A stretch of 40,816 bases of DNA, from positions 1-40,816 of the forward strand of contig CAUJGQ010000081.1 of NCBI GenBank assembly GCA_963170165.1. The letters run 5' to 3'. Positions 1-40,816 of the stretch are shown here, piece by piece. Within the stretch, counting starts at the first letter, position 1. Every line of letters begins with the position of its first letter. The DNA is from Chloroflexota bacterium (GTDB taxonomy: Bacteria; Chloroflexota; Dehalococcoidia; CAUJGQ01). The translations under genes were made by a program, and so were the position numbers. Under the pieces are notes generated by a model. That model did not search any database, was not told the origin of the DNA, and worked only from the letters and a program-made list of their open reading frames with translations.

Positions 1-203
1 CGCTCACGACCCCCCTGCTAGGGGGGTGACCGAGGGGGGGGCGGCTGCCCGCCACCCCCCCCTCGCTGCCGAGACCCCCCCGCTCGCTGCGCTCACGACC
101 CCCCTGCTCGGGGGGTGAACGAAGGGGGGTGCCGTCCTTCGTTATCCCCCCTAGCAGGGGGGATGCCCGTAGGGCAGGGGGGTCCGGCTCCCTCCGCGCT
201 CGC
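1..203. repeat. C6/G6 hairpin cassette block
   Basis: This gene-free block at the window start consists of near-identical GC-rich modules. Perfect dyads are visible at 9-27 (ACCCCCC, loop TGCTA, GGGGGGT), 98-116 (the same arms, loop TGCTC) and 144-164 (ATCCCCCC, loop TAGCA, GGGGGGAT). They are separated by a recurring phrase of the type GCTCGCTGCGCTCACGA. The same modules recur at about 2768-2935, 10871-11040 and 19811-20060. No coding potential is visible: open frames here are only GC-driven. The block is the core side of a composite repeat whose minisatellite arm lies at 204-289, and it continues beyond the left edge of the window. Confidence 0.85.
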
Positions 204-289
204 TGACCCTTTCGGGGATTGCCGTCACCGTCGTCACCGCTGTCACCGGTTCTGGGGATTGCCGTCACCGTCGTCACCGTCGTCACCGG
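204..289. repeat. 9-bp minisatellite arm A at the 3' end of the primase gene
   Basis: Read on the minus strand, this is a run of GGTGACGAC/GGTGACGGC/GGTGACAGC units interrupted by 12-bp inserts (AATCCCCAGAAC, AATCCCCGAAAG). The unit-plus-insert arrangement keeps a 3-bp period. The first units overlap the last codons of the primase-polymerase gene and give it a Gly-Asp-rich tail; the TGA at 243-245 lies inside the array. The same array type occurs at 10365-10581, 11044-11270, 19691-19810 and 20067-20165. Confidence 0.9.
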
Positions 290-2612
290 GCGCGGGGCTG
301 ATGACGATCAGGCGGCGGCCACCATGGGCGCGCAGCCCTGTCTCCACGCGGACACCGGCCGCCAGCAGTGCCGGTTGTATCCGGCGCAGTGCGGTGGCGA
401 GCGCACCAGGGGTGGAGGGCCAGAGACGCGAGCGCCGCTCCACCTCCGTGATATCGCCGGTCTGCGCCAGTTCGGCCAGCAGCTGCGCGGCCGTGCCCTG
501 CCACGGGCCGCGCTCCGCCCGCGCTAGCACCGCCCGCGCGACGGCGGAGTGCTCGAGCGTCTGCTCGTCCGCGCTGCGGCGGCTGGCGGCGTAGGCCGCA
601 AGGAACCGCTCCCCGCTCCAGCCTGCCCCCAGCGCCGGCATCCCCGCCGCCACCCAGCGCGCCGCATCGGCCATACGCGGCAGCCGCGCCGGCCGCACCT
701 GCTCCTCATCGCGCAGCGCCCGCGACACTCCGTCCAGTAGCGCGCCGAGAATCCGCGGGCGGGCAGCGTCAAAGCCGGCCCCGACCTCCTGCTCCGGCCG
801 CCGGGCAGACTCGGGGATGGGCGGCAGCGTCACCGTCAGCGCCCGGTCAAGCAGGTCCTCCCGCTCCACATAGGCGCCGATGCCCGTGAGCAGCAGCGGG
901 CGGACCGCATCGAGCACCACCTCCTCGCTGTCTTCATACAGCTTGCGTGTGCCGAAGCCGCCGCCGGTGGCCATGCGGCAGAAGGCGTCAGACAGCGCCG
1001 GGGTCAGGCGGGAGATGTTATCGAAGGCGAGCACGTGACGGCTCTGGGCGGCAATCATCAAGTCGCGCTCGTCGCGCGGCTCGGCGCGCAGCTCCACCAG
1101 CGAGGGATCGACCAGGGCGCGCAGCACCCGCGCCGTCGTGCTCTTGGCTGCGCCCTGCGTCCCCTCTAACAGCAGCGCCAGATACGGCCCGTCCGCGCGC
1201 ACCGCCTGCAACAGCCAGCCAACGATCAGCGTAAAACCGTCGTCGCTGCCGGCGTTCACGAACGGGCGCAGCTCCTCGATGCGGCCCCCAGCCACCGGCT
1301 CCGGCAGCTCGCCGGCGGTGACCGGGCGGCGGAAGCGTACCGCGTCCGGCGGCTCCGGGAGCAACCGCCAGCCGTCCGCCGTCACCTCGATGCAGCCGCC
1401 CGCCCGGCCGCCGCGGTCGATGTACAGCGCGCTGCCTAGCTGGGCGATGCGCACGGCCACGGTACGTTCCGGGCAATCGAACACCGCGCGGGCGGCCAGC
1501 ACCTCCAGCGCGGCGCGCAGCGCCTCCCCCGCCGGGGCGCGGCCGTGCCGCCGGTAGAAACCGCGCGTCAGCCATAGGCGCGTGCGCTCGGCGCGCAGCG
1601 GGTGCGTCTCGCGGCGGCCATCGACGCTGAAGGTGAGATAGGGCGCCGCCTGCGGCGTGTGGAACAGGTCCGCCTCCTCGGTGGCCAGCGCCACGAACAC
1701 GGCCGCATCGCCATCGCGGCGGCTCTTGCCCCGCTCCTCGCCGGCTGGCTCCGGCGCTGGCTCCGGCGTGGTGGCGGGCGCGTGCAGCCCCAGCCAGCGG
1801 GCGGCGGCGGCGGGCAGACGTGGGTCGATGCCGGTCTGCGCCAGCGCGGCGGCCCCCCGAACCCGCTTGCCTTCGGCCAGCCGGGCGGCGGTGGTGCGCG
1901 CGGCGCGGGCGCGGTCCTCGACCTCGGTATCACCCCCGGCGGCGGCGGCGGTGCGCAACAGCCGGGCTGCCTGCTCCCCCGCCAGCCCGCCACTCACCAG
2001 CAGCCCGGCCCAGCCGAGGGCGGCGGCATGGCGGCCACCCGCCACAGGCCAGTGGCGGGCGATGAGCGCCGCCACCGCCACCATGGCCACCCGCCGCTGC
2101 AAAGCGACGGCCGGCACGCGCGCCGGGCTGCCCGTCGCGTGCCACAGGTAGCGGTCGCCCGCCACCTGGGAGGGCGGAACGGCCGTCTGGCCGCCGGTGG
2201 AGCGCAGCTCAACCAGCACCTTGCCGTCCAACGGGTCTTCGTAGCGCGCGCTGGCCCTGCCCGGCGGCTCCGGCACGACATACCAGTAGTGTGAGCGCGG
2301 GCGCTGGCTGCGGCCGGAGATGCGCGCCGTGTTGGGCAGCAGCTCACCGGCGACGGCGACGGCCTCCGGGGTGTCGAGGTCGACATCTACCAGCCCGCCC
2401 GAGGGAGCGCCCAGCAGCAGGCCCAGATTGGCGCCGCCGGCGAAGGCGCGCGGGAGATCGGCCGCGGTCAGGCGCAGGCTGGTCCAGTCGCGGACGGCGG
2501 GTTCCTTGGCGCCGGGGCGCAACGGCAGCGGTTGCCAGCCAGCGCGCAACGCCTCGGCGGCGGCCTCCAGCACGGCTGGGACGGCGACGGCAGGGGCGGA
2601 CGGGTGCGACAT
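243..2612 (-). CDS. Primase-polymerase (AEP) fused to a P-loop ATPase
   Basis: The protein has 789 residues. The N-terminal region (about 15-170) is a bifunctional primase/polymerase domain of the archaeo-eukaryotic primase superfamily. It shows the metal-binding DxD (D76, D78 in GGLVDVDLD), the His motif (H108 in PRSHYWY) and the third motif LVELRSTGGQ followed by PPS (about 133-148). A helical PriCT-like linker follows (about 190-260). The C-terminal ATPase has Walker A GTQGAAKS (484-491), a Walker B-like HVLAFDN (526-532) and an LLLTGIG sensor-like strand; a winged-helix-like tail follows. Such architectures are known from phage, plasmid and integrated-element replication proteins. The start ATG has GGAG about 10 nt upstream, and a LexA-type operator lies just upstream. 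The last 14 residues (Gly/Asp-rich, ending NPQNR) are encoded by the minisatellite. No integrase or other phage gene is nearby. Role in priming, gap repair or replication of an element is inference. Confidence 0.85.
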   Translation of the reverse strand: MSHPSAPAVAVPAVLEAAAEALRAGWQPLPLRPGAKEPAVRDWTSLRLTAADLPRAFAGGANLGLLLGAPSGGLVDVDLDTPEAVAVAGELLPNTARISGRSQRPRSHYWYVVPEPPGRASARYEDPLDGKVLVELRSTGGQTAVPPSQVAGDRYLWHATGSPARVPAVALQRRVAMVAVAALIARHWPVAGGRHAAALGWAGLLVSGGLAGEQAARLLRTAAAAGGDTEVEDRARAARTTAARLAEGKRVRGAAALAQTGIDPRLPAAAARWLGLHAPATTPEPAPEPAGEERGKSRRDGDAAVFVALATEEADLFHTPQAAPYLTFSVDGRRETHPLRAERTRLWLTRGFYRRHGRAPAGEALRAALEVLAARAVFDCPERTVAVRIAQLGSALYIDRGGRAGGCIEVTADGWRLLPEPPDAVRFRRPVTAGELPEPVAGGRIEELRPFVNAGSDDGFTLIVGWLLQAVRADGPYLALLLEGTQGAAKSTTARVLRALVDPSLVELRAEPRDERDLMIAAQSRHVLAFDNISRLTPALSDAFCRMATGGGFGTRKLYEDSEEVVLDAVRPLLLTGIGAYVEREDLLDRALTVTLPPIPESARRPEQEVGAGFDAARPRILGALLDGVSRALRDEEQVRPARLPRMADAARWVAAGMPALGAGWSGERFLAAYAASRRSADEQTLEHSAVARAVLARAERGPWQGTAAQLLAELAQTGDITEVERRSRLWPSTPGALATALRRIQPALLAAGVRVETGLRAHGGRRLIVISPAPGDDGDDGDGNPQNR

Positions 2613-2624
2613 ACGGCACGACTC

Positions 2625-2644
2625 CAGAACGAGTGTTCTGTATA
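2625..2644 (-). promoter_or_regulatory. LexA-type SOS box overlapping a -10 (TATACA) of the primase gene
   Basis: Positions 2625-2640 read CAGAACGAGTGTTCTG, a perfect 6-bp dyad around a 4-bp centre. The core GAAC-GAGT-GTTC fits the Gram-positive-type LexA consensus GAACRNRYGTTC. On the minus strand a TATACA hexamer (2644-2639) abuts it, so a bound repressor would cover the start-site region. The start codon is 12 bp downstream of the dyad. No good -35 is seen at the usual distance. LexA control is inference from the motif. Confidence 0.7.
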
Positions 2645-2967
2645 GCTTGCCCTATCGTCCCGGCGCTGTCACAAATCCATGTCATGCACGTTTATTCCGG
2701 AACCAGCGGTCAGGTATGGCCGCGGGCCACGCGGCTCAGCCAATCGCAAGCCCAGCCACCACGAGCCGGACCCCCCTGCCCTACGGGCATCCCCCGTGCC
2801 AGGGGGGATGACGAGGAGGAGCGGGCATCCCCCTGCCAGGGGGGACTACGAAGGGCCTCCCCTCGTTCACCCCCCTAGCAGGGGGGGCGTGAGCGCAGCG
2901 AGCGGGGGGGGACGGGCAACGACAAGCGAGCGGGCAGCGCCCAGTAGCCGGCCACGCGGCACCCGGG
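2645..2967. repeat. Gene-free spacer with C/G hairpin cassettes upstream of the primase gene
   Basis: No gene is seen between herA and the primase gene. About 2768-2935 holds another copy of the C6/G6 cassette family: a GCCGGACCCCCCTGCC phrase, dyads around 2789-2808 and 2825-2840, and a C6-TAGCA-G7 dyad near 2870-2887 followed by the GAGCGCAGCGAGCG phrase. Together with 1-203 these blocks bracket the primase gene on both sides. The part nearest the gene (about 2645-2700) is less GC-rich and would hold its promoter. Confidence 0.75.
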
Positions 2968-4653
2968 CTACGGCGCGTACAGATCATCGACGGGCGGGGG
3001 CGGGACGCCGAGGCGCTGGCGGAAGGTGGCGTAGAACGCTTCGGTGCCGTAGGTCTCCGTGCGGACGACGACGGGCATCGGCACGGCGTGGCCCAGAATC
3101 AGCGCCTGCTGCTTGGTCTCCAGCTTGGCCAGCACCGCCCGTAGCTCGCGGGCGCCGGCGATGCCGCCCAGCGCCGCATCGATATCGCGCTCGTTGTCGA
3201 GCAGGCAGGTGATGCGCGTGGCGATCTGCGACAGCACCTCGTCGTCTATCGCCGAGGGGCGCTGGTCGATCACCAGCAGCGTGACATGGTACTTCCGCAT
3301 CTCGCGGGCGATCTCGCCGAAGATGGTCTGCCGCGCTACCTGCGGGTTGAGGAACTTGTGTGCCTCTTCAATCGTGATGATCAGGTGCGGCGGCGGCTCG
3401 CCCGTGCCACCGTGCACCGCCTCGATGCGCTCGCGATACACCTCGTGCAGCCGGCGGGTGAGGACGTTGGCGACCAGCATATAGGCGGGCAGGTCGTTGC
3501 CGTAGGCGCCGAACTCCAGCACGACGTTGGTGCCGTGCAGCAGGTACTTGAGGATGCTCTGCACGCTGTCGGCGCCACCGTGTTCGACGAGGAAGTGCTT
3601 GTTCCGCACCAGCCGTTGCAGCCCGCGGCGCAGGTTGAGGATCGTCGCGGCGTGGATGCCCCGCCGTTGCAGCAGATCCGCGGTCTCCTCGTCGCTCTCC
3701 ACCAGCTCCATCGCGCCGCGCAGCCAGTGCGGCTGGCCGAAGTGCTTGGCCAGCTCGTGCGCCGCCTCGACGGCGTTATCCGTCAGGTTGAGGGTTTGCT
3801 GCAGGACCGCGATATCACCTGGCTCAATGTCCTGGTAGCGGATGGTGATGGCCGTGTCGTAGCGCACGCCCCGGCGGCGGGAGCTGGCTTCGTCCAGCGT
3901 CATCACGGCGACGGCGTTGCCCAGCAGCTGCTTGAGCGCCTTGACCTTGCCGGTTCCCCCCTCCGAGGAGCCTTCCCAGCCGTACTCGTTGTGCATGTCA
4001 AAGACCAGATTGACCGAGCGCTTACCCCGGTCGCGCTGCGCGCTGGACTTGTCTATCAGATGCGTGAGAATGCTGCGCGTCAGGAAGGTCTTGCCCGTGC
4101 CGCTCTTACCGAAGATGCCGTTCGAGCGCTCGATGAAGCGGTCGTACGACAGGCAGACCTTGACATCCATATCCAGCGGCGTGCCGATGACAAAGTGACC
4201 GGGGCCGTCTTCGCCGAAGATCTGCGAGACCTCGGCCTGGGTGGCATCGCGCACGGCAGAGAAGTGCGAGGGGACGGTCTTCACCGGCTCCGGGGTGCTC
4301 GCGGCGGCGCCGGTGACGCGCAGCATGGGCATGACATGCAGCACGGCATAGACGGCGGTGCCGGCGAAGATGGCGCGCAGGAAGCCGTCATCCGGCTCCG
4401 GCGGCTGGCGCAGCACCGCCTCCGATGCGGCCCGCAGCTCGACATCGGTGATCATGCCGAAGAACTTCTGCCCCGTCGCTTCGATGGTGACGTACCGGCC
4501 GGCGGCGATCTCCTCCACCAGGCGGCCGGCCGCCAGCCGGACTTCGAGCCCCTTCGTGAGCGAGCCGCCGATCACCGTGCCGAGGGCGGTCCCATCCGGC
4601 GGCATCACGGTGGAGAGGTCATAGGCGCCGTTGACATGGTGCGGTGCACTCAT
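2968..4653 (-). CDS. herA: HerA family DNA translocase/ATPase
   Basis: The protein has 561 residues and belongs to the HerA/FtsK superfamily of hexameric DNA-pumping ATPases, which work with the NurA nuclease in DNA end resection in archaea and some bacteria. An N-terminal HAS barrel spans about 20-110 (GTVIGGSLTKGLEVRL and KFFGMITDVEL). Walker A is GKSGTGKT (182-189). A strand with LVFDMHNEYGW lies near 217-226, Walker B is LIITIEEAHKF (about 424-434), and ATRITCLLDNERD near the C-terminus is a plausible arginine-finger region. The ATG start lies 15 bp after the upstream HAS-barrel gene, so the gene is in one operon with that gene and nurA. Length and motif order are normal for the family. 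Confidence 0.93.
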   Translation of the reverse strand: MSAPHHVNGAYDLSTVMPPDGTALGTVIGGSLTKGLEVRLAAGRLVEEIAAGRYVTIEATGQKFFGMITDVELRAASEAVLRQPPEPDDGFLRAIFAGTAVYAVLHVMPMLRVTGAAASTPEPVKTVPSHFSAVRDATQAEVSQIFGEDGPGHFVIGTPLDMDVKVCLSYDRFIERSNGIFGKSGTGKTFLTRSILTHLIDKSSAQRDRGKRSVNLVFDMHNEYGWEGSSEGGTGKVKALKQLLGNAVAVMTLDEASSRRRGVRYDTAITIRYQDIEPGDIAVLQQTLNLTDNAVEAAHELAKHFGQPHWLRGAMELVESDEETADLLQRRGIHAATILNLRRGLQRLVRNKHFLVEHGGADSVQSILKYLLHGTNVVLEFGAYGNDLPAYMLVANVLTRRLHEVYRERIEAVHGGTGEPPPHLIITIEEAHKFLNPQVARQTIFGEIAREMRKYHVTLLVIDQRPSAIDDEVLSQIATRITCLLDNERDIDAALGGIAGARELRAVLAKLETKQQALILGHAVPMPVVVRTETYGTEAFYATFRQRLGVPPPPVDDLYAP

Positions 4654-4668
4654 CGCGGGGACTCCTGG

Positions 4669-5253
4669 CTATGGGCGGATGCGGCGCAGGATAGCGTGCA
4701 GCCGGTCCGGCTCGGCCGCCAGCAGGCCGGCCAGCGCCCGCCCGCTGGTGATCAGAAAGGCGCGGCTGTCCGGCTGGTGCGCAGCCGCCCGGCGCAGGCA
4801 GGCGGCCGTTACCTCATCCGCCAGCGGCCCGGCGGTGAGCAGTAGTTTCAGGTAATCCGGCTCTGCGCACAGCGCTGCCGTCTCCACCGCCGTCGCCGCC
4901 CGCACCAGCGCGTAGACCGGCGCCGGGGCATCGGGCAGGTAGCGGCGCATCTCGCCGCCCGGTCCGGCGTGGCCGGTGACGGTGGCGGTGAACGTCGTCT
5001 GGAGCAGCGCCGGAATCTGGGGGTTCTGTGCCAGCACCGCGGCCCGGCCGTCTCCCGGACCGCCGCGCGGGGCCAGCCTGCGGCCGGGGTCGATACCGCC
5101 GGTCAGCGCGCCGGTGACGGCGGCGTAGATGGCGGGGGCGTCATCCTCGGCCACCACCAGCGCCCCCAGCGGCGGCGCGCCATCCAGCGTGTGGCAGACC
5201 GCGGTCAGCCGGTCGATGGACGCTTCTATCACGCGGCCGAGCGAGGCAGTCAC
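4669..5253 (-). CDS. HAS-barrel-like accessory protein of the HerA-NurA operon
   Basis: The protein has 194 residues and no catalytic motif that I recognise. The N-terminal ~65 residues (LGRVIEASIDRLTAVCHTL, then APPLGALVV, IYAAVTGALTGGIDPGRR) resemble the small beta barrel at the N-terminus of HerA and of F-type ATPase subunits. The C-terminal half is helical, with conserved-looking stretches (MRRYLPDAPAPVYALV; YLKLLLTAG; LHAILRRIRP). It is wedged between nurA (8-bp gap) and herA (15-bp gap), which argues for a role as adaptor or cap for the translocase-nuclease complex. The fold assignment is by eye. No signal peptide or membrane segment is seen. Confidence 0.7.
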   Translation of the reverse strand: MTASLGRVIEASIDRLTAVCHTLDGAPPLGALVVAEDDAPAIYAAVTGALTGGIDPGRRLAPRGGPGDGRAAVLAQNPQIPALLQTTFTATVTGHAGPGGEMRRYLPDAPAPVYALVRAATAVETAALCAEPDYLKLLLTAGPLADEVTAACLRRAAAHQPDSRAFLITSGRALAGLLAAEPDRLHAILRRIRP

Positions 5254-5261
5254 GGCTCCTC

Positions 5262-6506
5262 CTAGATGCGGCGCGTCGCCTTGCTGCGCGACTTGGCGGT
5301 GCCGCCGGGGCCGGGCGACGGCCGCACCTCGCGGTCGAGCAGCGCCGCGAACGACCGGCGGTCAACGGTGGTGATCACGGCCTGCTCATGCGCCTCTTGC
5401 AGGGCGATGGGGTAGCCAGGGCCCTTGGCGCACTGGTCCAGCAGCAGGGTGTGCAGCAGCGCCACGTGCTCCGGCCGGCCGGCCTGCCACACCGGCATCT
5501 CCACCCGTGCCAGCTCCTCCGGCAGCCGCAGGTAGAAGAAGGCGACGGCGTGCCCCTCCTGCTCGTACCAGGGCGCGGCGGCGGCGGTATCGGAGCGCAG
5601 GAACGCCCGCGAGCGGGTGAGGAAGACGGCGCTGCGCTCGCCCGGCGCCAGCAGCTCGGTGAAGAGGTCCGCATCGGCCGTCAGGCCCACCACGTCACAC
5701 GGGCGCGGCGGCGCGCTGAGCCCGGGGCAGCGGGTGCACACCACCTCCGGCAGCGGGCAGGCGGCGACCCGCAAACTGTGCACCACATCGGCGGTGCCCG
5801 GGGCGCTGGTATACGCCGCGGTGACGAGCAGGCCCGCCCCAGCCAGGTCCCGCAGCGTGTTGAGGGCCGGCAGCAGCCCGCCGCTGTCATAGATCAGCCG
5901 CTCGCGCAGCCGGCGGGAGATGGGCGCCTGCGTCACGTTCCACAGCCCCAGGTTGCCATCGAGCAGCGCCGCCCGCGGGTGGCCGCCGGGCAGCGCCGCC
6001 GCCAGCTGTGCGAGCTGATGCAGCTCACGCACGCTGCGCAACAGCGCCAGCGTCTCTCCCCGGATGGTGTCCTCGTGGCTGGCGTCTTCGCTATCCTGCT
6101 CGGTCAGCGGCTGCGAGGACGGCTGTACTTCCGCCGCACTGTCGAGTTCTGGTGGCAGGTCGCAGCCGTAGTGAATCGCCGCCCAGCCGAGATTGAGGAC
6201 GAAGCAGCGGGCGGGCGCGTGGCGGTCGACATCGATGTGCGAGCCGTCCACCGCCAGCACGGAGTACGCCTCCGGCGGCGGCGGTGCGGCGTAGCCGCGG
6301 GCGGCATCCTCGTGCAGGGGCAGCGCCAGCGGCCAGCGGCAGCGGCAGTCTGCCAGCCGCTGGGCCCAGCGCTCGGGGCGGGCCGCCTCCTGGGTGAGCC
6401 TGGCAAGGGCGGCGCGCAGGCGGGCGCCACGGGTGGCGCGCTCCGTATCGAGCTGGGCCAGCAGCAGCGGCAGCTGCTCGGCGACGCGCACCAGGTCGAG
6501 GGACAT
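5262..6506 (-). CDS. nurA: NurA-type 5'-3' nuclease
   Basis: The protein has 414 residues. The NurA domain is marked by AVDGSHIDVDRHAP (catalytic Asp at about 87 in VDGS), a second acidic motif LLDGNLGLWN (D183 region), and downstream strands (CDVVGLTADADLF, VAFFYLRLPEELARVEMPVW) typical of the RNase H-like NurA fold. In archaea NurA is a Mn-dependent nuclease stimulated by HerA for double-strand-break resection. A roughly 40-residue Glu/Asp-rich insert (about 120-150) sits between the motifs. The ATG start is 15 bp downstream of selB, and the stop is 8 bp before the HAS-barrel gene. Operon with herA is clear from order and spacing; activity is inferred from the family. Confidence 0.88.
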   Translation of the reverse strand: MSLDLVRVAEQLPLLLAQLDTERATRGARLRAALARLTQEAARPERWAQRLADCRCRWPLALPLHEDAARGYAAPPPPEAYSVLAVDGSHIDVDRHAPARCFVLNLGWAAIHYGCDLPPELDSAAEVQPSSQPLTEQDSEDASHEDTIRGETLALLRSVRELHQLAQLAAALPGGHPRAALLDGNLGLWNVTQAPISRRLRERLIYDSGGLLPALNTLRDLAGAGLLVTAAYTSAPGTADVVHSLRVAACPLPEVVCTRCPGLSAPPRPCDVVGLTADADLFTELLAPGERSAVFLTRSRAFLRSDTAAAAPWYEQEGHAVAFFYLRLPEELARVEMPVWQAGRPEHVALLHTLLLDQCAKGPGYPIALQEAHEQAVITTVDRRSFAALLDREVRPSPGPGGTAKSRSKATRRI

Positions 6507-6521
6507 GGCCGTCCTCCGCGC

Positions 6522-8393
6522 TCAGCCGCGCAGCACGCGGGCATCACCCACCCGGCGGGTGACGCCGCGCTGGTCCAGGGATTCCAGCAGCGCCTGGGCG
6601 TATTTGCGGCTGGCGCCGAACAGGTCGCGCACTTCTGCCAGCGTCACCGTGCCCTGCGCGCGCAGGTGGGCGATGATGCGTTGCTGCATGTCATCGTAGG
6701 CGCGGGCGTCAAAGACGATACCATCACCGGCCGGTGTCACGCGGCCTTGCTCTGCCAGGTGCGCCAGCAGCTCCGGCGGCGGCAGCCGGTCGGGGGCCGG
6801 TGCGTAGGGATTGGCGCGCAGCTGCGCCACGAAGCGGGCCGCCTCCTGCTCCTGCTCCGGCGTCAGCGTCACCACCCGCTCTGGCGGCGCCACGGCCGCA
6901 CCCCTGTCGGCCAGCTGCCCGGCGCGCAGCCAGCGGGCCAGGACTTCGTTCCAGGCGCGCCCAGCCAACCCTACCCGGCTCTTCAGATCCTCGCGCGGGA
7001 TGCCAGAGCGGAGCGGGTTGGCGGCGAAGTACGTGCGCAGCGCCGCCTGCGCCTGCTCCCAGCGCGCTGCCAATCCCGGCGCGGTGATGAGCAAGGTGGT
7101 GCGGTGCAGGGGCGCCTCCGGCTCACCCAGCGCCACGACCCGGCCGCTGGCAAGCAGCAGCTCGACCGCGGCGCGGCTCTGCTCCTCCCCCAGGTCGGTC
7201 TGCTTGACCAGGGTGGCCACATCGGCTGGCTCCAGCCGCGCCAGCAGGGTGAAGACGGTCTCCTCCGGCGCGCCGCGGGCCAGCGTCTCCAGGGTCTGCG
7301 CCGTGGCGGTATCGTACCGGCGGTGACGGCGGGCGCGGGTTTCGACGATGACGCCGCCACCCAGCGTCTCATTTGGTGAGCGGATGACGAAGCCGTCGCC
7401 CTTGACCAGCGCCAGCGGCTCGGCCAGCCGCAGCTGTGCCCAGGCCGGCTCGCCGCCGCGCAGCTCGTCGCGGTCCAGCAGCCGCACCTTCGCCTCCACC
7501 TCGGCGGCGCCACTGTGGAAGGTGACGGTGGTGTTGTGCTTGAGCGGGTGGGCGAGGCCGGTGACGGCTGTCAGGCTGACATCCACGGCGGACGTGGGGC
7601 GCAGCCAGCCCGGCGCGGTCAGCACCTGGCCCCGGTGCAGCTGCTCGACGGCGAGGCCGGTGAGATTGACGGCCACGCGCGTACCGGGCCGGGCGGCATC
7701 GGTCTTGTGCCGGTGCGACTGCAGCCCGCGAATCCGCGAGCGGGCGCCGCCGGGGACGATCTCCACCTCCTGACCGGCGCGTAGCGCGCCATCGATCAGG
7801 GTGCCGGTCACCACGGTGCCAAAGCCGCTGATGGTGAAGGCGCGGTCAATCGCCAGCCGCGGCCGGCCGATATCGCGCTTGGGCGGGGTGTCTGCCAGCC
7901 GCTGGGCGATGGCGCTCAGCAGCGTATCCAGCCCCTGCCGGGTATAGGCGGAGCAGGGGACGATGGTGGCGCCGGCCAGTGTGGTGCCGGTCAGCACTTC
8001 CTCGATATCGGCAATGACCAGCTCGAGCCAGTCACGATCCACCAGGTCGGCCTTGGTGACGGCGACGACGCCAGCGCGGATCTGGAGCAGGTCGAGAATG
8101 GCCAGGTGCTCGCGGGTCTGGGGCATCACCCCCTCGTCCGCGGCGATGACGAGCAGCGCCAGGTCGATGCCGCCCACTCCGGCGAGCATGTTCTTGATGA
8201 AGCGCTCGTGACCGGGGACATCGACGATAGAGACCTCCTGGCCGCCCGGCAGCGGTAGCCAGGCGAAGCCGAGGTCAATCGTCATGCCACGGGCTTTCTC
8301 CTCGCGCAGGCGGTCCGGGTCGATACCGGTCAGGGCCTGGACGAGCGTTGACTTGCCGTGGTCCACATGGCCGGCCGTGCCAATGACGTACAC
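6522..8393 (-). CDS. selB: Selenocysteine-specific translation elongation factor SelB
   Basis: The protein has 623 residues from a GTG start at 8393 (GGAGGG about 9 nt upstream; a longer frame exists but the homology begins [16 protein letters not shown]). The GTPase domain has G1 GHVDHGKST (8-16), the DVPGHERFI switch II and VTKADL (G4). EF-Tu-like domains II-III follow, then the SelB-specific C-terminal winged-helix repeats ending in [31 protein letters not shown]. SelB carries Sec-tRNA to in-frame UGA codons with a SECIS hairpin. No selA, selD, tRNA-Sec or selenoprotein gene is seen in the window, so the rest of the system lies elsewhere. It leads into nurA-herA with a 15-bp gap, which suggests cotranscription without an obvious functional link. 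Confidence 0.95.
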
Positions 8394-8416
8394 GCGCCTG
8401 CTCCCTCCGTGGCGCG

Positions 8417-8425
8417 ATCGTAGCA
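8417..8425 (-). promoter_or_regulatory. Extended -10 promoter upstream of selB
   Basis: The minus strand reads TGCTACGAT (TGn plus TACGAT), predicting a start near 8409 and a leader of about 16 nt before the selB GTG. No -35 box is evident, as expected for an extended -10. The same TGCTACGAT string precedes lepA. Confidence 0.5.
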
Positions 8426-8482
8426 CGGATGTGCGGGGAGCAGGGAACGGGCTTCTGTCTCCGGCGCGCGGCCGGCCACCGG

Positions 8483-8692
8483 CTAGCGGCGGGCGGTGGC
8501 CGCGCGCAGGCAGGACTGCGCTTCGCCGCACAGCACCGCGCAGGTGGCGGTGAGCAGCGTCGCCACGATGCCGGAGGCGAGCGCGTGTTGGGCAAAGGCG
8601 ATGCCGGCCGTCATGGCCAGCGTCAGGCCCAGCAGCCCGACCAGCCCGATGAACACCAGCCAGAACATCTCGAACACGCGTCCAGAGAGCAT
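8483..8692 (-). CDS. Small membrane protein, two predicted TM segments
   Basis: The protein has 69 residues from an ATG at 8692 with AGGAG about 10 nt upstream. Two hydrophobic stretches are visible: [22 protein letters not shown] (about 9-30) and [18 protein letters not shown] (about 36-53). A short basic tail contains two Cys. I do not recognise a family. It lies 89 bp upstream of selB in the same direction and could be transcribed with it. A small integral membrane protein of unknown role is the most that can be said. Confidence 0.6.
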
Positions 8693-8814
8693 CGCCGCCG
8701 CTCCTCTGCTTACAAACCTGTCATCAGGTGACGGTCTGGTAAACAATGCCAGAGCCGGCGGCAGCCGTCAACCGTCCCGGTGGCAGCGCATCGGGCGGCA
8801 GCGGCGCGCGTGGG

Positions 8815-9246
8815 TTAGTGGAGGGAGCCGTCGACACCGGGCGGGCGGAGCAGGTCGCCTACCCGGCGCAGCTCGGCGCGGTGGATGCTGACCAGCCGGG
8901 CAAGCAGCTGCTCGCCGGCCTCGCTCAGGGTGATGCGGACGGCGCGGCGGTCGTCCGGGTGCGGCGCCCGCGCCACGAGATTGAGCCGCTGGGCGCGGTT
9001 GACCAGCTCGACGACCGAGTGATGGCGCAGCTGAAGCCGCTCGGCCAGCTCGCCCACCGTCGCCCACTCACGCCCGGGGAAGCCCTTGACGGCCAGCATC
9101 AGCTGATACTGCTGCGGCGTGACGCCGTTCTGCCGGACCGCCTCCTCGCTGAAGCGCAGGTACCGGCGCACGGCAAAGCGAAACGTCGCCAGCGACTCGA
9201 AGTCGGCCTTGGTCAGCGGTTCCGGCTCTCGGCGTTCTCCATCCAC
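8815..9246 (-). CDS. MarR family transcriptional regulator
   Basis: The protein has 143 residues with the MarR winged helix-turn-helix: VTPQQYQLMLAVKG, TVGELAERLQLRHHSVVELVNRA (recognition helix) and the wing VARAPHPDDRRAVRITLSEAG. The DDRR wing motif is typical. MarR dimers usually repress neighbouring or divergent genes and respond to small ligands; here the divergent neighbour is the deacetylase-like gene starting at 9330. The GTG start (9246-9244) is only 6 nt after a TATGAT box, so the mRNA is probably leaderless. Confidence 0.9.
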   Translation of the reverse strand: MDGERREPEPLTKADFESLATFRFAVRRYLRFSEEAVRQNGVTPQQYQLMLAVKGFPGREWATVGELAERLQLRHHSVVELVNRAQRLNLVARAPHPDDRRAVRITLSEAGEQLLARLVSIHRAELRRVGDLLRPPGVDGSLH

Positions 9247-9252
9247 GCGCGT

Positions 9253-9258
9253 ATCATA
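9253..9258 (-). promoter_or_regulatory. -10 box (TATGAT) giving a leaderless marR transcript
   Basis: The minus strand reads TATGAT at 9258-9253, followed by six bases and then the GTG start at 9246. The expected transcription start coincides with the start codon. No good -35 is seen 17 bp upstream. Confidence 0.5.
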
Positions 9259-9329
9259 GCGGTCAGCGCCCCCCGCCGGTCAGGGGGCGCCGGCAATTGC
9301 GGCCGGCTGCCTCATCGGAGTGTGCCCGC

Positions 9330-10355
9330 ATGCCCCGCGTTGGCCTGCACCAGGACCGCGCCCAGACGGCGCATGATACCGGCAACCACCCGGAGAACCC
9401 CGGCCGCGTCGCCGCCATTGTGCAGCATCTGGCTGCCACCGGGCTGCGCTCGGCGCTGGTCGATATTGCCGAGCGGGAGGCCACCGCCGCCGATTTGCTG
9501 CTGGCGCACGACGCCGCGCTGCTCCGGCTGGTGGAGCGGGCCGAGGCGGCCGGTGGCGCCTGGCTCGACGCCGATACGGTGGTGCTGCCCGGCTCGGCAG
9601 CCGCCGCGCGGCGGGCGGTGGGTGGGGCGCTGCAGGCGGTCGAGCTGGTGCTCGATGGCGCCCTAGACAGTGCCTTCTGCGCAGACCGGCCCCCCGGCCA
9701 CCACGCCACACCCCGCCGGGCGATGGGGTTTTGCCTGTTCAACCAGGCGGCCATCGCGGCCCGGCACGCCATCGCCCGGCGGGGGCTGTCACGCGTGGCG
9801 ATTGTTGACTTCGATGCGCACCACGGCAACGGCACCCAGGAGATCTTCTATGCCGCCGGCGGCGTGCTGTACTGCTCCCTCCACGAGTACCCGTTTTACC
9901 CGGGTACCGGCCATTGGCGCGAGACCGGAGCGGGGGCGGGCGCCGGCGCTACCGTCAATTTGTCGCTACCGGCGGGCAGCGGCGACGCCGCCTACCTGGC
10001 TGCCTGCGACCGGGTGTTGCTGCCCGTCGTGCGCCGCTTCCGGCCGGAGCTGGTGATCGTCTCCGCCGGCTACGATGCCCACCTGGCCGACCCGCTGGCA
10101 GACATGGCCGTCACCGCGGCGGGGTACGAGGGCATGGCCCGGCGGCTGGTCCAGCTGGCGGGCGACCTGTGCGCCGGCCGGCTGGTGATGGTGCTGGAAG
10201 GCGGCTACCGGCCGGCTGCGCTCGCCCGCGCTGTCGAGCTTACGCTACGGGCGATGCTGGGCGAGCCGGCCCATGAGGCGCCGCCCGCCGGCCCGGTGCA
10301 GCCCGCCGTCGAGCGGCTGCTGTCCGCAGCGGCGGCGCTGCACAGCCTCGGCTGA
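9330..10355 (+). CDS. Histone deacetylase-like amidohydrolase (acetoin utilisation family)
   Basis: The protein has 341 residues from ATG 9330 (GGAG about 11 nt upstream; an upstream in-frame TTG at 9297 adds 11 residues without homology). It shows the arginase-deacetylase fold signatures: HPENPGR, DRPPGHHA with the catalytic His pair, FNQAAIAARHA, IVDFDAHHGNGTQ (zinc-binding Asp and His), SLHEYPFYPGTG, SAGYDAHLADPL (zinc Asp) and LEGGY. Bacterial members deacetylate acetyl-lysine, acetylpolyamines or small acyl amides with a Zn ion; the substrate cannot be told here. The gene is divergent from marR (83-bp spacer) and may be controlled by it. Its 3' end runs into a minisatellite array 9 bp after the stop. 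Confidence 0.9.
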   Translation: MPRVGLHQDRAQTAHDTGNHPENPGRVAAIVQHLAATGLRSALVDIAEREATAADLLLAHDAALLRLVERAEAAGGAWLDADTVVLPGSAAAARRAVGGALQAVELVLDGALDSAFCADRPPGHHATPRRAMGFCLFNQAAIAARHAIARRGLSRVAIVDFDAHHGNGTQEIFYAAGGVLYCSLHEYPFYPGTGHWRETGAGAGAGATVNLSLPAGSGDAAYLAACDRVLLPVVRRFRPELVIVSAGYDAHLADPLADMAVTAAGYEGMARRLVQLAGDLCAGRLVMVLEGGYRPAALARAVELTLRAMLGEPAHEAPPAGPVQPAVERLLSAAAALHSLG

Positions 10356-10364
10356 GCACCCCGC

Positions 10365-10581
10365 GGTGACAGCGGTGACGGTGGTGACGGCAGTCCCCAG
10401 AACCGGTGACGGCGGTGACGACGGTGACGGCTATCCCCGAAAGGGTGGCAGTGGTGACGACGGTGACGACGGTGACGACGGTGACGGCAATGCCCGAAAG
10501 GGTGGCAGCGGTGACGACGGTGACGGCTATCCCCGAAAGGGTGACGGTGGTGACAGCGGTGACGGCAATTCCCGAGAGGGT
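10365..10581. repeat. 9-bp minisatellite arm B
   Basis: Tandem GGTGACGGC/GGTGACGAC/GGTGACAGC/GGTGACGGT units on the plus strand are broken by 12-bp inserts of the type (A/T)ATCCCCGAAAG, including variants AGTCCCCAGAAC and AATTCCCGAGAG. The total period stays a multiple of 3. It begins 9 bp after the deacetylase stop. It forms the left arm of a composite element whose right arm (11044-11270) is in inverted orientation. Confidence 0.92.
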
Positions 10582-10636
10582 CAGCGAGCGCGGGGAGAGC
10601 CGGACCCCCTGCCCTCCGGGCATCCCCCCTGCTAGG

Positions 10637-10870
10637 CTCATCATTCATCACAATTCGTGAGGAGCAGGTTCGCACCGCTCCGGAAAGGCGGTATCGGGCT
10701 GCCCGCGGGGATGGAGGGCGCGTGCGGCGTGCCGCCCACCCGGCTGAGGACCGCCCAGTTACCCAGATGCATGCGCCTTGCGCATAACCAATCGCCCTTC
10801 GTAGCAGAGACATGCGCCCAAAGCATGCCTCTAGCTCTCTCGCGACTCCAAAGATGTGACGAATGATGAG
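10637..10870. repeat. MITE-like segment bounded by 16-bp inverted repeats
   Basis: The left end CTCATCATTCATCACA (10637-10652) is the reverse complement, with one mismatch, of the right end TGTGACGAATGATGAG (10855-10870). Outside the ends the match resumes with CATCCCCCCTG on each side. The interior (about 200 bp) is less GC-rich than its surroundings and contains a perfect hairpin ATGCGC-CTT-GCGCAT (10771-10785). No convincing gene is seen inside; a weak minus-strand frame runs through it. It could be a non-autonomous transposable element nested in the composite repeat, or a structured RNA. Confidence 0.6.
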
Positions 10871-11043
10871 TGCCAGGGGGGATGACTAGGAGGGCGGGCA
10901 TCCCCCCCTCCTCGTTCACCCCCCCGAGTCGAATGTTGTGAGCGCAGCCCCCTTCGTTCACCGCCCTAGCAGGGGGTCGTGAGCGGAGCGAGCGGGGGGG
11001 ACGGGCAGCGCGGAGGAGCGGGCATCCCGCTACGCGAGCGGCC
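10871..11043. repeat. C6/G6 hairpin cassette block
   Basis: This is the core of the composite element, with degenerate cassette copies: TGCCAGGGGGGATGA, CACCCCCCCGAG, and CACCGCCCTAGCAGGGGGTCGTGAGCG split by small changes. It then runs through CCCGCTACGCGAGCGG, itself a dyad, into arm C. There is no gene. Copies here are more diverged than those at 1-203 and 19860-20030. Confidence 0.75.
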
Positions 11044-11264
<221 letters not shown>

Positions 11265-11270
<6 letters not shown>

Positions 11271-12467
11271 GGCGGCCAGCAGCTGGGCGATGATATCGGC
11301 GGCGACGAAGCGCCGCTCGGGGGCGATGCGCAGCCGGTCCCCGCACTGGCGAAGCAGGCCCTGCGCGATCAGCTCGCTGGCGGCGCTGCCGAACAGGGCC
11401 TCGAAGCGCTGCCCCCAGCGGGTGGCGAACCGCTCCAGGTCCAGCCCCTCGCTCAGCCGTAGCTCCATCGCCACCGCGTCGGCGAGGTCACGGTCACGCG
11501 CGGGCGTCTCTACAGACCGAATCCACGGCAGCCCACCGCCGGTCAGCAGGGGCAGCCACTCCGCCGGCGGCGCTGCCAGGCGGCCAGCCAGACGGCTGTA
11601 CGCTGCCGGCGAGGCGACCACGGCGAAGCGATGGCCGGCAAGATGCGCGTGCGCACCGGCGCCCAGCCCCAGCCATTCGCCGTCGCGCCAGTAGACGAGA
11701 TTGTGCCGGCAGGCGCGGCCGGGCAACGCCCAGTTGGAAATCTCGTACTGGGTGTAGCCCGCCGCCGCCAGCAGCGCCTGTGCCTGCTCGTACATATCGG
11801 CTTGCACGTCGTCATCGGGTGCGCCGGCCTGGCCACGGGCAATCCGCCGGGCAAGCGGCGTGCCCTCCTCGATGGTGAGCGCGTAGAGCGACAGATGCTC
11901 GGGGGCGAGGGCGGCGGCGCGGCGCAGGTTGCGCTCCCAGCCCGCGGGCGTCTGGCCCTCCAGCCCGAAGATCAGGTCCAGGCTGATGTTGTTAAAGCCG
12001 GCGGCCCGGGCGGCAGCGTATGCCTGCGTGGCAGCGGCGGCATCGTGGATGCGGTCCAGCCGTTGCAGCTCGCCGTCATCGAAACTCTGCACGCCCAGGC
12101 TGATCCGGTTGATGCCGAGCGTGCGCAGCCCGCGGAAGTAGGCGGCGTCTACCGTGCCCGGGTTCACCTCCAACGACCACTCGGCTCCGGCATCGATGGC
12201 GAAGGCGGCGCGGAGAGCGGTGATGATGCGCTCCAGCAGGGGCAGCGGCAGCAGGCTGGGGGTGCCGCCACCGAAGAATACCGTTGGCACGGGCGGGCTT
12301 GCCAGTAATGCGCCCCAGACGGTGATCTCGCGGATCATCGCATCGGTGTATGCGGGTATCAGCGCATCAAGGCCCGCGTAGGCGTTGAAATCGCAATAAG
12401 CGCAGCGATGATCGCAAAAGGGAATGTGGAGATACAGCGACAGCGGCGCAGTGTTCACAGCCACCAT
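11265..12467 (-). CDS. hemW: HemW-type radical SAM protein (coproporphyrinogen oxidase-like)
   Basis: The protein has 400 residues from ATG 12467. A longer in-frame extension exists but overlaps the divergent aspS gene and has no homology. The radical SAM cluster motif CxxxCxxC is at C18, C22 and C25 ([13 protein letters not shown]). Also present are the SAM-binding [28 protein letters not shown], and a C-terminal HemN-like winged domain. HemW is a heme-binding chaperone related to oxygen-independent coproporphyrinogen III oxidase HemN. The Shine-Dalgarno is weak. It is divergent from aspS with a 66-bp spacer. The stop codon is contributed by the minisatellite (CGG TGA C). Confidence 0.9.
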
Positions 12468-12533
12468 GGTACCATCCGGAAGGCGCCATGCGGCCGAGGC
12501 CGGCGCCGGCACTATCCCCAGGGGAGACTGCTC

Positions 12534-14315
<1,782 letters not shown>

Positions 14316-14330
14316 GCCTCCCGGCGAAGT

Positions 14331-14338
14331 GATACGCT
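14331..14338 (+). promoter_or_regulatory. Extended -10 promoter for the peptide-transport genes
   Basis: A TGATACGCT-type box (TGA then TACGCT at 14333-14338) lies 15-23 bp after the aspS stop and about 80 bp before the binding-protein start. No clear -35 is seen. Confidence 0.35.
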
Positions 14339-14418
14339 AGGGGCCAAACCGCGCAGGGCGGCGCGGTCGTAGCAACCTTGAGAACGCGAACCGCGGGGCA
14401 CCGGCGAGGAGGGCTGGC

Positions 14419-16068
14419 GTGAACGAGAAGAAGCTGCTGATCGGCCTGGGCGCGGTCGTGGGGGTGCTGGTACTGGCCGTGATCGGTGTGACGGCCGTCG
14501 TCATCGCCCGCGGCGGCGGCGGCGGCAGCGGCAGCAACGCCAGTGACCCCAAGTCCTCGGCTGCCGGTCCGCGCGTCCAGGGCGAGCTGCGCCTGCCCGG
14601 CGATGACCCGCTGACTCTTGACCCCGCGCTGGTGACCGATGTCAGCTCAGCCACCTACATCGTCGAGCTGTTCGGCGGGCTGGTGATGCTGGACAAAGAC
14701 CTGAAGATCCAGCCGGACATCGCTAAGGAGTGGACCATCTCCCCCGATGGCCTGAAGTACACCTTCAAGCTGCGTGACGATGTCACCTTCTCCCAGTCCG
14801 GCCGCCGCGTCACCGCCACGGACTTCAAGTACTCGATGGAGCGGGCCGCCAACCCGCAGACCGATTCGCCCACCGCCGATACCTACCTGGGCGACATCGT
14901 CGGCGCCAAGGACATGATTCGCAACCGCGCCAAGGAGATCTCCGGCATCAAGGTGATCGACGATACGACGCTGGAGATCACCATCGACGCGCCCAAGCCC
15001 TACTTCCTCGCCAAGCTCACCTACCCGACGGCCTTCGTGGTGAACAAGGACCAGATTGACAAGGACCGGCGCAACTGGACGCGCAAGCCGGACGGCACCG
15101 GCCCCTTCAAGCTGAGCGAGTGGAAGATTGGCGAGCGGGTGGTGCTCGTCCCGAACGAGAAGTACCACGCCGATCCCAAGCCCAACCTCAAGCGGGTGAC
15201 GTACAACCTGGCCGGCGGCTCGGTGCTGACCCAGTATGAGAACGGCGAGATCGACTTGGCCGGCGTCGGCGTCAATGACATCGACCGCATCCGCGACAAG
15301 AGCGAGAAGCTGAACAAGGAGTTCATCGAGAAGCCGGAGCTGACGACCTCGTACCTGGCCTTCAACACCCGTCAGCCGCCGTTCGATGACCCCAAGGTCC
15401 GCCAGGCGTTCGGCATGGCCATCGACAAGCAGCGCATCGTTGATGTGGTGCTGAAGAAGATCGTGCCGCCGGCCGAGGGCATCCTGCCGCCGGGGATGCC
15501 GTCCTACAACACCGCGATCAAGGGGCTGGGTTTTGACCCCGCCCGGGCCAAGCAGCTGCTCCAGGAGTCGAAGTATCAGGGGCGGCTGCCACGGGTGGTG
15601 CTGACGCTCTCCGGCCAGGGCCAGAATGTCGGCCCGACGGTCGAAGCCATGCTCGAGATGTGGAAGGCGAATCTCGGCGTTGAGGTAGAAGTCGAGCAGG
15701 TGGAGACCGCGACGTTCTTCCAGGACGTCAACCGCGGCAAGTACCAGATGTGGGAGCTGGGCTGGGCCGCCGACTACCCCGACCCGGAGAACTTCCTAGA
15801 CATCCACTTCTTCTCGGAGAGCCGCCAGAACTCGACGCAGTACAACAACCCCGAGGTGGATAAGCTGCTGCTCCAGGCGCGCACCGAGCGCGACAACGAG
15901 AAGCGCTTTCAGATCTACAACCAGGTGGAGCGCATCCTTGTGCAGGATGCCGCCTGGGTGCCGCTGTTCTACGGCAGCGCGCCGCTGCTGGTGAAGCCGT
16001 ACGTCAAGGGCTTCCAGACCACCGGCCTGGTGGTGCCGATTCTGCGCTACGTCAGCGTCGAGAAGTAG
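14419..16068 (+). CDS. Peptide/solute ABC transporter substrate-binding protein (family 5)
   Basis: The protein has 549 residues from GTG 14419 (GAGGAG just upstream). An N-terminal membrane anchor (LLIGLGAVVGVLVLAVIGVTAVVIA, about 6-30) is followed by a Gly/Ser linker. There is no lipobox Cys, so it is probably tethered by an uncleaved signal-anchor. The rest matches the SBP_bac_5 fold of DppA/OppA: LTLDPALVTDVSSATYIVELFGGL, IQPDIAKEWTISPDGLKYTFKLRDDVTFSQSGRRVTATDFKYS, YLAFNTRQPPFDDPKVRQAFGMAIDKQRI and the C-terminal WELGWAADYPDPENFL. The ligand (di- or oligopeptide, nickel, other) cannot be told from sequence. It is followed by two permeases. Confidence 0.93.
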   Translation: MNEKKLLIGLGAVVGVLVLAVIGVTAVVIARGGGGGSGSNASDPKSSAAGPRVQGELRLPGDDPLTLDPALVTDVSSATYIVELFGGLVMLDKDLKIQPDIAKEWTISPDGLKYTFKLRDDVTFSQSGRRVTATDFKYSMERAANPQTDSPTADTYLGDIVGAKDMIRNRAKEISGIKVIDDTTLEITIDAPKPYFLAKLTYPTAFVVNKDQIDKDRRNWTRKPDGTGPFKLSEWKIGERVVLVPNEKYHADPKPNLKRVTYNLAGGSVLTQYENGEIDLAGVGVNDIDRIRDKSEKLNKEFIEKPELTTSYLAFNTRQPPFDDPKVRQAFGMAIDKQRIVDVVLKKIVPPAEGILPPGMPSYNTAIKGLGFDPARAKQLLQESKYQGRLPRVVLTLSGQGQNVGPTVEAMLEMWKANLGVEVEVEQVETATFFQDVNRGKYQMWELGWAADYPDPENFLDIHFFSESRQNSTQYNNPEVDKLLLQARTERDNEKRFQIYNQVERILVQDAAWVPLFYGSAPLLVKPYVKGFQTTGLVVPILRYVSVEK

Positions 16069-16073
16069 CAGGC

Positions 16074-16108
16074 CGCGGGCCGGGGGCGTGCGGCACACCC
16101 GGCCCGCG
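16074..16108 (+). terminator. Strong intercistronic hairpin after the binding-protein gene
   Basis: A perfect 11-bp inverted repeat CGCGGGCCGGG (16074-16084) / CCCGGCCCGCG (16098-16108) with a 13-nt loop lies in the 111-bp gap before the permease. There is no T-tract. Such hairpins commonly protect the upstream mRNA or partially terminate, giving excess binding protein over permease. Confidence 0.6.
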
Positions 16109-16179
16109 CATCACAGCGCGTGATGGCGTAGCATAGCGCGCGGGCGGCCCTGCGCCGTCGCTTCTGGGGAGGAAGCGTT

Positions 16180-17118
16180 GTGTCTGGCGCGTTGCCGTTC
16201 ATCATCCGGCGGCTGCTGGCGGCCATTCCCGTGCTGTTTCTGGTGTCCGCTGCCACCTTCGCCCTGGGCCGCTTCGCCCCGGGTGACCCGGTGACGGTGC
16301 GCACCGGCGGCAAGGTCAGCCCCGAGCGGGTGGAGGCGATCCGCGAGTCGCTCGGGCTCAACGACCCGGTGCCGGTGCAGTACCTGCGCTACATGGGCAA
16401 GTTCCTGCGCGGAGACTTCGGCGAAAGCTACCGCCGCCAGGGGCGAGAGGTCTCGGAGATCATCTTCCCCAAGATGTGGGTATCGGCGCAGCTCAACGTC
16501 ATCCCCTTCTTCCTGGCGTATCTGATCGGCGTGCCGCTCGGCATCTACTCGGCGCTCAAGCGCGGCTCCTGGCAGGACCCGGCCATCACCAGCATCCTGC
16601 TATTCCTGTCGGCGGTGCCAACGGTGGTCTGGATCCCGATGCTGGTCTACGTGTTCGTGCTCCGGCTGGACCTGATCCCAACCGTCGGCTGGAATGGCAT
16701 CTTCTCGACCTCCATCATCTTACCGATCTTCGTGCTGACCATCGGCAGCTTTGCCGGCGTGGCGCGGGTGGTGCGCATCAGCATGATTCAGGTGATGGGC
16801 GAGGACTTCATCCGCACCGCTCACGCCAAGGGGTTGCGCTCCTCCACCGTGGTCAGCCGCCATATCCTGCGCAACTCCCTGCTGGTGCTGGCCAACGGCA
16901 TCATCGCGAGCCTGTTCTCGCTGTACGCCGGCTCGCTGTTCGTAGAGCTGGGCTTCGGTATCCCCGGTATCGGCCGCGAGATGTTCGAGGCGATCAGCGG
17001 CCGTGACTACGACCTGTTCATGGCGCTGACCATGATTGGCGCCATCAGCTTCATCCTGGCCAACCTGGTGCTGGATATCATCTACACCATCATCGACCCG
17101 CGCATCCGCTACGCCTGA
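16180..17118 (+). CDS. Dipeptide/oligopeptide ABC transporter permease (DppB/OppB type)
   Basis: The protein has 312 residues from GTG 16180 (GGGGAGGAAG upstream). An N-terminal membrane segment (LLAAIPVLFLVSAATFALGRFAPGDPV) carries the family's typical FxLxxxxPGDP-like motif. Five more transmembrane segments follow. The EAA loop is VVRISMIQVMGEDFIRTAHAKGLRSSTVVSRHILRNSLL. The C-terminus reads YTIIDPRIRYA, as in DppB. It pairs with the next gene, 26 bp downstream, to form the channel. Confidence 0.94.
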   Translation: MSGALPFIIRRLLAAIPVLFLVSAATFALGRFAPGDPVTVRTGGKVSPERVEAIRESLGLNDPVPVQYLRYMGKFLRGDFGESYRRQGREVSEIIFPKMWVSAQLNVIPFFLAYLIGVPLGIYSALKRGSWQDPAITSILLFLSAVPTVVWIPMLVYVFVLRLDLIPTVGWNGIFSTSIILPIFVLTIGSFAGVARVVRISMIQVMGEDFIRTAHAKGLRSSTVVSRHILRNSLLVLANGIIASLFSLYAGSLFVELGFGIPGIGREMFEAISGRDYDLFMALTMIGAISFILANLVLDIIYTIIDPRIRYA

Positions 17119-17144
17119 GCGAGCGGCGCCCCGGAGACCCGCCG

Positions 17145-18143
17145 ATGGCGACACAGCTTGCGCTCGAGCAGGAAGGCAGCCAGAGCACCGCCCCACCCGG
17201 CCGGTCGGTGAGCCCCGGCCGCCTGCTGTGGCGGGCGCTGTGGCGGCGGCGCATCGCCCGTGCCGCCCTCATCTACATCCTGTTCTTCTATGCGGTGGGC
17301 ATCCTCGCCTATCCCATCACCCGCGCCCTCGGCCTGCCCGGCTACAAGACCCAGAACCTTGACCTGTCGCGCGCCGACCCCTCGTGGGAGCATCCCTTCG
17401 GCACCGACCGGCTGGGGCGCGACCAGCTCAGCCGCGTGATCTACGCCGCCCGCACGACGGTGGTGATCACCTTCATCACGGCGCTGACCGGTGGCCTGCT
17501 GATCGGGCCGGGCTTGGGGCTGCTGGCGGGCTATCGCGGTGGCTGGTTCGACAGCCTGATCAACCGGCTGGGCGAGGTCGTCTCCAGCGTGCCGGAGCTG
17601 CTGATCGTCATCTTGCTGGCCGCCACCATCGGCCCGCGCCTCAACGACAAGATTGCCGAGTGGTACGGCGTGCCCGGGGTGGGGCCGCTGCTGAAGGAAG
17701 GCTACGCCAGCCTGTTTGTGATCTACGTGGTGCTGACCTTCACCTCGTGGGTGGGGGGAATGCGTCTGATCCGCGCCCTGACGCTGGCGGTGCGCGCCAC
17801 CGACTACGTGCTGGCCGCGCGCGCGGCCGGCGCCGGAACCTGGCGGGTGCTGCTCCGCCATATCCTGCCTAACATCAGCTACATCATCGTGCTGGGGGTC
17901 ACGGCCTCCTTCGGGGCGGTGGCGCTGGCTGAGATCGGGCTGTCCTTCCTCGGGCTGGGCGTGCGCCCGCCGACACCGTCCTTCGGCACGATGATCCTGG
18001 AGAACTTCCGGGCGCGCGACCTGGACCAATACCCGCATCTGTTCTTTGTGCCCGCCTTCTTCGCCGTCGCCCTGTTGCTGTCGTTCAATCTGCTGGGCGA
18101 TGCCCTCAACGACGTGCTCAACCCGCGCACGCGGCATCGCTAA
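17145..18143 (+). CDS. Dipeptide/oligopeptide ABC transporter permease (DppC/OppC type)
   Basis: The protein has 332 residues. A cytoplasmic N-terminus of about 40 residues precedes the first membrane segment (ALIYILFFYAVGILAYPITRAL). The signature HPFGTDRLGRDQLSRVIYAARTTVVI is typical of OppC/DppC. The EAA loop is VRATDYVLAARAAGAGTWRVLLRHILPN, and the end LLSFNLLGDALNDVLNPRTR is diagnostic. An insert around residues 160-190 (PRLNDKIAEWYGVPGVGPLLKEGY) between membrane helices is longer than usual. No ATPase gene follows; the ATPase pair at 34.0-36.1 kb may serve this channel. Confidence 0.94.
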   Translation: MATQLALEQEGSQSTAPPGRSVSPGRLLWRALWRRRIARAALIYILFFYAVGILAYPITRALGLPGYKTQNLDLSRADPSWEHPFGTDRLGRDQLSRVIYAARTTVVITFITALTGGLLIGPGLGLLAGYRGGWFDSLINRLGEVVSSVPELLIVILLAATIGPRLNDKIAEWYGVPGVGPLLKEGYASLFVIYVVLTFTSWVGGMRLIRALTLAVRATDYVLAARAAGAGTWRVLLRHILPNISYIIVLGVTASFGAVALAEIGLSFLGLGVRPPTPSFGTMILENFRARDLDQYPHLFFVPAFFAVALLLSFNLLGDALNDVLNPRTRHR

Positions 18144-18156
18144 ACGAGGCTCGGGT

Positions 18157-18966
18157 GTGACGCAGTTCTTCATCGGTACCATGGGCTGGAGCTATGCGGA
18201 CTGGGTGGGGCCGTTCTTCCCGGCCGGCGCCCGCCCCAACCAGTACCTGTCCGAGTTCGCGCGGCGCTTTGACTGCGTGGAGCTAGACACCACCTTCTAC
18301 GCCGTCCCGCGCGACAGTGCCGTGCGTGGCTGGGATGCGGCCACGCCGCCCGGCTTCCGGTTCGCGGCCAAGCTCCCGCGCGAGATCACCCACGACCGCG
18401 GCTTGCAGGATGCCGAGCCGGTGCTGCACCGTTTCCTGCACGCCATGTCCCCCCTCGGCGACAAGCTCGGGCCGCTGCTGGCACAGCTGCCACCGGACTT
18501 CCACGCCACCGATGACAACCAGCAAGCCTTACGCGCCTTCCTGCGGGCACTGCCGCCGGAGTACCCGTTTGCCGCGGAGTTCCGCCACCGCTCGTGGCTC
18601 ACCGACGAGACCCTGGACCTGTTGCGACAGCACGGCGTGGCCTGGACGCTGATTGACCTGTACTACATGCCCAAGCGCCTGGACATGACCGCGGACTTCA
18701 CCTACGTCCGCCTGCTCGGAGACCGGCGCAAGATCCAGCAGGTGGACCGGGTGCAGATAGACCGCGAGCGCGACCTCAACAACTGGGTGGAGGTGTTCGG
18801 CCGGCTGCCGGCGGAGGTGCGCCGGGCGTGGGTATTTGTCAACAATCACTACGCGGGGCACTCGCCGGCCAATGTCCGGCAGCTGCGCGAGCGATTGGGG
18901 ATGCCACCGGAGGTGGAGGAGCCGGCGGAGGTGGAGGCGGACGGAGAGCAGGGCCGGCTGCTGTAG
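18157..18966 (+). CDS. DUF72 family protein
   Basis: The protein has 269 residues from GTG 18157 (GAGG about 8 nt upstream, 13 bp after the permease stop). It is a TIM-barrel-like DUF72 (YecE) protein: FFIGTMGWSYADWVGPFFPAG, FDCVELDTTFYAVPR, FRFAAKLPREITHDRG, FAAEFRHRSWL, DFTYVRLLGD and WVFVNNHYAGHSPANVRQLRERLG. The biochemical function of the family is not established. It is closely spaced behind the transporter genes and probably cotranscribed. It converges on the next gene with a 1-bp gap. Confidence 0.9.
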   Translation: MTQFFIGTMGWSYADWVGPFFPAGARPNQYLSEFARRFDCVELDTTFYAVPRDSAVRGWDAATPPGFRFAAKLPREITHDRGLQDAEPVLHRFLHAMSPLGDKLGPLLAQLPPDFHATDDNQQALRAFLRALPPEYPFAAEFRHRSWLTDETLDLLRQHGVAWTLIDLYYMPKRLDMTADFTYVRLLGDRRKIQQVDRVQIDRERDLNNWVEVFGRLPAEVRRAWVFVNNHYAGHSPANVRQLRERLGMPPEVEEPAEVEADGEQGRLL

Positions 18967-18967
18967 C

Positions 18968-19309
18968 TCACACCCACAGCTGCATCACCGAGCGCGGCTC
19001 GGGCGGGATCACCCGCAGCGCCTTGCGGCCACGGCGGCTGAGCCGGTAGCGGCGCCCGGCCGGTGACGGGTCATCCTCGCCCATGCGCACAATCAGGCCG
19101 GCGCGTTCCAGGGTGAGGATGCCGCCGGCCGCGTCTGCAGGCGGCGCGTAGAAGCGCTGTGCGGCAATCTCGCGGGCAAGCGCCGCATAGGGCCGCGGTC
19201 CGGAGCGGCGCAGCGCCAGCAAGACGATCTGCTGGCTGGGGCTGAGATCGACCGCAGTGGCCGGCGCCCGCGCCGGGAGCAGGCCGCGCAGTCTGGCCAT
19301 CAGCCCCAT
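18968..19309 (-). CDS. Putative winged-helix protein
   Basis: The protein has 113 residues from ATG 19309 (AGGAG about 10 nt upstream; the frame is open further but without support). The segment LSPSQQIVLLALRRSGPRPYAALAREIAAQ, followed by AAGGILTLERAGLIVRMGEDDPSPAGRRYRLSRRGRKAL, resembles a winged helix with a wing ending RRYRLSRRGRKAL, as in PadR/MarR-like regulators. The N-terminus is basic (MARLRGLLPARAP). It lies 23 bp after the NTF2-like gene and is probably cotranscribed with it. Regulator function is inferred from the fold by eye. Confidence 0.6.
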   Translation of the reverse strand: MGLMARLRGLLPARAPATAVDLSPSQQIVLLALRRSGPRPYAALAREIAAQRFYAPPADAAGGILTLERAGLIVRMGEDDPSPAGRRYRLSRRGRKALRVIPPEPRSVMQLWV

Positions 19310-19332
19310 ACCGAAGCGCTCCTGTGGCGGGG

Positions 19333-19617
19333 CTACGCGCCTTCGGCCTTGACGATCTTCCACGTGCCGCCCTGCTGTTCCCAGTACGAGCGGATGGTCT
19401 GCGACTCAGCGTCGTTGCTGTACTTGATCTCGAAGATGCACTGGCTGCCTTCCTGGCGCTCCCCGACAATCTCGGCCTTATTGACGCCACGCGGCGGCCG
19501 GATGCCCAGCGCGCCGAACGCCTGCAAGGCCGCCGGCTCAAAGTCCGCCATCACGCCGCCCATGTTGCCTGCCACCACATACGCCCCGTGCCGCTCTGCC
19601 GTCTCTCGCGCGTCCAC
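19333..19617 (-). CDS. NTF2-like (SnoaL-type) small protein
   Basis: The protein has 94 residues from GTG 19617, chosen because AGGGGG lies 7 nt upstream and because the longer frame upstream runs through minisatellite sequence. The pattern (VMADFEPAALQAFGALGIRPP, QCIFEIKYSNDAESQTIRSYWEQQGGTWKIVKAEG) fits half of an NTF2-like cone fold ending in the usual 'W-x-I-x-x-x-E' strand. Members bind small molecules or act as enzymes; no catalytic residue is obvious. It is followed by the winged-helix gene. Confidence 0.6.
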   Translation of the reverse strand: MDARETAERHGAYVVAGNMGGVMADFEPAALQAFGALGIRPPRGVNKAEIVGERQEGSQCIFEIKYSNDAESQTIRSYWEQQGGTWKIVKAEGA

Positions 19618-19645
19618 TGCTTCCCCCTGTGTGTGCTGCTCACCA

Positions 19646-19660
19646 GTGTGCCGGACACAC
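19646..19660. promoter_or_regulatory. Possible operator dyad GTGTG-N5-CACAC
   Basis: A perfect 5-bp dyad (GTGTGCCGGACACAC) lies about 30 bp upstream of the GTG start of the NTF2-like/winged-helix pair. It could be an autoregulatory operator for the winged-helix protein. The dyad is short, so chance is possible. Confidence 0.25.
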
Positions 19661-19690
19661 CCGCAAACGCCAAGGGGCCCGATGGCGGGC

Positions 19691-19810
19691 GGTGACGGCG
19701 GTGACGGCAATCCCCGAGAGGGTGACAGCGGTGACGGCGGTGACGGCAATCCGCGAAAGGGGTGACAGCGGTGACGGCGGTGACGGCGGTGACGGCAATG
19801 CCCGAGAGGG
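19691..19810. repeat. 9-bp minisatellite arm D
   Basis: Plus-strand GGTGACGGC/GGTGACAGC units with inserts AATCCCCGAGAG, AATCCGCGAAAG and AATGCCCGAGAG. One insert carries an extra G (run of four G near 19758-19761) that breaks the 3-bp phase. It lies about 75 bp upstream of the NTF2-like gene start and forms the left arm of a second composite element (19691-20165). Confidence 0.9.
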
Positions 19811-20066
19811 CCGGGCCGCTCGCGTAGCGGGCTGCCCTCTGCGCTGCCCGTACCCCCCCGCTCGCTGCGCTCACGACCCCCCTGCTAGGGGGGTGAACGA
19901 AGGGGGGGTGCCCGCCACCTCCGTCGCTGCCAGTACCCCCCCGCTCGCTGCGCTCACGACCCCCCTGCTAGGGGGGTGAACGAAGGGGCGCTGCCCGCCA
20001 CCCCCGTTATCCCCCCTAGCAGGGGGGATGCCCGCAGGGCAGGGGGGTCCGGCTCTCCCCGCGCTC
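19811..20066. repeat. C6/G6 hairpin cassette core of the second composite element
   Basis: The block opens with the dyad phrase CCGCTCGCGTAGCGG and contains two nearly identical tandem copies (about 19855-19915 and 19936-19995) of a module with hairpins ACCCCCC-TGCTA-GGGGGGT at 19876-19894 and 19959-19977. A reversed-loop hairpin ATCCCCCC-TAGCA-GGGGGGAT follows at 20009-20029, then GGGCAGGGGGGTCCGGCTC. No gene is present. Sequence identity with 1-203 is very high by eye. Confidence 0.85.
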
Positions 20067-20165
20067 GCCGTCACCCGCTCCGGGGATTGCCGTCACCACC
20101 GTCACCGCCGTCACCCTCTCGGGAATTGCCGTCACCGCCGTCACCACCGTCACCGTCGTCACCGG
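20067..20165. repeat. 9-bp minisatellite arm E (inverted to arm D)
   Basis: GCCGTCACC units on the plus strand with inserts at CGCTCCGGGGATT and CTCTCGGGAATT. The array ends in the stop codon of the ABC ATPase gene: its last codons are followed by CGG TGA C of the first repeat unit. It faces arm D across the cassette core. Confidence 0.9.
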
Positions 20166-21274
20166 CTCCCCTTCGGTGGCGCGGCGGGCTCGGGCTGCGG
20201 CACGAGGTGGACGGCGCTGGCCTTGAAGCTGGCGACCAGGGCAGCCCCCGGAACGATCGCCAGTTCCTCGGCCGAGCGGCGGGTGACAACCGCCACCAAG
20301 GGGAACCCGCAGTCCAGCTCGACCCGCCGCTGGCCGCCCGTCGGGGTGACGGCACCGACCACCGCGGGCAGGCGGTTGCGGGCGCTGGTGGCGACCGGCT
20401 CGGCGGTGGCAGGGGCGAGCACCACATCCTCCGGCCGGATGCAAAGGAACACCGCATCCCCCAGGGGGAGGGCAGCGCCCGCCGCTTCTATCAGAACACC
20501 GCCCGCCCGCACCTGCGCCACGCTCTCCCCGCGCGCCACCACCACGCCCGGCACAATCGTCTCCACGCCCAGGAAAGCGGCGACCTCCGGGTCAGCCGGC
20601 CGGGCAAACACCGCCTCGACACTCCCCGCCTGGCGCAGCCGCCCGCCGATGAGGACAGCGACCCGCGTGGCAAGCTGAAGCGCTTCATCACGGTCGTGGG
20701 TGACCAGCACTGTCGTCTGTCCTTGCTGGTGCAGCAGGTGGCCCAGATCGGCAGCCAGCCGGGCGCGGGTGGGGGCATCGAGCGCGCTGAATGGCTCGTC
20801 CAGCAGCAGCACCTCCGGGTCGAGGGCCAGCGCTCGCGCCAGCGACGCCCGCTGCGCCTCGCCGCCGGACAGCTGGTGCGGACGCCGCCGGGCCAGCCCG
20901 CCGATGCCGAGCGCCTCCAGCCAGCGACCGGCGCGCTGCCCCCGCTCGCTGCGACGCACGCCGCGCAGGCGCATGCCCAGGATGACGTTGTCACGCACGC
21001 TGCGGTCTAGCAGCAGCGGCTCTTGGAACACCGTCGCCATGCGCCGGCGCGCCGCGAGCTCGTGCCCGGTGACCGGCCGGCCGTCGAGCAGCACCGCGCC
21101 GGCCGCCGGGCGTTCCAGCAGCCCCAGCACCTGCACCAGTGTGCTCTTGCCGGCGCCGTTGGGGCCCACCACGGCCAGCACCTCACCGGATACGATCTCC
21201 AGCGCGGGTACATCCAGCGTGACCTGGCCGCCGCGGCGGACGATGACATCGTGGAGCGCGAGCTTTGGCGTCAT
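20159..21274 (-). CDS. Tungstate/molybdate-type ABC transporter ATPase with TOBE domain
   Basis: The protein has 371 residues. Walker A is GPNGAGKST (about 37-45), the signature is LSGGEAQRASLARAL and Walker B is VLLLDEPFSALD, followed by the H-loop VTHDRDEAL. The C-terminal ~130 residues form TOBE-like repeats (VAQVRAGGVLIEAAG..., FLCIRPEDVVLAPATAEP, then NRLPAVVGAVTPTGGQRRVELDCGFPLVAVVTRRSAEELAIVPGAALVASFKASAVHLV), as in ModC/TupC/WtpC that bind oxyanion. The start overlaps the permease stop by 4 bp (ATGA). Substrate tungstate or molybdate is inferred from the permease and the ModE-like gene. The stop is supplied by the minisatellite. Confidence 0.88.
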   Translation of the reverse strand: MTPKLALHDVIVRRGGQVTLDVPALEIVSGEVLAVVGPNGAGKSTLVQVLGLLERPAAGAVLLDGRPVTGHELAARRRMATVFQEPLLLDRSVRDNVILGMRLRGVRRSERGQRAGRWLEALGIGGLARRRPHQLSGGEAQRASLARALALDPEVLLLDEPFSALDAPTRARLAADLGHLLHQQGQTTVLVTHDRDEALQLATRVAVLIGGRLRQAGSVEAVFARPADPEVAAFLGVETIVPGVVVARGESVAQVRAGGVLIEAAGAALPLGDAVFLCIRPEDVVLAPATAEPVATSARNRLPAVVGAVTPTGGQRRVELDCGFPLVAVVTRRSAEELAIVPGAALVASFKASAVHLVPQPEPAAPPKGSR

Positions 21275-21969
21275 GCGCGGCGCGCCCGTTGCTGGAGCAG
21301 GGTGAGGAGCAGCGTGACGGCGAACACCAGCGCCAGCAGGATGATGCCCAGCGCCAGCGCCACATCGAAGTTGCCGCGGCCGGTCTCCAGCACCACCGTC
21401 GTGGTCAGCACGCGCGTTTCGCCCTTGATGTTGCCGCCCACTTGCAGCGAGGCGCCCACCTCGGAGATGGCGGCGCCGAACGCGACCATGACCGCGGCGA
21501 TCAGGAGCAGCCGCGCCTCCCGCGCCAGCAGCGCCAGCGTTTGCAGGCGTGAGGCGCCGAGCGCGACGATCTGCAACCGCAGCTTGGGATGCAGCCCCTG
21601 GATGGCCGTGGCCGTCAGGCCGGTGACGACCGGCGCGGCCAGAATCGCCTGTGCCAGCGCCATCGCCGTCTTGGTGTACAGGATATCCAGCTCACCCAGC
21701 GGGCCGGAGCGCCAGAGCATCAGCGCCACCAGCAGGCCCACCACCACCGGCGGCATGCCCATACCGGTGTTGACGAACGCCAGCGCCACCGACCGGCCGC
21801 GAAACTGCCGCTGGGCCAGCAGCATCCCCAGCGGTACGCCGATGGTGAGGCTCAGGGCGGTGGCCGCCGCCGACACCAGCAGCGAACGAAGGGTGATCTC
21901 CAGCACCTCGCGGTCGCCGGTCACAATCAGCCGGACCGCTTCGCGCAGGCCATCCCACAACAGGTCCAT
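21271..21969 (-). CDS. tupB: Tungstate-type ABC transporter permease (TupB-like)
   Basis: The protein has 232 residues with about five transmembrane segments: TLRSLLVSAAATALSLTIGVPLGMLLA, LAFVNTGMGMPPVVVGLLVALMLW, ILAAPVVTGLTATAIQGL, LLIAAVMVAFGAAISEVGASLQVGGNIKGETRVLTT (including the EAA-type loop region) and LALGIILLALVFAVTLLLTLL. The segment GFNTGMGMPPVVVGL-like and the 'ISEVGASLQVGGNI' stretch are characteristic of TupB/WtpB-like permeases. It lies in an operon with the ATPase (4-bp overlap) and the ModE-like gene. No TupA/ModA binding protein gene is found in the window. Confidence 0.85.
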   Translation of the reverse strand: MDLLWDGLREAVRLIVTGDREVLEITLRSLLVSAAATALSLTIGVPLGMLLAQRQFRGRSVALAFVNTGMGMPPVVVGLLVALMLWRSGPLGELDILYTKTAMALAQAILAAPVVTGLTATAIQGLHPKLRLQIVALGASRLQTLALLAREARLLLIAAVMVAFGAAISEVGASLQVGGNIKGETRVLTTTVVLETGRGNFDVALALGIILLALVFAVTLLLTLLQQRARRA

Positions 21970-22007
21970 GCGGTCGCTCCGTTATGCCGGTGCGGGCATA
22001 GCGGTGA

Positions 22008-22403
22008 CTATTGAACCACAGCGGGCGGGGAAGCAGCAGGCTCGGCCGGTGCGGCGCCGCGGCATGCGGGGTAGCCGGCAAAGGCGGCGGTGAACTCGCG
22101 CCGTAGCGCCTCATCCATGCGCCGCTGGAACTCGCGGAACCGGAGCACCAGCTCCTCCCCTGCAGGTGTGAGGCTGGTATGGCCGCCGCCCGCGCCGCCG
22201 GTCTCGCTCGCCACCAACGTCAGGCCAAGGGTCTGTTCCAGTTCCTTGATCTTGCCCCAGGCGCGGCGGTAGGACAGGCCCAGCCGCCCGGCGGCATGGG
22301 AGAGCGAGCCCGTATCGCGCACCGCCTCCAGCAGGCCAACGCGATACTCGCTGAACGCCATGCCGCCGTCATGTTCGAGCCAGAGCTTGAGCCGGCCTTC
22401 CAC
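22008..22403 (-). CDS. ModE-like winged-helix regulator (DNA-binding domain only)
   Basis: The protein has 131 residues from GTG 22403 (G-rich Shine-Dalgarno about 8 nt upstream). It matches the ModE N-terminal LysR-type HTH: LLEAVRDTGSLSHAAGRLGLSYRRAWGKIKELEQTLG, then the Gly-rich wing ASETGGAGGGHTSLTPAGEELVLRFREFQ. There is no C-terminal molbindin (TOBE) domain, so molybdate/tungstate sensing would need another partner, as in short ModE-like proteins. It lies directly upstream of tupB (38-bp gap), which supports a role in regulating the importer or Mo/W metabolism. The C-terminus (last ~20 residues) is Ala/Pro-rich with one Cys. Confidence 0.85.
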   Translation of the reverse strand: MEGRLKLWLEHDGGMAFSEYRVGLLEAVRDTGSLSHAAGRLGLSYRRAWGKIKELEQTLGLTLVASETGGAGGGHTSLTPAGEELVLRFREFQRRMDEALRREFTAAFAGYPACRGAAPAEPAASPPAVVQ

Positions 22404-22419
22404 GAGCGGCCCCCCCGCG

Positions 22420-22593
22420 CTAGCGCCGCCGGAACGCACCCATCCCGGCATAGCCGGCCGGCAACGCCAGGCCAATGGCGATGACCGGCGTCAGTACATC
22501 GCCAGCCGACAAGCTGGCGCGATGCGCCGCCAGCTGTACCCCGACGATCAGCCCGATCAGAAACACGGCCAGCCACACCTGCTTGCGGGACAT
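22420..22593 (-). CDS. Small two-helix membrane protein
   Basis: The protein has 57 residues from ATG 22593 (GGAGG about 8 nt upstream). Hydrophobic segments VWLAVFLIGLIVGVQLAA and LTPVIAIGLALPAGYAGMGAF are joined by a short polar loop; the C-terminus is RRR. I recognise no family. It is first in a tight minus-strand set with the ModE-like regulator (16-bp gap) and the tup genes, so it may assist the transporter. The function is unknown. Confidence 0.55.
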   Translation of the reverse strand: MSRKQVWLAVFLIGLIVGVQLAAHRASLSAGDVLTPVIAIGLALPAGYAGMGAFRRR

Positions 22594-22720
22594 CAGTGAC
22601 CTCCACCACACCGGGACAGGGAAACGCGCGTGGCGGACCTCCCGGCCTCCCGGCCAGTCAATCACCCAAACGTGCGAGCCGTCAACCTCGGCCAGCCTCG
22701 CACCCGCGGCACGGCCTGAT

Positions 22721-22726
22721 TACGAT
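22721..22726 (+). promoter_or_regulatory. Possible -10 (TACGAT) for the methyltransferase operon
   Basis: TACGAT lies 24 bp upstream of the ATG at 22750, between the divergent small membrane protein and the methyltransferase. No clear -35 is seen. Confidence 0.35.
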
Positions 22727-22749
22727 AGACGGGCAGCGCGGAGGGGAGC

Positions 22750-23913
22750 ATGCAGGACGAATTCGGCACGCACACGGACAATGCCGCACTGTCCGCGCTG
22801 ATCGCCACCGAGATCAGCGCCTGCGGGCCGGTGCCCTTTCGCCGGTTCATGGAGCTAGCGCTGTATCAGCCGGTGCACGGCTACTACGCCGCCCCGGATG
22901 AGCGTATCGGCCCGCGCGGCGATTATCTGACCAGCCCGGAGATCAGCCCGCTGTTCGGCGCCACCGCAGGCCGGCAGGTCGCCGAGGTGTGGCGGCTGCT
23001 GGGCGAGCCGGACCCGTTCACCGTCGTCGAGCCAGGGCCGGGCAACGGCGCCCTGGCTGCGGACCTGCTCCGCTGGGCGGCGCGCGCCGAGCCACGGCTA
23101 CGCCGGGCGATACGCTACGTACTCGTCGAACGGTTCGACCAGCAACGCCTGCGCCAGCAGCGGCAGCTCGATGCGGAGCCGGGCGTGAGCTGGAGCGCAG
23201 CGCTGCCCGCAGGGATCACCGGCTGCATCATCACCAACGAGCTGCTCGATGCGCTGCCCGTGCACCTCGTGCGCCGGCACGCGGACCGGCTGGAAGAGGC
23301 GTACGTTGAGCGGCATGCCGGCGGCTTCCGGCTCGTCTGGCAGGCGCCATCGACGGTGGCGATCCCGGCGTACTTCGCGGCGTTGGGGCTGATGCCCGCG
23401 CCGGACGCCGTGGCCGAAGTGAATCTGGAGGCGCCGGCCTGGCTGGCGGCCGCTGCTGCCACGCTGGCGGCCGGCGCGCTGCTGACTCTGGACTACGGCT
23501 ACCCAGCCCGGCGGCTGTATGCCCCCTGGCGCCGGCAGGGGACGCTCATGACCTTCTACCGGCATACACCGGGCGATGACCCGTTGCAGCGGGTCGGGCG
23601 GCAGGACATCACCGCCCACGTTGACTTCACCTCCGTCGCCCGCGCCGGCCTCGACGCCGGCCTCGAGCTGTCTGGCTTCACCACGCAGGCCGGCTTCCTG
23701 ACGGCGCTGGGCCTGCATGAGGCGCTCAGCATACCCCCCGGCGAGGAGCTGTTTGCCAGGCGGCGCGCCGTTGATGCGCTGACGGAGGCGAGTGGCCTCG
23801 GGCGGGTGCGGGTGCTGGCGCTGACGCGCGGACTGGGCGGCGTCACGCTGCGCGGGTTTGCCGGCGCGCCCGCCGCCGCGGCGGCGCTATTCGGCGAGGA
23901 GGAGGAAGGCTAA
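22750..23913 (+). CDS. SAM-dependent methyltransferase, MidA/NDUFAF7 family
   Basis: The protein has 387 residues with GGAGGGG upstream of the ATG. It has the family's diagnostic N-terminus (GPVPFRRFMELALYQPVHGYYA, GDYLTSPEISPLFGATAGRQVAEVW), SAM motif I VVEPGPGNGALAADLL, the NELLDALPVHLV motif, LTLDYGYPARRLYAPWRRQGTLMTFYRHT and DITAHVDFTSV. The mitochondrial member NDUFAF7/MidA methylates an arginine of a complex I subunit; the bacterial target is not established. The last codon overlaps the peroxiredoxin start (TAATG), so translation is coupled. Confidence 0.9.
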   Translation: MQDEFGTHTDNAALSALIATEISACGPVPFRRFMELALYQPVHGYYAAPDERIGPRGDYLTSPEISPLFGATAGRQVAEVWRLLGEPDPFTVVEPGPGNGALAADLLRWAARAEPRLRRAIRYVLVERFDQQRLRQQRQLDAEPGVSWSAALPAGITGCIITNELLDALPVHLVRRHADRLEEAYVERHAGGFRLVWQAPSTVAIPAYFAALGLMPAPDAVAEVNLEAPAWLAAAAATLAAGALLTLDYGYPARRLYAPWRRQGTLMTFYRHTPGDDPLQRVGRQDITAHVDFTSVARAGLDAGLELSGFTTQAGFLTALGLHEALSIPPGEELFARRRAVDALTEASGLGRVRVLALTRGLGGVTLRGFAGAPAAAAALFGEEEEG

Positions 23914-24368
23914 TGCACGCACGGGCGGCGGGCGAAACGGCGCCGGACTTCACGCTTCCGGGCACCACCGGCGCTGTCCGGCTGTCGGATGCGTTGCGTG
24001 ATGGGCCGGTGGTGGTCACGTTCTACCAGGAGGACAGCACGCCTGCCTGCCGCCAGCAGCTGGCCGCCCTGCGCGATGACGGCGACCTCCTGCGCGAGGC
24101 CGGGGCGCGAGTGATCGCCATCGCGGTGGACCCGCTGGAGCGGCACCAGCAGTTCGCCGCCGAGCTTGCATCACCATTTCCGCTGCTGGTGGACGAGGGC
24201 GGCCGGGTGGCGCAGGAATGGGGCGTGTGGGATGCGGATGCCCGGCGGGCGCGCCGCGCGGCCTTTGTGGTGGGACGCGATGGGCGGTTGATGCTGGCGC
24301 TGCCCTGGTACAGCCCAACCAACAGCAGCCAGTACGAGCAGATCTTCCGCGCGCTGGGGCTCGGCTGA
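23913..24368 (+). CDS. Peroxiredoxin (AhpC/TSA, BCP-like), single Cys
   Basis: The protein has 151 residues in a thioredoxin-fold peroxiredoxin: GETAPDFTLPGTTGAVRLSDAL, the active-site stretch VVVTFYQEDSTPACRQQL with the peroxidatic Cys in the T-P-A-C motif, and VIAIAVDPLERHQQFAAE, FPLLVDEGGRVAQEWGV, AAFVVGRDGRL. Only this one Cys is present, so a 1-Cys mechanism with an external thiol is likely. It reduces peroxides. Translationally coupled to the upstream methyltransferase (1-bp overlap, TAATG). Confidence 0.88.
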   Translation: MHARAAGETAPDFTLPGTTGAVRLSDALRDGPVVVTFYQEDSTPACRQQLAALRDDGDLLREAGARVIAIAVDPLERHQQFAAELASPFPLLVDEGGRVAQEWGVWDADARRARRAAFVVGRDGRLMLALPWYSPTNSSQYEQIFRALGLG

Positions 24369-24392
24369 GCGCCACGCCCAGACGGCGCCCTT

Positions 24393-24400
24393 GCTATCAT
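24393..24400 (+). promoter_or_regulatory. Extended -10 promoter of the serine hydrolase gene
   Basis: TGCTATCAT (TGn plus TATCAT at 24395-24400) lies 33 bp upstream of the GTG start at 24434 and 25 bp after the peroxiredoxin stop. GGAGG follows at a proper distance from the start. Confidence 0.5.
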
Positions 24401-24433
24401 GTGCTGGCCACTGCACAGGGGGAGGTCATACCC

Positions 24434-25582
24434 GTGACGACCGTTGACGCCGCGCTCAGCACCCGGGTCCAGCAGCTGCTGGCAAAGCAGATCGCCGAGG
24501 GCCGCCAGCTCGGCGTGCAGGTGTGCGCCTACCAGCACGGCCGGCGCATCCTCGATGTGCAGGCGGGGACGATGGGCCCGGACGACCCGCGCCCCGTGGG
24601 GCCGGATACGCTGTTCAACTCCTTCTCCACGACCAAGGGGGTCGCGGCCACGGCGCTGCACATCCTGGCCGACCGCGGCCATCTGGCGTATGACACGCCC
24701 GTGGCCGAGTACTGGCCGGAGTTTGCCGCCAAGGGCAAGGGCCGGATCACCGTGGCGCAGGCGATGAGCCACCAGGCAGGGTTGCATGCCCTGCCCAATC
24801 CGCTCAGCTTCGACCTGGTGGGCAACTGGGAGGCCGGCCTGGCGCATGTGGCCGGCGGCGAGCCGGCATGGGAGCCTGGCACTGCCAGCGGCTATCACGC
24901 CATCACCTACGCCTGGGTCGTCGGCGGTATCGTGCAAGGCGCGACCGGCCGTCATATCCGCGACGTGATCCGCGAGGAGATCGCCGAGCCGTTGGGCATC
25001 GCCGATGAGATGTACGTCGGCATCCCAGACGGGGTCGAAGAGCGGCTGGCTACGCTCCAACCCTTCGGCGCCGGCGGTCTGGGCGGCGGGCTGCCGATTC
25101 CACCGGACCACGACTTCTTCAAGGCGATGCCGCCCCAGAGCGACTTCGACTACAACGAAATGCGGGTGCGCAAGGCCTGCCTGCCCTCCGCCAACGGTCA
25201 TTTCAGCGCGCGGGCACTGGCGCGGATGTACGCCGCGCTGGCCAACGGCGGCGAGCTGGACGGCGTGCGCCTGGTCTCGGCGGCGCGGATTCCGCTGATG
25301 CAGCAGATTCTCTGGCAGGAGCCGGACCGCGTCTTGATGATGCCGCTGCGCAAGGGCGCCGGCTACTTCATGGGCGGCCCGGTGCTGGGCGCGGCCGGCG
25401 CCATGGGGCCACGCACCTCCGCCTTCGGCCACTCGGGCGCCGGCGGCTCCATCGCCTTCGCCGACCCGGAGGTAGGGCTGAGCATGGCCGTCACCATCAA
25501 CAAGATGCAGATGTCGCTGCAGGGCGAGGGCCCGACCTTCGAGATCTGCCAGCTGATCCGTGAGGAGCTGGGCGTCAACTGA
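24434..25582 (+). CDS. Beta-lactamase family serine hydrolase (esterase-like)
   Basis: The protein has 382 residues from GTG 24434 (GGAGG about 9 nt upstream). It has the penicillin-binding-protein/class C beta-lactamase fold with catalytic S-x-x-K at S65-K68 (FNSFSTTKGV), a YHAITYAWVVG stretch for the Tyr motif, and HSGAGGSIAFADP in place of KTG. This set is typical of EstB-type esterases and D-aminopeptidase-like hydrolases rather than antibiotic-degrading enzymes. There is no signal peptide, so it is cytoplasmic. The substrate is unknown. Its 3' end overlaps the convergent DUF2851 gene by 8 bp. Confidence 0.88.
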   Translation: MTTVDAALSTRVQQLLAKQIAEGRQLGVQVCAYQHGRRILDVQAGTMGPDDPRPVGPDTLFNSFSTTKGVAATALHILADRGHLAYDTPVAEYWPEFAAKGKGRITVAQAMSHQAGLHALPNPLSFDLVGNWEAGLAHVAGGEPAWEPGTASGYHAITYAWVVGGIVQGATGRHIRDVIREEIAEPLGIADEMYVGIPDGVEERLATLQPFGAGGLGGGLPIPPDHDFFKAMPPQSDFDYNEMRVRKACLPSANGHFSARALARMYAALANGGELDGVRLVSAARIPLMQQILWQEPDRVLMMPLRKGAGYFMGGPVLGAAGAMGPRTSAFGHSGAGGSIAFADPEVGLSMAVTINKMQMSLQGEGPTFEICQLIREELGVN

Positions 25583-26792
25583 GCGGGCAGCGTCCGCAGC
25601 CGCCGCGGCGGCACCACTCGCTGAGCAGGGCGAGCGCTCCCTGCTGGTGCAGCGGCGTGCGCAGCAGCGGGCGGCCCGTGGCCATGCGCAGGTTGCGGGT
25701 CAGGTGCGCGGTTGCGCCGTAGGCTTCGGTGGCGGGCAGCGCCAGCGCCAGGTCGAACACCTGCCCGCGCCGCTCCGACACCCCCGCGCGGATGGCGGCC
25801 CACGGCAGCAGGGCGTTGACCAGCACCTCCACGGCCCGGCCACGGCCGCACGGCGCTGGGGGCTGTGCGCCGCGCACCACGAACGCGGGCACCAGCCCGG
25901 CGCCGCCCTCCACCAGCGCCGCGTCAACCAGCGCACCGGCCGCGGAGACGAGGTCCGGCCGCGCCAGCCGGTCGATGATCACGGCCAGGGCGGCGATGCG
26001 GCGGGCCGGGTGCGCCGCCGGACGGCCGGCAAGCGCCCACGGCAGCACCGGCGCCGGGGCCAGCAGCGCGCCATCCAGCCCGGCGGCGTGCAGCAGCGCT
26101 TGCTCCATCGCGGCGGCGCGGGTGGGTCCGGGCCCGGCCGGCAGCTCCAGCAGCGCCGCGAGTGGCAGCCGGCTGGCGAGCAGGGCCATGGCGCGGGCGT
26201 TGTCCTGCTGGCCCAGGGCCGTGGCCATCGCCACGTACAGCGCCTGGGCGGCGCCGTCCCGCGCAATGGCCGAGCCCAGCGCCTCCGCCTTGCGCGCCAG
26301 CCGCCAGCGGGCCGCATCCTGCACGATGGCCTCGACGGCCGCCTCGCCCAGCCGGGCGGTGGCGGTCGCGCACGGCTCGCGCACCGGCAGCCCGGGAGTG
26401 GCGCCGGCATCGGCAGCGACGACCGGCACCGACCGGCCCCCCGCCAGCGCCGTCGCGGGCGCAGCATCGGCCTCAAACACCACGTGCAGCGCCAGCCCGT
26501 CGTAGGCAGGGTCAGCGGCGTGGCCGTGGTGGGCGAAGTCGGTGGCGGCGCGGTGGAGCTCGACATCCCCCACCACCGGCCCGCCGTCTCCTAGGCGCAC
26601 CACGGCGTCGCGGAAATCGGGGCCGGAGCGGCCACCGGGGCGGCCGGGGTACACCACCGCCACCGGCGTACCATCGGCGGCGGTGGCAGCAGCGCCGAGC
26701 GTTGCAGAGGCCCACAGCCGGGCAAGCTGCGCCTCGGGCGGTGTGCGCGCTGCGCGCCGGCGCCGTGCGGCGGGTCGTTTCTCGCTGGTCAT
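25575..26792 (-). CDS. DUF2851 family protein
   Basis: The protein has 405 residues from ATG 26792, in front of a very basic start (MTSEKRPAARRRRAART). Family features are GRSGPDFRDAVVRL, VGDVELHRAATDFAHHGHAADPAYDGLALHVVF and the Cys-rich end EWCRRGGCGRCPLS. Conserved Asp/Glu/His in the GPDF and DVELH motifs suggest a nuclease-like or metal-binding active site, but no function is established for the family. The longer open frame upstream overlaps the groES promoter region and is not used here. It is convergent with the serine hydrolase and divergent from groES. Confidence 0.85.
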   Translation of the reverse strand: MTSEKRPAARRRRAARTPPEAQLARLWASATLGAAATAADGTPVAVVYPGRPGGRSGPDFRDAVVRLGDGGPVVGDVELHRAATDFAHHGHAADPAYDGLALHVVFEADAAPATALAGGRSVPVVAADAGATPGLPVREPCATATARLGEAAVEAIVQDAARWRLARKAEALGSAIARDGAAQALYVAMATALGQQDNARAMALLASRLPLAALLELPAGPGPTRAAAMEQALLHAAGLDGALLAPAPVLPWALAGRPAAHPARRIAALAVIIDRLARPDLVSAAGALVDAALVEGGAGLVPAFVVRGAQPPAPCGRGRAVEVLVNALLPWAAIRAGVSERRGQVFDLALALPATEAYGATAHLTRNLRMATGRPLLRTPLHQQGALALLSEWCRRGGCGRCPLS

Positions 26793-26877
26793 GCGCCGTG
26801 GCCTCGCGCTGCTCCGTGCCCGCAGGGCCACGGTATACGGGTGGGGCAACGACGGCAACCGCGGCGCACCGGCCCCC

Positions 26878-26906
26878 TTGCCGGTTTGGGAGGATGCCGG
26901 TAAGAT
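26878..26906 (+). promoter_or_regulatory. groESL promoter
   Basis: -35 TTGCCG (26878-26883), a 17-bp spacer, then -10 TAAGAT (26901-26906). The predicted start falls just before the CIRCE element at 26918, the usual arrangement for HrcA-repressed groE operons. Confidence 0.8.
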
Positions 26907-26917
26907 GGCAGTCAGTG

Positions 26918-26944
26918 TTAGCACTCTCGGATATGGAGTGCTAA
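26918..26944. promoter_or_regulatory. CIRCE operator (HrcA site)
   Basis: TTAGCACTC, a 9-bp spacer (TCGGATATG), then GAGTGCTAA: a perfect match to the CIRCE consensus. It lies in the groES 5' untranslated region, 37 bp before the GTG start. HrcA repressor control of heat-shock genes is established for this element. Confidence 0.97.
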
Positions 26945-26981
26945 GATACTGACGAAGCACACGACTCCGCAGGAGGTTCCC

Positions 26982-27290
26982 GTGGTCAGCGCGAAGACCC
27001 AAATCGTTCCGCTCGGCGACCGGCTGGTGGTGAAGAACATGCAGCAGGAAGAGGTGCTCGCCAGCGGCATCGTGATTCCGGACACGGCCAAAGAGAAGCC
27101 GCAGCAGGCCGAAGTGGTTGCGGTCGGGCCGGGCCGGTGGGACGAGGACGGCGAGAAGCGGATCCCGATGGAGCTGGCCGTAGGCGACATCATCGTCTAC
27201 GCCAAGTACTCCGGTAACGAGATCAAGATCGACCAGGAAGAGTACCTGATCCTCTCCGAGAAGGACGTCCTCGCGAAGATCCAGAAGTAG
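26982..27290 (+). CDS. groES: Co-chaperonin GroES
   Basis: The protein has 102 residues from GTG 26982 (AGGAGG 6 nt upstream). It shows standard GroES features: [11 protein letters not shown], the mobile loop [65 protein letters not shown]. It caps the GroEL ring. It is slightly extended at the N-terminus (MVSAKTQI). It is the first gene of the CIRCE-controlled operon, 93 bp before groEL. Confidence 0.97.
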
Positions 27291-29000
<1,710 letters not shown>

Positions 29001-29021
29001 CCGCTGCTGGTGCGACGCATG

Positions 29022-29057
29022 ACGGCCCCCTCGTCCTCCGCGGGCAAGGGGGCCCGT
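29022..29057 (+). terminator. Terminator after groEL
   Basis: GGCCCCCT (29024-29031) pairs with AGGGGGCC (29047-29054), with one bulge allowing the stem to extend to ACG/CGT. It is followed by a short T-containing tail (CGTTCATT). It lies 23 bp after the stop. Confidence 0.65.
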
Positions 29058-29106
29058 TCATTGCGCGGCCCCGCTCCTGCCGCACCGCCCAGCCCAAGGC
29101 CGTCTC

Positions 29107-29820
29107 ATGCCCGCGATTCGCTGCATCATCTATGACGTCGGCGGCACCCTGCTGCGCCCTGCCCCCACGGTGGAGCAGATTGCGGCCTTTGTGCGTGAGG
29201 CGGCGGGGCACGATGTCGCGCATGAGCGGCTAGCAGCGGCGATGCCGGACCTGCGGCACTTCCTGTCGCTGCACGATCAGCCGTTCGGCTCGCTGTGGGC
29301 GTCAGCGCACAAGCTCGAGCATGCCTGGCAGAGCTACTACGCCACCGCGCTGCGCGCGGCCGGTGTCGAGGCGGCGTGGGAGGAGCTGCTTGCCGCCGGC
29401 GCCCGCATCGATGCATGGTACATGCACCCCGATCGGTGGGAGGTGTTTGCCGATGTCGTGCCGGTGCTGGAGGAAGCGCACCGGCGCGGCCTGCAGCAGG
29501 GCATCATCTCCGATTGGGGGCCAGACCTGCTGCCGCTGCTGCATCAGCTAGACCTGACCCGGCGGCTGGACTTCGTCATCGCCTCGGCCGTGACGGGCTA
29601 CGCCAAGCCCAGCGCCGAGATCTTCCGGCACGCGCTGGCCCGCGCCCAGCTGCCGCCGGAGCAGTGCCTGTATGTGGGCGATACCTATGTGCAGGACGTG
29701 CTCGGCGCCCGGGCGGCGGGGCTCCATCCGGTGTTGATCGACCGCGAGGGCCACGCGCCGCCGCTGGACTGCGACGTCGTCCGCAGCCTGGACGAGCTGT
29801 TCACGCTGCTCGGCGGGTGA
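29107..29820 (+). CDS. HAD family hydrolase
   Basis: The protein has 237 residues. Motif I is IIYDVGGTLL (nucleophile Asp at about 10; the second Asp of DxDGT is Gly). Cap-domain helices follow, then motif II GIISDWG, motif III YAKPSAEIF (Lys) and motif IV YVGDTYVQDVLGARAAG. It ends in HPVLIDREG, as in the REG-2/HDHD3-like branch. Family members are mostly phosphatases; loss of the second Asp (general acid/base) is seen in this branch and makes phosphatase activity uncertain. It follows the groEL terminator and ends convergent to the M16 peptidase. Confidence 0.85.
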   Translation: MPAIRCIIYDVGGTLLRPAPTVEQIAAFVREAAGHDVAHERLAAAMPDLRHFLSLHDQPFGSLWASAHKLEHAWQSYYATALRAAGVEAAWEELLAAGARIDAWYMHPDRWEVFADVVPVLEEAHRRGLQQGIISDWGPDLLPLLHQLDLTRRLDFVIASAVTGYAKPSAEIFRHALARAQLPPEQCLYVGDTYVQDVLGARAAGLHPVLIDREGHAPPLDCDVVRSLDELFTLLGG

Positions 29821-29888
29821 ACGAGCGCCGGTGGCTCGCGCTGCTCTCGCTCGGTGAGGTATGGGGTTGCAGGCGTATCCCGACCGCT

Positions 29889-29916
29889 CCCCCTCGCCCG
29901 CTTGCGGTAGCGGGGG
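29889..29916. terminator. Possible bidirectional terminator between convergent genes
   Basis: A compound dyad CCCCC (29889-29893) / GGGGG (29912-29916) encloses an inner CCGC-TT-GCGG (29898-29907). It lies between the HAD hydrolase and M16 peptidase stop codons. There is no T-tract on either strand. Confidence 0.4.
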
Positions 29917-29921
29917 CCGGG

Positions 29922-31184
29922 CTACAGCGACAGGAGCGGCACGAACCGCTTGTCCGAGCGGAAGGGGCCAACGATACCCATCGCCAGCCGCTCCGTGCGG
30001 AACAGATCGACCGCGACGCGCTTGAGGTCGGCGACGGTGACCGCCTCCACGCACTCGACTACCTCATCGACCGTACGCACCCGGCCGGTCAGCAGCTCCT
30101 GCACACCCAGCCAGCCGGAGACACTGCGCGTGTCCTCCATGCGCAGCAGCAGCCGTCCCTTCGTCAGCTCCTTGGCCTTGCGCAGCTCCTCCTCCGGGAT
30201 GCCGGCGCGGGTGGCGGCTAGTTGTTCGAGGATGGCGGTAATCGCCTCCGGCGCGCGGTGCGGATCGACACCGGCGTACACAGAGAAGGCGCCCGTATCG
30301 AGGAAGTGGCTGGTGTAGGAGTGGATGTCATAACACAGGGAGCGGCGCTCGCGCAGCTCCATGAACAGCCGGCTGCTCATGCCCTCCCCCAGGACGGCGG
30401 AGAGCAGGTCAACGGCGTAGCGGTCGGGGTGCTGGTTGGGTACGCCGCGCACGGCCAGGGAGATATGCGCCTGCTCGGTCTTCTTGTTGTGGATCTTCAC
30501 CGGGACCGGCGCGGGGGTGTCGATTGCCGGATGCCAGGCAGCCGGCCGGCCGAGCTTCCATTCCTCCAGCGCCAGCCGGGTGAGCGCCACCACCTCGGCA
30601 TGTTCAACCGCGCCCGCTACAGACAGCACGATGTTGTTGGGCGTGTACTGCTGGCGGAAGTAGCGGTCAATCGCCCCTGCCTCCAGCGCGGAGACGCTCT
30701 CGGCAGTCCCGCCGACATCCCAGCCCAGCGGCTGGTCTGGCCACAACACCGAGTCCAGCAGCAGATCGGCCTGCTGTGCCGGCGAGTCGGCGACCATCGC
30801 CAGCTCCTCGATGATGACCTTGCGCTCCTTCTCCAGCTCGGTCTGGTCCATGATCGGAAACCGCAGCATATCCACCAGCAGGTCCAGCGCAAGGGTGAAA
30901 TGCGGCCGGGCGACCTTCACGTAATAGACGGTCAACTCACGGTCGGTGCCGCCGTTGAGCACGCCGCCCACCCCATCGACCGACTCCGAGATGTCTTTGG
31001 CGGTGGGCCGCTTGCGCGAGCCCTTGAACAGCATGTGCTCGACAAAGTGAGACAGCCCGGCGACGTTGATCGTCTCGTAGCGCGAGCCGGCGCCGACATA
31101 GAAGCTGATGCTCACCGAGCGCGTGTGCGGCATCGGCGCGGTGAGAATGCGCAGTCCGTTGTCGAGCGTCGTTGCTTCGTGCAT
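29922..31184 (-). CDS. M16 family zinc metallopeptidase
   Basis: The protein has 420 residues from ATG 31184; the longer upstream frame crosses the promoter and is rejected. The inverted zinc motif HxxEH is at H46-E49-H50 (LSHFVEHMLFKGS), with the third ligand Glu at about 126-127 (VIIEELAM). The N-terminus LDNGLRILTAPMPHTRSVSISFYVGAGSR and the second domain region (RERRSLCYDIHSYTSHFLDTGAFSVYAG) match the processing peptidase/PqqL-like family of about 420 residues. It degrades or processes peptides; there is no signal peptide, so it is probably cytoplasmic. It is divergent from the penicillin-binding protein. Confidence 0.92.
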   Translation of the reverse strand: MHEATTLDNGLRILTAPMPHTRSVSISFYVGAGSRYETINVAGLSHFVEHMLFKGSRKRPTAKDISESVDGVGGVLNGGTDRELTVYYVKVARPHFTLALDLLVDMLRFPIMDQTELEKERKVIIEELAMVADSPAQQADLLLDSVLWPDQPLGWDVGGTAESVSALEAGAIDRYFRQQYTPNNIVLSVAGAVEHAEVVALTRLALEEWKLGRPAAWHPAIDTPAPVPVKIHNKKTEQAHISLAVRGVPNQHPDRYAVDLLSAVLGEGMSSRLFMELRERRSLCYDIHSYTSHFLDTGAFSVYAGVDPHRAPEAITAILEQLAATRAGIPEEELRKAKELTKGRLLLRMEDTRSVSGWLGVQELLTGRVRTVDEVVECVEAVTVADLKRVAVDLFRTERLAMGIVGPFRSDKRFVPLLSL

Positions 31185-31213
31185 GCGGGCCCCGGTCGTG
31201 TGAGATAGCCGAA

Positions 31214-31238
31214 CGCCCCCTAGCCGGACGAGGGGGCG
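31214..31238. other. Perfect 8-bp dyad in a divergent promoter region
   Basis: CGCCCCCT (31214-31221), a 9-nt loop, then AGGGGGCG (31231-31238). It lies in the 5' leader of the M16 gene (promoter at 31282-31254). It could be an operator or a leader hairpin. Confidence 0.4.
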
Positions 31239-31253
31239 CCGTGCGTGCTCCTG

Positions 31254-31282
31254 ATCGTAGGGGCTACCCGGCACACCGTCAA
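31254..31282 (-). promoter_or_regulatory. Promoter of the M16 peptidase gene
   Basis: On the minus strand, -35 TTGACG (31282-31277), a 17-bp spacer, then -10 TACGAT (31259-31254). The leader would be about 65 nt and contains the 8-bp dyad. Confidence 0.75.
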
Positions 31283-31316
31283 CGAAACCGCTACCCACGG
31301 CCACCGTCCGGCACGC

Positions 31317-31322
31317 TATACT
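31317..31322 (+). promoter_or_regulatory. -10 box (TATACT) for the penicillin-binding protein gene
   Basis: TATACT lies 51 bp upstream of the GTG start at 31374. No good -35 is seen at 16-18 bp. Confidence 0.4.
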
Positions 31323-31373
31323 CGGACTACCTCTCTCCCTCCACACCCGTTCCGCTCTGGAAGGACGTTCGCC

Positions 31374-33476
31374 GTGCTGCGTCTCGCGCTGGGCATCGCC
31401 ATCTGCGTCCTGGTAGTTGCCGGCGGCTGCACCGGCGAGAAGAAGCCGGCCGCCGCCCCGGCGACACCCGGAACGCCGGGGCGCAGCGCCACCGCCGCCG
31501 AGGTGGCGCAGGTGTACTTTGCCGCCTGGCGCGAGGGGCGGTACGCCGAAATGTACGACCTGCTCACCCCGGCGGCGCAGCAGTCCATCGCCAGAGAGCG
31601 GTTCGCGGGACGGTATGCCGGCATCGCCGAAGAGGCGACGGTGCAGGCGGTGGCAATCGAGGCGCGTCCCGCAGACGGTGGCCGGGTGCCGTTCACCGCG
31701 GTGTTCACCACCGGGCTGTGGGGAGAGCTGCGCGACGCCAATACCTTACCGCTCGTGCAGACCGGAGATGGCTGGCGGGTGGAGTGGACGCCGGCGCTGA
31801 TCTTCCACAACCTGACCGGCGCCAACCTGGTACGCACCACCGTCGATATCCCCAAGCGGGGCGCCATCCTGGACCGGACGGGTAAGCCGCTGGCGGTGAC
31901 GGGAGCGGTGCCCACCATCGGCACCTCCAAGAACCTGATCAACGTGCCCCAGTTTGTCTCCGACCGTGAGGGATTCATCCGGTACCTGGCACAACGGCTC
32001 GGCCTGACACCAGAGGAGATCAAGCGCAAGGTTGACGACCCGAAGACCGATGCCGACCTGTTCATCCCCCTCAAGACGCTGCCGGCCAGCACACCAGACA
32101 CCGTGGTGCAAGAGCTGGAGAACACGCCGGGCGTGGTGGTGCAGCGGACGGCGCGCCGGGTTTACCCGAACGGCACGGCCGCAGCCCACGTGATCGGCTA
32201 CATCGCGCCGATCACGGCGGAGCAGCTGGAGAAGCTGAAGGCAGAGGGCTACGGCCCCGATGACCTGGCCGGCGCCGTTGGGCTTGAGGCGACGTATGAA
32301 CGGGAGCTGGCCGGGCAGCGCGGCGCGCGGCTGACCATCATCACGCCGGAGGGCGCCGTCGTCCATGAGCTGGCCAAGCGCCCAGTTCGCCCCGCGCAGG
32401 ATGTCGTGACAACGCTCAGCATCGAGGCGCAGCTCGCGGCCGAGCGGGCGCTCGGCGACCGCACCGGCAGCATGGTGGTGCTCGACCCGCGCGACAACGC
32501 GGTGGTGGCGATGGCCAGCCACCCGACCTTCGACCCGAACCTGTTTGTCGGCGGGCTGGGCGAGCAGGGAGTGAAGCTGCTGAACGACCCGCGCCGGCCG
32601 CTGCTCAACCGTACCGTCAACGCCAGCTATCCGCCTGGCTCGACCTTCAAGGTGATCTCGGGAGCGGCCGGGCTGGAGCGCGGCGGCTACAGCGCCGCAT
32701 CGCGGTTCCCGTGCCCGCCGGTGTGGCGCGGGCTCGGGCCGAACTTCCCGAAGAACAACTGGAACAAGACCGATGAGGGGCAGCTGACCATCGCTGAGGG
32801 ACTGATGCGCTCCTGCAACCCGGTGTTCTATGACATCGCCGTCAAGCTGGACGGCATCGACCCCAACCTCCTGCCGGAGTTTGCCGCCGGATTCGGCTAC
32901 GGCAAGCCCACCGGCATCAACGGCATCGATGAGGACGCGGGCATCAACCCGACGCCGAAGTGGAAGCGCGAGCGGGTGGGTGAGGAGTGGTTCACCGGCG
33001 ATACCGTCAACCTCAGCATCGGCCAGGGCTTCTTGCTAGCGACACCGCTGCAGGTGGCCAACTCCTACAGCGCCATTGCACGAGGTGGGGTGTTGCGCAC
33101 ACCGCTGCTGGTGCGGGAGCTGCGCGAGTCCGGGACGGATCATGTGCTCGCCAGGCATGAGGGAAAAGAGATTGGGCGGCTGCCGGTGTCGCAGGCGACC
33201 CTGGCGGTGATCCGCCAGGGCACGGCGATGGTGACGCAGGACCCACGCGGCACAGCCTACAGCGTGTTTCGCGGCTCGACCATCGACGCGGCGGGCAAGT
33301 CGGGCACGGCCGAGGACCGGGGCGTGCAGAGCCACGCCCTGTTCGCCGCCTACGCCCCGCGCAACGACGCCAAGGGTGTCGCCGTGGTGGTGCTGGACGA
33401 GGGCGAGTCCGGCTCGCTGGAGGCCGGGCCGATGACGCGCCAGGTGCTGGAAGCGTGGCTACGGGTGGCCGGCTGA
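31374..33476 (+). CDS. Penicillin-binding protein (MecA/PBP2a-like transpeptidase lipoprotein)
   Basis: The protein has 700 residues from GTG 31374 (GGAAGGA upstream). An N-terminal signal with lipobox-like VVAGGC (Cys 19) is followed by an Ala/Pro linker, an NTF2-like MecA-N domain (about 40-145, AAEVAQVYFAAWREGRYAEMYDLL), a dimerisation domain (KRGAILDRTGKPLAVTG, GAVGLEATYERELAGQRGARL), and the transpeptidase: SxxK S423-K426 (PPGSTFK), SxN S480-N482 (RSCNPVFYD), KSG K642-G644 (AGKSGTAED). It cross-links peptidoglycan outside the membrane. This domain set is also found in low-affinity PBPs, but drug resistance cannot be inferred. A class B PBP implies a peptidoglycan wall. Confidence 0.93.
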   Translation: MLRLALGIAICVLVVAGGCTGEKKPAAAPATPGTPGRSATAAEVAQVYFAAWREGRYAEMYDLLTPAAQQSIARERFAGRYAGIAEEATVQAVAIEARPADGGRVPFTAVFTTGLWGELRDANTLPLVQTGDGWRVEWTPALIFHNLTGANLVRTTVDIPKRGAILDRTGKPLAVTGAVPTIGTSKNLINVPQFVSDREGFIRYLAQRLGLTPEEIKRKVDDPKTDADLFIPLKTLPASTPDTVVQELENTPGVVVQRTARRVYPNGTAAAHVIGYIAPITAEQLEKLKAEGYGPDDLAGAVGLEATYERELAGQRGARLTIITPEGAVVHELAKRPVRPAQDVVTTLSIEAQLAAERALGDRTGSMVVLDPRDNAVVAMASHPTFDPNLFVGGLGEQGVKLLNDPRRPLLNRTVNASYPPGSTFKVISGAAGLERGGYSAASRFPCPPVWRGLGPNFPKNNWNKTDEGQLTIAEGLMRSCNPVFYDIAVKLDGIDPNLLPEFAAGFGYGKPTGINGIDEDAGINPTPKWKRERVGEEWFTGDTVNLSIGQGFLLATPLQVANSYSAIARGGVLRTPLLVRELRESGTDHVLARHEGKEIGRLPVSQATLAVIRQGTAMVTQDPRGTAYSVFRGSTIDAAGKSGTAEDRGVQSHALFAAYAPRNDAKGVAVVVLDEGESGSLEAGPMTRQVLEAWLRVAG

Positions 33477-33483
33477 TCGTTGC

Positions 33484-33513
33484 TTGACGTAATGACGCTC
33501 GGTTGGCTAGGAT
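33484..33513 (+). promoter_or_regulatory. Upstream promoter of the tRNA genes
   Basis: -35 TTGACG (33484-33489), an 18-bp spacer, then -10 TAGGAT (33508-33513). Confidence 0.5.
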
Positions 33514-33542
33514 GTGGCGGCAGTCACGGCGGCGGTGGGTGT

Positions 33543-33571
33543 TTGAGGTAACCGGCGGGCTGTGGTACAGT
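33543..33571 (+). promoter_or_regulatory. Proximal promoter of the tRNA genes
   Basis: -35 TTGAGG (33543-33548), a 17-bp spacer, then -10 TACAGT (33566-33571) with an extended TG at 33563-33564. The start would fall about 10 bp before the tRNA-Lys. Confidence 0.7.
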
Positions 33572-33587
33572 GCAGCCACGCTGGCAT

Positions 33588-33660
<73 letters not shown>

Positions 33661-33747
33661 CCCATGCACGGTTGAGGGCTGGGGAACCCGAGGCGAGGGC
33701 ACGCGCTGGCGTGCTGGCTGCCGGGGCCTCAGTCCTTCCTGCATCTA

Positions 33748-33829
33748 GGGGAAGTGGCGGAACTGGCAGACGCGCATGACTTAGGATCATGTGCCGCAAG
33801 GCGTAGGAGTTCGAGTCTCCTCTTCCCCA
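33748..33829 (+). tRNA. tRNA-Leu (TAG)
   Basis: A class II tRNA of 82 nt. The acceptor GGGGAAG pairs with CTTCCCC and the anticodon stem is CATGA/TCATG with loop CTTAGGA (anticodon TAG at 33782-33784). There is a variable arm (GTGCCGCAAGGCGT region), a T-arm GGAGTTCGAGTCTCC, and discriminator A. CC follows but the full CCA is not encoded. It is 87 bp after tRNA-Lys and probably cotranscribed with it. Confidence 0.96.
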
Positions 33830-33840
33830 CCGAAAACCTG

Positions 33841-33869
33841 TTGACTGATGTGCGCCGTTAGGGCAGGAT
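33841..33869 (+). promoter_or_regulatory. Promoter of the peptide-transport ATPase operon
   Basis: -35 TTGACT (33841-33846), a 17-bp spacer, then -10 CAGGAT (33864-33869). A leader of about 145 nt follows before the ATG at 34021; GGAGG is present 6-7 nt before the start. Confidence 0.5.
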
Positions 33870-34020
33870 AGCGCGGAACCCACTCCCAAGGGGACGGCTT
33901 GGGGGTGAGCCGCGGGAGACCTGGGACCGCAGCGGGCAAGGAGAGGCCCGGCCCCGGCGGGACCAGCGGATCAGCGCGGCCGTCCACAGCATTGGGGCGG
34001 GATCAGGCGAAGGAGGATCG

Positions 34021-35039
<1,019 letters not shown>

Positions 35040-35043
<4 letters not shown>

Positions 35044-36080
35044 CCACGCAAAGTGAACGCGGCTCCCGCACCGGGGCGGCGGCCAATGCCGAGACTCGGG
35101 CCAAGCCGGGTGAAACCCTCGTCGATGTCAGAAACTTGAAGATGTACTTCCCGGTCACCGCCGGGCTGATCTTCCAGAAGAAGGTCGCCGACGTGAAGGC
35201 CGTGGACGGCGTTGACTTCAACGTCAAGCGTGGCGAAACGCTCGGCCTGGTGGGCGAGTCCGGCTGCGGCAAGTCCACCACCGGCCGCGCCATCCTGCAG
35301 CTCTACCGGCCCACCGCCGGCACCGTCAACTTCGACGGCACCGACCTCACCAAGCTCAAGGGCGGAGACCTGCGCCGCTTCCGCCGCCGCATGCAGATGA
35401 TCTTCCAGGACCCGTACGCCTCCCTCAATCCGCGGATGTCCGTTGGCTCGATCATCGCCGAGCCGCTGGCCATTCACAATCTGGCCAAGGGCAAGGCACG
35501 CAAAGAGCGTGTTCAGGAACTGCTCAGCGTTGTCGGTCTCAACCCCTACTACGCGAACCGCTACCCGCACGAGTTCTCCGGCGGCCAGCGCCAGCGCATC
35601 GGTATCGCCCGCGCCCTCGCCGTCGAGCCGGACTTCATCGTCTGCGACGAGGCGGTATCGGCGCTCGACGTCTCGATTCAGGCACAGATCATCAACCTGC
35701 TCGAGGACCTCCAGGCTAAGTTCGGGCTGACCTACCTGTTCATCGCCCATGACCTGTCCGTCGTCAAGCACATCTCCAACCGCGTGGCGGTGATGTACCT
35801 CGGTCACGTGGTGGAAATGGCGGACCGCAACGCCCTGTACGATAACCCGCTGCATCCGTATACCAAGGCGCTGCTGTCCGCCGTGCCGATTCCCGACCCC
35901 GCCCTGGAAGCCAAGCGCGAGCGCATCATCCTCACCGGCGACGTGCCCAGCCCCTTGCGCCCGCCGCCGGGCTGTGTGTTCCACACCCGCTGCCCGATTG
36001 CCATCGACGAGTGCCGCCAGCGCATTCCCGAGTGGCGTGATGTCGGCGACGACCACTGGGTGGCCTGTCACCGCGTGTAA
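35040..36080 (+). CDS. Peptide ABC transporter ATPase (DppF/OppF type)
   Basis: The protein has 346 residues. Walker A is GESGCGKST, then [15 protein letters not shown], the signature [19 protein letters not shown], Walker [17 protein letters not shown], and [24 protein letters not shown]. The C-terminal motif [15 protein letters not shown] is the DppF/OppF zinc-ribbon-like Cys motif. It forms a heterodimer with DppD to power the permeases. Translationally coupled start. A terminator hairpin follows. Confidence 0.95.
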
Positions 36081-36101
36081 CCGTCGCCCCACCGCCCGAG
36101 C

Positions 36102-36135
36102 AGCGGCCCCTTGCATGACGCGGGGGGCCGCTTCG
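36102..36135 (+). terminator. Terminator after the ATPase operon
   Basis: AGCGGCCCC (36102-36110) pairs with GGGGCCGCT (36124-36132), a 9-bp stem with a 13-nt loop. It is followed by TCGTGTGTT, a weak T-tail. Confidence 0.65.
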
Positions 36136-36175
36136 TGTGTTAATCCAGGGACGGCTGCTCGTGCCGGGAGATGAC

Positions 36176-37354
36176 GTGGCCCTGCCCCCACTCGCGGATC
36201 TTGCCGGCAACGCGCGCCGCCTGGCCGGCCGCCGCCGTGCCCTCCGCGCGCTGGCGTTAGCCCCGCTGGCGCTGCTCGCGGCCTGCCGCCAGCCACTGCG
36301 CATGCCGTTCAACGTGGCGCGCGTGGGCGTGCTGGCGCCGCTCACCGGGGACCGCACCGATGAAGGCCGCGAGATGGCCGCCGCCGTGCGCCTGGCCGTC
36401 GAGGAGTGGAACGGTGTCGGGGGTGTGGCCGGCATCCACCTCGAATTGGTGGAGATGGATGAAACCTGGCCCCGGGCGGCTGCCATCCTTGGCGCCGACC
36501 CCCGCATGTTGCTGGTGGCCGGTGGCACCTCGGCGCTACCGATAGCCGAGCTACTGGCGCAACCCGACCATCCGGCGGCCGTGGTGTTACACCGCACCGC
36601 CAGCGGCCCGCTGCCCGCAGGCGTGGTCGAACTGGCGCCGTCGGTGGCGCAGGTGGCCGAGGTCGCGGCCGCCGCAATCGCCTTCAACTTCGGCCCGGTC
36701 ACTTTGTCGGCCGTCTCATCGGGCAGCGCCGAAGCGGTCGAGCAGGCGCGGGCGTTCCTCTCGTTCGCCCCCGGCCGCGGGCTGATCATCCGCCAGACGC
36801 TGACACTCCAGGCGGTTGAGACCAGCTATACCCAGGCGGCGCTGGCCGTACGCCAGGCCGCCCCCCAGGTGCTGTACGTGGTCGGTCAGGGGATTGATGC
36901 CGGCGCACTGTGGTCGGAGCTGCGCCCGCGGGACGCCCGCGTTCGGCTGGTGCTTGGTCCGGGTGTGCTGGACGAAGGTTTTTATCGGACGGCCGGTGGC
37001 TTCTTCGAGGGCGTGAGCGCCATTGACCTGACGCTGCAACCCGAGGAGGCGCCGGGCGGGCAGCGGTTCGTCGCTGCCTTCGCCGCGCGCTTTGGCCGTG
37101 CGCCGGGGGGCGCCGCTGCCCGCGCGTATGATGCCATCGGGCTTGGAATGGCTGCCATGCGCGCGGCCATCACCGGCTCGGAGCTGCCATCGCGGGCGGC
37201 CGTCCGCCAGGCGCTGACGGCACAGGAGCGGTTCCCCGGCGTGCTGCGCGAGTACCGGCTGCGTGACGGCGCCCCGGCCGGCTGGAAGCTGGCCATCTCC
37301 CGCCTGGAGCGAGACCGGCGGCGGGTGCTGATCGGCGAGCCGGAAATCCCCTGA
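36176..37354 (+). CDS. Type-1 periplasmic binding lipoprotein (branched-chain amino acid ABC type)
   Basis: The protein has 392 residues from GTG 36176 (GGGAG 7 nt upstream; an upstream GTG at 36137 lies inside the terminator region). The signal is basic ([13 protein letters not shown]) and hydrophobic, with lipobox LLAAC (Cys 37). The mature part is a LivJ-like receptor: [60 protein letters not shown] and a second lobe [43 protein letters not shown]. Ligand unknown. It stands alone between two transcription units, with no permease nearby, so it may work with a distant transporter or a sensor. Confidence 0.85.
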
Positions 37355-37368
37355 AGGAGCGGCCCGGC

Positions 37369-37384
37369 GGGGCACGGCTGCCCC
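37369..37384 (+). terminator. Hairpin after the binding lipoprotein
   Basis: GGGGCA (37369-37374), loop CGGC, TGCCCC (37379-37384), lying 14 bp after the stop. No T-tract is present, and the lepA -10 follows at once, so it may mark the transcript end. Confidence 0.45.
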
Positions 37385-37387
37385 CTG

Positions 37388-37396
37388 TGCTACGAT
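37388..37396 (+). promoter_or_regulatory. Extended -10 (TGCTACGAT) giving a leaderless lepA mRNA
   Basis: TGC plus TACGAT (37391-37396) lies 8 bp before the ATG at 37405, so transcription should start at or within a base or two of the start codon. There is no Shine-Dalgarno between. Confidence 0.6.
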
Positions 37397-37404
37397 GCTT
37401 GCGT

Positions 37405-39240
37405 ATGGATCAGGCACACATCCGCAACTTCTGCATCATCGCCCACATCGATCACGGCAAATCAACGCTCGCTGACCGGCTGCTAGAGACCACCGGCACC
37501 CTCTCCCAACGGGAGATGGCAGACCAGGTGCTGGACCAAATGGACCTTGAGCGGGAGAAGGGCATCACCATCAAGGCACAGGCCGTGCGCATGTTCCATC
37601 GCTCCGTGTCCGATGGCCAGGAGTACGAGCTGAACCTGATCGACACGCCCGGCCACGTGGACTTCTCCTATGAGGTATCGCGGGCGCTGGCGGCGTGCGA
37701 GGGCGCCATCCTGGTGGTGGATGCCGCGCAGGGGATTCAGGCACAGACGCTGGCCAACGTCTACCTGGCACTGGAAGCTAACCTCACCCTGGTCCCGGTG
37801 ATCAACAAGATTGACCTGCCCAATGCGGATGTGGAGCGGGTCGCTAAGGAACTGATGGACGTGGTCGGCTTCACCCGCGACGAGATGGTTGCGGTCTCGG
37901 CCAAGGATGGCACCGGCATCCCCGAGCTGCTGGAAGCGATCATCCACCGCCTGCCCGCGCCGCGCGGCGACGGCAGCGCCCCCCTGCGGGCGCTGATCTT
38001 TGACTCCAAGTACGACGCCTACAAGGGCGTGGTCGCCTATGTGCGCGTCGTCGATGGCAGCTTGCGCCCGGGCGACCAGTTGCAGTTGATGTCCACCGGG
38101 CGTGGTGTCGAGCCGCTGGAGGCCGGCACCTTCCGGCCGATGCTGATGCCGGGAGTGATGCTGCAGACCGGCGAGGTCGGCTATGTCGCCACCGGCCTGA
38201 AGAACGTCCGCGAGTGCCGCGTCGGCGACACCTTCACCTCGGCGCGCACGCCCGCCACCGAACCGCTGGCCGGCTACCGCCCGGCGAAGCCAATGGTGTT
38301 CGCCGGCATCTATCCGCAGAACGCGAACGACTATGCGCTGCTGCGCGATGCCCTGGACAAGCTCAAGCTCAACGATGCGGCGCTCGTCTATGAGCCGGAG
38401 AACAGCACCGCGCTTGGGTTCGGCTTTCGCTGTGGCTTCCTCGGCCTGCTGCACATGGAGATCGTGCAGGAGCGGCTTGAGCGTGAGTACAACCTCGACC
38501 TGCTCGCCACTGCGCCCAGCGTCGAGTACCAGGTGACCCGCACAAACGGCGCCGAAATGGTAGTGGACAATCCGGCCGAACTGCCGCCCCCCCAGGAGAT
38601 CGCCGAGATCCGTGAGCCGTGGGTAGACATCAGCGTGATCACCCCCGGGCGCTACATCGGCGTCATCATGGAGCTGGTCACCGGCCGCCGTGGCCAGTTC
38701 AAGAAGATGGAGTACCTGGATCACGGGCTGGACAGCAACGGCGGGCCGGCCGGCGGCGACGCCCGCGTGCTGCTGGAGTACCGCATCCCGCTGTCTGAAA
38801 TCCTCGTGGACTTCTACGACCAGCTCAAGTCCGGTACACAGGGCTATGCCTCCCTGGACTACCACTTCAGCGGCTACGAGCCAGCGAAGCTGGTCAAGCT
38901 CGACATCCTCGTCAACGGCCAGCCGGTAGATGCGCTGTCGCTCATCACCCACAACGAGCGCGCCGCCCACACCGGCCGCGTGCTGGTGGAAAAGCTACGC
39001 GGGCTTATTCCGCGGCAGATGTTTGATGTGCCGTTGCAGGCTGCGATTAACGGCCGGGTCGTGGCCCGCGAGACGATTCGCGCCATGCGCAAGAACGTAC
39101 TGGCCAAATGCTACGGCGGCGACATCACCCGCAAGCGCAAGCTGCTGGAGAAGCAGGCCGAAGGCAAACGCCGGATGAAGCGCGTCGGCAACATCGAAAT
39201 CCCGCAGGAAGCCTTCATGGCCGTCCTCCGCCTGGACTGA
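37405..39240 (+). CDS. lepA: Elongation factor 4 (LepA)
   Basis: The protein has 611 residues. The GTPase has G1 AHIDHGKST, the switch region [28 protein letters not shown] (G3) and NKIDLPN (G4). Domain II ([20 protein letters not shown]) and the LepA-specific C-terminal domain ([63 protein letters not shown]) are present. It acts on stalled or mispositioned ribosomes during elongation/initiation. The ATG at 37405 is chosen by homology ([20 protein letters not shown]); its start is probably leaderless. It is convergent with glycerate kinase with a 1-bp gap. Confidence 0.97.
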
Positions 39241-39241
39241 A

Positions 39242-40387
39242 TCACCGCCGGCCCGCGTCGAACAGCCGCCCCACCTGCTCCGCGGCCTGTGCCAGCAACG
39301 ATGCCGCGCCGGCCTGGGCCTGAGGCAAGGTGGCCGGCCCGGCCATGATGCTGAAGGCGGCGGTCAGACCCGAATCAAGCAGGGGTTCCCAGCCGGCCTC
39401 CAAGCCGCCGCACAGCGCCACGCAGGGGACGCCGTGCCTTGCCGCCAGCCGTGCTACCCCCGCGGTGGTCTTGCCGAACCCGCTCTGTCCGTCCAGCCGG
39501 CCTTCACCGGTGATGACCAGCGTGGCCCGGGCGATGCGCTCCTCCAGGCGGGCGGCCTCAGCCACCAGCGCGAACCCCGACCGTAGCTCAGCGCCCAAGA
39601 ACGCCACCAGGCCGGCGCCAAGCCCGCCGGCTGCCCCAGCGCCGGGGACGTCGCCGATGCCGGCACCAAGGTCGCGCTGCACGATCCGGGCAAAGCGGGC
39701 CAGCGCCGCGTCAAGCTCCGCCACATCCGCCGGCGTTGCGCCCTTCTGCGGGCCGAAGACGGCGCTGGCGCCTTGCGGACCGCACAGCGGATTGCGGACA
39801 TCGGTGGCGCCCAGCACCACCAGCCCGGCCAGCCGTGGATCTTTGCTGCCCGCATCGATGCGGTCCAGACGGGCCAGCGCCGCGCCACCCGGCGGGAGTT
39901 CCGCACCGGCGGCGTCCAGCAGCCGGATGCCCAGCGCGCGGGCCATGCCGCTGCCGCCATCGTTGGTGGCGCTGCCGCCGAGGCCGATGATCACCCGGCC
40001 GGCGCCGCCTTCGAGCGCTGCTAGCACTAGGTCGCCGGTGCCCTCCGTGCTCGTCACGCGGGCGTCGCGCTCTGCCGCTGTCAGCAGGACCAGGCCAGAG
40101 GCGGCAGCCATTTCGATGATGGCTGTCGACCCACCGTCGATCACGCCGTATGAAGCGGTCATCTGCCGGCCCAGCGGGTCCCGGCAGCGTGCCTGTCGCA
40201 GTTCACCGCCGGTCGCCGCCAGCAGCGCTGCCACCGTGCCCGGGCCGCCATCCGCCACCGGCGCTACGTCCAGCACCGCGGCGGGCCAGACCCGGCGCAG
40301 GCCGTCCGCCATCGCTGAGGCGGCCTCGATGGCGGTGAGGCTGCCCTTGAACTCCTGGGGAGCAACCACAATGACGCCCGCGGTCAT
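39242..40387 (-). CDS. Glycerate kinase (GlxK/GarK family)
   Basis: The protein has 381 residues: VIVVAPQEFKGSLTAIEAASAMADGLR, PVADGGPGTVAALLAATGG, IIEMAAASGLVLL, GTGDLVLAALEGGAGRVIIGLGGSATNDGGSGMARALG, PLCGPQGASAVFGPQKGA, PGAGAAGGLGAGLVAFLGAEL and ITGEGRLDGQSGFGKTTAGVARLA. The set matches class 1 bacterial glycerate kinases, which phosphorylate D-glycerate with ATP and feed glycolysis from glyoxylate/glycerate. The full expected length is present. It starts 4 bp after the stop of the small membrane protein gene, so they form one operon. Confidence 0.93.
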   Translation of the reverse strand: MTAGVIVVAPQEFKGSLTAIEAASAMADGLRRVWPAAVLDVAPVADGGPGTVAALLAATGGELRQARCRDPLGRQMTASYGVIDGGSTAIIEMAAASGLVLLTAAERDARVTSTEGTGDLVLAALEGGAGRVIIGLGGSATNDGGSGMARALGIRLLDAAGAELPPGGAALARLDRIDAGSKDPRLAGLVVLGATDVRNPLCGPQGASAVFGPQKGATPADVAELDAALARFARIVQRDLGAGIGDVPGAGAAGGLGAGLVAFLGAELRSGFALVAEAARLEERIARATLVITGEGRLDGQSGFGKTTAGVARLAARHGVPCVALCGGLEAGWEPLLDSGLTAAFSIMAGPATLPQAQAGAASLLAQAAEQVGRLFDAGRR

Positions 40388-40391
40388 TGCC

Positions 40392-40559
40392 TCACCGCCA
40401 TAGGTCTATCGCCAGCCGGGCGAGCACAAACAGCACGTAGGCAACGCCCACAAAGTACATCCGCCTCCAAAACCACACGGCGAACCGAACCCGAAAGACG
40501 CCGAGTACGACCATCACCAGCAACGGCGCAATCAGCAGGTAGAACAGCGCCGAGCGCAT
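40392..40559 (-). CDS. Small membrane protein
   Basis: The protein has 55 residues from ATG 40559 (GGAGGGG about 9 nt upstream). Two hydrophobic segments are LFYLLIAPLLVMVVLGVFRV and MYFVGVAYVLFVLARLAI, separated by a basic-aromatic loop (FAVWFWRR). The family is unknown. It lies 4 bp upstream of glycerate kinase in the same direction. Confidence 0.6.
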   Translation of the reverse strand: MRSALFYLLIAPLLVMVVLGVFRVRFAVWFWRRMYFVGVAYVLFVLARLAIDLWR

Positions 40560-40594
40560 GGCATTCCCCTCCCCAGCGAAATCGCCGCTGGACC

Positions 40595-40623
40595 TTGACA
40601 AGAATCAATCCGTGTCTTAACTT
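40595..40623 (+). promoter_or_regulatory. Probable promoter of the DUF2089 gene
   Basis: -35 TTGACA (40595-40600, perfect), a 17-bp spacer, then -10 TAACTT (40618-40623). The ATG pair begins 10 bp later with no Shine-Dalgarno, so the message may be nearly leaderless. Confidence 0.55.
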
Positions 40624-40633
40624 TCCTCATATC

Positions 40634-40816
40634 ATGATGAACGAAATCAAGAATTGGCTGCGCTCAGCGGAAGGGCCGGGAACGCGGGTCCCGCACGCGG
40701 TCGTGACTCGCTGTCCGGTGTGCGGCGACGAGATGCGGATCACGCGGCTGCACTGCGAGGGGTGCGGCTCCGCGCTTGAGGGGCATTTTACACTTGGGCG
40801 GCTGCAACGGCTCACC
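40634..40816 (+). CDS. DUF2089 family protein, 3' part cut by window end
   Basis: The first 61 residues are visible; the frame is open to the last base. A zinc-ribbon-like pair CPVCG (C27, C30) and CEGCG (C41, C44) is followed by SALEGHFTLGRL, the typical DUF2089 start ('CPVCG..L.VTRL.C..CGT...G.F.L.RL'). Members are short (about 100-130 residues), with a C-terminal helical part, and are suspected transcriptional regulators. Two consecutive ATG codons (40634, 40637) could start it. Confidence 0.8.
   Translation, partial: MMNEIKNWLRSAEGPGTRVPHAVVTRCPVCGDEMRITRLHCEGCGSALEGHFTLGRLQRLT

Follow-up and report, generated by a model that had tools for sequence, protein, structure and literature searches.

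A 234-bp transposon-like element with inverted ends at the centre of REP-like palindromes in a Dehalococcoidia genome

Introduction

In a stretch of 40,816 nucleotides from the draft genome of a Chloroflexota bacterium of the class Dehalococcoidia (GenBank assembly GCA_963170165.1, contig CAUJGQ010000081.1), referred to in its full length as the window, a short segment with inverted ends is embedded in a composite repeat, and similarity between its two sides continues beyond these ends. From the letters alone, this segment had been proposed to be either a non-autonomous mobile element (MITE) inserted in the composite repeat or mobilising it, or a structured RNA. The locus thus raises the question of which of these accounts is appropriate and whether the outward similarity is a property of the element or of the DNA that surrounds it. 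Our analysis describes a tiny transposon-like piece of DNA without recognisable gene, for which the interpretation as MITE appears essentially right.

Results

Architecture of the element and its surroundings

The original prediction of a segment of about 230 bp with 16-bp inverted ends that differ at a single position is borne out by an element of 234 bp, whose terminal inverted repeats (TIRs) of 16 bp each are complementary at 15 of 16 positions in the window copy (Table 1) and which recurs in the genome with the same ends at 94–96% identity, so that chance can be dismissed. The sole mismatch is private to the window copy, as the TIRs are perfect over 16 bp in the other four of the five copies. 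The interior is lower in G+C than the window (64.9% vs 69.8%) and contains the anticipated perfect 6-bp hairpin with a 3-nt loop. The element is located between convergent genes, with a frame encoding a histone deacetylase domain on the + strand ending at 10355 to its left, and a frame on the - strand encoding radical SAM and HemN_C domains, which we take to be HemW-like, with its 3' end at 11265 to its right. Outside the TIRs, the sequences CATCCCCCCTG (10621-10631) and CAGGGGGGATG (10874-10884) are found one on each side. The proposed extended outer homology is thus present on both sides, but it belongs to the palindrome that served as target and not to the element.

Table 1. Features of the element and of its target in the window.
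Feature	Positions	Strand	Remark
Non-autonomous mobile element (MITE), window copy	10637..10870	+	five copies of 234 bp in source assembly, three intact and two split
Left TIR, CTCATCATTCATCACA	10637..10652	+	
Right TIR, CTCATCATTCGTCACA on the - strand, TGTGACGAATGATGAG on the + strand	10855..10870	-	one private substitution
Hairpin of 6 bp with 3-nt loop, ATGCGC-CTT-GCGCAT	10771..10785	.	none of 14 variable sites inside
Open frame of 75 codons, followed by TGA-TGA in right TIR	10639..10863	+	10 of 15 substitutions synonymous
Left target-site duplication, TGCTAGG	10630..10636	.	
Right target-site duplication, TGCCAGG	10871..10877	.	one mismatch
Half of type A target palindrome, side with GGATGCCCGnAGGGCAGGG tail on the - strand	10607..10636	-	
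Other half of target palindrome	10871..10884	.	CAGGGGGGATG arm at 10874-10884
Empty type A palindrome	20003..20035	+	unoccupied target for comparison

Copies in the draft assembly

A search of the assembly of the window's own genome (4.41 Mb in 213 contigs, 97.28% complete, with contigs breaking at repeats) returned seven matches at 94–96% identity, which correspond to five copies. Full copies are found in the window and in contigs C33 and C170, whereas the matches in C49, C90, C213 and C80 are partial and located at contig ends. In the split copies C49+C213 and C90+C80, the halves of each pair overlap by 106 identical bases and result in a joined length of 234 bp. The overlap alone is silent on which half pairs with which, and the assignment rests on matching duplications in the flanks; when the four partial copies are paired differently, no duplication results. 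The assembly breaks inside the element at this 106-bp identical overlap in all four contig ends, and the repeat thus shapes the ends of contigs. The search for further copies proposed alongside the original prediction has therefore been successful, with five in total in the draft assembly, and the interior is not single-copy.

All five copies are 234 bp long and differ by 15 distinct substitutions at 14 sites, without insertions or deletions. Compared to the majority sequence, the window copy carries nine differences and is the most diverged, while the others carry one to four. Together with its one decayed TIR position and its decayed duplication, this identifies the window copy as probably an old insertion. 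Scanning the assembly for the TIR pattern with up to three mismatches gave 51 matches (10 exact, one at two and 40 at three mismatches), and all ten exact sites are ends of the five copies. Among ten frames chosen beside the other copies, seven have a Pfam match, namely to an H+ pyrophosphatase (C33), a PIG-L deacetylase (C49), DUF2071 and a Trp_dioxygenase domain (both C170), a CoA-transferase (C213), a polysaccharide synthesis protein (C80) and an asparagine synthase (C90), and no copy is located inside a Pfam-matched frame among the ten. The same holds for the occupied palindromes, none of which falls within the neighbouring Pfam-matched frames that were tested.

The insertion sites

Every copy is located at the centre of a palindrome, and the outward CATCCCCCCTG homology corresponds to the two arms of this palindromic target. 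The target-site duplication that was suggested to accompany the element is exact in four of the five copies (6, 7, 7 and 9 bp), with the sequences TAGCAGG in C33, CCTGCTAGG in C170, CTGCTA in C49+C213 and GAGCAGG in C90+C80, and extends over 7 bp with one mismatch in the window copy (TGCTAGG/TGCCAGG). As the duplicated letters differ between sites, they are outside the element, and the removal of one duplication yields a palindrome resembling the empty sites in the window. In a table of left by right flanks, some cross-pairs match too, such as the left flank of the window copy with the right flank of C170 over 9 bp, because the targets are alike.

Read in one direction, four of the five sites share the consensus GTYRTCCCCCC(T/G)AGCAGG...GATGCCCG. 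The fifth, in C170, contains variants in one arm (GTGGGATACCCG) and the tail GATACCCG instead of GATGCCCG, so that one palindrome subtype accounts for four insertions and a close variant of it for the fifth. Relative to this subtype, the copies in the window, C33 and C49+C213 are oriented one way and those in C170 and C90+C80 the opposite way. Empty sites of the same subtype are found in the window at 138-170 and 20003-20035, both of which fold as single-stranded DNA with a 9-bp stem and a 3-nt loop, and for a variant palindrome at 2820-2852 the fold does not surpass that of shuffled sequences.

The palindrome family comprises at least two subtypes, type A, which has a GATGCCCGnAGGGC tail, and type B, which carries GTCGTGAGCG or a similar sequence, and, viewed by eye in the flanks, CGTT or CGTC often precedes the palindrome. 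Its core CCCCCTAGCAGGGGG is of high copy number, as is typical of REPs, with 30 exact sites and, when up to two mismatches are allowed, 97 rows vs 17 for a reversed-pattern control, a count in which some sites are scored on both strands. Judged by their flanks, 7 of the 30 exact palindromes carry a tail of GATGCCCG or ATGCCCG. The coincidence of five insertions with such sites would on this basis amount to (7/30)^5 or about 0.0007, a rough and post hoc figure that counts the variant-tailed site of C170 as a member. A search of the own genome for the REP-associated tyrosine transposase Y1_Tnp (PF01797) at E up to 0.001 gave no match. We thus call the repeat REP-like only, and the spread of the palindrome family is without explanation from that source.

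In the window, the palindromes are part of composite arrays at 10363-11270 and 19688-20164, with half-structures at 44-289, in which inverted minisatellite arms of the GGTGACGGC type surround a single type A palindrome together with at least one of type B (CGTTCACCCCCCTAGCAGGGGGGTCGTGAGCG). Dense arms were found at only two of the loci covered (18 scanned plus L130), both being the array loci of the window's contig, and no GGTGACG-type arms surround the other four copies within about 4-5.5 kb per contig in six contigs. Given the element-free composite at 19688-20164 and the copies devoid of such arms, we find no support for the proposal that the element mobilises the composite repeat. Elsewhere in the window, a perfect 7-bp tandem repeat, AGCGGTC, is present in 4.4 copies at 27294-27324.

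Search for a transposase and for relatives

Among the 41 inexact TIR-like sites of the own assembly (up to three mismatches), no convergent pair was found, and in the flanks of the 34 that were viewed no target palindrome directly adjoins. One of them, a three-mismatch site at C100:10482, follows a CGTTCACCC motif resembling type B arrays and is about 100 bp away from palindromes at C100:10339-10397; as this site is single, it was taken as chance. Profiles of four DDE transposase families (PF01609, PF00872, PF13546 and PF13701), a minority of the transposase families that exist, gave no match in the own assembly at E up to 0.001. When 14 control genomes were searched, each of these four profiles and PF01797 was positive in 2 to 9. 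The suggested transposase with matching ends was thus not encountered in the draft assembly, whose gaps tend to fall at repeats, within the TIR-site and profile searches that were run.

At the level of DNA, relatives were detected in 1 of 60 genomes, which is the own. In 393 genomes of the class, with two candidates scored per genome, 31 showed a row at E up to 0.01, and those outside the own genome were pieces of up to 61 bp with E of 7e-5 or worse that were taken as chance. One genome (G066) matches the last 21 bp of the element, but its TIR-like site is single and the candidate was rejected. The TIR at up to one mismatch was found in 10 of 294 class genomes, with paired ends in the own only; two matches in another genome (G027) proved to be 7-bp tandem repeats. 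Pattern scans identified six stretches in genome contigs and one in viral contigs, about the number expected by chance, with surroundings that by eye are unrelated. Distant blastn searches gave two matches in plasmids (36 bp, E 0.2; 32 bp, E 0.7) and none in phages. These results refer to collections that may omit records very near the window's own genome.

Alternative interpretations

An account without transposition would treat the element as a built-in, inherited part of the composite array, carried from one array to another through recombination or gene conversion, as might be suspected from the location of all five copies within members of one repeat family. Most palindromes are without the element (five copies vs 30 exact cores), both orientations occur, homologous empty sites are present in the window, and the target sequence is duplicated on both sides with letters that vary by site. 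These site-specific duplications already speak against the simple form of this proposal, which we regard as extremely improbable. The structured RNA of the original prediction, either as a non-coding RNA gene or as an element acting at the RNA level with coincidental inverted ends, is likewise not supported and very unlikely. The whole unit with its arms does fold far above shuffles on both strands (z -5.45 and -5.29) and the hairpin is free of variable sites, but inverted ends placed within a palindrome would be expected to give a strong fold anyway. The interior alone is near ordinary (z -1.64 with 10 of 200 shuffles as good, and z -1.17 with 26 of 200), and the strength of the fold is thus ascribed to the inverted ends. 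No Rfam family reaches its gathering score in the element, the four matches in 10300-11300 being far below theirs, and no promoter-like or terminator-like site was found in 10340-11290. Five near-identical copies are too few for an analysis of compensatory changes.

A different concern arises from the + frame listed in Table 1, which is open in all five copies and spans 69 codons from its first GTG and 51 from its first ATG. The number of synonymous changes exceeds the simulated mean of about 4, with P 0.0013 when this frame is taken by itself and 0.0057-0.010 when the best of six is considered, an excess that is not predicted by a purely non-coding MITE. It might reflect a small mobile gene whose peptide is under purifying selection, either in a minimal coding mobile element or as a captured gene fragment, although we consider this improbable. 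The frame was picked after the data had been seen, and its first in-frame start, a GTG, is by eye without evident ribosome-binding site. Searches of Pfam and NCBIfam up to an E of 1 gave no match for it, and it has no tblastn match in plasmids, no relative in viral contigs and, in 399 other genomes of the phylum, two weak matches only (E 7e-4), which were judged as chance. None of the three long frames of the element has a match in Pfam or NCBIfam, the frame of the - strand having been searched in these two collections and in plasmids only. The opposite frame on the - strand shares the third positions, is also open over 75 codons and shows 8 of 15 synonymous changes, and seven of the ten synonymous changes of the + frame are private to the window copy. 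Considering these two observations and the few copies, we treat the synonymous excess as a weak signal and a lead only. An elaborated version, in which a 234-bp minimal mobile gene encodes a conserved protein of about 50-70 residues and is served by a machinery reading the hairpin geometry at the centre of one subtype, appears equally improbable.

Discussion

The element is best explained, with high confidence, as a MITE that was inserted by transposition at the centre of its target palindrome. The TIRs match, the duplications are specific to each site and the element occupies one target in both orientations, a combination characteristic of transposition by staggered cutting, and the part of the original prediction that placed a MITE inside a composite repeat is upheld by its multiple copies, its TIRs, its target-site duplications and the presence of empty homologous sites. 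As no recognisable transposase is contained in the element, movement in trans is most likely. A transposase, probably of the DDE type, would be supplied by another element, would cut at the TIRs and would join the excised DNA to a staggered break spanning the loop and the upper stem of the palindrome, where repair of the gaps would give rise to the duplication. The palindrome would probably offer a safe harbour outside genes. In view of the preference for one subtype, we lean towards recognition of the target by its sequence rather than by the shape of its hairpin. Set against this account are the missing autonomous partner, the reconstruction of two of the five copies from contig ends, the synonymous excess in one frame and the variable length of the duplications, as a range such as the 6–9 bp found here is unusual for a single transposase.

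The five insertions, made at different places but always into the same kind of palindrome, in a genome that also contains unoccupied sites, provide a clean natural case of palindrome-targeted transposition, and they illustrate that similarity extending outward from such elements can belong to the target instead of the element. If the transposase were found, recognition of sequence vs hairpin would become directly testable.

Bacterial MITEs are described in PMC3733652 as elements of 70-300 bp with TIRs of 15-30 bp and without coding capacity, and in PMC10969869 as normally intergenic. By its length of 234 bp, its TIRs of 16 bp and its five dispersed copies flanked by duplications (four exact, one with one mismatch), the present element is of this kind. 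It differs from bacterial MITEs in general, as portrayed in these texts, by its marked preference for one palindrome subtype and in that no parental IS was identified. In titles and abstract openings of the literature on MITEs with REPs or targets or on Chloroflexi, no MITE restricted to the centres of palindromes is apparent for this group, which only weakly suggests that none has been published. QMITE2 and IS1111 of Coxiella likewise place a mobile element and a palindromic repeat one inside the other; there, according to PMC10969869, the REP within a MITE receives an IS, whereas here a MITE enters a palindromic repeat. Short repeats inside small palindromes also comprise GTAG-23 of T. roseum, found in CCGSSCC(n3,4)GGSSCGG, and the GTAG-15 dimers of A. 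variabilis. According to PMC3733652 these inserts are REPs, of the Y1-transposase kind, in contrast to the 16-bp TIRs and duplications observed here, where no Y1 transposase was found. Further parallels are REP-targeting IS with type 1 association (ISRm22, ISPsy8 and ISPpu9/10), all copies of which similarly reside in one palindromic repeat family. As reported in PMC1525189, ISRm22 and ISPsy8 insert at a symmetry axis of REP palindromes, ISRm22 with direct repeats of 6 bp, and Tn5 uses target sites that are palindromic and in which G-C pairs delimit the direct repeats. Unlike our element, in which none is recognisable, these IS are full elements with a transposase, and its duplications of 6 to 9 bp and its repeat, a C6/G6 palindrome of other sequence, set it further apart. 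Insertion at the axis of a palindrome is therefore already known for several IS, to which the present element adds a further, modest example with a clear target preference.
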